Assembly (NCBI GenBank): GCA_022573655.1
Contig: JACZTO010000001.1
Location: 94,169-158,168, forward strand
Reading direction: 5' to 3'
Length of the DNA: 64,000 nucleotides
DNA from: Pseudomonadota bacterium
GTDB lineage: Bacteria > Pseudomonadota > Gammaproteobacteria > Steroidobacterales > Woeseiaceae
Part shown: positions 1-64,000 of the stretch, one piece after another
How the letters are laid out: each line of letters begins with the position of its first letter
Position numbering within the stretch: position 1 is the first letter of the stretch
Translations under genes and position numbers: made by a program
Notes under the pieces: model-generated
Seen by the model: the letters and a program-made list of their open reading frames with translations, nothing else
Told to the model about the DNA's origin: nothing
The model's database searches: none

Positions 1-688
1 CAATGCCTGGCATCGATGCAACACTCAGTGTTGCTGTATGTCCGGCTGCAAATTTAGCCAGCTCCGCCTGCGGAATCTGCAGGTATGCGACGAGATCAGA
101 TGTGTCTGTTATGCGAAACGCGATATCGCCAAGGCTTAAGTTCTGGCCAAGCTTTACATTGCGCGCGGATACAACGCCGGAAATCGTCGCGCGGATGCTC
201 GCATAATCATAATTCAGCTGTTTCAGGTCGTAGGATGCCTCCAGTGCGGCAAGGTCGTATTGCATTCCCTCAAACATCGAGGCACTGATCAGCCCACGTT
301 TGTGCAGGTCCGCATTGCGCTTGTATTCCTTTTTCGCCCGCTCAAGATTGGCTTTGGCGGAAAGCGCCTCCAGTCGTGCTCGATCGCCGTCAAGACGAGC
401 CAGCATTTGACCAGCCGCAACCCAGTCGCCTTCCTCGGCCACGAGCTCGACGATTTCTCCTGCAATCTTCGCGGGCACCGGGGCGTCAGCATCAGATGAG
501 ATGATCGCTGTTGCGGCATAAGTGGCATAAATATCCGAACGATACGGCTGCGCTACCTCAACAGGTACCGGCGTTGCTGCTTGTATCGACTCAGCGTCCG
601 CAACGCTGGCCTCGCCGGTACCACATCCCGTGATGAGACTTGTACTGACCAGGGCGGTTGCAATTAGAATTGGTGTAATTGTTTTCAT
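1..688 (-). CDS. RND efflux periplasmic adaptor (HlyD/MFP family) lipoprotein, partial (runs off window start)
   Basis: Minus-strand reading frame from ATG at 688: MKTITPILIATALVSTSLITGCGTGEAS... (lipobox-like LITGC), then biotinyl-lipoyl-like/coiled-coil adaptor sequence (VAEEGDWVAAGQMLARLDGDRARLEALSAKANLERAKKEY). Not in the ORF track because it is open at the edge. Confidence 0.8.
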   Translation of the reverse strand, partial: MKTITPILIATALVSTSLITGCGTGEASVADAESIQAATPVPVEVAQPYRSDIYATYAATAIISSDADAPVPAKIAGEIVELVAEEGDWVAAGQMLARLDGDRARLEALSAKANLERAKKEYKRNADLHKRGLISASMFEGMQYDLAALEASYDLKQLNYDYASIRATISGVVSARNVKLGQNLSLGDIAFRITDTSDLVAYLQIPQAELAKFAAGHTATLSVASMPGI

Positions 689-709
689 TTTCACAATGCC
701 AACCTTATA

Positions 710-735
710 TAGTGTTGTAGTGAAGTATAACACTA
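710..735. promoter_or_regulatory. Candidate operator: TAGTGTT-N12-AACACTA inverted repeat upstream of the adaptor gene
   Basis: Perfect 7-bp arms (710-716 / 729-735), 22 bp upstream of the adaptor start codon; an extra GTATAAC direct repeat lies at 725-731 and 741-747. Confidence 0.4.
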
Positions 736-896
736 GTTCGGTATAACGCAACTGGCAGGCTCTCATTTTGGCCAATTGGGTCCAGTGCCATAACAATCAA
801 GCAGTTACCGAATTATCCTGGGCACCCATGGGGGTACTTGACTATTAGATGCGCGGAAGCCGGTTTTGGATGGATTTTGATGCGATTTATTTCCTC

Positions 897-3800
897 TCAG
901 GGCAAAACGGACGCCTCTGCCGCTGCGCCGCCAGAACGACGCTGTCTGATGCGTTTGCTGACATTTGCCTGAATCATCAGCAGACTGGGGGTGAGCAGTA
1001 GCGTCAGAATGGTTGCGAATGCGAGGCCGCCAGCAACGGAAGAGGCCAGCTGCGTCCACCACTGCGAACTCGGTGCGCCAATCGAGATCTGGCGATCGAT
1101 CAGGTTGACATTCACACCCAGAACCATCGGCATCAGTCCGACGATGGTCGTAATCGTGGTGAGCAGAACCGGACGCAGACGAATGGCGCAGGTACGCAGT
1201 ATTGCGTTGAATGCTTCCTCGCCGCGACTGCGCAACACATTGTAGGAATCGATAAATACGATGTTGTTGTTTACGACGATTCCAGCAAGCGTGATGACGC
1301 CCACGCTGCTCATGATGACACCGAATGGTTTACCCATAATCAAATGACCCAATAACACGCCGCCGGTCGAGAACACGACGGCTGTAAGAATCAATCCGGC
1401 CTGGTAGATACTATTGAACTGAGTGACAAGAATGATGGCCATGATTGCCAGCGCCATCATCATCGCTCGTGCAAGAAAAGCCTGATCGTCTTCCTGATCC
1501 TGTGTACCACCTCTGAACGCAGTACTGACACGGGGATCAATGTTGAGAGCGGGCAATGCTTGCCGAAGATCGGCAACAATATCGGATACCAGATAACTGC
1601 TGTCGACATCCGCGTCGATGGTCATCGTGCGGCGCATGTCGGTCCTGCGAATTGTGCCTGTTCTTTGCACCGGCACGCGTTTAACAAATGTGCTGATCGG
1701 AACGAGTCCTTGTTGCGTCGGAATTCGCAACGCATCAAGTTGTGCGAGAGTACGGCTGCCTTCCGGGTAACGGACGCGAATATCGATTTCGTCATCGCTA
1801 TCGTCCGGACGGTACTCACCGATCTTGATACCGTTGGTCACGAGCTGAACCATTGCGCCAACAAGTGAAATGTCGGCGCCGAAACGCGCAGCCTCCGCAC
1901 GATCGACTTTGATCTGCCACTCGATGCCCGGCAGGGGGCGGCTGTCTTCGATGTTGACGATGCCAGGCGTCTGTTCCAAAAGTGCACGAACGTTGCCGAC
2001 GGCCGGCTCCAGAAGATCGGGGAAGCGAGACGAAAACTCGATGCGAATCGGCTTGCCGATCGGTGGGCCGGGGTCTGGTTTGCGCGTCTCTATCCGAATG
2101 CCGACGAGGTCGCTCGTGTTCGCGCGGATGTCGGCGAGAATCTCGTCAGCCGGGCGCCGTTTGTCCCACGCGATGTAGTTTAAGGTCAGGGACCCTATCT
2201 GATCTTCGGCGCCCCGATCGTTGCTGCCGGTTTTGGCATAGACGTACTCGATTTCCGGCATACCCAGTACGCGTTCTTCGACCTGACGCACGAGGAAATC
2301 ACGCTCTGTGGTCGACAAGTCGCCACGCGCGCGAATGTCGACCATGCCGAACGGTTGTTCGACATCCGGAAAATATTCGACGCCCTTGCCAAATATTCCG
2401 AAGGCGACATATACAGCAATCAGTAATGTTGTCACGCCAGCGACACCAAGCCAGGGATGTTGCAGTGAGCGGCGCAGAAAACGGATATAGCGACCGGTGA
2501 ATCCCGTCACTGTGTTCAAGTCACCGGTCTCTGCGGCGGTCAGGTTGCGCCGCGCTTCTGCGGTGCTTGCGCCTGTTTTGCCGAAAATCGAGCCGAGTGT
2601 TGGCACAAACAACAATGCCATGACCAGCGACGCGGAAAGGACGGCGATCAAAGTGATTGGCAAATACTTCATGAACTCGCCGGTTGTGCCTGGCCAGAAT
2701 GCCAAAGGCACGAAGGCGGCCAGAGTCGTGCAGGTTGACGCAATGATAGGCCAGGCCATCCGGATTGCAGCGCGTGAATATGCGTCGTAGCGGGATTCGC
2801 CCTCGGCCATGCGGCGGTCGGCCATTTCGGTAACCACGATGGCGCCGTCCACGAGCATGCCGACAGCCATGATCAGGGCGAACAGCACCATCATATTGAT
2901 TGTGATGCCAAACGAGCCGATAAGCAGGATGCCCATCAGGAAGCTGCCCGGGACGGCAATGCCGACGAGTAAGGCGGAGCGAATTCCAAGAATCCCGATG
3001 ATGACGATGAAGACCAGGAGTACGGCGATCAGGACACTGTTCTGAAGTTCGGACAACATGTCCTGCACGTCTTTCGACTTGTCGCGTGAGGCGATGACTT
3101 CAATTTCGGACGGCCAATAGGCTTGCTCCTCAACAATAATGTTTTTGACAGCCGCGATGGTGTCGATGACGTTTGCACCTGCACGTTGCACGACCTCAAT
3201 CGCAAGAGCGGGTTTACCGTTCAGCCGCGCGATACTTTCGGCATCTTTATAGGTGCGCCGCACTTTGGCAATGTCTTTGAAGTGCACAATGCGATCGCCG
3301 ACAGCCTTGATCGGCATGTCAAGCACATCCTCGGCACTCTCAAAAATTCCGGGTACTTTGACGGGAAATCTACCTGCGCTGGAATGCAGGGCGCCGGCCG
3401 CAACAAGTCGATTGTTGCGCGTGACAAAACTAATGATCTGCGCCTGGTCCAGACCATAACTTTCCATTGCCAGCGGATCGATGATGACTTCCATGAGTTC
3501 TTCGCGCGTGCCGATAAGATTGACTTCAAGGACGCCACTCAGGGCTTCCAGTTTTTCCTTGAGGTCCCTGGCGATAGTCGTGAGCATCCTCTCCGGCACG
3601 TTTCCGGCGAGGTTTAATATGAGCATTGGGTCGAAGCGCGACATCTTGACTTCGTTGACGGTCGGTTCATCTGTATCACCGGGCAACTTCGCCTTGGCTT
3701 TGTCGACCTTCTCTCGTACATCCTGCAGTGCTTTGTCCGTATTGATGCCCGCGTCAAACTCCAGCTGCACATTTGCGCCACCTTCGTACGCGTTAGCGGT

Positions 3801-4040
3801 CATTTCCTTGATGCCTTCGATCGAACGCAGTTCTTGCTCCATGGGCCGCACGAGCAGTCGTTCCGCGTCTTCCGGGGAGATTCCGTCGTGAGAGATGCTC
3901 ACATAAATGATCGGGATTTCGATATCCGGCTCGGCTTCTTTCGGGATCGACGTATAGGCGACGATGCCGCCGATCAGGACGACCAGCAGTGACAGGATCA
4001 CAGTCCGTGACCGTGACATCGCTGACTCGATGATTCCCAT
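897..4040 (-). CDS. Efflux RND transporter permease subunit
   Basis: ORF 897..4184; likely start MGIIESAMSRSRTVILSLLVVLIGG at 4040. RND-type architecture (PKEAEPDIEIPIIYVSISHDGISPEDAERLLVRPMEQEL; TM4 GMLVDGAIVVTEMADRRM). Confidence 0.93.
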   Translation of the reverse strand: MGIIESAMSRSRTVILSLLVVLIGGIVAYTSIPKEAEPDIEIPIIYVSISHDGISPEDAERLLVRPMEQELRSIEGIKEMTANAYEGGANVQLEFDAGINTDKALQDVREKVDKAKAKLPGDTDEPTVNEVKMSRFDPMLILNLAGNVPERMLTTIARDLKEKLEALSGVLEVNLIGTREELMEVIIDPLAMESYGLDQAQIISFVTRNNRLVAAGALHSSAGRFPVKVPGIFESAEDVLDMPIKAVGDRIVHFKDIAKVRRTYKDAESIARLNGKPALAIEVVQRAGANVIDTIAAVKNIIVEEQAYWPSEIEVIASRDKSKDVQDMLSELQNSVLIAVLLVFIVIIGILGIRSALLVGIAVPGSFLMGILLIGSFGITINMMVLFALIMAVGMLVDGAIVVTEMADRRMAEGESRYDAYSRAAIRMAWPIIASTCTTLAAFVPLAFWPGTTGEFMKYLPITLIAVLSASLVMALLFVPTLGSIFGKTGASTAEARRNLTAAETGDLNTVTGFTGRYIRFLRRSLQHPWLGVAGVTTLLIAVYVAFGIFGKGVEYFPDVEQPFGMVDIRARGDLSTTERDFLVRQVEERVLGMPEIEYVYAKTGSNDRGAEDQIGSLTLNYIAWDKRRPADEILADIRANTSDLVGIRIETRKPDPGPPIGKPIRIEFSSRFPDLLEPAVGNVRALLEQTPGIVNIEDSRPLPGIEWQIKVDRAEAARFGADISLVGAMVQLVTNGIKIGEYRPDDSDDEIDIRVRYPEGSRTLAQLDALRIPTQQGLVPISTFVKRVPVQRTGTIRRTDMRRTMTIDADVDSSYLVSDIVADLRQALPALNIDPRVSTAFRGGTQDQEDDQAFLARAMMMALAIMAIILVTQFNSIYQAGLILTAVVFSTGGVLLGHLIMGKPFGVIMSSVGVITLAGIVVNNNIVFIDSYNVLRSRGEEAFNAILRTCAIRLRPVLLTTITTIVGLMPMVLGVNVNLIDRQISIGAPSSQWWTQLASSVAGGLAFATILTLLLTPSLLMIQANVSKRIRQRRSGGAAAEASVLP

Positions 4041-5176
4041 TAGTCGTGAGCCTCGCCAGGGGTCCGAATAGCGACGGTAGTGTTGACGTTGGCTTCCGGG
4101 ATCGCTGCGACGACAGAACCGTTGGTCACGTAGCCCTGCCCGACTGTGATTATCGTCGCCGTCTGCGGCAGGCCGGCGAGCCATACGCTGTCATTTGATG
4201 ACATCACAATGTCGGCAATGACGAATTCCACCAGGCCAGCGTCATTGACGATCTTGACGCCGACATTTCCGGCGTCATCAAGAGTTAGCAGTGAAGGGGC
4301 GATCCTGTGAGCGAACACCTCCTCGGCCGGGATGTGCAGTTCGGCCGTGCCGCCGACGCGCAACGCACCGTCGGCATTGTCGACCTCCAGCTCCACGGTG
4401 AATGTTCGAGTCGCCTCGTCAGCGACGGGCGCAACATAGCGTATCCGTCCGCGCACCGTTTCACCCGTAGCAAGGGTGGCCTGGGCGTTATCGCCAACAT
4501 CAACAAAGCGAGCGTCAAATTCCGAGAGATTCGCCGATACGATAATGGTGAGGTTGTCGACGTAAATAGCAATTGGATCCCCACGCTTGACGAAATCGCC
4601 AACTTCGACAACCCGCGACAGCAACGCCCCGTCAAAGGGGGCGTCGATAGTCATATAGTCGAGGTCGAGCCGAGCGCGCGTCAACTCTGCCCTGGCGGCT
4701 TGCAGCAGCGCGACGGCTTCCTGGAGTTGCGCCTCTGAAACGTAACTCGCGGATTTCAACCTGGCACGACCTTCGTATTCGACTTCACGTTGCTTGACGG
4801 TGGCCTCTGCTTGCGCAAGACGTGCTTCCCGGTCGCGTTTGTCCAATCGCGCGATGACGACGCCGCGTTGCAGGCTGGCGCCTCGCGCGGCACCAATGTA
4901 TTCGACCCGACCATCGGTTTCCGCTGCCAATTCGACGCTTCTTGCGGGGGCGGTTTTACCGTTTACGATGATTGTCCGCATCACTTTTTCGGCCGATTGC
5001 GTACGGACTCGAACGGCGTTTTTCGACGCGTTTCTGCCCGCATCGGTTATCACGGAAGATGTGGCGACTTCCGTGGAGTCTCCGAACTGGCCCGAGATCA
5101 GCCACAGGCTGACAGCCACTACCATTCCCGCTGATATCAGCCACGATTTGAAACGCTCAATATTGCCCAATTGCAT
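4040..5176 (-). CDS. RND efflux periplasmic adaptor subunit (HlyD/MFP family)
   Basis: MQLGNIERFKSWLISAG..., adaptor sequence (GRVEYIGAARGASLQRGVVIARLDKRDREARLAQAEATVKQREVEYEGRARL; YMTIDAPFDGALLSRVVEVGDFVKRGDPI). End abuts the RND permease start. Confidence 0.9.
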   Translation of the reverse strand: MQLGNIERFKSWLISAGMVVAVSLWLISGQFGDSTEVATSSVITDAGRNASKNAVRVRTQSAEKVMRTIIVNGKTAPARSVELAAETDGRVEYIGAARGASLQRGVVIARLDKRDREARLAQAEATVKQREVEYEGRARLKSASYVSEAQLQEAVALLQAARAELTRARLDLDYMTIDAPFDGALLSRVVEVGDFVKRGDPIAIYVDNLTIIVSANLSEFDARFVDVGDNAQATLATGETVRGRIRYVAPVADEATRTFTVELEVDNADGALRVGGTAELHIPAEEVFAHRIAPSLLTLDDAGNVGVKIVNDAGLVEFVIADIVMSSNDSVWLAGLPQTATIITVGQGYVTNGSVVAAIPEANVNTTVAIRTPGEAHD

Positions 5177-5216
5177 TTGTCTGTATTCCTGTTTTAGGGT
5201 CTGCTCGGTCAGCCGT

Positions 5217-5759
5217 TTATCGGATTGCCGTCTGCGCTTTGTGTTCCTCGGCCAGTAAGTGCCGATTATTTTCAACGTATGCCTTTACTGCCTCGGTAAC
5301 GGCCCGGCCAAAACCCAGGACGAAACGCATGCCAGGAGGCCAGTCCTGCATGCCGTCGCACTCGATTTTCGAGAACATGGTGAGGTAGCGCTCGGTGTCT
5401 TCAATGCGGCTGTCCAGAACTAATTCGACTTGTTCAGAGCTCATCAAATGTGCAAAACACATCGTCGCAAGAAACTCCGAGCGAACTTTGTGACTGGGCG
5501 CCGGATCTTCGAGCGCCTTCAACAGATATGTGTGACCTGCAGTCGTAATCTGATAGACCTTGCGGTCAGGCTTGCCTTCTTGCGGAATATGCTCACAGCT
5601 TACGAGGCCCTGTTCCGCCAGCGATGACAGCGCTGGATATATAGAGCCGTAGCCAGCAGCAAAGAAGTGACCGAATGTCGATTCAAAATGCTTCTTCAGG
5701 TCGTAGCCGGACGCCTCTCCATCCGTCAGCATTCCGAGGCAAACTGTTTTTACGTCCAT
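5217..5759 (-). CDS. PadR-family transcriptional regulator
   Basis: MDVKTVCLGMLTDGEASGYDLKKHFESTFGHFFAAGYGSIYPALSSLAEQGLVSCEHIPQEGKPDRKVYQIT: PadR winged-helix signature. Confidence 0.9.
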   Translation of the reverse strand: MDVKTVCLGMLTDGEASGYDLKKHFESTFGHFFAAGYGSIYPALSSLAEQGLVSCEHIPQEGKPDRKVYQITTAGHTYLLKALEDPAPSHKVRSEFLATMCFAHLMSSEQVELVLDSRIEDTERYLTMFSKIECDGMQDWPPGMRFVLGFGRAVTEAVKAYVENNRHLLAEEHKAQTAIR

Positions 5760-5786
5760 GAGTTGTCTTCCAGCAGTGGTCCGCGC

Positions 5787-5823
5787 ATATATCGGGGCGA
5801 TGCATACTATCAGTCCGATATAT
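5787..5823. promoter_or_regulatory. Candidate operator: ATATATCGG-N19-CCGATATAT
   Basis: Perfect 9-bp inverted repeat located 28 bp upstream of the PadR ATG (5759, minus strand). Confidence 0.5.
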
Positions 5824-5993
5824 AAATACCAGCGATTTACAGCAGAAAGTTGAGGAACCCAAAAAAGACTTATAAAACAGCCGTATACAAAAATCCTGAC
5901 CGCAGGAGTAAAGCGCGGGGTCGAAATTCCAGGCGCATGTGCGCGCAAACGCGACAGGTTGGCTGAGTTATCGCACCTGCGCAGTGCCTGACA

Positions 5994-7340
5994 CTATTCG
6001 AAATTCCGCGCCAGGTAGGGATTGAGGAGGCGGTTTTCGGGGTCCATTTGTCGCCGGATCTTGCGGAAAAACTCCAGTCGACTTGTGTAGATTTGCGATG
6101 CATATCCATCACGCAGCGCGAGCGACTGGCTAAACAGCGGGATGCCGCCCCAATTTTCGGCGAAGTCTGCCAAGTCAATCGCGAAGTCCTCCCAGCCGCG
6201 GGACTGCGTCGATATCGTTTGCAAAGCGATAAGCGTTTCATCGAACGATGGCGACAGCAATGCGCTGCGGTCGCGGCCAACACGAAACCCGGTTGCGGGC
6301 ATATCGCATCGATATCCTGTGCGTTCAAAAATCTCCTGGCAAAATCTAGTATAGGCTTTGATTACAATTGAAAAATCGACAGCCGGGAAACACCAGGTTG
6401 AGTAAAGCAGATTGCCAGGACTCTTGCGTCTGCGCCTGCCGCATGCATTGTTGCCGCTATTGACGAGCCTCGTCGTGAGGAGTCCGTGTGTCGCTGCCGA
6501 TAGTTTGTCGATAATCTGGAATCGAACTGACGGAATGGGCAAGACGCGACTCAGCGACTTGAATACATGCGGGAGAACCGTGCTTTCACCCCAGTCTTTT
6601 ATTTTCCATGGCGCCCGATACGAGTTGCCAGGGGTCGTTTCATAACGCCTCAAGTCGACATACACATGATTCTTATGTGGCAGCAGATAAAACTTTAGCC
6701 CGATACTACCGGCTGCCAGCCGCTCCAAGACGGCAGCGAATTCGTCTACGGTCAGGCTTCGGTGACTCGCAGAAAAGGTTGTTATTTGTTGTACGCGCAG
6801 CGTCGCTTCGTAAATTATGCCCAGCATGCCATAGCTCATTCGAAACGCACTTAGCAGATGTTGCTGTGAGTTCGAGATTTTCATCATGCGACCGCGGGAC
6901 GTTATGACCTTCAGGCTAATGAGTTGGCTCGAGAGGAATGAAGCTTGATGGCCAATTCCGGCCCCGATGCACGGTGCGGCCAGTGCGCCACCCAGGGTGC
7001 GTTCTGTCTGGTCGTAGTTGCCGATCAGTTCAAGGCCTTTGACGGCAAGGGCGGCAATCAAGTCACCCAGGGTCACACCGGCTTCGGCGGTCACCGTATG
7101 ATTATAGGTGTCAATCGATATGATACGGTTGAGGCGTGTTGTTCGGAGTACAGTTCCCGTCACACTGGTATTGCAATCGGTATTGGAGGTACCCGTTCCC
7201 TGGGGTCGAATCGGTTGTGCGATATTTGCCTCGCCCGACAAGTATCTCATTAGCTGAGCGAGATGTGCCGGCGTACGAGTGCCGGGACGGGATGGACGTT
7301 GTACGAATCGACCCGTGTCGTAGAATTCTTGTAATTTCAT
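5994..7340 (-). CDS. FAD-binding oxidoreductase (D-arabinono-1,4-lactone oxidase/FAD-linked oxidase-like)
   Basis: MKLQEFYDTGRFVQRPSRPGTRTPAHLAQLMRYL...; FAD_binding_4-like segment (TVTAEAGVTLGDLIAALAVKGLELIGNYDQTERTLGGALAAPCIGAG), C-terminal ALO-like region. Confidence 0.75.
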   Translation of the reverse strand: MKLQEFYDTGRFVQRPSRPGTRTPAHLAQLMRYLSGEANIAQPIRPQGTGTSNTDCNTSVTGTVLRTTRLNRIISIDTYNHTVTAEAGVTLGDLIAALAVKGLELIGNYDQTERTLGGALAAPCIGAGIGHQASFLSSQLISLKVITSRGRMMKISNSQQHLLSAFRMSYGMLGIIYEATLRVQQITTFSASHRSLTVDEFAAVLERLAAGSIGLKFYLLPHKNHVYVDLRRYETTPGNSYRAPWKIKDWGESTVLPHVFKSLSRVLPIPSVRFQIIDKLSAATHGLLTTRLVNSGNNACGRRRRKSPGNLLYSTWCFPAVDFSIVIKAYTRFCQEIFERTGYRCDMPATGFRVGRDRSALLSPSFDETLIALQTISTQSRGWEDFAIDLADFAENWGGIPLFSQSLALRDGYASQIYTSRLEFFRKIRRQMDPENRLLNPYLARNFE

Positions 7341-7626
7341 TGGCGCCTCCAGCAGCAGACAAACTTGCCAAAGACACCAAGTGCGCGACGGTTCCACCGC
7401 AGACGCAGTGAAGTATCGTGTTGGTAACCCCGCTATCGTAGATCATGAAGACCCGTAGACCGGATGCTTTGCGACCCTGCCTTTCGACAGGTGTGCCTTT
7501 GTCAAACGAAGCGTGATCGTTGCACAGCTGAAACGGGCGTGCAACGAACTGCGCCCATCCGCCAGTTATTGTAAAGCCCGCACACCGAATATGGTTACAA
7601 CATGCGTATTGCGATAGATTGGCATA

Positions 7627-8616
7627 ATGAGCGAGATCATCGAAATCACTGCGACCCGCGCACGACAGGCTGCCGAGCGGATTTGCGATTTCATTATTCA
7701 CACACCGTTACGGCGCTCAGAGGCATTCAGTGCGAACCTTGCTGCCAACGTGTTTTTCAAACTCGAAAACCTGCAGACGACGGGATCGTTCAAATTGCGC
7801 GGCGCGACCAATCGGCTGCTGACACTGTCAGACGAAGAACGCAGCACAGGATGTGTTACGGCTTCAACCGGCAATCATGGTGCAGCGGTTGCTTGCGCAA
7901 CAAAGAAGCTTGGTGCCAGCGGCATTGTCTTCGTGCCAGAACAAACTTCGTCGGCGAAAGTCGACGCTATCAGGAGTTATGGCGGCGATGTCCGATTCTT
8001 TGGCACGGATGGTGTTGACACCGAACAACATGCACGCGAGTACGCTCAAGAAAATGAATTGTTTTACCTGTCTCCGTATAACGATGAGGAGGTCGTCGCG
8101 GGGCAGGGCAGCTGCGGCATAGAGATTGTTGAACAATTGCCAGCTATCGATGCCGCATTTATTGCGGTGGGTGGCGGTGGGTTGATAGCAGGAGTTGGCA
8201 GTGTGCTGAAAACCCACAATCCCGACATCCGAATTTTCGCCTGTCAGCCACGCGCGTCGGCGGTCATGGCGCACTCAATCGAGGCCGGCAGAATCCTGCA
8301 ACTTGAAAGTGAACCCACGTTGTCCGACGGTACCGCCGGCGGTATTGAGGCGGACACCATGACCTTTCCCCTGACTCAAGCAGTCGTCGATGAATTCGTG
8401 CTTGTTGACGAACAACAGATTGGAGCGGCGATGCGCCAATACATGGACAGCGAAGGTCACACGATAGAAGGTGCGGCCGGTGTCGCCATCGCTGGCATGA
8501 TTTGTCGCAAAGATGAAATTCGCGACAAGAATGTGGTCGTCATTATTTGCGGCGGAAATATTAGCCAGGACACACTGACACGAGTGCGCAATATGGGTAC
8601 GGACTCCGAATGCTGA
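7627..8616 (+). CDS. Threonine/serine dehydratase (PLP fold type II)
   Basis: FFKLENLQTTGSFKLRGATNRLLTL (PLP lysine motif), TASTGNHGAAVACATKKLG, GGGGLIAGVGSVLK. Confidence 0.88.
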   Translation: MSEIIEITATRARQAAERICDFIIHTPLRRSEAFSANLAANVFFKLENLQTTGSFKLRGATNRLLTLSDEERSTGCVTASTGNHGAAVACATKKLGASGIVFVPEQTSSAKVDAIRSYGGDVRFFGTDGVDTEQHAREYAQENELFYLSPYNDEEVVAGQGSCGIEIVEQLPAIDAAFIAVGGGGLIAGVGSVLKTHNPDIRIFACQPRASAVMAHSIEAGRILQLESEPTLSDGTAGGIEADTMTFPLTQAVVDEFVLVDEQQIGAAMRQYMDSEGHTIEGAAGVAIAGMICRKDEIRDKNVVVIICGGNISQDTLTRVRNMGTDSEC

Positions 8617-9965
8617 AGTTGCAACGATTCTTACTGCTCTGCATCGCCGTTTTAGGCGTCGTTCCTGTGGGCGCTGATACGACGGTGTTTGTTAATGTGA
8701 ACATTGTGCCGATGACCACGGAAGTTGTTCTAAGCGGTCAGACAGTCATCGTGGCGCGAGGCAAGATTGCCAATATCGGACCTGTGGAATCTGTGCCCAT
8801 CCCTGAAGACGCGAAGATTGTCGATGGCACCGACCGTTTTCTTATGCCGGGGCTCGCAGAAATGCATGCACACGTGACCGGAACCCGGCCAGCAGAGATC
8901 GACAGGTTGTTTACACTGTTCGTTGCCAATGGCATCACCACGATTCGTGGCATGCTGGGCCAGTACTCGCACCTTGATTTGCGTGCGCGACTTGAAGCTG
9001 GTGAGGTGTTCGGACCGCGCTTTGTAACGTCGGGTCCGTCTCTGAACGGTCGCTCGGTGTCGAGCGCTGCGGATGCCGCGCGACAAGTGCGCGAGCAGCA
9101 TGCAGCAGGCTATGATTTTATCAAGGTACACCCCGGTCTGACAGCAGAGGAATTTGCGGCGCTTGCCGCAACAGCGAATGAACTGGGTATGCCCTATGCC
9201 GGGCATGTGCCGGTAGCGGCCGGTGTAAGAGAGGCTTTGCGTAGTCACATGGCCACCATCGATCATCTCGACGGTTATTTCGTGGCATTACTGCCGCCAG
9301 ACAGCCATGGCTCGGGTGGTTTCGGTGGTTTTTTTGATGTCATGCTGGCGCGCGAGCTTGATTCTGAAAAGATTGCTGCTCTTGCGGCAGCAACGGCCAT
9401 GGCGGGTACGTGGAACGTGCCAACGCAGGTCTTGGTCGAGCAAATGGTCGACGGCACCTCGGTAACGGATCTCAGGAACAGGTCTGAGATGCGTTACGTG
9501 CCCGAATCGACAGTCAACGACTGGGTGATAGCCAAGGAACGGCAACTGGCCGAACGCGGCTTTGATCCTGAGACAGCGGCATTGGCGATCGACTTGCGGC
9601 GGCGATTGATACTGGCATTGCACGACTCAGGAGCCGGGCTGTTGCTGGGCTCGGACGCGCCGCAGATATTTAATGTTCCCGGTTTCTCGGCACACCGAGA
9701 GCTGGATGTTCTGGTTGCTGCAGGATTGACGCCCTATGAGGCTTTGCAGACAGGTACCAGCGCCGTGGCGAAGTTCCTTGGCTCCAATACGGGAGTCGTG
9801 GCTGTCGGCAAGGAGGCGGATCTCATTCTGCTGGATGCGAACCCGCTCGAAGATATTCGCAACAGCCGCCGGATTCACGGCGTCATGTTGCGCGGGCAAT
9901 GGCTGCCGGCGTCCGAACTGGAGCAACGCCTGGCCGCCTATCTGACGCGGGACGATGAAATTTAG
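8610..9965 (+). CDS. Amidohydrolase family protein (secreted)
   Basis: N-terminal signal-like sequence; LMPGLAEMHAHVTG metal-binding HxH motif, GLLLGSDAPQ, GKEADLILLDANPLEDIRNSRRIHGVMLRG. Confidence 0.88.
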   Translation: MLKLQRFLLLCIAVLGVVPVGADTTVFVNVNIVPMTTEVVLSGQTVIVARGKIANIGPVESVPIPEDAKIVDGTDRFLMPGLAEMHAHVTGTRPAEIDRLFTLFVANGITTIRGMLGQYSHLDLRARLEAGEVFGPRFVTSGPSLNGRSVSSAADAARQVREQHAAGYDFIKVHPGLTAEEFAALAATANELGMPYAGHVPVAAGVREALRSHMATIDHLDGYFVALLPPDSHGSGGFGGFFDVMLARELDSEKIAALAAATAMAGTWNVPTQVLVEQMVDGTSVTDLRNRSEMRYVPESTVNDWVIAKERQLAERGFDPETAALAIDLRRRLILALHDSGAGLLLGSDAPQIFNVPGFSAHRELDVLVAAGLTPYEALQTGTSAVAKFLGSNTGVVAVGKEADLILLDANPLEDIRNSRRIHGVMLRGQWLPASELEQRLAAYLTRDDEI

Positions 9966-10042
9966 GAACGCTTGCAACCAAATCCCGTTGACCGGCGTCT
10001 TACTTGTATATGACGCACGCAAAATGCCAAGAGGGGATACAC

Positions 10043-10543
10043 ATGCGCAGTTTTATTGTTATGGCAATGTTCGTGGCCAGCCTGACACATGCGGCGATGA
10101 ACGACTATACCGAGACCCGTTATCTGCAGCTCGATACAGACGACACAGAGGTACTCTCGATTGATGCTGGCGCGGGCAGTATGGATATCAAAGGTGTAGC
10201 TGGGGCCAGTGCTATCTCTGTTAAAGCGGTGATCGAAATTTCTGACACCAATGTTGACGAAGCAATGAAAATAATCGAGCGAAATATGACGTTATCGCTG
10301 GAGCAAAAGGGCACTGTAGCCCACCTCAAGGCGTGGTTCGAGCATGGTTTCTTGAACTTTGGCAGTGACGACGGCCGCATCGATATCGAAGTCAAGGTGC
10401 CGCAGGGCATCGCGGTCATTATCGACGATGGCTCGGGGAGCATCAAGATCAGTGATGTGGAAGAGGATCTGATTATCACTGGTGATGGTAGTGGCGGCCT
10501 GACGTATTCCGATATTCGCGGCACAGTCCAAGAGGATACTTAG
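10043..10543 (+). CDS. Secreted DUF4097-like beta-repeat protein
   Basis: MRSFIVMAMFVASLTHAAMNDYTETR... with repeated GSGS/GDGSGG beta-helix-like motifs; RBS-like GAGGGG before ATG 10043. Confidence 0.6.
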   Translation: MRSFIVMAMFVASLTHAAMNDYTETRYLQLDTDDTEVLSIDAGAGSMDIKGVAGASAISVKAVIEISDTNVDEAMKIIERNMTLSLEQKGTVAHLKAWFEHGFLNFGSDDGRIDIEVKVPQGIAVIIDDGSGSIKISDVEEDLIITGDGSGGLTYSDIRGTVQEDT

Positions 10544-10805
10544 GGAAGCTCTGATCAATTAAGCGCAACTCTGCGCGATCTGAAGCGCAGAGATGCACGG
10601 CGTGCTTCGGTGGCAATGGCCTGGTCCTTGGCTAGAAGCACAACACCGCAGATATGCACTTCAGGCCGCGCCCTTCGGGGCCTCAGGTCTGCCCGACACT
10701 CGGCGTTGCGCTTTCTCGACGTAAGCCCGTAATGCCAGCAAAAGCGCGCCTTAATTGCCGGGCAGGCCGTAGGCCAGAGAATCACTTAATTGATCAGAGC
10801 TTCCC
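10543..10805. mobile_element. MITE-like non-autonomous element, ~263 bp, with perfect terminal inverted repeats
   Basis: Left end GGGAAGCTCTGATCAATTAAG and right end CTTAATTGATCAGAGCTTCCC are perfect reverse complements. Flanked by TA on both sides (10541-10542 and 10806-10807); the flanking symmetry extends to ACTTA...TAAGT. No transposase ORF inside. Confidence 0.8.
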
Positions 10806-10878
10806 TAAGTGGCATAAATGCTAGAATATCCTCGCAGGAACACTCACTCGAAGGTGTGAATACCAATGGGGAGGCAGC

Positions 10879-11307
10879 ATGAAACTCGTTAAACATCTGC
10901 TTGATTCGAAAGGCAGTGATATTTTTTCCATCACCATGGGCGAGTCGGTTCTCGACGCGATCAAACTCATGGCGGACAAGGCGATTGGCTCACTTCTGGT
11001 TATGCAAGGCGATGAGCTAAAAGGTATCGTCACCGAACGCGACTACGCCCGTAAGGTCATAATAAAAGGCCGCTCTTCAGAAACGACAGAAGTGTCGGAA
11101 ATCATGACGACCCGCGTACGAACGGCGTCGCCTGAAAAGACAGTCAATCATTGTATGGCCCTCATGACCGAATACAAAATCAGGCATCTTCCGGTGGTCG
11201 ACGAAGGCGCGGTGGTCGGTGTGATTTCCATTGGCGACCTGGTCGAAGCGATTATCAAAGACCAGCAGGAGGAGATTGAGCACCTGGAGCACTATATAAG
11301 TGGCTAG
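10879..11307 (+). CDS. CBS domain-containing protein
   Basis: Two CBS motifs: MGESVLDAIKLMADKAIGSLLVMQGDELKGIVTERDYARKVI and KTVNHCMALMTEYKIRHLPVVDEGAVVGVISIGDLV. Confidence 0.92.
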   Translation: MKLVKHLLDSKGSDIFSITMGESVLDAIKLMADKAIGSLLVMQGDELKGIVTERDYARKVIIKGRSSETTEVSEIMTTRVRTASPEKTVNHCMALMTEYKIRHLPVVDEGAVVGVISIGDLVEAIIKDQQEEIEHLEHYISG

Positions 11308-12190
11308 CGACACGGGCATCGACGGTCGGGTAATGCGGCTGTTTGATGGTTATGTCCATGGTCAAATCAATCGCCGACAGTTCCTGGACCAGGTAGCAAA
11401 GATCACTGCGTCCGCGACAACAGCCGCCGCAATTCTTGCGAGTCTGAGCCCGGACTATTCTCTTGCGCAGCAGGTTGATCCGAACGACATCACAATCGCG
11501 GCAAGTTACAAGCAATATGCTTCGCCCGAAGGCGGCGGTGTTATGAAGGGGTATTTCGTCCGACCAGCCGTGACGCAGCACAGGCTGCCGGCCGTCGTCG
11601 TAATCCACGAAAATCGAGGGCTGAATCCGTACGTGGAGGATGTCGCCCGGCGCCTGGCTGTGGCAGGTTTCATTGCTTTTGCCCCCGATGCGCTGACGCC
11701 TCTGGGTGGCTATCCGGGAAATGATGATGATGGCCGGGCACTACAGCGGCAACGCGACCATAACGAAATGGTAGAAGACTTTGTCGCGGCCGTAGATTTT
11801 CTGCAGGAACACCCGGATTGTACAGGCAAGGTCGGCGCGGTCGGTTTCTGCTTCGGCGGTGGCATGTCGATGCGGCTGGCCGTCCGTATTGCGAATCTCG
11901 GTGCAGCCGTCGCATTTTATGGACGCCATCCAGATGCCACTGAAGCGTCAGCCATACAGGCGCCACTGATGCTGCACCACGCCGGACTCGACGAGCGCGT
12001 CAACGCAGGCTGGCCGAAATTCGAAGCAGCACTGCAGGCGGCTGACAGAGAATTCATCAACTATCACTACCCGAATGTCAATCATGGCTTCCACAATGAC
12101 ACGACGCCTCGCTACGATCAGGAGGCTGCGGATCTGGCCTGGCAGCGGACGACCGGTTTCTTTGCCAGCCATCTTGAGCTCGGAGGCTAG
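11300..12190 (+). CDS. Dienelactone hydrolase family protein
   Basis: VVIHENRGLNPYVEDVARRLAVAGFIAFAPD, GAVGFCFGGGMSMRLA (nucleophile elbow with Cys), YPNVNHGFHND; N-terminal RRQFLDQVAKI segment. GTG start overlaps the CBS gene. Confidence 0.9.
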   Translation: MASDTGIDGRVMRLFDGYVHGQINRRQFLDQVAKITASATTAAAILASLSPDYSLAQQVDPNDITIAASYKQYASPEGGGVMKGYFVRPAVTQHRLPAVVVIHENRGLNPYVEDVARRLAVAGFIAFAPDALTPLGGYPGNDDDGRALQRQRDHNEMVEDFVAAVDFLQEHPDCTGKVGAVGFCFGGGMSMRLAVRIANLGAAVAFYGRHPDATEASAIQAPLMLHHAGLDERVNAGWPKFEAALQAADREFINYHYPNVNHGFHNDTTPRYDQEAADLAWQRTTGFFASHLELGG

Positions 12191-12193
12191 GCA

Positions 12194-12742
12194 ATGCAGC
12201 CCTGGCAGTTATTGCTCGCCGTATTGGCGTTGTCGGCAATGCAGGTCTGCGTGGCTCAGGACCTGGACCCGGGGTCGAAAACCGTTCTGGGGCCACGCAA
12301 TATTGCTCTATACGACGGCGCCAATGCATTGATGTCCGGCGATGGCGAAGAGGGTGTTCGTCTGACGTTGCTTGGTTTGAAGTCAGCCCACGGCCAGCAC
12401 GAGCTAACGGCCGCACACGCAAATTTGTGTGCCGGTTTTCTAATGCTTGAGCAATATGAGACGGCTCTCGTGCATTGCGACTGGGTACTTGAGCGTCACG
12501 AAAATCACTGGCGTTCATACAATAATCGCGCACTCGTTTATTTATTCCTGGAGAAATATGAGGAATCTGAAGCGGATATCCGTCGCGGGCAAGAACTCAA
12601 CCCACGATCGGAAAGCCTTAAAGAAGTCAGGGGCATGTACCTGGACGAAGTTGCACCGGTGACGGAGGAAATTTTTATCGACGAACGGCGCGGCATAACC
12701 AAGCCGCCCACGCCCAACATAGCTGTCGACGTGGTTGAATGA
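12194..12742 (+). CDS. Tetratricopeptide-repeat-type secreted protein
   Basis: Signal-like N-terminus; TPR-like NLCAGFLMLEQYETALVHCDWVLERHENHWRSYNNRALVYLFLEKYEESEADIRRGQELNP. Confidence 0.75.
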   Translation: MQPWQLLLAVLALSAMQVCVAQDLDPGSKTVLGPRNIALYDGANALMSGDGEEGVRLTLLGLKSAHGQHELTAAHANLCAGFLMLEQYETALVHCDWVLERHENHWRSYNNRALVYLFLEKYEESEADIRRGQELNPRSESLKEVRGMYLDEVAPVTEEIFIDERRGITKPPTPNIAVDVVE

Positions 12743-13122
12743 TGTTCCGCTGTGGCTTCTGCGGTGTTGCACTCACACTTGTCATCGCATCTGCCACGGT
12801 ACTCAGCGACGATGGCCCGTTGTTCGCCCGGATAACTGGCACCGATACCAAGCGCTTACCCTCATATACAGTTGCACCGGAGTACCCACGCAAGGCAAGA
12901 CGCGATCGCGTCGAAGGTGAAGTACAGGTGTGTTTTGACATTGACCGGCAGGGGCGGCCGCGGCGTATCGCTGTACGCAACAGTACCAATCGCGCTTTTG
13001 AGAAACCTTCGATTCGAGCAGTCAGGGCATCAACATTCAGGCCGCTGAAAGAGGGCGAGCCCCTGCAATCAATAAAGTCATGTCGGACGTTTCGATTTAC
13101 TTTGCAACCAGTAGAAGAATAA
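12739..13122 (+). CDS. TonB C-terminal-domain (energy transducer TonB-like) protein
   Basis: YTVAPEYPRKARRDRVEGEVQVCFDIDRQGRPRRIAVRNSTNRAFEKPSIRAVRASTFRPL. Confidence 0.8.
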   Translation: MMFRCGFCGVALTLVIASATVLSDDGPLFARITGTDTKRLPSYTVAPEYPRKARRDRVEGEVQVCFDIDRQGRPRRIAVRNSTNRAFEKPSIRAVRASTFRPLKEGEPLQSIKSCRTFRFTLQPVEE

Positions 13123-13153
13123 CGCTACACGCCCAAGCAGCAAAGAGTTCTTC

Positions 13154-14056
13154 TTATTCGCCGTCGAGCCCGGCAGCACGCTGCGCGGAACGCAGCGTAT
13201 TGGCCATGAGCATGGTAATCGTCATCGGCCCGACGCCACCCGGGACTGGTGTTATCGCTCCCGCGACAGTGCTGACATCGTCGTAGTCAACGTCACCGGT
13301 CAGGCGAGATTTGGTTTCGCCATCGATGGTTTGCTCAACTCGATTGATACCTACATCGATAACGATGGCGCCGGCCTTGACCCAGTCTGCTTTGACCATG
13401 TTCGGACGTCCGACCGCCGCGACAACGATGTCAGCGCCGCTGACAACCCGTGGCAGATCCTTGGTGCGACTATGTGTGATCGTTACCGTTGCGTTAGCCT
13501 GTAACAGCAAGGCCGCTATTGGCTTACCGACTATGTTGGAGCGTCCAATGACGACGGCATTCTTGCCGGACAGATCAGGGCCAATCTCATCTTCGATCAT
13601 CAGCATGCAACCCGCGGGGGTGCAGGGCACGAATGTATCGGCCATGTGGCCTGCTGTCAGCTTGCCGATATTGACAAGGTGAAAGCCATCGACATCTTTC
13701 GCCGTCGAAATCGCCTGCGTAACGGTCAGTTCATCCAGGTGTTCCGGCAAGGGTAGCTGGACAAGAATCCCGTGTATCGCCGGGTCATTATTGAGTTCGT
13801 CTATCAGTTGCAGGACATCTTGTTCCGAAACGTCGTCAGCGAGGGAGTGCTGCACTGAATGAAAGCCACAGGACTCGGCCGTGCGTTTCTTATTGCGCAC
13901 GTAGACCTGGCTAGCAGGGTTCTCGCCGATTATGACGACAGCGAGACCTGGTTTGATGCCGTGTTCCTCGAGCAGCGTCGCGGTTTCCAGGGTGATGGAC
14001 TCAGTGAGCTTTGCTGCTTTTGCTTTGCCATCGATCTTTCTTGCAACTTTCATCAA
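13154..14056 (-). CDS. folD: Bifunctional methylenetetrahydrofolate dehydrogenase/methenyltetrahydrofolate cyclohydrolase
   Basis: [92 protein letters not shown]. Confidence 0.97.
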
Positions 14057-14133
14057 TCTATAATCCTTAGCAACTGGGTAATGCGCCGGCGGCCGTCGGC
14101 GCGACGCATGGTAACGATATGTTGTGTTTGTTT

Positions 14134-14565
14134 CTACCAGGAAACGCCGCTTGCAGGAGACCAGCGACCCTCGCGTCTCACGACGCGGTCAGCAACAGAC
14201 TCGCCGTCGTAAGTGATGGGGAGGGCCGTCGCGCAATTATCAGGCTGGGGCGTGAGCGCGCGCATGTTAATTATGCCAAATCGGCCGTTCGGCGTTTCAA
14301 TAATAGCGCCGATATACACACCACAGTTTCTGCAGAGCAAGAAATCGGCCGTCTTCAGGCCGAAGCGATAGCGTTGCAGATGCGCAGGATCAGACGCCTT
14401 AAAGACGATATGCGAGGCGGGGTCCGACGTACTCAGGGCATCGTGAGTGCGGCAAAACCGACACTGGCAGGCACGCACAGACCATTTCGCCGGGCTGGCG
14501 GCGCATTTGTAACGAAAGCCAATTGCTCCGCAGTGGCACTCGCCGTTGTAGCCGATGTCACCCAT
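14134..14565 (-). CDS. GFA/CENP-V family zinc-binding protein
   Basis: [49 protein letters not shown]...[13 protein letters not shown]: CxCG / CxxC cysteine pattern. Confidence 0.8.
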
Positions 14566-15322
14566 GCGCCTGCCCGCTTCTTCGCCGCTGCGAAAGTCCA
14601 TACAGCAGGCTTGCTGGCGCCAGCGACGCGACGATGTGTTTGATTGAATGACCGCTGAGGAGTTCACCGACGGCGTAAATGTCGCTGTCGAACCACTCGA
14701 AAAGCTTCGCTGCCAGGTAAATTCCGAACATCATCCAGATGTAACGTCCCAGGTCGCTGCGCGACGGAAATAACAGCAGAGCGATTGGAATCAGCAACAT
14801 CGGGAGAAACTGCACCACAGCGTAGGGTCGTAAGTCCCCGACTCCAAGTAATTCGGTGCGCGACCAGTACATGACCGAGGCAAAACCAATTAAGAGAAGC
14901 GGCAGCAAGACCGCTGCACCGATACGCGCCGATCTGTATTCGGCGACAACGATGGCAACCAGGCTCATGAAACCAATCGTTATCGGCAGTCGATCCCAGA
15001 CCAGGGGTTCATTACCTGGCTGCAGATGATAGTAAGCGGAGCCGAAGCATGTGAGCGTGATTCCGGCGAAAAACACCAGCCAGGCCAGCTTCATGCCAGG
15101 AGCCACGGTATCGCCGTGCCGCGAGACGAAAATCAAGCCCGACACCCCTACGAAGAGAAAGGGCAAGTTGGACATGACATTGAGGAAGTTCGGGACTCCG
15201 GCAAACGATCTGCGATCGCTGAACTGGTGATACAATGGATCCTGGGCAACAGGATCTGCAAGTGCCGCCGCAATGATCGTCGCCAGACCGACGGCCAGCA
15301 GTAGCGCGGCCCGCCAGGTCAC
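14558..15322 (-). CDS. Ceramidase-like (alkaline phytoceramidase fold) membrane protein
   Basis: Multi-helix membrane protein; DPLYHQFSDRRSFAGVPNFLNVMSNLPFLFVG, FGSAYYHLQPGNEPLVWDRLPITIGFMSL, HSIKHIVASLA. Confidence 0.7.
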   Translation of the reverse strand: MTWRAALLLAVGLATIIAAALADPVAQDPLYHQFSDRRSFAGVPNFLNVMSNLPFLFVGVSGLIFVSRHGDTVAPGMKLAWLVFFAGITLTCFGSAYYHLQPGNEPLVWDRLPITIGFMSLVAIVVAEYRSARIGAAVLLPLLLIGFASVMYWSRTELLGVGDLRPYAVVQFLPMLLIPIALLLFPSRSDLGRYIWMMFGIYLAAKLFEWFDSDIYAVGELLSGHSIKHIVASLAPASLLYGLSQRRRSGQAHG

Positions 15323-15783
15323 TGGCTAAAGCTCTCGCAATCGACTCTGCTCATGGGAAAATCAATGGCTTTGAGTCGACCGCCGGACTGACCTTCGATG
15401 CGACCGAGCAACCCGCCTTCGTCGTTCAGGCGATAAATGATACGTTGCGGGAAATCGTGTTCGGGGTTCTCAAAGATAACTTCATTTTCTGTAAGGCTCA
15501 CCATGTCAAATCGTGCTGTATTTTGGCCTGACGGCGAGGCGAACAGTGCCAGAGATTTCTCTCCGGTCTCTTCGATGCGCAAGTATTCATAGGCGATCGT
15601 TTTTGAGTTGCGCACGGTTCTGCTAACCGCAATCATCGTGCCACCGACGGGCGACATCCAGTATTCACCCGAACCAGGTTCTTCGTCATCGTAGGCCCAG
15701 CAGCCGGACAGCCAACTCAAGCGCGAGATGTCAGCAGCAGCAGACAGACTGATCAGCAGCGCTAAAATGGCAGCGAGTCGCAT
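15319..15783 (-). CDS. DUF6265-like secreted protein
   Basis: ISRLSWLSGCWAYDDEEPGSGEYWMSPVGGTMIAVSRTV...FENPEHDFPQRIIYRL. Confidence 0.7.
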   Translation of the reverse strand: MRLAAILALLISLSAAADISRLSWLSGCWAYDDEEPGSGEYWMSPVGGTMIAVSRTVRNSKTIAYEYLRIEETGEKSLALFASPSGQNTARFDMVSLTENEVIFENPEHDFPQRIIYRLNDEGGLLGRIEGQSGGRLKAIDFPMSRVDCESFSQ

Positions 15784-16119
15784 TTACTCTCCCCCCTGCG
15801 GGCCGTAAAACACTACCCAGGCCGCGAAATTGTCGGTGAAGTCGACGAAGCGATGCTCCACTCCGGCTGCGACGAATAACGCATCGCCCGCGGCAAATGG
15901 AACGTGTTCGTCGCCGCGCACGAAAGTGCCGCTACCGGTCTGGACAATGTAGATCTCGTCTTGGGCGTGCGGCTGCTGCTTATCCTCAATCACCGGCTTG
16001 TAGTAGCCGAGTTCCATACTGCCGTACTCGAGCAGAACAGCGTAAAGGCCATCTGCCGATTTTGCGATTGCCGCAAGCGCATTTTGCGGTGTTAGCTCGC
16101 CGTCGCTGCCTCCGTTCAT
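15784..16119 (-). CDS. Cupin domain-containing protein
   Basis: MNGGSDGELTPQNALAA...PHAQDEIYIVQTGSGTFVRGDEHVPFAAGDALFVAAGVEHRF. Confidence 0.85.
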   Translation of the reverse strand: MNGGSDGELTPQNALAAIAKSADGLYAVLLEYGSMELGYYKPVIEDKQQPHAQDEIYIVQTGSGTFVRGDEHVPFAAGDALFVAAGVEHRFVDFTDNFAAWVVFYGPQGGE

Positions 16120-16227
16120 GTGCTCACCGTACTGCAAGGCCGTGGGCGCAGCAAGCCGGCAAACTCGCAAATAGTACGCGCCGATTCAGCTAAGATATGC
16201 ATCCACTTTGGTACCAGGTCGGATTGT

Positions 16228-17136
16228 GTGACCAGATTTCTTCGCAATTTGCGCGGTGTTCTCGTCTTTGGCGCGATGACATTCAATACGATTTTCTGGT
16301 TTGTGCCGTTAATCTTGCTGGCCATACTGAAGTTGTTGCTGCCAATACCAGTATTGCGACGTAGCGTTACCCGAGTGTTGATGATGATTGGTGAGAACTG
16401 GGTCAGTATCAATACTGTGATTCTGCGCACTGGCGCGTCGATTGATTGGCAGGCACGTGGCGTTGAACGTCTGCGCCGCGACGGCTGGTATCTTGTGATA
16501 ACGAATCACCAGACCTGGGTTGATATCGTTGTCCTGCAGCATGTCCTCAATCGGCGCATGCCTTTTCTGAAATTCTTCATTAAACAGGAGCTAATCTGGT
16601 TTCCGTTGTTGGGCATTGCCTGGTGGGCGATGGACATGCCGTTCATGAAGCGTTATTCGCCATCATTCCTGGCGAAGAATCCACATATGAAAGGCAAAGA
16701 TCTGGAAACGACGCGCCGTGCCTGCCAAAAATTTTACGATACGCCGACCTCGATACTCAATTTCATCGAGGGGACTCGCTTTAGCGAGGAAAAACGTGCA
16801 GAGCGGAATTCGCCATACCGGAATTTGCTGCAGCCGCGCGCGGGCGGCTTCGCCATGGCCGTGTCGTCGATGGGAGAACTATTCACGAGCGTTGTGGATA
16901 CCACGCTGATTTATCCTGGTGGAGCTGCGCGTTTCTGGGATATGTGTTGCGGAACTCATGTGCGCGTCATTATCGATATTCGTGAACGTTCACTGGAAGA
17001 CTGGCTGATAGTTGGGAACTACGAGCATGATCGTGAATTTCGACGTCGCATGCATCGCTGGCTCAGCGACATCTGGTACGACAAAGATGCCCTGATCGAC
17101 GCGGTCCTGAATGAAGAGTCACAGCCTGATGTTTGA
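16228..17136 (+). CDS. 1-acyl-sn-glycerol-3-phosphate acyltransferase-like (PlsC family)
   Basis: WYLVITNHQTWVDIVVLQHV (NHxxxxD), FIEGTRFSEEKRAER. Start ambiguous (ORF opens at 16120). Confidence 0.88.
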   Translation: MTRFLRNLRGVLVFGAMTFNTIFWFVPLILLAILKLLLPIPVLRRSVTRVLMMIGENWVSINTVILRTGASIDWQARGVERLRRDGWYLVITNHQTWVDIVVLQHVLNRRMPFLKFFIKQELIWFPLLGIAWWAMDMPFMKRYSPSFLAKNPHMKGKDLETTRRACQKFYDTPTSILNFIEGTRFSEEKRAERNSPYRNLLQPRAGGFAMAVSSMGELFTSVVDTTLIYPGGAARFWDMCCGTHVRVIIDIRERSLEDWLIVGNYEHDREFRRRMHRWLSDIWYDKDALIDAVLNEESQPDV

Positions 17137-17199
17137 CATTGCCCGCCGTTAGTCGTATCTCATTGGTTCACACCGCATTCTTGTCAGGCAGGAAATGCA

Positions 17200-17571
17200 A
17201 TGGCTGAGAGCCGCCAATATGACACCGTCGCCTTCGATGTAAAGGACAACGCGACAATGTTGTTTTTTGCGAAAACGACGGACGAAGGAGATATTTCCGA
17301 TTACCTGCTGCTGATGCGCACCGTCGACGATGATTTCAATGAGTCGATATATGTCGAAATCAACGATCAGCAATTCGGCGGGCACAACCTCATCAAGGAA
17401 GCGGCGATGACGGGCAATGTCTTGACGTTGCGACTGCACGAGCCGGCCGCAGAACTCGATGGTACGGCGGAGATAGTTTTGACTTGGGCAGATACGACAG
17501 AAAACCAGGAAAGTATTGAGGCGGGAGCGTTCCGAATATTTGGTGACAGGCTGGTTGGCGGCAACGCCTGA
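17200..17571 (+). CDS. Hypothetical protein
   Basis: Complete ORF in an intergenic-consistent position; no family recognised. Confidence 0.55.
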   Translation: MAESRQYDTVAFDVKDNATMLFFAKTTDEGDISDYLLLMRTVDDDFNESIYVEINDQQFGGHNLIKEAAMTGNVLTLRLHEPAAELDGTAEIVLTWADTTENQESIEAGAFRIFGDRLVGGNA

Positions 17572-17573
17572 CA

Positions 17574-17876
17574 GTGGCGAATACTCAATTCAGCCTCTAC
17601 ATTGTGCTTTGTGGCGATGATACTTACTACACGGGCATCGCGGTCGATGTGGACAAACGCATGGTTGAGCACAGTTCAAGCCCGCGAGGTGCAAAATACC
17701 TGCGCGGTCGCGGGCCGCTCAAGCTTGTCTACTCAGAAATTGCCGGAGACAGAGCGACTGCCTTGCGACTTGAATATCGAGTCAAGCGAATGAGTCGCAT
17801 ACAAAAAGAAGCGCTGATCGACGGCTGCGAGTCGTTGCAGAAGCTGACGAAGGATCAGTTCACTGCCGCAGGCTGA
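17574..17876 (+). CDS. GIY-YIG nuclease family protein
   Basis: FSLYIVLCGDDTYYTGIAVDVDKRMVEHSSSPRGAKYLRGRGPLKLVYSEIAGDRATALRLEYRVKRM. Confidence 0.85.
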   Translation: MANTQFSLYIVLCGDDTYYTGIAVDVDKRMVEHSSSPRGAKYLRGRGPLKLVYSEIAGDRATALRLEYRVKRMSRIQKEALIDGCESLQKLTKDQFTAAG

Positions 17877-18883
17877 GCCAGTATTTCGATTGGCTTGCCA
17901 AACTCCGGTACGAACAACGATGTATCGGCATCCCAACGATCGCGAAATTCTTCCAGCCATATTGCTGTCTTGACAAAGTCGTCAAGAAACTTTGGCCCGA
18001 GAACAACCGTACCGAACGGCTGAGTATAGTCATCGAAATGAATGGGATAGACGCTATGAACACCCGTCGTTGTGACAAGATTTTGCCAGTAGCGTTCAGC
18101 GTACCCCTTACCCAGTGATCGCAGGCCAGCGACTCCAAGCATAACGACATCAGCTGTCACACCCTGCAATGCATCTTCCAAGTACCCGGCGCTGCCGTGG
18201 ACAAGTATCGTACCCTGAGGGTGCGCAATCAGCACCGAAAAACTACCGCCTTCGCGCCAGCTGCCGATTGGTTGCGGCATTAGAAGCGCTTCCTCAATTT
18301 TTCCGTCCAGAGGGATGGCGCCGCGCCAGCCGATTGGGGCGTGGATCGATGGCAGCAGAGTGACCGTAAAGTCTCCGAACTGAAAGGTCTGCTCGTCCGT
18401 TACGACCGTGATCTGGTCTTCGGGTACACCCGCTCCACGGGCCACTTGTGCGGTCGATTCGGAACCAAGAATCGAGGCGCTGGAACGATTCGCAATCGCT
18501 CCGACGTCCATAACGTGATCGAAGTGACTGTGCAGAGGGATAATTGCAGCAAGTCGACGAATGCGAAATTTGTTGAGCGCGTAGTCTATTCCAGCGGCGT
18601 CATTGTTAACCGGTCTGCCCAGCAGAATATCGGCCAGGGACGGGCGTGAAAAAAAACCATCGATGAGAATCTGCGTTTCACCGTCGTCGAACAACAAGGT
18701 TGTGACGCCCAGCCACGTAACGGTTACTGAGTCGGTCGCAGCAGCAGACGCTGCAGCTGGAAGTGGCCAGTCAATCGCATCGAGACTCGACCTGTTCTGC
18801 CATAGCAGAACGACAATCAGGACAATGGTTGCGACAATGGCAGCAAAAATAATTGCCGCCTTCTGCGCTTTTTCGACCCACAT
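17855..18883 (-). CDS. MBL-fold metallo-hydrolase, membrane-anchored
   Basis: N-terminal TM helix; IIPLHSHFDHVMDVGAIA (HxHxDH-type motif). Confidence 0.8.
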   Translation of the reverse strand: MWVEKAQKAAIIFAAIVATIVLIVVLLWQNRSSLDAIDWPLPAAASAAATDSVTVTWLGVTTLLFDDGETQILIDGFFSRPSLADILLGRPVNNDAAGIDYALNKFRIRRLAAIIPLHSHFDHVMDVGAIANRSSASILGSESTAQVARGAGVPEDQITVVTDEQTFQFGDFTVTLLPSIHAPIGWRGAIPLDGKIEEALLMPQPIGSWREGGSFSVLIAHPQGTILVHGSAGYLEDALQGVTADVVMLGVAGLRSLGKGYAERYWQNLVTTTGVHSVYPIHFDDYTQPFGTVVLGPKFLDDFVKTAIWLEEFRDRWDADTSLFVPEFGKPIEILAQPAAVN

Positions 18884-18885
18884 CG

Positions 18886-20088
18886 CTATTGCCCCGCAGC
18901 GATTCTCGCGAGTTGACCGGTCAACGGAGCCAAGTAGTTGCCCATCGCGTAGCCAAGCAAGGCCATCAGAATAGATACAGGCACCAGGTTGGGCCGGTGG
19001 TGTGCCGCGACAATAGGAGCTGACGCGGCTGCACCGATGTTAGCGGCCGACGCGATCGCAACACTGTGAATGTCGACGCGAAATATCCACGCCCCCGCAA
19101 CACAGAACAAGCCGTGAATAAATATCCAGATAAACGCGCCGAACACGAAGGCCGGGGCCTCTGCGAGCCCGGCAACTGATGCGCGTGCGCCCATGCCGGC
19201 GACGAATATATAAACAAGAGAAGTGCCGATGGCCGTCGAATTCGGCAACTTCGATACCGGGGTTGTCGAAAGCAAGAGCGCCAGTGTCGTTACAAGAAGA
19301 ATGCGCGTCGTTGTTTCAGAAAACACGCTCTTGATTGCCGGTAATGACGACGCGATCCATTCTGCAATGACGGGCGCCGCCCAATGACCGACCGCGGTGA
19401 TGACGAAAATTACGGCCGCCAGGTAAAGATAGTCAGGCATTTTGGGCGCTACATCTTCTTCTACGTGTAGTGCAGCGGCCGCGTCCATGGATTCGAGCCT
19501 GTCTGCAGGCACTCGTGCCCATTTATTGAACTTGTCTGCAAAATCACGTGACAGGAGAAGCAGTGGCAACCAGACGACGTAGACGACATTATCGGCGATG
19601 ACGGCCAGACCGAGCTGCGCCTCTGACGCTCCCAGCATCTCCGCAGTGGCAAGCATGTTCGCGGTGCCGCCTATCCAGCTTCCCGCCAACGCACCGAAGC
19701 CTTTCCACGCGTCATCGGACAACCAGTTGTGCACCGCGACATAGGCGACAATACCGCCGACAATCACACCTACGGTACCCATCAACATGACAAGGACGCC
19801 CTTGCCCATGACGCGAATAACCGCAGGCACATTAACCTTGATGAGCATCAAAACGATAAATGCCGGCAGTGCGAACGTACTCAAACCCGTATAGATGATT
19901 GACTTGCTGGGTATCACGTCAAAATTGTTCAGAAAAACCGGGGTAGCATAGATGAACAGCAGCGGCGGTATGAAGTTGAATAGTTTGGCCTTGGTGACCT
20001 GGGCCAGCAGAAAGAAAAATGCGGCGACTGCGCAGAGCACCGCGAGTACACCGATCGGTGATGAGATCAGAACTTCAGTGGTTTCCAT
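18886..20088 (-). CDS. DUF819 family membrane protein
   Basis: ~10-TM protein; FNFIPPLLFIYATPVFLNNFDVIP, GSWIGGTANMLATAEMLGAS. Confidence 0.8.
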   Translation of the reverse strand: METTEVLISSPIGVLAVLCAVAAFFFLLAQVTKAKLFNFIPPLLFIYATPVFLNNFDVIPSKSIIYTGLSTFALPAFIVLMLIKVNVPAVIRVMGKGVLVMLMGTVGVIVGGIVAYVAVHNWLSDDAWKGFGALAGSWIGGTANMLATAEMLGASEAQLGLAVIADNVVYVVWLPLLLLSRDFADKFNKWARVPADRLESMDAAAALHVEEDVAPKMPDYLYLAAVIFVITAVGHWAAPVIAEWIASSLPAIKSVFSETTTRILLVTTLALLLSTTPVSKLPNSTAIGTSLVYIFVAGMGARASVAGLAEAPAFVFGAFIWIFIHGLFCVAGAWIFRVDIHSVAIASAANIGAAASAPIVAAHHRPNLVPVSILMALLGYAMGNYLAPLTGQLARIAAGQ

Positions 20089-20159
20089 TCGCCAACCTTT
20101 AGCCGGGGAGTAGCGATGAAGTATAAATCATCGCTAGTGCCGCAGGGTGCTACGTTGGC

Positions 20160-20867
20160 TCAGGAAAAGCCGATCTGAGCCTGCAGGTCCTTGCGGGTAT
20201 CAGCGTCAGTCATTGCTGCGGCTTTGACGGTCAGCCAGACGGCATGCCAGTCCTTGATTTTGCTGGGTCCAAAGACGAATTTGGCGACGTAGCTCTCAAG
20301 CTGGCGTACGTGGATGACGTTTTTCGGAGGAGGGGTCGTGAATTCCACTGCGCCCGTGAAAATCACGAGATTTGCGACGGGTACGTCCGGTACGACATTC
20401 TGCAATGCTCGGGTACGGCCTTCATTCTGAATCAACGGGTTCAGGAAGCGACAGTGCTTGACGCCATTCACATTCGTCCACTGGGCCTCGTCTGCGCCGC
20501 CGAAAACAACCCCATTGTAGTGTTTCGTCTGTATGCAGAGTATGCCGCCGGCAGTCAGGATGGCGTGATCGATTTTGGCCAGCCCACCGTAGGCACCGGG
20601 CAAGATGAAATCATGCAGTACATCAGGACTGCGTTTGGCGAGAGCCGCCCTGATCCGCCATTGACCGATTTTCGCAGTGACAAACTGCGCCAGGTGGTTG
20701 GCGGTAGAGCGAAAAATCAGTGTCAGTAGCAGCGCCGCAGCGATCGTGAACATGAACTTCGCCGGCCCGACGCTGGTAATTCCGGTCTGCAGGTGGCCAT
20801 CGGCCGCCAGTGCCGGTAATGCGACAAGTGGTGTGCTGCTCAGAATTATTCTGGCTATTTTCAACAT
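20160..20867 (-). CDS. NERD (nuclease-related) domain protein
   Basis: PGAYGGLAKIDHAILTAGGILCIQTKHYNGVVFGGADEAQWTNVNGVKHCRFLNPLIQNEGRTRAL. Confidence 0.8.
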   Translation of the reverse strand: MLKIARIILSSTPLVALPALAADGHLQTGITSVGPAKFMFTIAAALLLTLIFRSTANHLAQFVTAKIGQWRIRAALAKRSPDVLHDFILPGAYGGLAKIDHAILTAGGILCIQTKHYNGVVFGGADEAQWTNVNGVKHCRFLNPLIQNEGRTRALQNVVPDVPVANLVIFTGAVEFTTPPPKNVIHVRQLESYVAKFVFGPSKIKDWHAVWLTVKAAAMTDADTRKDLQAQIGFS

Positions 20868-20973
20868 AGCGGACAGATTAGTCGCGACGGTGGTCTTTAG
20901 TATCGTAGCAGGTCACGTTTTGAAGATTCTGTCTTGCGGGGAGTTGCGGCCATTGGTTGCCATGCGAATTTTC

Positions 20974-21507
20974 CTAGAAGTCGTTCGTCATGTTCAGGGG
21001 AACCCAGTCAGTGTGTGCCTCGTAAGCGGGTGGTGACGAGTCATCCTGAAGTTCCTGCAGCTTCATTGCGAGCCACTGAAACCACTCGAATGCGTAGGGG
21101 CTGTCCAATTCGCCACGCAATTCCTCAATCCAAGGCTCCAGCTTGCGCCAGAGGATGAAAGCACTTGAGCCGATAAGGTTGCTCACGACCGCTGCCGGCA
21201 CAATTCGCTGGAACATCATGACGCCGATGTTCTCCATCGTCGTGCTGATCAACATGGCGCTTTCCTCACCAGACGGATAGTTCTGCTTCATTTCGGTCGC
21301 TGTCAGGCCGTCTGAAAAATGCAATACCGTCCGGTACGCCTCGGTAAACTGCGGACTCCCGAATGAGCGAAACAGTTCGATCGCTGCGAGTTCTCGTCGT
21401 TGTTGCCGGGTTTGTCGCACCTGCACCAGCGCGAAAAAAATGCCGCCAATGACGATGATTGCGCTGAGGATCTCCGCAATGTTGGCTAGTCGTGATAGGT
21501 CTGTCAT
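20974..21507 (-). CDS. Hypothetical membrane-anchored protein
   Basis: MTDLSRLANIAEILSAIIVIGGIFFALVQVRQTRQQRRELAAIELFRSF...: one TM plus soluble domain. Confidence 0.7.
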   Translation of the reverse strand: MTDLSRLANIAEILSAIIVIGGIFFALVQVRQTRQQRRELAAIELFRSFGSPQFTEAYRTVLHFSDGLTATEMKQNYPSGEESAMLISTTMENIGVMMFQRIVPAAVVSNLIGSSAFILWRKLEPWIEELRGELDSPYAFEWFQWLAMKLQELQDDSSPPAYEAHTDWVPLNMTNDF

Positions 21508-21524
21508 CGAGATGTCCTTTTGAT

Positions 21525-22937
21525 TTAAACAGTTTGAAGTTTCCAGGTGTCGCGACGGAACACAATTACAGCCAGGATCGTTAACAGCGACTCCGAGACC
21601 ACTATCGCGAGGAAGGCACCGTTCGGACCTAATGGCGTCGCCACCGCAAGCCAGTATGCCAGCGGAATCTGAATCAGCCAGAAACAAATCAGGTTCAGGA
21701 TAACCGGCGTCGCCGTATCACCCGCGCCATTCAATGCTTGTACGACTACCATACCGACCGCATACATTGGGAAACCTACTCCCAATATTTGCATACATGT
21801 CGTGCCCCAGCGCAATACTTCGGCCTGATCAGTAAAAAGACCAGTAATTTGTGCTGCAAAAAGGATCATAACAATACCAGCGCAGGCCATGAAGATTGCA
21901 TTGTACTTGGCGGCGCGCCATGCGGATTGTTCCGCCCTGTCCGGCTTTCCCGCACCGAGATTTTGCCCGACGAGAGTGGCCGCCGCATTGCCGAGGCCCC
22001 AGGCAGGAAGAAATACGAACTCAAGCATCCGCAATGCGATCGTATAGGCGGCTATCGCGCTGCTGCCATATATGGCGACGATACGCATAATGGCGATCCA
22101 GCTAGTGGTGGCAATCAGGAACTGACCGACTGCCCCCGCGGAGATGCGGATCATGCGCAGTGTAAGCGCAAGCTGAAAGCGCAGGTTGCAATACTGAAAC
22201 GCGAGGCGGCCGCGGCCGTTCATCAAGTACCAGAGCTGGTAGACAACGCCGATGCCGCGACCAATCGTCGTGGCAACAGCCGCGCCGGTCACGCCCATTT
22301 CAGGGAATGGTCCGATGCCAAAGATCAGACAGGGGTCGAGAATGATATTGATTCCGTTTGCGAGCCAAAGTGAGCGCAGGGCTACGGTCGCGTCCCCGGC
22401 GCCACGAAATGCTGCGTTAAGCAGGAACAGATAGATGATGCTGACCGATCCGCCCAGCAGCACGGCAGTAAATCCCTTGCCTTGCTCGATTACGCTGTCG
22501 GATGCGCCCATGATTGCGAGCAAGTCACGTGCATATGTCGCGCCGGCAACACCGATTACGATAGCCAGCAGCGCGCCGACCCAGATGGCCTGCCCCGTCA
22601 CGTTGGCGGCCCCGACGCTATCTTTGGCGCCAATTCTGCGCGAGACCATCGCGGTGAGACCCACGCCCAGACCGATCGCCAGGGCGTACAAGACCGTTAT
22701 CAACGCCTCGGTTATACCGACGGCCGCCACGGCATCAGTACCGAGGCGGGAGACAAAGGCAATGTCGACGACTGCAAAAACGGATTCCATTGCCATTTCG
22801 AGCATCATCGGAATGGCGAGTAACCCCAGCGCACGACCGATCGGCCCCGTCGTGTAATCTTCATCATTGTCGCGCAGCGCTTCACGAAAGAATGCCGTGG
22901 ATCTCTTCCATAGAGAATTTTCGTTGCGTTGGGTCAT
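21525..22937 (-). CDS. MATE family efflux transporter
   Basis: 12-TM; GRALGLLAIPMMLEMAMESVFAVVDIAFVSRLGTDAVAAVGITE, LVGQNLGAGKPDRAEQSAWRA. Confidence 0.92.
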   Translation of the reverse strand: MTQRNENSLWKRSTAFFREALRDNDEDYTTGPIGRALGLLAIPMMLEMAMESVFAVVDIAFVSRLGTDAVAAVGITEALITVLYALAIGLGVGLTAMVSRRIGAKDSVGAANVTGQAIWVGALLAIVIGVAGATYARDLLAIMGASDSVIEQGKGFTAVLLGGSVSIIYLFLLNAAFRGAGDATVALRSLWLANGINIILDPCLIFGIGPFPEMGVTGAAVATTIGRGIGVVYQLWYLMNGRGRLAFQYCNLRFQLALTLRMIRISAGAVGQFLIATTSWIAIMRIVAIYGSSAIAAYTIALRMLEFVFLPAWGLGNAAATLVGQNLGAGKPDRAEQSAWRAAKYNAIFMACAGIVMILFAAQITGLFTDQAEVLRWGTTCMQILGVGFPMYAVGMVVVQALNGAGDTATPVILNLICFWLIQIPLAYWLAVATPLGPNGAFLAIVVSESLLTILAVIVFRRDTWKLQTV

Positions 22938-23012
22938 TGGCGCTCTTTCGCTGCGATGCTGTGACAGGTGCAATGCTAAACTCAGTGTTCGAAACCCGGC
23001 AGGATACCCGGC

Positions 23013-23168
23013 ATGCCCGATGGTTTAATAGCTTTGCTGATTTTTATTGCGATTGTCATTGTCTACACGATTGCTAAGGTCGTGCATTACATGCGCGTAA
23101 GTGAACAGCAGTGGCGGCAAGTCGACAAGAGCAAGATCAAGATATGGGATGACGACGAGTGGCAATGA
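23013..23168 (+). CDS. Small membrane protein, 51 aa
   Basis: MPDGLIALLIFIAIVIVYTIAKVVHYMRVSEQQWRQVDKSKIKIWDDDEWQ*: one TM helix plus charged tail; below the ORF-track cutoff, read directly from sequence. Confidence 0.5.
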   Translation: MPDGLIALLIFIAIVIVYTIAKVVHYMRVSEQQWRQVDKSKIKIWDDDEWQ

Positions 23169-23173
23169 CCCTG

Positions 23174-24940
23174 TCACTCGCGCCTGTCGCGTCGCAATAG
23201 TGACTCAAGTTCCGTCGCTGAATCTTTCGACGACTGAATCAGCTGCTCCTCCGAATCGTGAATAGCGTGTTGCTCGAGGAGCAGCCGGGAGTCACGTTCA
23301 CTAAAGGCGTCGATAATGTGTTTCGCCTCTTCGGGCGAGTGACCAAGCTTGGTAAGCACCTGCTCGGTCATTGCCAGGCTGGACAGCAATGTTTCCCTGA
23401 AAATGTGTTCAATGCCGAGATCCATAAGCTTATGGGCATGACGTCGATTGCGCGCTCGCGCAATAATCTTCAAGTGTGGAAAATGGCGGATGACGGCCTG
23501 CGCAATGCGCATGGATTCTTCGAGGTCAGAGACCGCAAGTACGAATATTTTTGAGTGCTCAGCGCCGGCAGCGCGCAACAAGTCAAGACGAGATGCATCG
23601 CCGTAATACACCATCGCACCGTAGCGCCGCACGAAATCAACCTGTGATGAGTCGCTTTCAAGAGCAGTGAATGGGGTGCCAACGATATTCAACAGCCTGC
23701 CAATTATCTGGCCAACACGACCAAACCCGGCAATCAGCACGTCGTGCTGCTGGTTGTCCGGTACGTCGTATATGCGTTCGACGGGTTTCTCCATCTTGCC
23801 GCTTGCGAATTCCGCAAACTTGTAGATGAACGGCGTCATGAGCATGGATACTGCGACTGCGAGAATAATTTCGTCTATGACAGCAGCTGCGATAATTTCA
23901 TTACGCGCAGCAATACCTAGAAGTACAAAGGCGAACTCGCCGCCTTGAGAGAGCACTGCGGCCAGTTTCAATGCCGCGCCGCGATCGCACACACCGAATT
24001 GACGTGCGAGCGCAAACAGGATCAGTGCCTTGGTGATCATGAGCAATGCCACTATCAGCAATATTCGACCCGGAATCTCCAGCAGCAATCCGACATTGAC
24101 GGCCATGCCTACGGCGATGAAAAACAGCCCGAGCAGCAGTCCTTTGAACGGCGCAATATCTGCTTCAAGCTGGTGACGGTATTCGGAATCGGCAAGTAGC
24201 ATTCCTGCAATGAACGCACCGAGTACCATCGACACACCGGCGACCTGCATAAGGAGTGCCGCGCCAATGACAACCAAGAGTGCTGTTGCTGTGAATATTT
24301 CAGGAACGCCAGAGCGCGCGGCAACTCTTAACGCTGGGCGCAACAGAAATCGTCCGCCGACAATCAATCCGCCAATCGTCACAGCAGTCAGGCCTATCTG
24401 TGCGAAGTTGATACCGTCGGCCAGCGATGCTTTTGCACCGAGCAACGGCAACAATGCAATTAGTGGAATTGCGGCAAGATCCTGAAAAAGCAGGACCGAA
24501 AAAGCGGCACGGCCGTGAATTGCACTAAGCTGTTTTTTCTCGGCCAGCATTTGCAGCACAAAGGCGGTTGATGACAATGCCAGGATTGGGCCGATGATAA
24601 ATGCAGTGTTTCTGCTCAGGCCGGCAGACCAGGCCACAAGTGCGATTGCGACTGCGGTGACTACGACCTGGGTTGCGCCGAGCCCGAAGACCATGCGACG
24701 CATCACCCAGAGTCGCGATGGCTTGAGCTCCAGGCCGACAATAAACAGCAGGAAGACGACACCCAATTCGGCAAAATGCAGAATATGCTCTGCGTCGCGA
24801 ATCAACGCGAAGCCATAAGGCCCGATGATGATACCTGCTGCCAGATATCCTAGAATCGAGCCCAATCCGAGACGCCGGCTCAACGGCACGCTGATAACGG
24901 CGGCAAGCAGATATATCAACGATTCAGTCAGCAAGGTCAT
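23174..24940 (-). CDS. Monovalent cation:proton antiporter-2 (CPA2) family protein, KefB/C-like, with TrkA-N domain
   Basis: LGSILGYLAAGIIIGPYGFALI, LLFIVGLELKPSRLW, LSSTAFVLQMLAEK; C-terminal DVLIAGFGRVGQIIGRLLN Rossmann fold. Confidence 0.92.
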   Translation of the reverse strand: MTLLTESLIYLLAAVISVPLSRRLGLGSILGYLAAGIIIGPYGFALIRDAEHILHFAELGVVFLLFIVGLELKPSRLWVMRRMVFGLGATQVVVTAVAIALVAWSAGLSRNTAFIIGPILALSSTAFVLQMLAEKKQLSAIHGRAAFSVLLFQDLAAIPLIALLPLLGAKASLADGINFAQIGLTAVTIGGLIVGGRFLLRPALRVAARSGVPEIFTATALLVVIGAALLMQVAGVSMVLGAFIAGMLLADSEYRHQLEADIAPFKGLLLGLFFIAVGMAVNVGLLLEIPGRILLIVALLMITKALILFALARQFGVCDRGAALKLAAVLSQGGEFAFVLLGIAARNEIIAAAVIDEIILAVAVSMLMTPFIYKFAEFASGKMEKPVERIYDVPDNQQHDVLIAGFGRVGQIIGRLLNIVGTPFTALESDSSQVDFVRRYGAMVYYGDASRLDLLRAAGAEHSKIFVLAVSDLEESMRIAQAVIRHFPHLKIIARARNRRHAHKLMDLGIEHIFRETLLSSLAMTEQVLTKLGHSPEEAKHIIDAFSERDSRLLLEQHAIHDSEEQLIQSSKDSATELESLLRRDRRE

Positions 24941-25079
24941 ATCAGGCCCATTTTTGAATGGCAGCGACCCAGTCTAAGGTCAAGCATCGCGTATTGCTGT
25001 ATTTTTCGATTACACTTGCGGCAAACCGGAAGTCTTCCGAAATTGGTTTCTCCCGGATCACTCAGACAGGATACAGGTA

Positions 25080-25987
25080 TGTACATAGTCAATTTTCCGA
25101 CCAGTGGAAGCATAGTGGCAATATTGATGTGTGCTTTGATGCTCGGTGGTTGCGAGCCGGATCAGAAGGGGACGGACGACGCGGACATTACTGCCGCGCG
25201 TGACAATCTGGATGCCATGTCGGTTGAGCACGCGAACGATTCGACACAGCCGAGCGCCGGGGCTCGAGAAAGTTCGGCAAGGACAGTGGTGTCACAGACC
25301 ATGCCGTACACTGAGCATCACGACGAGCTCGTGTATGGATACTTTACGGCGCCTGCCGATATGTTTGAGCCCTTGCCTGCCGTCATTATGATCCATGAAT
25401 GGTGGGGCCTGAATGACAACATACGGGCTATGGCGGATCGCCTTGCAGGGGAGGGTTATATTGTCTTTGCGGTAGATTTGTTTGCGGGCAATGTTGCGCG
25501 GTCACCCGCTGAGGCCCGGCAACTCATGTTGGAAGTGATTGAGGATCCGGAGTCGGCCAGGCAAAACTTACTGCAAGCCTTCAAATTTGTCAGCGAAACT
25601 GCGGACGCGCCACGAATTGCTTCCCTGGGTTGGTGTTTTGGCGGTGGCTGGTCATTCAACGCGGCATTGCTGTTGCCCGACGAACTTGATGCAAGCATCA
25701 TCTACTATGGTCAGGTAACGGCTGACGAAGACAAGCTTCGACCCGTTAACACGGCGCTGCTTGGACTGTTCGCTGCCGAAGATCGAGGCATCACTGTCGA
25801 GTCTGTAGAGGCGTTCCGGAGGGCACTGGAAAACCTGCGCAAGGACTACGAGATCCATATTTATCCGGGCGTTGGACATGCTTTCGCGAATCCGACCGGC
25901 AACAACTATGACATGGCGTCAGCGGACGATGCATGGCGCCGTACGCTCGATTTTCTCGATCGCCATCTGGCGGAAGAGGAAACCTGA
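25080..25987 (+). CDS. Dienelactone hydrolase family lipoprotein
   Basis: MYIVNFPTSGSIVAILMCALMLGGCEPDQ (lipobox-like LGGC), VIMIHEWWGLNDNIRAMADRLAGEGYIVFAVDLF, SLGWCFGGGWSF, YPGVGHAFANP. Confidence 0.9.
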
Positions 25988-26014
25988 CAGTCCGTCGCAT
26001 GCGGAGCGAGCTCG

Positions 26015-26281
26015 TTGTTCAGGAAAGCCGTACATTTCACATACAAGGCAGGGCGCCGCATTGTTGTCGCCGTGGCTGGAGTGACAGTACTCCTGATTGG
26101 CGTCGTCATGATCATTACGCCGGGACCCGCATTTATAGTCATACCCATTGGTCTGGCCATACTGAGCATCGAATTCGCATGGGCGCGCTATTGGCTGCAG
26201 CGGCTGCGCACCACCATAAGCCGACGAAATCTGCAAAACTTAAGCGAGCGAGCTGAAGGGCATCGTGAACGCATCGAATAA
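26015..26281 (+). CDS. PGPGW-motif small transmembrane protein
   Basis: VLLIGVVMIITPGPAFIVIPIGLAILSIEFAWARYWLQRL. Confidence 0.75.
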   Translation: MFRKAVHFTYKAGRRIVVAVAGVTVLLIGVVMIITPGPAFIVIPIGLAILSIEFAWARYWLQRLRTTISRRNLQNLSERAEGHRERIE

Positions 26282-26305
26282 AGGTGCGGGTAGCAACAGC
26301 AGAAC

Positions 26306-26381
26306 AAAAAAAAGGCGCCGAAGCACTGTATTCAGAATCTGAATCAGTAATCGGTCCGACACGGAGCGGTCTCCGGCGCCT
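26306..26381 (-). terminator. Rho-independent terminator (minus strand): AGGCGCCG...CGGCGCCT + U8, enclosing an inner hairpin
   Basis: Plus-strand 26313-26320 AGGCGCCG pairs with 26374-26381 CGGCGCCT; A8 at 26306-26313 gives a U8 tract on the minus transcript. Inner stem ACTG-t-ATTCAGA/TCTGAAT-CAGT. Confidence 0.75.
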
Positions 26382-26536
26382 CAGAAGTAACGGCACGGGG
26401 GGTGCCGCCGGACCATCCTGGTCCGATTTCACCGGTATCCGATCCGGTGATTTCGGTAGCTGTCAGCCAGGTATTCAGGGGGAGAGAAACCTGGCCTCTG
26501 TGCCACCGAGGGACGACTGCAACCGTCACAGTTGCA
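26306..26536 (-). ncRNA. Candidate structured RNA / 3' UTR: array of consecutive stem-loops
   Basis: Perfect inverted repeats in series (plus coordinates): TGCAAC/GTTGCA 518-523/531-536; CCTC/GAGG 495-498/508-511; GCCAGGT/ACCTGGC 466-472/489-495; TCACCGG/CCGGTGA 429-435/444-450; GGACCA/TGGTCC 410-415/419-424; GGCAC/GTGCC 392-396/402-406; inner 11-bp bulged stem 325-348; closing terminator stem 313-320/374-381 (all +26000). Confidence 0.5.
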
Positions 26537-26545
26537 ATCTTCTAC

Positions 26546-26683
26546 CTAATTGTGGGCAACGCTATAGAATTCAAGGGTACCGGCGTTGCTTGCAAATGCA
26601 GTATTTGCGGCAACGGAGACGGCAACAAGAATGAGCACTGCGCCGAGCAATGCGAGTCCGTTTTCCAGGTAATTGTCTTGCAT
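26546..26683 (-). CDS. Candidate micro-protein (~45 aa), single transmembrane helix
   Basis: MQDNYLENGLALLGAVLILVAVSVAANTAFASNAGTLEFYSVAHN*; RBS-like AAAGGA upstream (alternative start ATG at 26689). Confidence 0.55.
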   Translation of the reverse strand: MQDNYLENGLALLGAVLILVAVSVAANTAFASNAGTLEFYSVAHN

Positions 26684-26760
26684 TATCATGTCCTTTGAAT
26701 GTGGTGTCACGCTTGGCGGCACACCGTTTAGCAATATCCGGGTCAGTCAATCATCCCTAA

Positions 26761-26776
26761 TGCACAACCCGTGCCA
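26761..26776 (-). promoter_or_regulatory. Candidate sigma-54 (-24/-12) promoter TGGCACGGGTTGTGCA, minus strand
   Basis: Matches TGGCACG-N4-TTGCW with one change (GTGC); invariant GG and GC at correct spacing; points at the micro-ORF and away from the divergent sigma-54 activator gene. Confidence 0.65.
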
Positions 26777-26824
26777 ATCTATTAAACAGCGTGAAAACAA
26801 ATACTTATGCTATAACACGCAGTA

Positions 26825-26876
26825 ACGGAATTCCGTAAATTACGAAAAACCGTAAGATAATTTACGAAAATTCGTA
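26825..26876. promoter_or_regulatory. Three adjacent palindromes, probable enhancer/operator sites of the activator
   Basis: ACGGAATTCCGT (26825-26836); TTACG-N6-CGTAA (26840-26855); TACGAA-AA-TTCGTA (26863-26876), all between the sigma-54-like promoter and the activator ATG. Confidence 0.6.
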
Positions 26877-26888
26877 TAGAATGCAGCG

Positions 26889-28703
26889 ATGATTTCTCAA
26901 GATGACTATCGCTGGTTGTTTCGCAAAGCGCCGATTATGGCGACGTCGATTGCGGAGCACGGCACCTTCCTTGACGTTAATGACGCGATGCTGGCCCGTC
27001 TGGGCTACACCCGTGGTGAGATGGTCGGCCAAAGCCCGGAGGAATTCGCTACGCCGGAGTGCGCCGAGAGAATTCGCACGGAGTTACGCCCAGCGCTACG
27101 GCGTACCGGCAAACTGGAAAACAAGCCCGTCAGTTTTGTCTCGCAGTCGGGGGAGGTCATCGATTGCATTACCAACGCAATTGTAGAATACGATAAAGGC
27201 GGAGAATTTCTGCGTACTGTTGCCATGTACTCCGAGGTTTCCGATCAGGCTCGAGCAAATTTCAAGTACCGTACGCTGTACCGTTCGACGCCGGCGATGT
27301 TGCACACAGTCGATGGCAATGGTCTGATCGTCACCGTTACAGACCACTGGCTGAGCAAACTCGGGTTCACTCGCGATGAGGTTGTCGGTAAATCGATTAC
27401 CGACTTTTTTAGCTTGCGAGATAGAAAATACTATGCAGACGGTGGCCTGCAGGCCCTCATTAGCGAGGGCGATTTCAAGAATCTGGAACGTCAGATGTTG
27501 GCGAAGGACGGCACTGTTCTCGACATCGTGATGTCTGCAGTTTCACACCGTGATGATTCAGGCGAGGTGGATCGCATGCTCGTCGCGTCGAAGGATGTAA
27601 CTGAGTGGCGACGGGCAGAACGCGAGCTGCGCCGCACTCTCGCTGAAAATGCCCGCCTTCGGGAGGAACTGGAGCGCGAACGCGACTATCTGCGCGAAGA
27701 AGTACATGTCGCGATGAACTTTGGGCGAATGATTGGAACCAGCGCCGCATTACGCAAGATGTTACGACGCATTGAGGCTGTTGCCGAAACGCCGGCAAAT
27801 GTCTTGGTGCAAGGTGAGTCGGGTGTGGGTAAGGAATTGGTCGCACATGCTATCCATATGCAAAGTCCACGCGCCAATGGACCACTGGTAAAAGTAAATT
27901 GTGCATCGATACCGAAAGAATTATTTGAAAGTGAATTCTTTGGTCATATAAAGGGCGCGTTCACCGGCGCGCACCGGAATCGCGTTGGCAGATTTCAGCT
28001 TGCGGACGGTGGCACAATATTTCTGGATGAAGTGGGCGAAATTCCCTTGGAGCTGCAGGGGAAACTGTTGCGCGTACTTCAAGAAAGCGAATTTGAGCGA
28101 GTCGGCGATGACATTACTCGTTCGGTCGACGTTCGCGTGATTGCCGCGACGAATCGAGACCTGGAGAAATTGATCGTTCAGGGTGACTTTCGTGAAGACC
28201 TGTTTTACAGGCTTAGCGTTTTCCCGGTGGATGTGCCGCCCTTGCGCGAACGTGAAGAGGACATTGTGCAACTGGCGCAGCACTTTCTTGAAAAGACGTG
28301 CAAAGATTTTGGACGTGACTCGTTGACACTTACGCGCTCGCAGACTGCGAACCTGAGAGCTTACAGCTGGCCTGGCAATGTGCGGGAACTCAAGAACGTC
28401 ATTGAAAGGGCCGTTATTCTGTCCGCCGGGAAGGTATTGCGTCTGGACCTTTCCATGCCGGGTCTAAGAGTGGATTTCGACACTATTGCCTCTGCAACCA
28501 CGAGCAGCGATGAGATTTTTACCGAGACGGACATGCGGAGTTTTCAGAAAAGCAATATTATCTGCGCGCTTACCCGGGCGAACTGGAAGGTGTCTGGCAA
28601 AGGCGGAGCAGCGGAGATGCTTGGGGTGCGGCCAACCACCCTGGCTGACCGGTTGAGAACGTACAAGATCAGGAAGCCCGCGAGGCAGCGGCGTGGTGAG
28701 TGA
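26889..28703 (+). CDS. Sigma-54-interacting transcriptional regulator with PAS domains
   Basis: N-terminal PAS repeats ([82 protein letters not shown]); AAA+ Walker [15 protein letters not shown] loop, FLDEVGE; C-terminal Fis-like HTH. Confidence 0.96.
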
Positions 28704-28737
28704 CGGTGCAAAATCAGGGGCAAACGGAAACGCGCGA

Positions 28738-30147
28738 ATGAAGGTAATTGCGCCACTACTGCTATTCGCAATATCTGCATTGCATGCCGCCGATACACAA
28801 CTGCCGGCCGGCGTTCGCAGCGCGCTTGATTTGCGACATGTTCCGGCTGAAACACTGAGTATCTACGTTGCCGATCTCGACTCGGGACAAATTGTGCTGA
28901 ACTGGCGTGGCGATGTGCCGCGAAATCCGGCGTCTACGATGAAAGTGTTGACCACACTTGCCGCTCTGGACATTCTCGGTCCGACGTATCGCTGGCGTAC
29001 GGACGTATTTGTACAAGGCGACCTGAAAGCGGGCCGCCTTGAGGGTGACCTGCTCATCAAAGGCCATGGCGATCCGTTTATGGTAACGGAGCGGGTCTGG
29101 CAGATGCTCCGCAATATTCGTCGTGCCGGAATCAACGAGATAAGCGGCGATTTGCTCATAGATGATAGCTGGTTTGAGGTTGATGACTACGACCCGGCCG
29201 CTTTCGATCGCCAGCCGCTGCGTGCTTATAACGTAGCTCCAAATGCTCTTCTCATGAATTTCAAAGTGGTTCGCTACCACTTTGAGCCCGACCTGTTAAC
29301 CAACACCGTTGTCGTCAGTCTCGAGCCACCGCTGAAAAATTTACGTGTTCAAAATCGCCTTCACCTGGTAGCAGGAAGGTGTCGAGGTTTTCAACGCGGA
29401 ATTACGATTACGACCAATATGCCACTTGATGAAGTTACGTTTAGCGGCAATTTCCCAGGCGGTTGCACGCAATATTCACTGGATCGAAGCGCTTTGTCTC
29501 ATAACGACTATGTGTACGGACTGTTTCGTTCGCTGTGGCTCGAATCCGGAGGTGTATTCAGCGGTGGTTGGCGCAACGTTGTGATTGAGAAATCATTGCA
29601 ACCAATATTGTCATTCGAGTCCCTGCCACTTGGCGAAATAATCGCCAGCGTAAACAAACACAGCAACAATGTTATGGCGCGTAATTTGTTGCTCACGCTG
29701 GCGGCAGAAGTTAACGGCTATCCCGGGACTGAGGAAAGCGGCATACAGGTCATCTCGAAATGGTTGGTCGACAATAAACTGGAGTCCGACGAAATCGTGA
29801 TCGAGAATGGTGCTGGCCTGTCGAGGAAAGTACGCATCACAGCAAAGCACATGGGTGCCCTATTGAAATACGCTTGGCGCCAGCCGTACATGCCGGAGTA
29901 TCTGGCATCGCTGTCACTTGCAGGACTCGACGGGACGCTAAAGGAGCGCTTCACAGACGCGGGCCTCGTCGGCAGGGCACGCCTCAAAACGGGCTCGATC
30001 GATCATGTCACCGCGATTGCCGGCTACCTGCAATCACGTACTGGCCGGCGTTTCGCGGTCGTTGTCTTGCAAAATCACCCGGACATCCACCGTGGGCCGG
30101 GCGAAGAAGTACAGGATGCACTGCTGCGCTGGCTGTACGAGCAATAA
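28738..30147 (+). CDS. dacB: D-alanyl-D-alanine carboxypeptidase/endopeptidase (PBP4 family)
   Basis: NPASTMKVLTTLAALDILG (SxxK), VNKHSNNVMARNLLL (SxN), LKTGSIDHVTAIAGYL (KTG). Confidence 0.9.
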   Translation: MKVIAPLLLFAISALHAADTQLPAGVRSALDLRHVPAETLSIYVADLDSGQIVLNWRGDVPRNPASTMKVLTTLAALDILGPTYRWRTDVFVQGDLKAGRLEGDLLIKGHGDPFMVTERVWQMLRNIRRAGINEISGDLLIDDSWFEVDDYDPAAFDRQPLRAYNVAPNALLMNFKVVRYHFEPDLLTNTVVVSLEPPLKNLRVQNRLHLVAGRCRGFQRGITITTNMPLDEVTFSGNFPGGCTQYSLDRSALSHNDYVYGLFRSLWLESGGVFSGGWRNVVIEKSLQPILSFESLPLGEIIASVNKHSNNVMARNLLLTLAAEVNGYPGTEESGIQVISKWLVDNKLESDEIVIENGAGLSRKVRITAKHMGALLKYAWRQPYMPEYLASLSLAGLDGTLKERFTDAGLVGRARLKTGSIDHVTAIAGYLQSRTGRRFAVVVLQNHPDIHRGPGEEVQDALLRWLYEQ

Positions 30148-30242
30148 TGCATTGATGAAATAGCGCTATTGCGCATACTCTAATTGAGGTCGAATCGCCG
30201 CGTCCGTGTAGTACACTCGCTGCGGGCAAATGGAGATCGACA

Positions 30243-30830
30243 ATGCGATTGATTCTGGGGTTCCTGGCGCTGCTGCCGCTAGCAGCAATGGCCGACACGG
30301 CGTACGTCACTGACAACCTTCGACTGGGGCTTTACGAGTCGGCAGATACCAGCGGGAGACCGTTTAGAATGCTCGAGAGCGGACAGGCAATGGAAATACT
30401 GACGCGTGACCGCAACTATGCAAACGCGCGGATGCCTGACGGGGACGAAGGGTGGGTTAAATCGGCCTATCTTGTAAGTGAGAAACCGGCAAAGCTGATC
30501 GTTGCGGAAACCATAGCCGAGCGAGATGCACTGGCTGCCGAACTTGAAGAAATGAAATTGGCCTTCGCTACCCCGGCCGCAACCATTGAAACGTTGCGCA
30601 GCGACGCCGAAGATCTCGCTACAAGATTGCAGGCAGCTGAGTCTCAGAACATTGAGCTGGAGCAGGAGAACGCAGGCTACAGCGGCATTCGAGATCAGTA
30701 CAAAGGTAGTTTGCCCGTGAACTGGGTCGTCGCTGCGATCGGAATTTGCCTGGTAGGCGGATTCTTAGGCGGACTTTGGTGGGTCGACCGACGCAGCCGT
30801 ATTCGGCACGGTGGCATTCGCATTTACTAA
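30243..30830 (+). CDS. SH3-domain/coiled-coil membrane protein (TIGR04211-like)
   Basis: AYVTDNLRLGLYESADTSGRPFRMLESGQAMEILTRDRNYANARMPDGDEGWVKSAYL, coiled coil, C-terminal TM. Confidence 0.82.
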   Translation: MRLILGFLALLPLAAMADTAYVTDNLRLGLYESADTSGRPFRMLESGQAMEILTRDRNYANARMPDGDEGWVKSAYLVSEKPAKLIVAETIAERDALAAELEEMKLAFATPAATIETLRSDAEDLATRLQAAESQNIELEQENAGYSGIRDQYKGSLPVNWVVAAIGICLVGGFLGGLWWVDRRSRIRHGGIRIY

Positions 30831-30875
30831 AATCCATCTCATGACGATTGATGAGATGAGTTCTACTAGGCCGGA

Positions 30876-31886
30876 TCAGGCAGCCTCGATGATACTGTCG
30901 ACACAGGCGCCGCGAACGGGAAGCTCGTTCTGTTCGAACAGTCCGTCAATCTCGTCCTGAGTCGTTGCCCGACGGATCTCCTCCAGTTGACTCGTTGTCA
31001 CGTGTGGCGCAAACAATTTAACGAACTCGACCATGTAACGCCGCAATACGGCATCCTTACGGAAACCGATCCAGGTTGTACTGCGCGGAAATAATCCTTC
31101 AGCCCCAATGACCTGCAGTTCCTTCTGGTCCGCGCAATCTGCCGCCATGCTGGCAACAATTCCGACGCCCATTCCCATGCGAACATAGGTCTTGATGACA
31201 TCCGCATCGCGTGCAGTAAAAACCACATCGGGCTCGAGACCTTCATTTTCGAAGGCACGCTTCAGAGAGGATTGCCCGCCGAAGCTGAAGACGTAGGTAA
31301 CCAGCGGGTACCTGGCCAGATCCTGCAAGGTCAGTTTGCGGCCCAGCTTGGTCAATTCATGGCCTTTGGGAACCACTACCGCCCGATCCCATCGATAGCT
31401 GGGCACAAGTATCAAACCTGCAAACAGGTCTTTCGATCCGGTCGCAATGGCGAAATCGATGTTGTTGTTGGTAATCATGTCAGCAATCTGCTCGGATGTA
31501 CCCTGATGCAGGTTCAATCCGATCTTCGGGAACCGTTTGCGAAACTCGGCGATGATGTCAGGTAATACATAGCGCGCTTGCGTATGCGTCGTTGCGATCG
31601 AAAGAGCGCCCTCTTCTTCCTGATAATAATCAGCCGCCAGACTGCGAATATTCTCCGTTTCGCGCATGATCACGCGGGCGCGATCAATCACTTGATGCCC
31701 GGCAGCCGTAATGCCATCGAGGCTCTTGCCCTTGCGTACAAACAATTGCAGTCCGAGCTCTTCTTCGAGCAATTTTAGTTGCTTGCTCACGCCAGGCTGA
31801 CTCGTATACATACGTTCGGCCGCCGCGGTGATGTTCAAGCCGTTGTCGACTATCGCAAGCAGATATTTCAGTTGTTGCAGCTTCAT
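30876..31886 (-). CDS. cysB: CysB-like LysR-family regulator
   Basis: MKLQQLKYLLAIVDNGLNITAAAERMYTSQPGVSKQLKLLEEELGLQLFVRKGKSLDGIT; divergent to cysK. Confidence 0.9.
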   Translation of the reverse strand: MKLQQLKYLLAIVDNGLNITAAAERMYTSQPGVSKQLKLLEEELGLQLFVRKGKSLDGITAAGHQVIDRARVIMRETENIRSLAADYYQEEEGALSIATTHTQARYVLPDIIAEFRKRFPKIGLNLHQGTSEQIADMITNNNIDFAIATGSKDLFAGLILVPSYRWDRAVVVPKGHELTKLGRKLTLQDLARYPLVTYVFSFGGQSSLKRAFENEGLEPDVVFTARDADVIKTYVRMGMGVGIVASMAADCADQKELQVIGAEGLFPRSTTWIGFRKDAVLRRYMVEFVKLFAPHVTTSQLEEIRRATTQDEIDGLFEQNELPVRGACVDSIIEAA

Positions 31887-32166
31887 TCGGGTGATTGTGT
31901 CGCAGTGTTCAAGTATGTGACCAAGGTAACTCCGTACAGTTGCAATCGATGCCCATTAAGGCCGGCGAACGGCTGCCAGGTACTTATAACCCAAAGCTAT
32001 AACGACAGAAACAGATCATTCTCGAAATCACGCGAGCCGTGACTATAGTGGCGGTTACTGATGCCGCGGACAGGCTTGATTGCGCGTATGCTGACGGTCG
32101 TGGGCAACACCACCGCGGCGCCGTGTGCTACACGCACCCACGCGACCCCAAGACAAGGATAAGAAA

Positions 32167-33120
32167 ATGATTTACAACAATATTCTTGAAACTATCGGCA
32201 ATACGCCGATAGTGCGGCTCAACAGTTTTGGGCCTGATCACATCGACATCTACGGGAAGGTCGAATCATTCAACCCTCTGGGCTCGGTCAAGGACCGGCT
32301 GGCCATTGCCATCATCATTGATGCTGAAAAGCGTGGCACGTTGAAGCCGGGCCAGACCGTAATCGAAGCCACGTCCGGCAATACAGGAATTTCGCTGGCA
32401 ATGGTGTGTGCGGCCAAGGGTTACCCGTTTGTTGCAACGATGGCAGATTCCTTCTCAATTGAACGCCGCAAGATCATGCGTGGCCTGGGCGCCAAAGTCA
32501 TCCTGACGCCAGCGGCCGAGCGCGGCACCGGCATGGTGAAAAAGGCTGAGGAACTGGCCGAAAAGCACGGCTGGTTCCTCGCCCGACAGTTCGAGAACGA
32601 GGCGAATCCTGAATACCACCGCAACACCACGGGGCCGGAAATTCTTATGGATTTTGCTGGCAAGCGACTCGACTACTGGGTGACCGGCTACGGGACGGGC
32701 GGCACGATGACGGGTGCTGGCGAGGTGCTAAAGGCGGCCCGACCCGATATCAAAATCGTTGCGACTGAACCCGCCGGCGCAGCACTGCTGGCAGGCGACG
32801 AATGGCAGCCGCACAAGATCCAGGGCTGGACGCCGGACTTCATTCCGGAGGTCCTCAATCGGGAGGTGTACGATGAGCTAGTGCCAGTTTCCGATGAGCG
32901 GGCAATCGAGGTGTCACGAGAACTGGCCGCCAAAGAAGGCATTTTCACGGGCATTTCCTCGGGCGCAACCCTGGCAGCAGCACTAGCCATTGCGGAAAAC
33001 GCACCACAAGAATCCGTAATTCTGGCGATGCTGCCCGATACTGGCGAGCGTTACCTGAGTACGCCGCTGTTTGCAGGCATAAACGAAGGCTCGGATGACG
33101 ACTGGTTGGATAGCCTGTAA
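32167..33120 (+). CDS. cysK: Cysteine synthase
   Basis: MIYNNILETIGNTPIVRLN..., NPLGSVKDRLA, EATSGNTGISLAMVCAAKGY, GTGGTMTGAGEVLK, TGISSGATLAAAL. Confidence 0.93.
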   Translation: MIYNNILETIGNTPIVRLNSFGPDHIDIYGKVESFNPLGSVKDRLAIAIIIDAEKRGTLKPGQTVIEATSGNTGISLAMVCAAKGYPFVATMADSFSIERRKIMRGLGAKVILTPAAERGTGMVKKAEELAEKHGWFLARQFENEANPEYHRNTTGPEILMDFAGKRLDYWVTGYGTGGTMTGAGEVLKAARPDIKIVATEPAGAALLAGDEWQPHKIQGWTPDFIPEVLNREVYDELVPVSDERAIEVSRELAAKEGIFTGISSGATLAAALAIAENAPQESVILAMLPDTGERYLSTPLFAGINEGSDDDWLDSL

Positions 33121-33243
33121 AACGACCAGGACGTTAAAAAATAAGGAAAATTCGCTACACCTGAGACATCAGTCACAGCTAACTGCCTGTTGCACTGGCA
33201 TCGTGTGAGATTGAACGATGCCTGCCTCTGGCTGGAGCTGTGA

Positions 33244-35457
33244 GTGGTAGCGAAAATCCATAACCTCGAAACAAAAAAGAGCATCAGCAAGGCTTCAAGA
33301 TTGTTGCATTCGCTGGTACCGAGGGCGCAGGTTTTTTGTTTCTATGATCGCGCCCGAGATTGCGTATGGAGCAGCGACGGAGCCGAAGATTACGAAATTG
33401 ACGCTTTCGTAGCAGAGCTGCCGGAAGAGATCATAGAAAGACTCGGCAGTGACGAGGACATTTTTCGTCGCACCCTGCCGTCGGGTCGTACAATATTGGC
33501 CATGCCCGTATTCGACGATGGCGCCATTAATATCGGCATTCTCATCGCGCTGTTTTCCAAGAATGCCGGAAAATCGGCGTCATTCAATCCGAGCATGCTG
33601 AAGAATATATTGGAACCAGCAATCGAGTTGCTGGGCGAAAGCCTGCATGTTGGCAGGAATTTACTCGACTCGAATCGTCGCGCCGACGAGATCGAGCAAG
33701 AGCTTGAGCTCGTATACGAGATCGATGAGAAAATACACAGCTCGTCGAGGAGGCACTCCAGCCTCGCACAATTGGTCGGTCAGAGCGGGCGTTACCTGGG
33801 TATCAACTACAGCGTATTGCTGATTCCATCGAAACGCATTCGCATCAGCGCTACGCACTCAAGCTGGAAGAAAGTTAATCGCAAGGTGATGGATCGTTAC
33901 ATAATCCAAAAACTGTTACCGAAGCTTGAAGGCCAGCGCAAGCCAATTATCTTTGAAATTCCAACGGTTGAAGGGGCCGGCGAAGACGCTGAACAAAGTT
34001 TTCAGGCAATGCTGTGTCCGATACTCGATCAGCAAGGCAATGTCGAGGGTACGCTCGCGCAACTCGGTCGTGTCGACAAGAATCCTTTTTCCAAGAGTAA
34101 CAAGCGCTTCATGTCGCATATCGTACGCAAGGTTGAATATGTCATCCAGCAATCGTTCGACGGCATGACCGGGCTTATGAATCGTGCTGGATTTGAGGCG
34201 CAGCTGCATGAGTCTTTCAAAGCGCTGTCGTCTAGCAGCGACGCCCACCAGATTATCTACTTCGATCTCGACAACCTGCAGCTCGTCAATGACAGTATCA
34301 GCCGCAAAGCCGGGGACGAAGTCATCCTGCGTTTCGCACGATTGCTTGAAGAGGACCTGCCCAAGAGTGGCGTTCTGTCGAGACTGACGGGCGATGATTT
34401 TTGCCTGTTGTTGACTCATGCAGATTCAAATGCTGCGATGGACTTTGCCGACAAGGTTCGCAAGAAGAGTCCTTCGCTGCGTTATCTCGAGGGGGACAAG
34501 TCCTTACAGGTAACGATGAGTATCGGTATTGCAGAATTCAGTCTTGCCAGCGGAGATGATGGTAACGTTTTGACGACCGCGCGGATGGCATGTGAGGCTG
34601 CGAAAGCACATGGCCGCGATCGCATAGAAATGTTTGATGACAAGAATCAGAGTGCCGTACGTCGCTTCGATGACATGCAACTGGTTGCTCAGATTCAGCA
34701 GGCGCTGGATGGTGACCTGTTTGAGTTGCACGCGCAGCGAATCGCGAGTCTGAACGACCCATCCAGCAACCCGCGCTTTGAAATTTTGTTGCGCATGCAG
34801 GATGGGGACGGTGGACGGGTTCCGACGGAGGCATTCTTCTCAGCGGCCGAGCGATATCGTATGATGCCGCAAATAGATCGCTGGGTAGTGTCAACAACGA
34901 TCGCAAGACTATCTGAAACACATGAGGTCGTCGAAGGGCAGGGCGCGAATTTCTCCATCAACCTATCGGGGCAGTCGCTTGGTGACGACGACATTCTCGA
35001 GTTCATCGAAGATGAGATCGAGCAAAGCATGCTTGGCTATTCGTCTTTCTGTTTCGAGATTACCGAGTCGGCAGCAGTCTCGAATCTCAAGAAGGCGCAG
35101 GCATTTATCGATCGCTTGCGCGAGCGCGGATGCAAGATATCACTCGATGATTTCGGGGCTGGGTTGAGTTCGTTTGCATACCTGAAGAACTTCAATGTTG
35201 ACACATTGAAGATTGATGGCAGCTTCATACGCGACATCACAGATAATCGCATTTCGGAATCCATGGTAGCGGCTATTACTCAGGTCGCGAAGGTCATGGA
35301 GCTGAAGACTGTGGCCGAGTATGTTGAAACTGAAGAAACACGAAAACTGCTTCGCAAACTGGGTGTCGACTTTGTGCAGGGTCATATTGTTGGCAGGCCG
35401 ACCCCGTTGGAGATCGTTCTGTCCGAAATGGCCGCAGTGAAGTCATCGACAGGATAG
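33244..35457 (+). CDS. GGDEF/EAL domain protein with degenerate GGDEF motif
   Basis: GGDEF-like IIYFDLDNLQLVNDSISRKAGDEVILRFARLL...LSRLTGDDFCLLL; EAL-like FEILLRM, NLSGQSLGD, FEITESAAV, ISLDDFGAGLSSFAYLKNFNVDTLKIDGSFI, VQGHIVGRP. Confidence 0.9.
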   Translation: MVAKIHNLETKKSISKASRLLHSLVPRAQVFCFYDRARDCVWSSDGAEDYEIDAFVAELPEEIIERLGSDEDIFRRTLPSGRTILAMPVFDDGAINIGILIALFSKNAGKSASFNPSMLKNILEPAIELLGESLHVGRNLLDSNRRADEIEQELELVYEIDEKIHSSSRRHSSLAQLVGQSGRYLGINYSVLLIPSKRIRISATHSSWKKVNRKVMDRYIIQKLLPKLEGQRKPIIFEIPTVEGAGEDAEQSFQAMLCPILDQQGNVEGTLAQLGRVDKNPFSKSNKRFMSHIVRKVEYVIQQSFDGMTGLMNRAGFEAQLHESFKALSSSSDAHQIIYFDLDNLQLVNDSISRKAGDEVILRFARLLEEDLPKSGVLSRLTGDDFCLLLTHADSNAAMDFADKVRKKSPSLRYLEGDKSLQVTMSIGIAEFSLASGDDGNVLTTARMACEAAKAHGRDRIEMFDDKNQSAVRRFDDMQLVAQIQQALDGDLFELHAQRIASLNDPSSNPRFEILLRMQDGDGGRVPTEAFFSAAERYRMMPQIDRWVVSTTIARLSETHEVVEGQGANFSINLSGQSLGDDDILEFIEDEIEQSMLGYSSFCFEITESAAVSNLKKAQAFIDRLRERGCKISLDDFGAGLSSFAYLKNFNVDTLKIDGSFIRDITDNRISESMVAAITQVAKVMELKTVAEYVETEETRKLLRKLGVDFVQGHIVGRPTPLEIVLSEMAAVKSSTG

Positions 35458-35461
35458 TGTC

Positions 35462-35929
35462 CTAGAAGATGCCCGCCTCAAGACCTGCCGCAAGTGTGAG
35501 ACCCAGCTCCTCACAGTCAGCGAGGCGCGATTCATCAAATTCGCCAGCAACCAAAATCGCTTCCTGCACTTCTTTCACGGCCAGGCCGGAGAGAATTCGA
35601 CGCATGCTGCTGAGCGCTCCTGTGCCGTCATTACCGGCACGAACGAAAAGTGCATAAGGCAGACCATTGAGCTTGCCTTCGCACGCGTAATAAACACGGT
35701 CGAGGAAGTACTTCATCGCACCGCTCATGTAGCCAAAGTTCTCAGGAGTGCCGAGAATAAATGCGTCGGCCCAAAGAAGATCCTCGGCGTTGGCCTCCAG
35801 CGCTGACCTGACCCGAACCTCCACACCCTCGATATCCGAGTTATTCGCACCGCGAATGACGGCTTCGGCCATCCGGGTCGTCGTACCGGATTGTGAGTGA
35901 AAGACGATGAGCAGGTGTTTATCGGCCAT
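35462..35929 (-). CDS. Flavodoxin/NAD(P)H-dependent FMN reductase-like protein
   Basis: MADKHLLIVFHSQSGTTTRMAEAVIRG..., ADAFILGTPENFGYMSGAMKYFLDRVYY. Confidence 0.85.
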   Translation of the reverse strand: MADKHLLIVFHSQSGTTTRMAEAVIRGANNSDIEGVEVRVRSALEANAEDLLWADAFILGTPENFGYMSGAMKYFLDRVYYACEGKLNGLPYALFVRAGNDGTGALSSMRRILSGLAVKEVQEAILVAGEFDESRLADCEELGLTLAAGLEAGIF

Positions 35930-36006
35930 GGGCTCAAATTCTGCCAGAGAACCATTGCGAACGTAATAGTGTCGGCGCCGATTCAATTTTGGTTAGACTG
36001 CGGACC

Positions 36007-38895
36007 ATGGGGGGGACTGTCGAGAAACAAATTGCCGATGCTGTCGCGGAATTGCCTGGCGCGCTGCGGCCGTCGGTCGACCTGTGGTTCCAGCGGCTAC
36101 TGGAGCAGTGCGATCGCGACAAATTGCGTACCGAGTTCTTGTTGCCTGTGTCACGAATCGTCGCCTGTAGCGAATTTGCAGGAAGGACGCTACTGCGCGA
36201 GTGGGACTGGTTTACCGACAACGTGCAGCTGTTTGGCATGCCCACCGATGCAGCGGAACTCGACGACTTTGCCGCCGGAGTTGCCGTCAGCGGTGCTGTG
36301 CCGGAGGATGTAAAGTCGCAATTGCGGCGTTTTCGCAATTGCTTCATGGTGCGTGTTCTGTGGCGAGAAGTGTTCGGTCTGGCCACTGTTGAAGAATCGT
36401 TGCAACAACTATCCGCGCTTGCCGACAAGCTACTTGATGGTACAACCCGCTATTCGCAACGACAGCTCAGCGCGCGATACGGGACTGTTCGCAATGCCGC
36501 CGGAGAGATCGTGCCACTGGTTATCCTGGGTATGGGCAAACTTGGTGGGCGCGAGCTAAATTTCTCATCCGACATTGATCTGATTTTTTGCTATACGGAA
36601 GACGGTGAGTCTGACGGTGCTCGTCGTATAAGCGCGCAGGAATATTTCACGCGGCTTAGCCGCAATATCATCGCGCTCATTGACGATGTTACTGAGGATG
36701 GATTCGCTTTTCGTGTTGACACTCGGTTGCGGCCCTTCGGCGACAGCGGCCCACCCGTCGCCAGTTTTTCAGCGCTGGAGTCCTACTTGCTCAAGCACGG
36801 CCGGGATTGGGAACGCTACGCGTATGTAAAAGCGCGAGTGGTTGGTGTACAGCCTGAGCCACGGTATCTGCACGAGTTAAACACGAATCTGATTCAGCCG
36901 TTCGTGTATCGCCGTTACCTCGACTATGGCGTGTTTGAGTCTCTTCGAGAGATGCATGCAATGATTGCCGCGGATGTGCTGCGCCGAGAGCTTGAAGACA
37001 ACGTCAAGCTCGGACCTGGCGGCATTCGTGAGGCCGAATTCATAGTGCAGGCCATGCAGCTTGTGCGCGGTGGCCGTGAAATCGTTTTGCAAAGCTGCGA
37101 ATTGCAAAGTGTATTGCCAAAACTCGTTAGCGACAGAGGGCTTACGGCGCAAGGTGCCGAACAGATCGGCGCCGCCTACCGGTTCTTGCGGCGCCTCGAA
37201 AACTTCATCCAGGCAATTCGCGATGAACAAACGCACGATCTCCCAGGTGACCCAGTGGACAGGGCCAGGCTCTGTTTGGCCATGGGCTATGCCAGTTGGG
37301 ATCTGTTGATCAGCGATCTCGGCGAGCATCGCGATTGCATCTCCACGCAGTTTGCAGCTGTGGCGTTCCGCGGTCAGAGCGACGACAATCCGCTGCGGCA
37401 ACAGCTTCGCGCAGCGTGGACGGCGGGTGCTGATGAACAACAATGGTGTGATCTGCTGCACGGTCTTATCGATGATGGCGTGCCGGAGATCGCTGCAAAG
37501 CTTACGGCATTCGCAAATTCGGCCGCCACCAAGAAAATTGATGCCGTCGCGCAAGCACGCTTGCAGCGTTTCATACCGGATCTCATTATTCTCATCGCCC
37601 AGGCGAACAAACCATTAATCGCGCTATCGCGTACGATTGCTGTTGTTGAGCGGATATTGCGACGCAGTGCCTACATAGCTTTGCTCAATGAGAACCGAAC
37701 GGCATTGAGCCGCTTGGTCGACCTCTGCGAACGAAGTTCTTATATTGCCGATCAAATCGCCATGTACCCCGTTTTGCTCGATGAACTGCTGGATCCACGG
37801 GGTTTTTCCGATCAGGTAACCAAGGCTGATCTCGCAGCTGAACTGAGAGAGCGGTTGGTGGGTGACGCAGAAAGCGGTAGCGAAGAACAAATGATTGCGC
37901 TAGCGCAACATCAGCGCGCAACAATGTTTCGCATCGCTGTAGCCGATTTCAATGGCAGTCTGCCAATAATGAAAGTCAGCGACGGACTGACATGGCTGGC
38001 CGAAGCCGTCCTCGATGAAGCGCTGCGCGTTGCCTGGCAAGACCTTACGAGACAACACGGCGTGCCGTGCTATGTAATCGACGGAAAAACCCGTGAGGCG
38101 GGTTTTGGCATTATCGGTTACGGCAAACTTGGCGGCCTGGAATTGTCCTACGGGTCGGATCTGGACATCGTGTTTCTGCATGATTCGTGTGGTAGTCAAC
38201 AGGAAACCGACGGCGCCAAAGCCATTGACAATGGTGTGTTTTTTAGCCGCCTCGTGCGCCGTCTTGTGCACTTTCTTACAACCCAGACCGGGTCCGGCGA
38301 GCTTTACAAGGTAGACACGAGACTACGCCCGGATGGCCACTCCGGGTTGCTCGTTACGACGACGGAGGCGTTTGAGCGCTACCAGGAGGAACACGCCTGG
38401 ACCTGGGAACATCAGGCCCTGTTGCGTGCGCGGGCGGTCGCTGGCAGCGACGTCGTGGCGAAGGAGTTCGAACGCATTCGCAGCGAGACACTGACCGATC
38501 GTGTGCGTCGCGACAAGCTTCGCGACGATGTCATCTCGATGCGCAAGCGTATGCGCAAAGAACTCGACAAGAGCAATGCGGATGTATTCGATCTCAAACA
38601 CGGCCGCGGCGGGATAGGCGACCTCGAGTTCCTGGTTCAATACCTGGTACTGAACCAGGCGAGTTCGCATCCTGATGTCATTCGATTTTCTGACAACATT
38701 CGCCAGCTTGATGCGTTGATCGCGGAGGGTTGCCTGAAGAAGACCATTGGGGAGCGCTTACAGGACGCTTACCGAAACTACCGTCTGTGCCAGCACCACC
38801 TCGTTCTCGATGGCCAGGTCGCACTGACGGGTGCCGTGGATTTTCAGGAACAACGCGATTTTGTTGTTTCCGTCTGGGATGAGTGGCTGGGTTAA
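36007..38895 (+). CDS. glnE: Bifunctional [glutamine synthetase] adenylyltransferase/adenylyl-removing enzyme
   Basis: GMGKLGGRELNFSSDIDLIFCY and GYGKLGGLELSYGSDLDIVFLHD (two nucleotidyltransferase domains), GPGGIREAEFIVQAMQL, GRGGIGDLEFLVQYLVL. Start could be GTG at 35989. Confidence 0.97.
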   Translation: MGGTVEKQIADAVAELPGALRPSVDLWFQRLLEQCDRDKLRTEFLLPVSRIVACSEFAGRTLLREWDWFTDNVQLFGMPTDAAELDDFAAGVAVSGAVPEDVKSQLRRFRNCFMVRVLWREVFGLATVEESLQQLSALADKLLDGTTRYSQRQLSARYGTVRNAAGEIVPLVILGMGKLGGRELNFSSDIDLIFCYTEDGESDGARRISAQEYFTRLSRNIIALIDDVTEDGFAFRVDTRLRPFGDSGPPVASFSALESYLLKHGRDWERYAYVKARVVGVQPEPRYLHELNTNLIQPFVYRRYLDYGVFESLREMHAMIAADVLRRELEDNVKLGPGGIREAEFIVQAMQLVRGGREIVLQSCELQSVLPKLVSDRGLTAQGAEQIGAAYRFLRRLENFIQAIRDEQTHDLPGDPVDRARLCLAMGYASWDLLISDLGEHRDCISTQFAAVAFRGQSDDNPLRQQLRAAWTAGADEQQWCDLLHGLIDDGVPEIAAKLTAFANSAATKKIDAVAQARLQRFIPDLIILIAQANKPLIALSRTIAVVERILRRSAYIALLNENRTALSRLVDLCERSSYIADQIAMYPVLLDELLDPRGFSDQVTKADLAAELRERLVGDAESGSEEQMIALAQHQRATMFRIAVADFNGSLPIMKVSDGLTWLAEAVLDEALRVAWQDLTRQHGVPCYVIDGKTREAGFGIIGYGKLGGLELSYGSDLDIVFLHDSCGSQQETDGAKAIDNGVFFSRLVRRLVHFLTTQTGSGELYKVDTRLRPDGHSGLLVTTTEAFERYQEEHAWTWEHQALLRARAVAGSDVVAKEFERIRSETLTDRVRRDKLRDDVISMRKRMRKELDKSNADVFDLKHGRGGIGDLEFLVQYLVLNQASSHPDVIRFSDNIRQLDALIAEGCLKKTIGERLQDAYRNYRLCQHHLVLDGQVALTGAVDFQEQRDFVVSVWDEWLG

Positions 38896-38968
38896 TATCG
38901 CAACGCGTGGCGATGACGATGTTCTGGGCTATAATTCGCCGCCCAGACACTACCACAACGAGGATGCC

Positions 38969-39187
38969 GTGGCAGCGAGAGCAGGCACTGTTGACGAGAA
39001 TCTTATTCCGGCTAACGCACAACACGAGTACGCGGTTCGTTCCAGGGATCTGCCGTTGAGCTGCCCTATGCCGGGTATGTATCTGTGGAATTCGCATCCG
39101 AAGGTTTTCCTGCCGATCGAATCGACGGGCGAGGCCAAATGCCCGTATTGTGGGGCGCAGTACCGCATGACCAGCGACAATAGTTAA
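38969..39187 (+). CDS. Zinc-finger (CHCC-type) domain protein
   Basis: YAVRSRDLPLSCPMPGMYLWNSHPKVFLPIESTGEAKCPYCGAQYRM; GTG start inferred, upstream starts possible. Confidence 0.75.
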   Translation: MAARAGTVDENLIPANAQHEYAVRSRDLPLSCPMPGMYLWNSHPKVFLPIESTGEAKCPYCGAQYRMTSDNS

Positions 39188-39214
39188 TCACAGGCGTCAG
39201 TGCGACAACCTGAA

Positions 39215-40174
39215 ATGCAGATCGTAACCGGCGGTGCCGGGTTCATAGGCAGTAATTTGGTCCGGGCCTTAATCGATCGTGGCTGCGACGATGTTGTCGT
39301 CGTCGATGATCTAAGCGACGGGCACAAATTCGTGAACATCGCCGATTTGCCGATCGCCGACTATCTCGACAAGGACGAATTTGTGCGGCTACTTGCGGCG
39401 AACCAGGCATTCGCGAAGGGGGTGACGCGGATTCTGCATCAAGGTGCCTGCAGCAGCACAACCGAATGGGATGGCCGTTTTATGATGGCCAATAACTACA
39501 GCTATTCGAAAACGTTGTTGCATTATTGTCTTGATCAGAATATTCCGTTTCTCTATGCGTCCTCCGCCGCAGTCTACGGTAGCTCACAAGAGTTCGTTGA
39601 AGACCCGCTGTTTGAGAATCCACTGAACGTCTACGGCTATTCGAAAATACAGTTCGATCGGTACGTACGGCGCGTCGCGGCTGATGCAGATAACCAGGTA
39701 GTCGGCCTGCGTTACTTCAACGTCTACGGACCGCGCGAGCAACATAAGGGCTCAATGGCGAGTGTCACATTTCATTTCAATCAACAGATTCTTGACGCAG
39801 GCGAGGCGCACTTGTTTGCAGGCACCGACAGCTACGCAGATGGCGAGCAATTGCGTGATTTCGTTTACGTCGACGACGTTTGTGACGTCATTCTGTGGTT
39901 TCTTGATCATCCCGGTGTGTCAGGTATTTTCAACGTTGGAACGGGCAGCGCGCAGAGCTTCAACGAGGTCGCACATGCAGTGATCAAGTGGCACGGCAGG
40001 GGCAAAATAGCGTATGTGCCGCTGCCGGAACACCTGCTGGGCGTGTATCAAAGTTACACTCAGGCGAACCTGACGTTGCTACGCAAGACAGGATGTGATG
40101 TTGAGTTTCGCGCCGTCGAAGACGGCGTCAAACATTATCTCGATCACATTGGCCAGGGCCAGCCACACCGGTAG
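39215..40174 (+). CDS. hldD: ADP-glyceromanno-heptose 6-epimerase
   Basis: MQIVTGGAGFIGSNLVRALIDRG, HQGACSSTTEWDGRFMMANNYSYSKTLLHYC, YFNVYGPREQHKGSMASV. Confidence 0.95.
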   Translation: MQIVTGGAGFIGSNLVRALIDRGCDDVVVVDDLSDGHKFVNIADLPIADYLDKDEFVRLLAANQAFAKGVTRILHQGACSSTTEWDGRFMMANNYSYSKTLLHYCLDQNIPFLYASSAAVYGSSQEFVEDPLFENPLNVYGYSKIQFDRYVRRVAADADNQVVGLRYFNVYGPREQHKGSMASVTFHFNQQILDAGEAHLFAGTDSYADGEQLRDFVYVDDVCDVILWFLDHPGVSGIFNVGTGSAQSFNEVAHAVIKWHGRGKIAYVPLPEHLLGVYQSYTQANLTLLRKTGCDVEFRAVEDGVKHYLDHIGQGQPHR

Positions 40175-40229
40175 TGGCGCAATAACGGCTGCGCCCCCTG
40201 TGCCACAAGTGAATTTGGCTGATAAGCCG

Positions 40230-41282
40230 CTAAATGTCGAAAAATGTATCGATCTTGTCGGTAACGTCGTCGATCGTGATTAGATCCATCGCTTCAGGGT
40301 GGCGCACTCGTTGGCCCCATTTGAGCTGCTCAACGGACTTGCCCAGATAGCGATGCGTCGCTTCCGGGTAGCGATTGACGGTTAATTCACGAGAGAAGAA
40401 CGGACCGGTACGGTCCGGGTTCGAAGTCGCGTACAGACCGAGCACCGGAGTGCCGACGCTGGTTGCCATGTGTGCGGGACCGGAATCAGGGCAAATAACG
40501 AGAGCCGCCGCGTCAATAAGGGCGACAAGTTCCTTGAGCGACGTTTTGCCGATCAGGTTGACCGCCGCCCCATCCGCCGCAAGTGTTTTGCCATACCTGG
40601 CCTCGAGCTCGCTGCGACCGCCGGTCAGGACAACGCGCATTCCCCTGGCGCGCAAATGTCGAATAATCGCTGCATAGTTGTCGACACTCCAGTTGCGATA
40701 ATTTCGGCTGCGATCACTGCTGCATGGGCTGATCAGCACCAATGGTTTGCCGCCAGCACAATACTGCGCGGCGAATTGCCGGGCCTGTTCGCTGAGCGGT
40801 ATATCCCAGCGAATGCTGCGTGTCTGCGCGCCGATCGCTGTTGCAAAAGACATCATTGCCTCCAGCGCGTGTTCACCTGTTGTGGCCGTAATGCGTCGAT
40901 TCGTGAATAACCACTGAAAATCACGTGCGCGCACGTAGTCGAAACCGAGGCGAACGCGTGTTCGGACGCTGCGGCACAGGAAATTCGCGCGCATTGATGC
41001 GTGCATGCAAAGCGCGACATCGAATTTGTGGCCGCTGAGTTGGGCGTGCACTTCAGTGTATGCACGGCGGCCTATGGACTTGTCGAAGATGATAAACTCG
41101 ATCTCCGGAATATCGGCCATGAGCGACGCTTCGGTCTTGCCTATAATCCACGTAATTCGCGTATCGGGCCAGTTGTCCTGCATACGCCGAACAACAGCCA
41201 ATGCATGGCAGGTATCGCCTATTGCTGAAAGTCGTATGACGCAAATACTTTCTGGCGGTGATTGAAGAATCAGATCAGGCAC
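40230..41282 (-). CDS. Glycosyltransferase family 9 (LPS heptosyltransferase-like)
   Basis: ICVIRLSAIGDTCHALAVVRRMQDNWPDTRITWIIG; VLISPCSSDRSRNYRNWSVDNYAAIIRHL; VICPDSGPAHMATSVGTPVLGLYATSNPDRTGPF. Confidence 0.9.
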   Translation of the reverse strand: MPDLILQSPPESICVIRLSAIGDTCHALAVVRRMQDNWPDTRITWIIGKTEASLMADIPEIEFIIFDKSIGRRAYTEVHAQLSGHKFDVALCMHASMRANFLCRSVRTRVRLGFDYVRARDFQWLFTNRRITATTGEHALEAMMSFATAIGAQTRSIRWDIPLSEQARQFAAQYCAGGKPLVLISPCSSDRSRNYRNWSVDNYAAIIRHLRARGMRVVLTGGRSELEARYGKTLAADGAAVNLIGKTSLKELVALIDAAALVICPDSGPAHMATSVGTPVLGLYATSNPDRTGPFFSRELTVNRYPEATHRYLGKSVEQLKWGQRVRHPEAMDLITIDDVTDKIDTFFDI

Positions 41283-41318
41283 TACAAACCGAAGAGTGAA
41301 TAGACAAGGACGGACCCT

Positions 41319-42050
41319 TTGACCGAAACCGTCGAGAATACTGAGACCGGCGCCATCCTATACGATAAGGCGATTATCAACCAGATATCTGCGCAGAGGT
41401 TTACGGCGCAGGGTTGGTTGCATGCGGAGGCCGTGACCGGGTCACTGCGTTCCAGCGGCCGGGGCAACACGATGTTCGTCGGCAACATACCGCGCCAGTT
41501 CGTGCTGCGTCATTATGTGCGTGGCGGCCTTGTCGGAAAATTCGTTCGTGACAATTACATATTCTGCGGTGAGAACCGTACCCGTTGTTTCAGAGAATGG
41601 CGATTGCTGGCCAAACTGGCTGCCAACAACATGAACGTGCCGCGACCCGCCGCGGCACAATATTGCCGCCGCGGTACTTTTTATACGGCCGATATCATTA
41701 CGGTTCGGATTCCGAATGTAATGCCACTGTCGCAGTACATTGCGCAGAATAATTGTGACGAGGCGTTCTGGCAATCCGTTGGCGCGGCAATACAAAAGTT
41801 TCACGAGGCAGGCGTATATCACGCGGACATGAATGCGTATAACCTGCAGATTGACGGCGACGGCGACTTATGGATGCTGGATTTTGACAAGGGATCGCTG
41901 AAGGAACCAGGTCGCTGGCAGCAGGAAACGCTCAGTCGACTGCATCGCTCACTTGAAAAAATACTGGGGCTGGAGCCCATGCTGCACTATCGGGCGGCAA
42001 ACTGGGAGCAATTACTCGAAGGTTATTTCGCGGCGTCCAGATCGGAATAA
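41319..42050 (+). CDS. kdkA: 3-deoxy-D-manno-octulosonic acid kinase
   Basis: RGNTMFVGNIPRQFVLRHYVRGGLVGKFVRDNYIFCGENRTRCFREWRLLAKLAANNMNVPRPAAAQ; FHEAGVYHADMNAYNLQID; LDFDKGSLKEPG. Confidence 0.92.
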   Translation: MTETVENTETGAILYDKAIINQISAQRFTAQGWLHAEAVTGSLRSSGRGNTMFVGNIPRQFVLRHYVRGGLVGKFVRDNYIFCGENRTRCFREWRLLAKLAANNMNVPRPAAAQYCRRGTFYTADIITVRIPNVMPLSQYIAQNNCDEAFWQSVGAAIQKFHEAGVYHADMNAYNLQIDGDGDLWMLDFDKGSLKEPGRWQQETLSRLHRSLEKILGLEPMLHYRAANWEQLLEGYFAASRSE

Positions 42051-42961
42051 GGATCGGCGTACCCTTCCGGCAGGCTTTTGAATTTGCGGTGAACCCAAAG
42101 GTACTGCTCCGGGCAGGTGCGTATGTGATCTTCCAGCACCTTGATATAGCGCCGGGTGTCGTCGAGTGGATCATCGCTAGGAAAGTTCTTGAGCGGGGGA
42201 AGCACCGTCATTACATAGCTGCCATCGGCCTTGCGGTACGGAAAAAACGGTATCGTGACTGCCTTGCCAAGCCGAGCAAGGGACGATGTCGCTGTTGTGT
42301 GCATGGTCGGCACGCCGAAAAAGTCGACCACGATAGAACCCTTGCGATTGTAGCTTTGGTCAGGTGCGTACCAGACAACACGACCGTTGCGCAAACTACG
42401 AATCATTTTTTTGATATCGCGTTTCTCGATTGTCGAATCAGTCGATCGCTCGCGACCGCTGCGTTGTAGTTCGGTTATGAAGTCGCTGCGGTTCTTGCGG
42501 TAAACGGCATCCAAACCCGGGGTGTGTTGCGCAATAAGACGACCGCTGATTTCGAGCGTTGTGAAGTGCGCGCTAAGCAGGATGACACCGTGGCCGTTCC
42601 GGACAGCGTTTTGCAGGTGCTCGATACCTACGATCTTGGTGATGGACTGGATATGAGCGTCACTTGCCCATCGTCCCAGGCCCATTTCGACAATGCTCAT
42701 GCCGAGCGCCTTGAAATGTTCGTAGGTCAAGTCGTCGTGCTCAGCAGATGTCCGGTCTGGAAAACACAGCTCGACATTGCGGCGTACGATGGCCCTTCGG
42801 GTCCCGCCGAAACGAAACGCGAGTCGTCCGAACGCGCGGCCGATGGCAAGCACCGCACGGTGTGGTAGCAGGCAAATCAGGCGCAACAAGCCCATGGCCA
42901 GCCAAATGGGCCAGTATTGTGGAGTCCAGTATCTGAAAAGCGGTTTTCGCGTCGCAGCCAT
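42023..42961 (-). CDS. Lipid A biosynthesis acyltransferase (LpxL/HtrB family)
   Basis: GVILLSAHFTTLEISGRLIAQHTPGLDAVYRKNRSDFI; VVWYAPDQSYNRKGSIVVDFFGVPTMHTTATSSLARLGKAVTIPFFPYR; PEQYLWVHRKFKSLPEG. Confidence 0.93.
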   Translation of the reverse strand: MAATRKPLFRYWTPQYWPIWLAMGLLRLICLLPHRAVLAIGRAFGRLAFRFGGTRRAIVRRNVELCFPDRTSAEHDDLTYEHFKALGMSIVEMGLGRWASDAHIQSITKIVGIEHLQNAVRNGHGVILLSAHFTTLEISGRLIAQHTPGLDAVYRKNRSDFITELQRSGRERSTDSTIEKRDIKKMIRSLRNGRVVWYAPDQSYNRKGSIVVDFFGVPTMHTTATSSLARLGKAVTIPFFPYRKADGSYVMTVLPPLKNFPSDDPLDDTRRYIKVLEDHIRTCPEQYLWVHRKFKSLPEGYADPYSDLDAAK

Positions 42962-42973
42962 AGCGACCGCAGT

Positions 42974-44224
42974 CTACTCGGACATACCGTCCACGTAACC
43001 ACCTTCGTTGGATATCCGCGCGGCGTCGATTTGCATGTCGTCGACAACAGCGCGGTCGGTTTGAATGCCCACATGGAAAGTGGCAAAGCCGGGCATGACT
43101 ACCTGATTACGTGCCATGCCGATAATGCGTCCTGCGTAGGGAGATCGCAGCTCTGTGCGTGCGTTGTTCATTGGGTCTGTGATGGTGCCGAGTAGATCAC
43201 CTTTCCTGACGGTACTGCCGAGACTCACGTGCGCAAGGAGTATGCCGCCGTTGTCGGCACGTACCCAGGAGGAACGGTAATAGACGGGCTCCGGATCTCC
43301 CCATAGTCGCCTTTTCTTGACCATGCCGAGCGTCGTCAGGAGGATCTTGATTCCTTTGACACCGTGTTTGACCTCGGCAAGTTCGAGCTGTGATGGACCG
43401 CCGGCTTCGACTGTGACCGTTGGAATTCCGGCCATCGTTGCCGCGTGGCGGAGCGTGCCCGCGGCCGGCTTATTGTGCAGCACAACCATGGAACCGAAAC
43501 CGAGGGTAAGTGTCACGACATCCGGATTACGCAAATCCGCACGTATCTGCGGCAGGTTGGTGCGTTCGAACGAGCCTGTGTGCAAATCCACCAGTGCGTC
43601 GCAGTGTGTAATGATGTCGGTAAAAAAGGCATGCGCAATTCTTGCGGCCGCACTGCCATTCGGATTGCCCGGAAAATATCGGTTGAGGTCGCGCCGGTCA
43701 GGGAGGTAGCGAGAGCCGCGGCGAAAGCTTTGTACGTTGACTATGGGTACGCCAATTATCGCGCCTGATAATTTCTGTGGATCGATGTCGTGCAGAACCC
43801 TTTGCACCATTTCAATGCCATTGAGTTCATCACCGTGTATTGCTGCTGTGAGGCACAGCGTTGGCCCGGGGTGCGTTCCGTTCACGACAAGGACCGGTGT
43901 CGAGACAGGGACCCCTTCGAACAACTGGGTTGCCGACCATGACAGGCGCCTGGCGGTACCCGGTGCGATGTCGGTATCCAGGAGGCGCATCGATTTGGCC
44001 TGGCCGTCCGCCGATGTTACAGCTTTGGCCAGGGGTACAGACTCATCCAGCGGCGTTACAGAATCGATCAATTGTTCGGCGGCCGCAGGGGCTTCGCTGT
44101 TATCTGTGGGCTCGATCGCAGTATTGCCAGCGAGGGTCACTGAGCATGTCAGCAGCGCGGCAATTGCGGCGAAGTATTGGCAAATGCTGTCGCAAGTGTG
44201 AGATTGTCGGTGTAAGGCGTTCAT
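42974..44224 (-). CDS. Succinylglutamate desuccinylase/aspartoacylase family protein
   Basis: GPTLCLTAAIHGDELNGIEMVQRVLHDID (HxxE), RDLNRYFPGNPNGSAAARIAHAFF, CDALVDLHTGSFERTNLPQIRADL. Confidence 0.9.
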   Translation of the reverse strand: MNALHRQSHTCDSICQYFAAIAALLTCSVTLAGNTAIEPTDNSEAPAAAEQLIDSVTPLDESVPLAKAVTSADGQAKSMRLLDTDIAPGTARRLSWSATQLFEGVPVSTPVLVVNGTHPGPTLCLTAAIHGDELNGIEMVQRVLHDIDPQKLSGAIIGVPIVNVQSFRRGSRYLPDRRDLNRYFPGNPNGSAAARIAHAFFTDIITHCDALVDLHTGSFERTNLPQIRADLRNPDVVTLTLGFGSMVVLHNKPAAGTLRHAATMAGIPTVTVEAGGPSQLELAEVKHGVKGIKILLTTLGMVKKRRLWGDPEPVYYRSSWVRADNGGILLAHVSLGSTVRKGDLLGTITDPMNNARTELRSPYAGRIIGMARNQVVMPGFATFHVGIQTDRAVVDDMQIDAARISNEGGYVDGMSE

Positions 44225-44314
44225 ACACGGCCCAAAGTACCGGAAATAGCAGGTTTTTACTGTGACCCAATCAGGAATTTGCAGGAAATTGAATCGAAAC
44301 AAGAATCAGTCCAG

Positions 44315-46228
44315 ATGACGAGAAGACAACCCCTCTTGTTCCTTCTCTGCGCGTGTCTGCCAGCCTTTGCGGGGACAGATGAGACATTTCCACAACCGGT
44401 CGAATTGCAGCCCGATGTAGATTTCTGGATATCGATATTTACGCAATTTGCGAGCGATGACGGTGTGTTGCACGACAATCGCAATTTGGCGATTATTTAC
44501 GATCACCTGCCAATGCCAGCGCAGCTCTCGCGACGCGAGCGACAACGAAGAGTTGAGAAGCGCCGCAAAGGTTTGCAAACGACGCTACGATCGTTGGCGT
44601 CCGGAAAGCGCAGCAACCTCAGTACCGAAGAAAAGCGGGTGCTTGCGCTTTGGCCAAAAGACGTTAGTAACATAACCTTGGGAGCAGCGGTTAATCGCAT
44701 TCGCTACCAACAGGGTCTGAGCGACCGATTTCGCAGCGGTCTGCAGCGCTCCGGTCGGTGGCGCGACTATATTATTGAGCAATTCACCGCGCTTGGTGTG
44801 CCTGTTGAGTTGGCCGCGTTGCCGCATGTCGAATCGTCTTATGATCCAAATGCGCGATCCCATGTTGGTGCTTCCGGGATCTGGCAATTCACGCGCAGCA
44901 CTGGTCGACGATTCATGCGTGTTGATCACGTCGTCGATGAGCGCAACGATCCTTTCGCTGCAACACGTGCAGCGGGGCGACTGTTGGCCCACAATTATTC
45001 GATTACTGGCAACTGGCCGATGGCTATTACGGCGTACAACCATGGACTTGCCGGAGTCCGTCGAGCAATGCGTAAGTACGGCGATACGGCTTACGTTGAT
45101 ATTCTGCGAAAACACAAGAGTCGGACTTTCGGTTTTGCATCCCGAAATTTTTATGTCGCATTTGTGGCCGCAAAGGAAATCGATCAGAATGTGGAGAAAT
45201 ACTTTCCGGGTCTTACGCCTGAGCAACCAACAAATTACTCAGTTGCGAATCTGCCCTATTATGTTTCCGTATCTGGATTGACAACGTCGCTCGGCGTTGC
45301 GCCGGCGACACTGGCAAAACATAATCCCGCGTTGCAGGCCACGGTATGGCAGGGCAGCAAATATTTGCCCAAGGGTTACGAACTACGTTTTCCGACAGAG
45401 TCTACGCGCCAGCCGCTAGCGGCAATACTGGCGGCGCTGCCGAAAGACGCTGTCTTCAATAAGCAAATGCCTGATATGTTTCATACTGTTGCACGTGGGG
45501 ACACGCTGTCGGAAATCGCCCAAACCTACGACACCCGCGTATCGACATTGGTGGCTCTGAACTCTCTGACCAGCAGCAATCGTATTCGTGCCGGCCAGCG
45601 ATTGCGCCTACCGGCGGCAGGACCCGCTCCGGCCGCTGCCACATCGACAATACCCGCCGGGCCAGAGCCTGTGATCGTCGCGAGCAATGCGGCGGTGGTT
45701 GAGGATACTCCCGCCGAGGAGCTGACCCCTGAAGCCTTGGCGAATAATATTGCAGCGATGTTGTTAGGCAGGATTCAAACCGCATTGCTGGCTGACCCAA
45801 GCGACTACAGCGTCGCCTCAGACAAATCGATCGAGGTGCAGGAGCTGGAGACGCTTGGACATTTCGGAGACTGGCTGGAGATTAAGACGCAGAGGCTCCG
45901 GGATATCAATGGTCTCGCATTCCGGGCTCCACTTGTGGTTGGCCAGCGTCTCAAACTCGATCTTGATACTGTCGATGCGAATAAATTCGAAGAGCGGCGT
46001 ATTGCCTATCATCGTGAACAACAAGACAGCTTTTTCCGGCGACACATTATTAGCGGCGTGACCGAGCATACGATCCAGTCGGGCGAATCGATCTGGATTT
46101 TGGCGCTGCGCCGGTACAAGGTGCCGGTCTGGTTATTCCGCCAGTACAACCCGGAAATTAATCTGCACAACGTCCAGCCCGGCACAAAAGTGCAGATGCC
46201 GCTGTTGTCCAACGTGGATTTAGGGTGA
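44315..46228 (+). CDS. mltD: Membrane-bound lytic murein transglycosylase D with LysM repeats
   Basis: LAALPHVESSYDPNARSHVGASGIWQFTRSTGRRFMRVDHVVDERNDPFAATRAAGRLLAHNY; LysM-like HTVARGDTLSEIAQTYDTRVSTLVALNSL. Confidence 0.93.
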   Translation: MTRRQPLLFLLCACLPAFAGTDETFPQPVELQPDVDFWISIFTQFASDDGVLHDNRNLAIIYDHLPMPAQLSRRERQRRVEKRRKGLQTTLRSLASGKRSNLSTEEKRVLALWPKDVSNITLGAAVNRIRYQQGLSDRFRSGLQRSGRWRDYIIEQFTALGVPVELAALPHVESSYDPNARSHVGASGIWQFTRSTGRRFMRVDHVVDERNDPFAATRAAGRLLAHNYSITGNWPMAITAYNHGLAGVRRAMRKYGDTAYVDILRKHKSRTFGFASRNFYVAFVAAKEIDQNVEKYFPGLTPEQPTNYSVANLPYYVSVSGLTTSLGVAPATLAKHNPALQATVWQGSKYLPKGYELRFPTESTRQPLAAILAALPKDAVFNKQMPDMFHTVARGDTLSEIAQTYDTRVSTLVALNSLTSSNRIRAGQRLRLPAAGPAPAAATSTIPAGPEPVIVASNAAVVEDTPAEELTPEALANNIAAMLLGRIQTALLADPSDYSVASDKSIEVQELETLGHFGDWLEIKTQRLRDINGLAFRAPLVVGQRLKLDLDTVDANKFEERRIAYHREQQDSFFRRHIISGVTEHTIQSGESIWILALRRYKVPVWLFRQYNPEINLHNVQPGTKVQMPLLSNVDLG

Positions 46229-46629
46229 TGCACGGGTTTGCCGGAGCGGTTTTTTGGCGACTGATGCCGGTGGTCGTCATTACGGTTGCGGCGGGATTCT
46301 GGATTGACGTTGTGCAGGAGGGCGGGCCATATGTGCTGCGTAACCTGGTTCCGCCAATGTTGCTCGTTATCATCTCCTGGGTGACATTGCATCGCGGCGG
46401 TGGCAGATGGGCCGGTTCCGGACTGCGGATGCCCTTAGGCACTATTGGCTACGCAATTCCGGCACTGGGATTATCTTTGTATCTTCACTACGCGTATTCG
46501 GTCAATCTAAACGACATGTTTGGTGACTCCCTGTATCCGGGCCGTGTATTTCGTTATCTTCCGATCTACACGATGGTTGCTGGCAGCATCGGTTTTGCGA
46601 TTGGCTGGGTTGTAGGACGCAGTGTGTAG
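46225..46629 (+). CDS. Hypothetical 4-TM membrane protein
   Basis: Start overlaps the mltD stop (ATGA); hydrophobic segments. Confidence 0.65.
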   Translation: MMHGFAGAVFWRLMPVVVITVAAGFWIDVVQEGGPYVLRNLVPPMLLVIISWVTLHRGGGRWAGSGLRMPLGTIGYAIPALGLSLYLHYAYSVNLNDMFGDSLYPGRVFRYLPIYTMVAGSIGFAIGWVVGRSV

Positions 46630-46687
46630 TATGAAGAAGGGTATTTTTCAGTTGAGCAGCCAAGTGCTACGCTGACCCTAAAAATAT

Positions 46688-47212
46688 TTGACGATGAGTG
46701 CAATGACAATTCGACATTTACTTGCAGCAGGTCTCCTGACGATTTTTGTGTTGCCGATTCCGACCGCGCTAAAGGCTGGTGATTTTCCGGTCGCGGATAT
46801 GGTTGTTATTGAGAAGGCTGAGCGCAAGCTCCATCTGATGCGGAATGGTGAAATATTTCGCACGTTCGCGATTGCTTTGGGAATTCGTCCGGTTGGTGAC
46901 AAGAAACAGGAAGGAGATTTCAAAACGCCCGAGGGTAAGTACAATCTCGATATGCGCAATGCGAATAGTGATTTTTTTCTGTCAATACATGTATCGTATC
47001 CGAGCTCGAAAGATCGACGCGAGGCAAAAAATCTGGGAGTGGATCCAGGAGGATCCATCATGATCCATGGGCAGCCGAATCAGCCCGTACACTCGGAGAC
47101 TTACTATCGCACTCAAGACTGGACCAATGGCTGCATTGCTGTGTCCAACTCTGACATGATCGATATCTGGCTAATGACCGGCGAGAACACCCCGATCGAA
47201 ATCCGTCCCTGA
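46688..47212 (+). CDS. L,D-transpeptidase (YkuD/YafK-like)
   Basis: ADMVVIEKAERKLHLMRNGEIFRTFAIALGIRPVGDKKQEGDFKTPEGKYNLD; IMIHGQPN; DWTNGCIAVSNSDMIDIW. Confidence 0.9.
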   Translation: MTMSAMTIRHLLAAGLLTIFVLPIPTALKAGDFPVADMVVIEKAERKLHLMRNGEIFRTFAIALGIRPVGDKKQEGDFKTPEGKYNLDMRNANSDFFLSIHVSYPSSKDRREAKNLGVDPGGSIMIHGQPNQPVHSETYYRTQDWTNGCIAVSNSDMIDIWLMTGENTPIEIRP

Positions 47213-47215
47213 TCC

Positions 47216-48589
47216 ATGACAAATTCTGTGCAATGTGTTGATGCCGAGGTCTGGCCCGAGGGCAGCCTTGAGGTCCTTTCCCACTTCGAAGTCGATTTGC
47301 TAAAGAGCAGTGGTACCGGTGGTCTGTATCCATTGTTGCGGCGCTGCATGCTTGCTGTACTGAACTCGGGCAGCAGCACAGACGACACGCGAGAGGTTCT
47401 TGAGGCGTATTCCGATTTTGAAATTGGGTTCATCCAGCAGGACAGGGGGCTCAAGATTTCGCTGAAAAATGCGCCCTCGGCCGCTTTTGTGGACGGCAAA
47501 ATGATCCGGGGTACGCGCGAGTTACTGTTTGCTGTGCTGCGCGATATCGTATTTACACACAATGACATTTTCGCCAGTGGTCGCTTCGATCTGGAGTCAG
47601 CGCAAGGTGTCACTAATGCGGTGTTTCATATACTGCGTAACGCCCGGATTCTGTCCCTCCCGGCCCAGGTCAACCTGGTGGTTTGTTGGGGCGGACACGC
47701 AATCAGTCGTGTGGAGTATGACTACTCGAAGTTGGTCGGGTACGAAATGGGATTGCGTGACTTGAATGTGTGCACAGGATGCGGGCCTGGCGCAATGAAG
47801 GGACCCATGAAAGGCGCCACGATCGGTCACGCGAAACAACGCATCGGTGACGGGCGATACATTGGCATCACCGAACCCGGCATCATCGCGGCCGAGTCAC
47901 CGAATCCAATAGTGAATTCGCTGGTCATCATGCCGGATATGGAAAAACGCCTGGAAGCATTTGTCAGGATCGGCCATGGCATTATTGTTTTCCCCGGTGG
48001 AGTCGGTACGGCGGAGGAAATACTGTATTTGCTGGGAGTGCTTTTGCATCCTGAAAATCATGGCCACCCACTGCCTCTCATAATGACAGGGCCACCTGCG
48101 GCAGAATCCTTTTTCCGGCAGATCGATGAGTTCGTCAAAGCGACTCTCGGCCAGGCTGCTCAAGACCGATATAAGATCATCATCGACGATCCGAAATCTG
48201 TTGCCAGAGAAATGAAACGCAATCTTGAAGACGTGCTGGACTTTCGCAAGGCAAACGGCGATGCATTTTATTTCAACTGGCGTCTAAAGATTGATAAGGA
48301 ATTTCAATATCCATTCGTAGCGACACATGATTCGATGCAAGAGATCGAGATCAGTGAGGAACTGCCGGCGCATATCCTCGCGGCTAATCTTCGCCGCGTA
48401 TTCTCAGGTATCGTTTCCGGAAATGTCAGAGAGGATACGGCCGAACGAATCGACGAGTACGGGCCTTTCCAAATAAACGGGTCAGAACGAATTATGGGGT
48501 TGCTCGACAAGTTGCTCACTGTTTTTGTTGAGCAGGGCCGCATGAAATTATCGGGTAGGGAATACGATCCATGTTATGTGATTAAGTAA
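47216..48589 (+). CDS. ppnN: Pyrimidine/purine nucleotide 5'-monophosphate nucleosidase
   Basis: VCWGGHAISRVEYDYSKLVGYEMGLRDLNVCTGCGPGAMKGPMKGATIGHAKQR; GIIVFPGGVGTAEEILYLLGVLLHPEN (LOG-family PGGxGTxxE). Confidence 0.92.
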   Translation: MTNSVQCVDAEVWPEGSLEVLSHFEVDLLKSSGTGGLYPLLRRCMLAVLNSGSSTDDTREVLEAYSDFEIGFIQQDRGLKISLKNAPSAAFVDGKMIRGTRELLFAVLRDIVFTHNDIFASGRFDLESAQGVTNAVFHILRNARILSLPAQVNLVVCWGGHAISRVEYDYSKLVGYEMGLRDLNVCTGCGPGAMKGPMKGATIGHAKQRIGDGRYIGITEPGIIAAESPNPIVNSLVIMPDMEKRLEAFVRIGHGIIVFPGGVGTAEEILYLLGVLLHPENHGHPLPLIMTGPPAAESFFRQIDEFVKATLGQAAQDRYKIIIDDPKSVAREMKRNLEDVLDFRKANGDAFYFNWRLKIDKEFQYPFVATHDSMQEIEISEELPAHILAANLRRVFSGIVSGNVREDTAERIDEYGPFQINGSERIMGLLDKLLTVFVEQGRMKLSGREYDPCYVIK

Positions 48590-48709
48590 AAACGGAAAGT
48601 AAACAGTTGAAAAATAAAGAGAAAAGTCAATAACGCATTGTGATGCAGTTCCTGTGATTTATGGTGAATCGGAACTAGCATTTGATCATAGGATTGATTG
48701 AGCAATGCG

Positions 48710-48982
48710 ATGCCAGATAGCAAGCCCATAAGGTGGGTCGATAATTACGGCAAGGAAGCCGAGACTAAGCCAAAGGCGGATGGTTCAACGTCGGGCAGTC
48801 ATGCACCTGCTGCGAACGACGCAGACGGGTGGCAGCAGTATCGGCGCTGGATATCAAAGGCACCGACGCCACGTAGTCGTCGCTCCGGCATCGATCCTTC
48901 CCTTTATAGTTGGAAGGGTTATCGCGACTGGACTGATCAGGTCAAACGAAACTGGTCGAAAGAGCAGAACAACGACGACTAG
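48710..48982 (+). CDS. Hypothetical protein
   Basis: MPDSKPIRWVDNYGKEAETKPKADG...WKGYRDWTDQVKRNWSKEQNNDD; no family recognised. Confidence 0.55.
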   Translation: MPDSKPIRWVDNYGKEAETKPKADGSTSGSHAPAANDADGWQQYRRWISKAPTPRSRRSGIDPSLYSWKGYRDWTDQVKRNWSKEQNNDD

Positions 48983-49021
48983 GTTTCGATCTAAATATTT
49001 GCTCTAAAATGCAAGTACACT

Positions 49022-49051
49022 AAAAAAATGCCGGCACCTTGCCGGCGTTTT
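49022..49051. terminator. Bidirectional intrinsic terminator
   Basis: A7-tGCCGGC-acctt-GCCGGCg-TTTT (stem 49030-49035 / 49041-49046). Confidence 0.8.
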
Positions 49052-49219
49052 ACGTAATGACCTGATCAGTCTCAAATGGCCGGAACTGCGTCTGGTTTCA
49101 CAAGAAAAAACGCCGTGATTCGTGTTTTCTGAAGCAAGCTGTGACATGCCTCACGGAGTGCAAAAACTGACCTGCCTATAGTCGACTTAACTACCCGTAC
49201 GAACAAGTAAATCGAGAGT

Positions 49220-49411
49220 ATGACAAAGAAACATCGCAAAACTGATTCACCCTTGGGCGCGCTAAAAAGCGAATCTGCGAGACAGCGCTGGGAGCTCTTT
49301 CATCGCGCAATCGCGCATGCAAAAGAGTCGAACAATGCCTCGCTGGCCGAAGCTGATAGGCATAGAGCTGAAGCCGAGGCAGCTGCGCCGCTGCTATCCG
49401 TTGTTCGCTAG
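49220..49411 (+). CDS. Hypothetical small protein
   Basis: 63-aa ORF, lysine/glutamate-rich; no family recognised. Confidence 0.45.
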   Translation: MTKKHRKTDSPLGALKSESARQRWELFHRAIAHAKESNNASLAEADRHRAEAEAAAPLLSVVR

Positions 49412-49420
49412 GAACATTGC

Positions 49421-49672
49421 ATGGAAAGGCTGATTCAGTATCTCGATGAACTGGATGACCTGATTGGTATGATCGGTCTGGTCGCAGAGCGCATACGCAG
49501 CCTTTTTCTTGCACTACTCTCATGCCTGTCATTAGTCGCCGTTGCGGTGCCCGGTGTCTGGCTGGCGCTGGTTAACCCACCGCTCGCCCTGGCAACCTCA
49601 ACAATTCTGTTTGTGACTCTTCTGTACCGGACCGTCACCGCTCCGATGCAGACCTTGTCGCGCCCTGCCTGA
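49421..49672 (+). CDS. Hypothetical small membrane protein
   Basis: Two hydrophobic segments (LFLALLSCLSLVAVAVPGVWLALV; LALATSTILFVTLLY). Confidence 0.5.
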   Translation: MERLIQYLDELDDLIGMIGLVAERIRSLFLALLSCLSLVAVAVPGVWLALVNPPLALATSTILFVTLLYRTVTAPMQTLSRPA

Positions 49673-49717
49673 CTAGCTCCACCCATCCGACAACCCCCCT
49701 GAACCCCCCTGCGCGGA

Positions 49718-49745
49718 CTTGAAATTGGCGTTGTAGACCTCATCG
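49718..49745 (+). promoter_or_regulatory. Candidate sigma-32 heat-shock promoter of htpG
   Basis: CTTGAAA-N13-CCTCATCG, close to CTTGAAA-N11-16-CCCCATNT, ~33 bp upstream of the htpG GTG. Confidence 0.7.
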
Positions 49746-49777
49746 TGTGTCGATAATGATTGTCAGGAGATGACAGC

Positions 49778-51688
49778 GTGAGCGACAAGCGCGAAACCCT
49801 AGGATTCCAAACCGAAGTACGTCAGCTGTTACAGCTGATGATCCACTCAATGTACAGCAACAAGGAAATTTTCCTGCGTGAGCTGATATCCAATGCATCC
49901 GATGCGGCGGACAAATTGCGCTTCGAGGCTTTGGCTGCCCCGGAACTCCTGAGCGACGATACTGAGCTGGGTATCCGCATCGAGATTGACAAGGACAAGG
50001 GCTTGTTGTCTGTCTCCGACAACGGAACCGGCATGTCGCGGGATGAGCTGATTGATAATCTTGGCACTATTGCCAAATCAGGCACGGCCGAATTCCTCCA
50101 GCAGATGACCGGTGACAAGAAACACGATTCCAATCTTATCGGGAAATTCGGTGTCGGTTTTTACTCGGCTTTCATCGTTGCAGACAAAGTCGTTGTTGAA
50201 ACACGTCGCGCCGGCCTGGCGGCTGATGAGGCGGTGCGCTGGGAGTCGGACGGACAGGGTGAGTTCTCCATTGAGGGAATCGAACGTGAGGAGCGCGGTA
50301 CACGTGTTACGTTGCATCTAAAAACTGATGCGTCGGAATTCTCGGAGCCTTTTCGAATTGAGTCCTTGATTCGCAAGTACTCGGATCACATTGAATTCCC
50401 GGTATCACTACTTGCATCCGAATCGGGTGACGACGAAGCCAAAGTGATCAATTCGGCCACCGCTTTGTGGACGCGCTCGCGTAGCGACGTCTCAGACGAC
50501 GAATACAAAGAGTTTTATAAACACCTGTCGCATGACTTTGCCGATCCATTGTTGTGGAGTCACAATCGCGTTGAGGGTAAACGAGAATACACAAGCCTGC
50601 TTTTCATTCCTGGCTCGGCACCATTTGACCTCTGGAATCGCGACACACCTCGCGGCCTGAAGTTGTATGTGCAGCGGGTCTTTATCATGGATGATGCGGA
50701 GCAATTCTTGCCGCTGTACTTGCGATTCGTCAAGGGTGTGGTGGACTCATCAGACTTGCCGCTCAATATCTCGCGAGAAATGCTGCAGCAGAGCCCGGAC
50801 CTCATCGCGATGCGGAGTGCGCTGACACGGCGGGTCCTCGATATGTTGCAGAAAATCGCCATCAGCGATAAGGACAACTTCCAGAAATTTTGGGGCGAGT
50901 TCGGTCAGGTGCTGAAGGAAGGCGTGGTCGAAGACCATGCCAACAAGGACAAGTTAGCGAAACTGTTGCGTTTCGCGACGACACACAGCGGCACCGACAG
51001 TCAGGATCAGTCGCTGGCTGATGTTGTCGGAAGGGCGCGAAAGGGTCAGGACCAGATCTACTACATTCTGGCCGATAACTATGCAACAGCGGCGGCGAGC
51101 CCGCATCTTGAGCAGCTCAAAAAGCGTGGTATTGAGGTGTTGTTACTCACCGATCGCATTGACGCATGGCTGGCAGACGGGCTTGTGGAATACGACGGCA
51201 AGGCGCTGGTCGACGTCGCTCGTGGGGCGCTGGATTTGCCTGACGATGATGGGACTGATGCGCAAGACGCCGTCAGTGAGGAGCATGATCGCCTGCTTCA
51301 AAAAATACAGGGCGCGCTTGGTGACAGGGTCGCTGCGGTGAAAGTCAGTCGCAGGCTCGTGGATTCGCCAGCCTGCGTTGTGGCGGGAGACGATGACCTG
51401 AATCCCCAAATTCGCCGTATGTTGGAAGCAAGTGGTCAGACAGTACCGGATTCGAAGCCGATTCTGGAGATCAACGTGGACCACCCATTGGTAGCCAGTT
51501 TGTCTGCCGAAAGCGATGACGGGAGGTTCGGTGAGTTGTCCAGTATCATTCTGGATCATGCAATGTTAGCCGAGGGCGCACAGCTGGCAAATCCGGCAGA
51601 ATACGTGCAACGCATCAACAAGCTCTTGCTGGGTATCGAGCGAGGGGCTGACAAGAGTGAACAAGGTTCTGCAGAAAACAGGTCGTGA
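49778..51688 (+). CDS. htpG: Molecular chaperone HtpG (Hsp90)
   Basis: RETLGFQTEVRQLLQLMIHSMYSNKEIFLRELISNASDAADKLRFEAL; IGKFGVGFYSAFIVADKV; GTG start with AGGAG RBS. Confidence 0.98.
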   Translation: MSDKRETLGFQTEVRQLLQLMIHSMYSNKEIFLRELISNASDAADKLRFEALAAPELLSDDTELGIRIEIDKDKGLLSVSDNGTGMSRDELIDNLGTIAKSGTAEFLQQMTGDKKHDSNLIGKFGVGFYSAFIVADKVVVETRRAGLAADEAVRWESDGQGEFSIEGIEREERGTRVTLHLKTDASEFSEPFRIESLIRKYSDHIEFPVSLLASESGDDEAKVINSATALWTRSRSDVSDDEYKEFYKHLSHDFADPLLWSHNRVEGKREYTSLLFIPGSAPFDLWNRDTPRGLKLYVQRVFIMDDAEQFLPLYLRFVKGVVDSSDLPLNISREMLQQSPDLIAMRSALTRRVLDMLQKIAISDKDNFQKFWGEFGQVLKEGVVEDHANKDKLAKLLRFATTHSGTDSQDQSLADVVGRARKGQDQIYYILADNYATAAASPHLEQLKKRGIEVLLLTDRIDAWLADGLVEYDGKALVDVARGALDLPDDDGTDAQDAVSEEHDRLLQKIQGALGDRVAAVKVSRRLVDSPACVVAGDDDLNPQIRRMLEASGQTVPDSKPILEINVDHPLVASLSAESDDGRFGELSSIILDHAMLAEGAQLANPAEYVQRINKLLLGIERGADKSEQGSAENRS

Positions 51689-51700
51689 GGAAGCTGGACA

Positions 51701-52093
51701 ATGAGTCAATCCAAAGACGACGAGTTACGCCAAAAACTCGATTCGGAACAATACCAGGTAACACAGAACGCCGGCACTGAGCGTGCATTCAGCGGCAAAT
51801 ACGTCGACCACAAGTCTGACGGTACGTATAGATGCGTGTGCTGCGATGCGGCTTTGTTCAGTTCGGAGCACAAATACGATTCAGGCTCTGGTTGGCCAAG
51901 CTTTTGGCTGCCATTGGCCGGCGAGACTGTGCGCATTAACAATGATGTGAGTAACGGCATGGTACGACGCGAAGTTGTCTGCAAGAATTGCGATGCGCAT
52001 CTTGGGCACGTGTTCGAAGACGGTCCGCAACCAACGGGCCTGAGATACTGTATTAATTCTGCATCATTGGATTTTGAGGATTCAAGCGAATGA
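51701..52093 (+). CDS. msrB: Peptide-methionine (R)-S-oxide reductase
   Basis: [77 protein letters not shown]. Confidence 0.97.
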
Positions 52094-52596
52094 AACGCGG
52101 CTATTTATTTCCCATCCTGATTGCGATTTTGGCTATGGCAGCGTGTGAACAAATGCCAGGAGAAGAGACGCAGATGGAAGCAGCAGTGCATGCCAATGCG
52201 ATGGCAGGCAACTGTCCTGCAGCCGATGAGTCGGGCAATATCACAATCGTGCCGGGCCTGACGGCCACGATAATTACGAATGGCTACGGTCGTGTGGCAA
52301 TTTCGCATGACTATGCTGATGTCCATACGACGTTGTGGTTGTACGACGAGGAAGCAACGGGCGGCCGCGGGACCGAAATCTGGACGTCAGGCGGTGCACA
52401 ACCCTTTCAGTTTCAGCTTGGCAAAGGACAGGTAATCAAAGGTTGGGATTTAGGCGTCCCCTGTATGCGAATTGGCGAGACTCGTGAACTGATAATCGAC
52501 CCGGAACTGGCCTATGGCGCCGCCGGCAAACCACCGGTACCACCCAATTCGCGGCTGTTGTTCAATATCGAGTTGATCCGGCTGGAGGCGCCTTGA
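52090..52596 (+). CDS. FKBP-type peptidyl-prolyl cis-trans isomerase, lipoprotein
   Basis: [11 protein letters not shown] lipobox-like; [59 protein letters not shown]. Confidence 0.9.
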
Positions 52597-52611
52597 AAAA
52601 GGTCTGGCTGT

Positions 52612-53487
52612 TTAGGGTTGAGCAGAGCGAAGTACGACATCAATGCGACGATTGAGGCTGCGGCCGTAACTCGTATTATTGTCAGCGAGCGGTTCGGACG
52701 ACCCGGCGCCGGTCACTATCGTTCGAGAAAGGTCAATTCCCCCGTGCTCTAAATAGTCGGCGACGGCATGTGCGCGCTGCAGGCTTAAGCGAAGATTCCA
52801 GGATTCCTCGCCCGATGCATCCGTATGGCCGGTTATCAATATTTCAGAATCGCGACAGGCATTAGCGAGCGCGACAATTCTCTCGAGTGCCGGATATGCG
52901 GAGCTCCGAAATACCGCGCTCGATTTCTCAAAGCGAATGGGTCCGGCTGTGAATTGACCAAGAGCCTGGTTACAACTGTCGGCAAGACGAAAATCGTTCG
53001 GGACTGTCAGCATGTCTGTACTCAGATTGACGTTGTCCGGTAACGACTGTCGCAAGTCCAGAAGGCGGTTGAGCCAAGCGGATTGATCTTCGGTGACACC
53101 ACGAATAACCAATGCATCGCGCGAAAGTACGGCATGTGCCGATAGCGTCCCGGCCAATGCGTAAAGTACCTGGATGCTGCTGTCGGCCCAGAAGTCTGGT
53201 AGCAGCGTAAACGGCTCAAGTGTTGTGGCAACCACACGGTTCGGGTAGCTGTCGGCCGCGGCTTGTAACAGGTCCTCTTCGTGCTGGCTGGACACGGTGT
53301 GTCCGGCGAGCCGGAGTTCTCCGCGTAGCCAGAATATTTCGAAACGCGGAAGATCGCTTTGGACTGGTTGTGATTGCGGCGGCTCGCCCGGATGGCCAGA
53401 ATCAAGAAACGGAGCGACAACCAGCCTGCATGCGAGAAATAGTGCGGCAGCGGTAATATAAGTACTAACCGCTGGTGTGTTGATCAC
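52612..53487 (-). CDS. OmpA-family C-terminal domain protein
   Basis: ALERIVALANACRDSEILITGHTDASGEESWNLRLSLQRAHAVADYLEHGGIDLSRTIVTGAGSSEPLADNNTSYGRSLNRRIDVVL. Confidence 0.9.
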   Translation of the reverse strand: MINTPAVSTYITAAALFLACRLVVAPFLDSGHPGEPPQSQPVQSDLPRFEIFWLRGELRLAGHTVSSQHEEDLLQAAADSYPNRVVATTLEPFTLLPDFWADSSIQVLYALAGTLSAHAVLSRDALVIRGVTEDQSAWLNRLLDLRQSLPDNVNLSTDMLTVPNDFRLADSCNQALGQFTAGPIRFEKSSAVFRSSAYPALERIVALANACRDSEILITGHTDASGEESWNLRLSLQRAHAVADYLEHGGIDLSRTIVTGAGSSEPLADNNTSYGRSLNRRIDVVLRSAQP

Positions 53488-54430
53488 GCAACTCCCGAGC
53501 CTGTCCTATCCAGTCCTCGCGATAGATACGGCTGCGAAAGCCCTTGAGGCGCTGTGCCACACGGTCGATTTCGTACTCGCTCATTTCGGCGATCTGTTCA
53601 AAGCGAAAGATACCCATTTCATTGAGCGTTTTTTCAATGGCCGGACCGATGCCTTTAATCTCTTGTAGATTGTCAGGCGCGTTGCCATCGTCGTGCAGCT
53701 CATCCTCGTCTGCGACATTGTCCGCTGCCACGAGATCGTCCTCGTCCTGCAGCTCGTCGACCGACTCATCGTCTTCGATTTCATGGGCATCGTTGGACGC
53801 GCCACCGCCATTGGCCAACGAAACGGGGTCATCGACGGGTGCCATGTGTGTTGGCTCAGTGCTGCTGGCGGCCTCGAGTTCAAGAATTCGTGTGCGTGTG
53901 ATTTCCAGGTCAGCCTCGAGTTGCTCTGCCTCTTCATTGCGCGCCCTGAATCGCTCGATCAATGGCGGCAAGCGGTTCTGCCAGTTTTCGAGTTCGCGGC
54001 CCAGTTTTTCAATCCTTTCGTCCTTCGCGATGTCGTCAGCGGTTTGGTCACCGGTCGCGGGCCTGTCTGTTTGCAGTTGATCTCGTTCGGTGATGGCTGT
54101 TTCAAGAGCGCTGCGAATTTCCTTGATCTCGCGCTGCAGTTCATCACGTTTTGCAAAGGCTTCCTGCACCGCCTCGGATAATTCTTTTGCTCGATTCTTG
54201 GCATCGGTGTTGGAAATCTGGAACTGATTCACTTGTTCCATCAGTTCCTTGTTTTGTTTGACGAGACGTTCGTGCTCATTGCGTTGTGCCTCGATCTGCT
54301 CCTGCCATCCTGCACTCACTGCGGCTTTTTCATCCGCGGATCGGTGCCCACGTAGTATCCACCCGATGACGATACCAATGAAGGCCATTGCGGCCAGTGC
54401 TGCGATTTCTATGACGGTGATTTCAGGCAT
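53465..54430 (-). CDS. Membrane-anchored coiled-coil protein with C-terminal helix-hairpin-helix-like domain
   Basis: N-terminal TM, long coiled coil, acidic linker, DNLQEIKGIGPAIEKTLNEMGIFRFEQIAEMSEYEIDRVAQRLKGF. Confidence 0.8.
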   Translation of the reverse strand: MPEITVIEIAALAAMAFIGIVIGWILRGHRSADEKAAVSAGWQEQIEAQRNEHERLVKQNKELMEQVNQFQISNTDAKNRAKELSEAVQEAFAKRDELQREIKEIRSALETAITERDQLQTDRPATGDQTADDIAKDERIEKLGRELENWQNRLPPLIERFRARNEEAEQLEADLEITRTRILELEAASSTEPTHMAPVDDPVSLANGGGASNDAHEIEDDESVDELQDEDDLVAADNVADEDELHDDGNAPDNLQEIKGIGPAIEKTLNEMGIFRFEQIAEMSEYEIDRVAQRLKGFRSRIYREDWIGQARELRDQHTSG

Positions 54431-54460
54431 TCAAAATTCCCATTGGTTGCATTATCAGGT

Positions 54461-55678
54461 TCAGGAGGCGAGTTGCACCTTCTCCATTGTGGCGATAACT
54501 GCGCTGATTTGCTGCACGGCCCAGTCAATCTCGGCTTTGTTGATAACCAGCGGAGGAGCTAGCCGGACAACTGTCTCATGCGTTTCCTTGCTAAGGAGTC
54601 CGCGCGACATCAGTGCTTCGCATATCGATCGGGCGCTGGTAAGAGATGGATCGATTTCGACTCCTATGAATAGCCCTTTGCCGCGAATGTCGCTTATCAA
54701 CGGGCTGTCGATGTCGCGCAGCTGCTGCAACAAATAGTCACCCATCTCCGCACTTCTCGCTGCGAGATCGTCCTCAACGATAATATTCAACGCCTCAAGT
54801 CCAATAGCCGCGCCCAGCGGATTGCCGCCGAAAGTGCTGCCGTGATCGCCGGGAGTAAACACCTCCATAACTTCACGCCGTGCGAGAAACATTGACACGG
54901 GCATAATTCCACCGCCGAGCGCCTTGCCGAGAATCAGTCCATCAGGGACCACGCCATCGTGATCAGATGCGAGAAACTTGCCCGTGCGCCCGAGTCCGGT
55001 CTGGATCTCATCACAGATAAGCAAGACGTTGTGCTCGCGGCAAAGATCTGCGGCGGCACTCAGGTAGCCCTCTGGTGGCACGACGATACCGCCCTCACCT
55101 TGAATCGGCTCCACGATAAATGCCGCGGTATTGACGTTAATTGCAGCTCGCAAGGCTTCGATATTGCCGTAGTCGACGATACGGAAGCCCGGCGGAAACG
55201 GTCCGAAGCCCTCCTGGTATTGCGCTTCGTCAGACATTGCTACGGCAGCAATAGTGCGGCCGTGAAAGTTGCCGCTGCAGCAAATGATCTCGGCCTGATT
55301 GTCTGCAACGCCTTTGACGGTGTATGCCCACTTGCGTGCGGCCTTGATGGCTGTTTCGACAGCCTCGGCGCCGGTGTTCATCGGCATAGCCATGTCTTGC
55401 CCTGTCAGTTTGCAGGCAAGCTCAAGAAAGGGCCCGAGTTTGTCGGTGTAAAACGCGCGCGAGACGATCGTCAGCGTTGCTACCTGTTCCCTGACAACGG
55501 CGACAAGTCGCGGATGGGCGTGACCATGACTGACCGCGGAATAGGCGCTCATCATATCCAGGTATTTCTTACCGTTCTCGTCCCACACGAAAACACCTTC
55601 GCCGCGCGTCAGTACAACGGGCAGTGGGTGATAATTGTGTGCGCAATACTGCGCTTCGAGGCTCATACTGGCACTCAT
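54461..55678 (-). CDS. rocD: Ornithine--oxo-acid transaminase
   Basis: YCAHNYHPLPVVLTRGEGVFVWDENGKKYLDMMSAYSAVSHGHAHPRLV; CDEIQTGLGRTGKFLASDHDGVVPDGLILGKALGGG. Confidence 0.93.
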   Translation of the reverse strand: MSASMSLEAQYCAHNYHPLPVVLTRGEGVFVWDENGKKYLDMMSAYSAVSHGHAHPRLVAVVREQVATLTIVSRAFYTDKLGPFLELACKLTGQDMAMPMNTGAEAVETAIKAARKWAYTVKGVADNQAEIICCSGNFHGRTIAAVAMSDEAQYQEGFGPFPPGFRIVDYGNIEALRAAINVNTAAFIVEPIQGEGGIVVPPEGYLSAAADLCREHNVLLICDEIQTGLGRTGKFLASDHDGVVPDGLILGKALGGGIMPVSMFLARREVMEVFTPGDHGSTFGGNPLGAAIGLEALNIIVEDDLAARSAEMGDYLLQQLRDIDSPLISDIRGKGLFIGVEIDPSLTSARSICEALMSRGLLSKETHETVVRLAPPLVINKAEIDWAVQQISAVIATMEKVQLAS

Positions 55679-55783
55679 AACTTCACCGTTAGTTTTCCGT
55701 TCGCCCCGCTCAGCGGAGCCGGTATTGCCTAAGGTCATAATTTTACAGCAGTATCAACGAAACTCGCTACCCCGAGGACACCA

Positions 55784-56440
55784 ATGTCAAATGCACCTCA
55801 AGTGAGCAAGCTATTCATCGATGGGCCGGCTGGGCAATTGGAGGCTGTATTGGAGGTAGCGGCGCAGCAGGTCCCCGCTGGAAATGTCGTTGTTTGTCAT
55901 CCACACCCGCAGCAAGGTGGCAACCTGAATAACAAAGTCACGTACACGCTCGCGAGAGCCTTTTTGCGCCTGGGATTCACCGCTTTGCGCTTCAATTTCC
56001 GTGGCACAGGGAAAAGTGAGGGTGAGTTCGACAACGGTGTTGGTGAGTTGAATGATGCCCTGACGGCAATCGAGTGGATGCGCAACAAACACCGCCAGGA
56101 ACCCCTCTGGGTTGCAGGCTTTTCATTTGGCGCAGCGATTGCGGTCAAGGCGGCGGCAGTTACATCGGTTGACGGGCTGATCAGTGTTGCGCCGGCCATA
56201 AGCCGAGTTAACGAAAATAGAATGGACGCGGAGTTACAAGTGCAGCCCGATTGTCCATGGCTCATTGTGCAGGGTGATCAGGACGAACTCGTCGACGTTG
56301 AAGAGACGATAGAGTGGGTGAATAGTCTGGAGCCCGGGCCGGAATTATTAATTATTCCCGGTGGTGAACACTTCTTTCACGGTCGTTTGATCGATTTGCG
56401 CGAGTCGGTTATGGAATTTGTATTGGCCGCAGGAACTTGA
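55784..56440 (+). CDS. Alpha/beta hydrolase
   Basis: VVVCHPHPQQGGNLNNKVTYTLARAFLRLGFTALRFNFRGTGKSEGEFDNG; GFSFGAAIAVKAA; PGGEHFFHGRL. Confidence 0.9.
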   Translation: MSNAPQVSKLFIDGPAGQLEAVLEVAAQQVPAGNVVVCHPHPQQGGNLNNKVTYTLARAFLRLGFTALRFNFRGTGKSEGEFDNGVGELNDALTAIEWMRNKHRQEPLWVAGFSFGAAIAVKAAAVTSVDGLISVAPAISRVNENRMDAELQVQPDCPWLIVQGDQDELVDVEETIEWVNSLEPGPELLIIPGGEHFFHGRLIDLRESVMEFVLAAGT

Positions 56441-56452
56441 AACCGCAGATGC

Positions 56453-56479
56453 AAAAAAGCCGGACCCAGTCCGGTTCTT
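56453..56479 (+). terminator. Intrinsic terminator
   Basis: A6-g-CCGGAC-cca-GTCCGG-TTCTT hairpin (stem 56460-56465/56469-56474), just after the hydrolase gene. Confidence 0.7.
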
Positions 56480-56537
56480 GAGCTGTACATGAAGACCTGC
56501 AGGCCAAACCGCATTCGCGGCTAACTCGGCTTCTGCC

Positions 56538-56858
56538 TCATACCATATCTTTCAGGCCTTTCAGCGCAGAAACTTTGACAACTCTTGTCGCAGGCTTGGC
56601 CTTGAACATCATTTCTTCGCCCGTGAACGGGTTTGTACCCATGCGAGCTTCGCGCGCCGGCTTATTCACAACACGCATTTTCAAAAGGCCAGGAACGGTA
56701 AAAATTCCTGCCGCGTTCCTGCCACCAAGGTTTTCCTTGATCTGGCCGTTAAGTGATTCGAATACTGCCGCTACATCCTTGCGAGCCAGACCTGTGTCGT
56801 CGACAATCTTTGCGTAAATTTCAGACTTGGTCGGTGGCTTTTTAGTATTTGCTGCCAT
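56538..56858 (-). CDS. HU/IHF-family histone-like DNA-binding protein
   Basis: PTKSEIYAKIVDDTGLARKDVAAVFESLNGQIKENLGGRNAAGIFTVPGLLKMRVVNKPAREARMGTNPFTGEEMMFKAKPATRVVKVSALKGLKDMV. Confidence 0.9.
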   Translation of the reverse strand: MAANTKKPPTKSEIYAKIVDDTGLARKDVAAVFESLNGQIKENLGGRNAAGIFTVPGLLKMRVVNKPAREARMGTNPFTGEEMMFKAKPATRVVKVSALKGLKDMV

Positions 56859-56968
56859 GAAAAACTGACTCCTCAGAAAAACAAAAGTGGGCTAACGTCC
56901 AATTGGAAAGCAGCGCGACGATACCACACTATTCAGGCCAGATACGCACTGCTCTGCAGCGAAGACAA

Positions 56969-57451
56969 TCAATCCGTATAAAATTGTTTCTTGAAGCGTA
57001 CGTTCGTTGGCAAAATGACACCTTCTGGTTTCACACTGATGTCAAATATCAGCCATTCTCTGTTCGCGACGGGTGTCTCGCCAATATAATAAATCGCGGC
57101 GGTAGGTCCCGCCTCGTCAATGCGTCTCATTGTGACGTTCTTCAGCTGGCTGGTCAGATTTACAGTCTTGACTTTTATTTCCGCGGGGACTGGCAGATTG
57201 TCTTCTTTTCGGATGACGGAAACATTGAGCATCGCGCGATCCTTGCTGCGCACAATGTTGTACTCACGCGCAACTAAAGGAGGTAGCTGGTCGGTAGACT
57301 GCGCGCTAAAGTGGACGATGTGGTCGCCGATGTCTGCCGAAGAGGCGCCAGCCGGAAGAGCTTCCGGCACCTCGGTCGGGCCTCCAGCGCCACCGCAGGC
57401 TGCAAGCAAACCGAGTAGTGACACAGAAACCAATGCTGCTCTGAGAATCAT
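56969..57451 (-). CDS. DUF4426-like lipoprotein
   Basis: LLAACGGAGG lipobox-like; HIVHFSAQSTDQLPPLVAREYNIVRSKDRAMLNVSVIRKEDNLPVPAEIKVKTVNLTSQ. Confidence 0.8.
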   Translation of the reverse strand: MILRAALVSVSLLGLLAACGGAGGPTEVPEALPAGASSADIGDHIVHFSAQSTDQLPPLVAREYNIVRSKDRAMLNVSVIRKEDNLPVPAEIKVKTVNLTSQLKNVTMRRIDEAGPTAAIYYIGETPVANREWLIFDISVKPEGVILPTNVRFKKQFYTD

Positions 57452-57597
57452 GATACGAGCCCCTTTTGACTCTCACTATAAACCATTACCGGCGGATGAG
57501 GAATTGCTTGTGTCGATGGGATTGGCCGCGCAACAGTTCAATTGCTGACGGTGCAATCCTTGAAAATTCAGCGATCAGCTTTATAACGGCAATGGCG

Positions 57598-58158
57598 CTA
57601 AATCCCTATTGGCTTGAACCCATTCACGACAATCGTAACCGCTATCAGCAGGATGATCGCAAATATTGGCGAAATATCGAACCCACCCATCGCTGGAATC
57701 AGGCGCCTGATAGGTCGCAAAACCGGCTCGGTCAAGGTCGTGATTATTGTCGTTGCCGGATTGTAGCTACCAGGCGAAATCCAGCTCAGGACGATGCGAA
57801 TGAAAATGGCGTAAACGAATAAGTACACCGACAGTACAGTCAGTTTGACGAGCGCAGTAACAGCGATCGGACCCATGGCGGCTGAGGTTTTCAGGATCAG
57901 CAGTAAGAGTACGATCGTCAAATACTGAACAACAAAGGCGACCAATATCGTCGCTGTATCCAAACGACCAAAGGATGGCACGATGCGCCGTACCGGGATA
58001 ACCAACGGTGATGTTATACGCAGAATGCCCTGCGCCAACGGATTGCGAAAATCCGCGCGCAACCACGGCATCCAGAAGCGTAACATCAGAACCAGCAGAT
58101 ACAGGCTTGTCACGGCATTGATAATGAAGACTAGGGCTAACGAAAGATTTGCTGGCAT
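57598..58158 (-). CDS. YggT family membrane protein
   Basis: Two YggT-type repeats: YLLVLMLRFWMPWLRADFRNPLAQGILRITSPLVIPVRRIVPS and IRIVLSWISPGSYNPATTIITTLTEPVLRPIRRLIPAMGGFDISPIFAIILL. Confidence 0.95.
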   Translation of the reverse strand: MPANLSLALVFIINAVTSLYLLVLMLRFWMPWLRADFRNPLAQGILRITSPLVIPVRRIVPSFGRLDTATILVAFVVQYLTIVLLLLILKTSAAMGPIAVTALVKLTVLSVYLFVYAIFIRIVLSWISPGSYNPATTIITTLTEPVLRPIRRLIPAMGGFDISPIFAIILLIAVTIVVNGFKPIGI

Positions 58159-58161
58159 TGA

Positions 58162-59001
58162 TCAGTCCTGGTTGGCTTGATGAGTTGTGTTGGCGAGATC
58201 TTGCGCGCGATCACGTGCAGCGGTCAGCGCGGTGTTGAAGATATCACGAACACCCTGACTCTCGAGGCTGTCGAGTGCGGCGGCAGTCGTGCCACCCGGC
58301 GATCGAACCCGGGCAATCAGGGTTTCCATGGTTGCATCTGAACTTGCCGCCAGTGCCGCCGCGCCGCGCGCGGTCTCGAGGGCCAGTTGCCGCGCAACAT
58401 TTTCATCAAGCCCGAGGTCCTGGCCAGTTTTCGCAAGCATGTCGATGAGCAGGTAAAAGTATGCAGGCCCACTACCGGAAATCGCCGTGACCACATCTAT
58501 GTCGGCTTCAGTGGGTACCTGGACCACAGCACCAACAGCGGACATGATGTTGCAGGCAGCCGCCAGCTGGCGTTGCGTCGTTTTTTTGTTCGCGAAGATA
58601 CCTGAAATGCCCTGACGCAAGAGTGCAGGTTGATTGGGCATGATGCGCACTACGGCCAAACCGCCGCCGAGCCAGTCATCGATATCTGTGCTGCGGATTC
58701 CGGCTGCAACCGAGATAATCAACGCTCTTGTTGCTTGAATCGTGCTGGCGAGTTGTCGACATACAGAGGCGAGCACCTGCGGTTTGACCGCAAGCACCAC
58801 AATTTCGGCCGCGCCAACCACGTCGTTATTGTCTTCGCTGACAATGACACCGGGCAAGTCGCGCGACAGGGCGTCACGCTGTTTTGCCAGCGGCTCGGCA
58901 ATCAAGATTTTTCCTGCCTTGTAATCGCCAGCTATCATTCCCGCAACAATTGCGCGGGTCATATTGCCGCCACCAACAAACGCGACTTTTTGGTATTTCA
59001 T
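58162..59001 (-). CDS. proC: Pyrroline-5-carboxylate reductase
   Basis: MKYQKVAFVGGGNMTRAIVAGMI; VRIMPNQPALLRQGISGIFANK; AISGSGPAYFYLLIDML; VRSPGGTTAAALDSLE. Confidence 0.96.
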   Translation of the reverse strand: MKYQKVAFVGGGNMTRAIVAGMIAGDYKAGKILIAEPLAKQRDALSRDLPGVIVSEDNNDVVGAAEIVVLAVKPQVLASVCRQLASTIQATRALIISVAAGIRSTDIDDWLGGGLAVVRIMPNQPALLRQGISGIFANKKTTQRQLAAACNIMSAVGAVVQVPTEADIDVVTAISGSGPAYFYLLIDMLAKTGQDLGLDENVARQLALETARGAAALAASSDATMETLIARVRSPGGTTAAALDSLESQGVRDIFNTALTAARDRAQDLANTTHQANQD

Positions 59002-59024
59002 CCGTTCGTCCTTCAGCCGTTTTC

Positions 59025-59711
59025 TCAACCGGTCCTTTTGCCAAACAACGCGCTGCCGATGCGTACAATCGTTGCGCCCTCGTGAATCGCGGCGCGGTAG
59101 TCGCCACTCATTCCCATTGACAAGGTGTCCGTGTCTATTCCGTCAGCACGCAAAGCATCCGCCATCTCCCTGAGTCTTGCAAAAGGTAATCGTTGTGCAG
59201 CGAAATCAGACCGGAGGACAGGCAGGCACATCAGTCCACGTAGCTTGAGATTCGGCAACTCGGAACAGGCAACAGCAAGCCTTGGGAGTTCGGCAACTGT
59301 AATGCCTGACTTGCCGTCATCGTCGTCAACGTTGATCTGCAGGCAAATATTCAAATGTCCGAGATCCTTCGGCCGCTGTCGGCTGAGACGTTCGGCAGTT
59401 TTTAGTTTGTCGATGGTGTGAACCCAGTCAAAGTTCTCAGCGACGACTCGTGTTTTATTGTTCTGCAGGTGCCCGATAAAGTGCCAGATCAGATCGTCAG
59501 CGACGGTCTGGTTGATTTTTTGCAGGCCCTCCTGAACGAAATTCTCGCCGAAGTCACGTTGTCCCGCGGCGGCAGCCGCGAGAATCTTGTCCAGGGGCTG
59601 TTTCTTGCTCACCGCGAGCAATTTGACGGCGTCCCGGGGGTAACCGGCCTCGACCGCCGTATCAGCCAGGGAATCGTGGATTAAGGCTAGGTTTTCCGTG
59701 ACTCCAATCAC
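59025..59711 (-). CDS. YggS family PLP-binding protein
   Basis: VKLLAVSKKQPLDKILAAAAAGQRDFGENFVQEGLQKI; WHFIGHLQNNKTRVVAENFDWVHTIDKLKTAERLS; LSMGMSGDYRAAIHEGATIVRIGSALFG. Confidence 0.95.
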   Translation of the reverse strand: MIGVTENLALIHDSLADTAVEAGYPRDAVKLLAVSKKQPLDKILAAAAAGQRDFGENFVQEGLQKINQTVADDLIWHFIGHLQNNKTRVVAENFDWVHTIDKLKTAERLSRQRPKDLGHLNICLQINVDDDDGKSGITVAELPRLAVACSELPNLKLRGLMCLPVLRSDFAAQRLPFARLREMADALRADGIDTDTLSMGMSGDYRAAIHEGATIVRIGSALFGKRTG

Positions 59712-59795
59712 GTTTTAGTCCAATTGCTTCGCTATACTAGGCCCACTTCGTTCCGGGTTATGGTAAGTCCGGGATGTTATCCGAGAGGGAGAGAT

Positions 59796-60836
59796 ATGGC
59801 AGTTGATGTGGCCCAGCTATTGCAGTTCGCCGTAAAAAACAACGCCTCTGACCTGCACTTGTCAGCAGGCGTGCCGCCCATGATTCGTGTTGATGGCGAC
59901 ATGAAGCGTGTCAACATGCCGGCGCTCACTCACAAAGATGTCAATAGCATGGTGTACGACATCATGAATGACAAGCAGCGCAAAGATTACGAGGAGTTTC
60001 TGGAGACCGACTTCTCGTTCGAAATACCAAAAGTGGCGCGTTTTCGCGTCAACGCGTTCAATCAGAATCGTGGCTCGGCTGCCGTTTTCAGGACTATTCC
60101 TTCCGAGATTCTGAGCCTCGAAGATCTTGGTGCACCCGCTATATTCAAAGATATTGCGATGTACCCGCGTGGCATCGTATTGGTGACTGGACCGACTGGC
60201 TCCGGCAAGTCCACCACGCTGGCCGCCATGGTCGATTACATTAACGACAACAAGCCCGATCACATCCTCACTATTGAGGATCCGATCGAGTTCGTGCATG
60301 AATCCAAGAAATCATTGATTAATCAGCGCGAAGTCCACCGCGATACGCTGGGCTTTAACGAAGCGCTGCGATCGGCGTTACGCGAGGACCCCGATGTCAT
60401 TATGGTTGGCGAGCTGCGCGATCTCGAAACGATCCGCCTTGCGCTCACGGGCGCCGAGACCGGCCACCTTGTGTTTGGCACCCTACACACGAGTTCAGCG
60501 GCCAAGACAATCGACCGTATTGTTGACGTATTTCCTGCTGCAGAAAAAGAAATGGTCCGCGCGATGCTTTCCGAGTCATTGCGCGCGGTAATTTCACAGA
60601 CTCTGCTGAAGAAAGTGGGTGGCGGGCGAATTGCGGCACATGAAATCATGATCGGTACGCCGGCAATTAGAAACCTGATCCGCGAAGGCAAGATTGCACA
60701 GATGTACTCAGCCATTCAAACAGGCCAGGGGCAAGGAATGCAGACGCTGGACCAGAACCTGTCGGAGCTGCTGGCGAAGGGTTTGATCAACAAAGAAGAA
60801 GCACGCTATAAGGCGGTGAACAAGGAAAATTTCTAA
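59796..60836 (+). CDS. pilT: Type IV pilus retraction ATPase PilT
   Basis: MAVDVAQLLQFAVKNNASDLHLSAGVPPMIRVDGDMKRVN; GPTGSGKSTTLAAMVDYIN; AHEIMIGTPAIRNLIREGKIAQMYSAIQTGQGQGMQTLDQNL. Confidence 0.97.
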   Translation: MAVDVAQLLQFAVKNNASDLHLSAGVPPMIRVDGDMKRVNMPALTHKDVNSMVYDIMNDKQRKDYEEFLETDFSFEIPKVARFRVNAFNQNRGSAAVFRTIPSEILSLEDLGAPAIFKDIAMYPRGIVLVTGPTGSGKSTTLAAMVDYINDNKPDHILTIEDPIEFVHESKKSLINQREVHRDTLGFNEALRSALREDPDVIMVGELRDLETIRLALTGAETGHLVFGTLHTSSAAKTIDRIVDVFPAAEKEMVRAMLSESLRAVISQTLLKKVGGGRIAAHEIMIGTPAIRNLIREGKIAQMYSAIQTGQGQGMQTLDQNLSELLAKGLINKEEARYKAVNKENF

Positions 60837-60877
60837 GGTTGCCGCGTGAGCTGGCAACTTGATGGGAGATCACGACA

Positions 60878-62035
60878 ATGGAACGCGAACAAGCGGTACG
60901 ACTAACGCAGAACCTGTTGCGCAAAATGGTCGAACGGGACGGTTCGGATCTGTTTCTCACGGCGGCTTTTCCGCCGGCGATTAAAGTCGACGGCGTGATT
61001 CATAAAGCCACGGATACACCTCTGTCAGCAGAACAGGCTGCGATCATGGTGCGTTCGATCATGAACGACAAGCAGATCAAGGAATTTGACGCAACCAAGG
61101 AATGTAATTTCGCTATCGCGCCGCAAGGCATCGGGCGCTTTCGCGTCAGTGCGTTCATTCAGCAGGGCATGGTTGGAGCGGTGCTGCGTACCATTACGAC
61201 CGAAATACCGACGCTCGGAGATCTGGAGCTGCCGCCGATTCTGAAAGATGTAGTGATGAACAAGCACGGCCTGTGCATCATCGTGGGCGGTACAGGCTCG
61301 GGTAAGTCAACGACACTGGCCGCGATGATCGGGCACCGCAATGAAAATTCTCGCGGGCACATCATTTCAATTGAGGATCCAATTGAGTATGTCCATCCGC
61401 ACAAAGGTTGCGTCATTACGCAGCGTGAGGTTGGTGTTGATACTGAATCCTGGCACGCTGCCTTGAAGAACACTCTGCGCCAGGCGCCAGATGTCATTCT
61501 CATCGGTGAGATACGTGACAAAGAGACAATGTCATATGGCATCCAGTTCGCCGAGACGGGCCATCTATGCCTTGCAACGCTGCACGCTAACAGTGCCAAC
61601 CAGGCCCTGGACCGCATCATCAACTTTTTCCCGGAAGAGCGCCGTCAACAGCTGTTGATGGATCTCTCATTGAATACCAAGGCCTTCATTTCGCAACGCC
61701 TGGTGCCCCGCGAAGGCGGTATCGGGCGCGTAGCAGCGATGGAAATCATGCTCAATACGCCGTTGGTGCAGGACCTGATCTTCAAGGGCGCAGTAGGGCA
61801 AATTAAGGAAATTATGGCCAAGTCGACCCGATTGGGCATGCAGACGTTTGACCAATCATTGTTTACCCTCTACGAGGATAGGGTGATTTCCTACGAAGAA
61901 GCCATGCGCAACGCCGATTCGAAGAACGAACTCAGATTACGCATTAAGCTCGAGAGCAAGCGTGAATCTTCGCTTGCGGACCAGCAGTCAGAAAGCCTGC
62001 ATATCATGGATGAGGATACGGCTCAGACCTTCTGA
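60878..62035 (+). CDS. pilU: PilT/PilU family type 4a pilus ATPase, PilU-like
   Basis: VERDGSDLFLTAAFPPAIKVDGVIHKATDTPLSAEQAAIMVRSIM; GGTGSGKSTTLAAMIGHRNENSRGHIISIEDPIEYVHPHKGCVITQREVGVDTESWHAALKNTLRQAPDVILIGEIRDKETM. Confidence 0.93.
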   Translation: MEREQAVRLTQNLLRKMVERDGSDLFLTAAFPPAIKVDGVIHKATDTPLSAEQAAIMVRSIMNDKQIKEFDATKECNFAIAPQGIGRFRVSAFIQQGMVGAVLRTITTEIPTLGDLELPPILKDVVMNKHGLCIIVGGTGSGKSTTLAAMIGHRNENSRGHIISIEDPIEYVHPHKGCVITQREVGVDTESWHAALKNTLRQAPDVILIGEIRDKETMSYGIQFAETGHLCLATLHANSANQALDRIINFFPEERRQQLLMDLSLNTKAFISQRLVPREGGIGRVAAMEIMLNTPLVQDLIFKGAVGQIKEIMAKSTRLGMQTFDQSLFTLYEDRVISYEEAMRNADSKNELRLRIKLESKRESSLADQQSESLHIMDEDTAQTF

Positions 62036-62068
62036 GCTACAAGGAATGGGAACTGGGAACGCTGATAA

Positions 62069-63127
62069 ATGAACGTCAAACCATTATTCAAACTTATGGT
62101 TGAGAAGAAGGCATCGGACCTTTTCTTCGCGCCGTATTCGCCGGCCAAAATCAAGATCGAAGGCAAAATCATGCCGGTCAACAAGCTCGAGATGACGCCG
62201 AAAATGGTCAGGCAGGCGGCGTTCGAACTCATGACCGAAGAGCAGATGGAGGAGTTCAACAGAGAACTGGAAATTGACTTCGCGTTGTCGGAGCCTGGTC
62301 TTGGTCGCTTCCGCGTGAATGTCTTTCATCAGCGCGGCAACGTGGCAATGGTGTTGCGTTACATCACATCAGAGTTACCGACGCTGGATGAGTTAGGAAT
62401 GCCGGATGCACTCAAGGAATTGGTGATGCTGCGACGCGGACTGATTCTGATGGTAGGAGCGTCAGGCGCCGGCAAATCAACGACACTTGCGGCGATGGTC
62501 AACCATCGCAATGAGAAGACGTCGTCGCACATCATCACCATCGAAGATCCGATCGAATTTCTGCACCCGAACAAGCAGTCGATCATCAATCAGCGTGAGG
62601 TCGGGCTGGACACGAAGTCCTATGCCCGCGCGCTCAAGAGCGCGGTTCGGGCTGCGCCGGACGTTATCCTGATCGGTGAGATTCGTGATACCGAATCCAT
62701 GCGTGCGGCACTCGACATGGCCGGCACCGGCCACCTTGTACTTGCCACGATTCACTCGAACAACGCGGCTGAAACGCTGGATCGAATTATCAATTTTTTC
62801 CCGCAGGAGCAACATGCGCAGGTGTACATGGATCTTGCGCATTACTTGCGCGCGATTCTGTCACAAAGGCTGGTACGAGCCCGCAATGGCAAACGCGTTG
62901 CAGCGGTCGAACTCATGCTCAACACGCCGCACATCAAAGACCTTATCCTGAAGGGCGATATCTCTGCCGTGAAAGAGGCGCACAAGGAAAGTGGCGAACA
63001 TGGCATGCAAAACTTTGACGACGCGTTGTTGCAGCTTTACAAGGATGGCACCATTACACTGGACGAGGCGATGTCGCACGCAGATTCGCGCGCCAACCTG
63101 GAAGCCAAGGTCAATTTCGGCGGCTAA
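62069..63127 (+). CDS. PilT/PilU family ATPase, third tandem paralog
   Basis: MNVKPLFKLMVEKKASDLFFAPYSPAKIKIEGKIMPVN; GASGAGKSTTLAAMVNHRNEKTSSHIITIEDPIEFLHPNKQSIINQREVGLDTKSYARALKSAVRAAPDVILIGEIRDTESM. Confidence 0.92.
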   Translation: MNVKPLFKLMVEKKASDLFFAPYSPAKIKIEGKIMPVNKLEMTPKMVRQAAFELMTEEQMEEFNRELEIDFALSEPGLGRFRVNVFHQRGNVAMVLRYITSELPTLDELGMPDALKELVMLRRGLILMVGASGAGKSTTLAAMVNHRNEKTSSHIITIEDPIEFLHPNKQSIINQREVGLDTKSYARALKSAVRAAPDVILIGEIRDTESMRAALDMAGTGHLVLATIHSNNAAETLDRIINFFPQEQHAQVYMDLAHYLRAILSQRLVRARNGKRVAAVELMLNTPHIKDLILKGDISAVKEAHKESGEHGMQNFDDALLQLYKDGTITLDEAMSHADSRANLEAKVNFGG

Positions 63128-64000
63128 AATTTCCAGACCACGGTTGCCGCATCGAATACCGGACCATCGACGCATACGCGCTGCATCGTGTCACCGCCGG
63201 GTGTCCTGATTTGCACAGCGCAGCCCGCGCAACCACCCACCGCACATGCCATGAACTCTTCCAGCGAGACCTGGCAAGGAAGCTTATAGCGCGCGGCCAG
63301 TGCGGCGACCGCTTGCAGCATCAGACTCGGACCACAGGCGAACACGGCGGTCTTGTGCAAATCATCGACTGTTAAGGATGCCAGCCACTGGTCGGCAAGA
63401 TCGGTGACGTAACCGTCAAAACAACCATCGTAACCCGCCAGCGTTGCGAGACGGCAAGGCACCCCCCAGTCTTCAAGCAGTGGCATGGTGCTGTTAATGA
63501 CCTCGTCCAACCAGGGTGCTGCGATGCTCGATCCCCGCAAACTGAAAGGGAATGGAAGTTCCGAGCCCAGGATCGCGAGTGGTTGCCAGTCGCCGTCCTG
63601 GCGTCGCAGATGATCTGCGATGAATACCATTGGTGGGATGCCGACGCCGCCGCCAATCAATAGAGTTCTGGGTCGCTGCGGCGACATTGTGAAGGGCTGC
63701 CCGATGGGACCCAGCACATTAATTCTGTCGCCGGGCCTGGCGCTGCTCAGCAGACGCAGGCCATCACCGACGATCTTGTAAAGAACGTCTATCCAGTCGT
63801 CCGCAGCGCGCATGATTGACAATGGTCTGCGCATCGGCAGCGAATCGTCGCAGGCGAGATGTACGAAAGTTCCTGGTGCGGCGGCCGCAGCACATCGAGG
63901 TGCGCGGATGCGTGTAATGAATTGGTCGCCCGGAAACGCGTCCACAGCGATCACTTCGCCATCTTCTACAAAGATCGTGCCGCGGTTTCGCTGCGCCTGG
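63124..64000 (-). CDS. Dihydroorotate dehydrogenase electron transfer subunit-like (PyrK-type FAD/2Fe-2S), partial
   Basis: RPLSIMRAADDWIDVLYKIVGDGLRLLSSARPGDRINVLGPIGQPF; LIGGGVGIPPMVFIADHL; CAVGGCAGCAVQIRTPGGDTMQRVCVDGPVFDA. The reading frame stays open to the window end. Confidence 0.88.
   Translation of the reverse strand, partial: QAQRNRGTIFVEDGEVIAVDAFPGDQFITRIRAPRCAAAAAPGTFVHLACDDSLPMRRPLSIMRAADDWIDVLYKIVGDGLRLLSSARPGDRINVLGPIGQPFTMSPQRPRTLLIGGGVGIPPMVFIADHLRRQDGDWQPLAILGSELPFPFSLRGSSIAAPWLDEVINSTMPLLEDWGVPCRLATLAGYDGCFDGYVTDLADQWLASLTVDDLHKTAVFACGPSLMLQAVAALAARYKLPCQVSLEEFMACAVGGCAGCAVQIRTPGGDTMQRVCVDGPVFDAATVVWKF

Follow-up and report, generated by a model that had tools for sequence, protein, structure and literature searches.

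The window analysed here, a 64,000-nucleotide stretch of a Woeseiaceae genome, harbours on its minus strand a small-peptide ORF followed by a segment of 231 nt (26306-26536) that had been predicted, from the letters alone, to encode a structured RNA. This pair is flanked by a divergent gene coding for a PAS-type activator and by a convergent gene coding for a small membrane protein (Table 1), and transcription is predicted to start at about position 26750 of the minus strand. The window also contains, at 7419-7506 of the minus strand, a c-di-GMP-I-GGC riboswitch aptamer scoring 63.7 bits, above the gathering score.

Table 1. Features of the locus and of the minus-strand RNA, in window coordinates.
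Feature	Position	Strand	Basis and remarks
Convergent PGPGW small membrane protein, downstream neighbour, not in transcript	26015..26281	+	Pfam PF09656, E 5.8e-19
P6 terminator arm, then U8	26306-26382; 26371-26382 with 26312-26323	-	Sequence; covariation
P5 hairpin	26390-26408	-	Oligo-C loop; C4+ in 73/74 homologues
P5 loop CACCCCCC, CCCCCC	26397-26404	-	Sequence
P4 hairpin CGGACC-AGGAU-GGUCCG	26409-26425	-	Covariation helix 5; GGA in 48/74 homologues
P3 hairpin, GGA in loop	26429-26450	-	Covariation helix 4; GGA in 53/74 homologues
P1 outer stem TCGGTGGC/GCTACCGA	26502-26509 with 26453-26460	-	Covariation (helices 1-3 = P1/P2)
P2 stem GGCCAGGT/ACCTGGCT, inside P1	26486-26496 with 26465-26476	-	Covariation (helices 1-3 = P1/P2)
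P2 loop CUCUCCCCC, oligo-C	26478-26486	-	Sequence; C4+ in 74/74 homologues
Extra hairpin TGCAACTG/CGGTTGCA	26518-26536	-	Fold; outside consensus of relatives and outside covariance model R1
Small peptide ORF, 45 aa, signal-peptide/TM-like (MQDNYLENGLALLGAVLILVAVSVAANTAFAS...)	26546..26683	-	ORF reading
Sigma-54 (-24/-12) promoter TTGGCACGGGTTGTGCA	26761..26777	-	Sequence; TGGCACG-type
Three UAS-like palindromes ACGN6CGT	26825-26836, 26842-26853, 26864-26875		Sequence; mostly three per family locus
Divergent activator PAS-PAS-sigma54 AAA+-HTH, without receiver domain	26889..28703	+	Pfam Sigma54_activat, E 5.7e-71; two PAS stretches

The same order, namely divergent activator, UAS palindromes, sigma-54 promoter, small ORF and RNA with its terminator, is common to 76 homologous loci. 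An activator orthologue lies at the equivalent place in all loci except those truncated at a contig end, a single sigma-54 promoter was found in 75 of the 76 loci (the 76th being cut by a contig end), and the convergent PGPGW gene is the usual neighbour across the family. A joined, paired UAS pattern searched in 20 genomes matched in five of them, once each and at the activator, which makes the RNA operon itself the probable target of the activator. At the sequence level, the locus combines the features of a sigma-54-dependent sRNA gene: a -24/-12 promoter, a linked AAA+ activator and UAS. With regard to the peptide, no match was obtained in Pfam or NCBIfam. Almost all of the 76 loci have a small ORF whose product begins with a hydrophobic stretch, and this product is reduced to about 30 residues in some species; longer relatives are exported and share a conserved C-terminal LDLDIRLIGRTSxxVA motif, which is gone from the short forms in the genus.

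A complex fold near a regulator gene might suggest a cis-acting sensor, riboswitch or attenuator, for a neighbouring gene. However, the RNA lies 3' of the ORF and bears a terminator at its end, the next downstream gene is convergent, and Rfam returned no match for the window RNA at the gathering score or at E ≤ 1, all of which make such a sensor very improbable. No gene was found on the same strand downstream of the terminator; therefore, the RNA is not the leader of a downstream gene.

Fold, distribution and covariation of the RNA

The minimum free energy of the 231-nt RNA is -108.7 kcal/mol versus -77.4 ± 5.1 kcal/mol in 200 dinucleotide shuffles (z = -6.11), none of which was as stable. Its fold is a chain of hairpins, with P1 around P2, then P3, P4, P5 and the terminator arm P6 with its U8 tract. 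All inverted repeats listed in the original prediction are present on the minus strand, and the last stem encloses others, as had been proposed: the P6 arm holds two hairpins, P6a and P6b, in a three-way junction, the inner part being swapped for a short terminator in some relatives. Two of the listed repeats have to be reinterpreted. CCTC/GAGG exists in the sequence but is part of a competing pairing and absent from the conserved fold, in which the stretch forms P1 around P2, and the first hairpin (26518-26536) does fold but stands outside the conserved core. The oligo-C nature of the P2 and P5 loops, the sigma-54 promoter and the divergent activator had not been mentioned in the original prediction. 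Two findings had been named that would speak against an RNA: folding no better than that of shuffled sequence, which the shuffles above contradict, and coding constraint on an overlapping ORF (26344..26529, minus strand). All 22 homologues have frameshifting indels in this ORF, and 17 of them have stop codons within 55 codons; hence, it is not coding.

All sequences compared are genomic, mostly from MAGs. By blastn, the RNA was detected in 23 of the 40 genomes searched, every one of them in the window's genus, and these homologues, folded singly, mostly adopt one common architecture. Because P1 and P3 were misaligned in raw MAFFT alignments, RNAalifold gave poor structures on them, and the covariance model of the P1-P5 core, termed R1, was therefore built from a hand-written structure followed by realignment. 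R1 matches 74 of the 107 Woeseiaceae genomes, 67 (out of 73) in the window's genus and 7 in other genera. Among 396 genomes of the order, a single match fell outside Woeseiaceae, in genome G255, and among 369 genomes of the class none fell outside the window's genus; a DNA pattern search of contigs gave, outside Woeseiaceae, weak R1 scores only, ≤ 26.4 bits among the matches listed. The copy in G255 (locus L080, contig G255:C115), where the whole unit is Woeseiaceae-like, was rejected as a genuine member from another family, since it looks like binning contamination. G255, a genome with 6% contamination, is placed in another family, the L080 activator shares 77% identity with that of the window compared with about 58% for the activators of G255's family, and the contig is probably misbinned.

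Covariation was assessed on an alignment (A3) of 75 distinct rows aligned with the covariance model. In this alignment, 91.4% of cells pair versus 77.3% in shuffles, compensation is seen in 23 of the 32 pairs, and cells with changes on both sides number 335, as opposed to 103 in shuffles and no more than 83 with slid partners; being fitted to the model, the alignment is biased in its favour, and relatedness is not taken into account by the shuffle control, but the gap to the slid-partner controls is large despite this fitting. In a plain MAFFT alignment, P6 with P6a and P6b displays 25 versus 10.5 compensated cells. The proposal of a structured RNA is thus borne out by the stability of the fold, by abundant compensatory changes in P1-P5 and in P6, and by the non-coding nature of the overlapping ORF. 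As judged from the genomic sequences, this is a real, conserved and previously uncatalogued RNA family, with its gene unit, in marine Woeseiaceae.

Oligo-C loops and turnover of the stems

A run of at least four C is found in the P2 loop of all 74 homologues and in the P5 loop of 73, and both the lone P5 exception and a deletion variant keep a second C-loop hairpin. Taken together, the 74 RNAs contain 180 runs of five or more C versus three runs of five or more G, that is, 2.43 such C runs per RNA versus 1.01 in shuffles, and 93% of these C runs are mostly unpaired. Conserved oligo-C runs exposed in hairpin loops characterise C-loop sRNAs, and the anatomy of the RNA points to a base-pairing sRNA of this kind.

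AGGA-type loops at P3 and P4 in many members, and two C loops in nearly all, would also suit a protein sponge, with the GGA loops sequestering CsrA/RsmA or the oligo-C loops serving as binding sites for a C-specific protein. Nevertheless, GGA is present in both the P3 and P4 loops in only 42 of the 74 homologues, giving two such loops at most, whereas sponges of the CsrB/RsmZ type carry many conserved ones and CsrB-type sponges far more GGA hairpins. Furthermore, two loci of the genus dispense with P3/P4 yet keep C loops: L115 has lost P3 and P4 and kept P2 and P5, and L067 has another hairpin, with a C7 loop, in place of P3-P5. We consider a sponge quite unlikely.

Beyond the family, activator orthologues were identified in 142 of 296 genomes of the order (families f1, f2, f3, f5, f6 and f15); within the genus, a close orthologue was not found in G090, G102 and G105, which are 80-84% complete. 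The upstream regions were read in the family members without an R1 match and in 20 loci of other families. Nearly all of them contain UAS palindromes, a sigma-54 promoter and a small peptide ORF, and most of them hairpins with stems unrelated to those of the window RNA, the loops being again oligo-C (UUCCUCCCCC, UCCCCCCCCC, CUCUCCCCC). Four C-rich runs follow the peptide in L262, and the P2-like hairpin alone is kept in L254 and L256. L288, L289 and L292 have no run of five C ahead of the called terminator and no, or poor, C-loop hairpins as called here; C-rich stretches are nonetheless present in L288 (CTTCCCCC) and L292 (CCTCCCCCT). With regard to copy number, L273 (genome G165, family f6) displays a second similar C-loop hairpin with a terminator past the first unit, likely a tandem duplication.

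The small exported peptide might itself be the product of the unit, its structured 3' UTR merely stabilising or terminating the mRNA. Nearly every Woeseiaceae locus and most loci of other families indeed encode the peptide, and its mRNA would be shielded by a structured, terminator-bearing 3' end, but one terminator would suffice for that purpose, and the C loops persist through complete stem turnover. Moreover, the peptide dwindles in some species, as mentioned above, and L281 (genome G194) keeps promoter, C-loop hairpins and terminator with no peptide between promoter and RNA. An explanation by the peptide alone hence appears unlikely. Since the stems turn over and the C loops persist, the latter are likely the working part of the RNA, as they are in sX13 and in the CIN1/CcsR RNAs.

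Proposed function and a candidate target

We think it likely that the unit produces a sigma-54-induced, C-loop base-pairing sRNA, derived from the 3' portion of an mRNA for a small peptide and exerting an anti-Shine-Dalgarno action. In this scheme, the divergent PAS-type activator would switch on a sigma-54-dependent transcript of about 445 nt, which would encode the small exported or membrane peptide and carry at its 3' end a stable RNA of about 200 nt, whether retained as a 3' UTR or released as a small RNA. The loops of P2 (CUCUCCCCC) and P5 (CCCCCC) would be single-stranded anti-Shine-Dalgarno seeds that lower translation by pairing, in trans, with ribosome-binding sites rich in G, probably with little need for an RNA chaperone, and P3, P4 and P6 would act as scaffold and terminator. 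C loops conserved on disposable stems are what would be expected of seeds for G-rich sites. What the sequences show is the structure and its conservation, the linkage of promoter and activator, the persistence of the loops through stem turnover and the conserved G run at the symporter start described below; from these we infer transcription, processing, pairing in trans and the direction of regulation.

On a broader scale, the unit may belong to an order-wide, loop-defined class with two outputs, in which a dedicated PAS activator would drive, through sigma-54, a small exported peptide and an oligo-C-loop RNA for anti-Shine-Dalgarno tuning of nutrient uptake, an extension that we hold to be nearly as plausible as its opposite. 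If it is true, oligo-C hairpin loops would be the sole lasting feature of the RNA, with freely exchangeable stems, and the members could not be joined by sequence or covariance models alone. An RNA class kept by loop content and gene context, and not by stem sequence, would escape standard homology searches.

A dicarboxylate/amino-acid:cation symporter (GltP/DctA-like) is put forward as a tentative RNA target, an assignment somewhat more likely to be wrong than right. In genome G096 (43% GC in a 328 kb sample), G7 runs are rare, with six in the 627 kb read in all; three sit 12-16 nt before predicted starts, and one precedes the symporter, for which the nearest NCBIfam model is GltP, below cut-off. 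Two neighbouring genes of G096, coding for a lipoprotein (L301:14692) and a MORN-repeat-like protein (L301:15739), have G7 12-16 nt before their predicted starts and are possible targets. Among symporter orthologues, four or more G stand beside the start codon in 28 out of 30 cases in the genus (five or more in 22) and in 7 out of 11 in other Woeseiaceae, compared with 2 out of 15 (five or more in none) in lineages of the order and class without a detected activator, figures to be read in view of the symporter having been picked for its G7 in one genome, of starts predicted by a simple script and of related species. For comparison, G096 has eight runs of five or more G at -25 to -1 among 534 genes, and in 91 orthologue pairs the symporter alone has at least four G in both genomes. 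A TIM-barrel gene (G5 in G096) was discarded as a second target, having four or more G at the start site in only one of eight relatives; as its run is not kept, this gene, chosen in the same way, provides a control for the symporter. A LivF-like gene was also discarded, its G run appearing, when read by eye, to lie within the coding sequence of the upstream gene. The link between symporter and RNA is weak in the few other-family genomes with the RNA and is not seen in most other families with it, and the G run at the symporter start may be just a strong Shine-Dalgarno sequence.

In marine sediments, Woeseiaceae rank among the most abundant bacteria; no small-RNA study of this family came up in our literature search. 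Woeseiaceae gain here a strongly supported putative RNA regulator, with its promoter, its activator and a first candidate target.

Comparison with known RNA regulators

Qrr and CrcZ are sRNAs transcribed from sigma-54 promoters that an AAA+ activator controls, and are sometimes encoded near the activator gene; unlike the window RNA, they have another fold and other motifs, and no peptide ORF. The actinobacterial 6C RNA, or mycobacterial B11, harbours two oligo-C-loop hairpins pairing with mRNAs. Its phylum and gene context are unrelated, the window RNA has additional helices, and the 6C covariance model (RF01066) gave no match to the window RNA at E ≤ 1. Nor was the window RNA matched by the model of ar14 (RF02344), an alphaproteobacterial sRNA, the best relative locus (L273) giving a weak match of 37.7 bits (E 0.0015), below the gathering score of 58.8.

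The CIN1/CcsR (cuckoo) RNAs of Alphaproteobacteria have C-rich loops, as does the window RNA. The CIN1 proteins are RNA-binding proteins of the DUF1127 type under RpoH promoters, whereas the window unit has an exported or transmembrane peptide, matching neither Pfam nor NCBIfam and thus no cotranscribed DUF1127 protein, and a conserved sigma-54 promoter instead of an RpoH-type one. The likeness resides in a gene for a small protein that shares its transcript with sRNAs and a terminator downstream. In Rhodobacter, RNase E cleaves the CcsR RNAs out of the small-protein transcript (PMC10253847). The unit parallels this unrelated CIN1 arrangement.

The Xanthomonas sX13 RNA has three C-rich loops and is Hfq-independent; it depends for its action on its own C motifs as well as on G-rich motifs close to start codons, and in the same study translation already fell when the G runs alone were changed (PMC3771888). 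As known from its published description, it resembles the window RNA in its stable stems, C-rich loops and little unstructured sequence, and it pairs with G-rich motifs around start codons, as is proposed for the window RNA. In contrast, sX13 is a stand-alone RNA of 115 nt, whereas the window RNA, of about 200 nt, lies 3' of a small ORF, has two C loops together with P3/P4, and would be under sigma-54/PAS-activator control. By analogy with sX13, CcsR and 6C, the window RNA can be regarded as a putative variant of the C-loop sRNA kind, for which we infer a function in trans.
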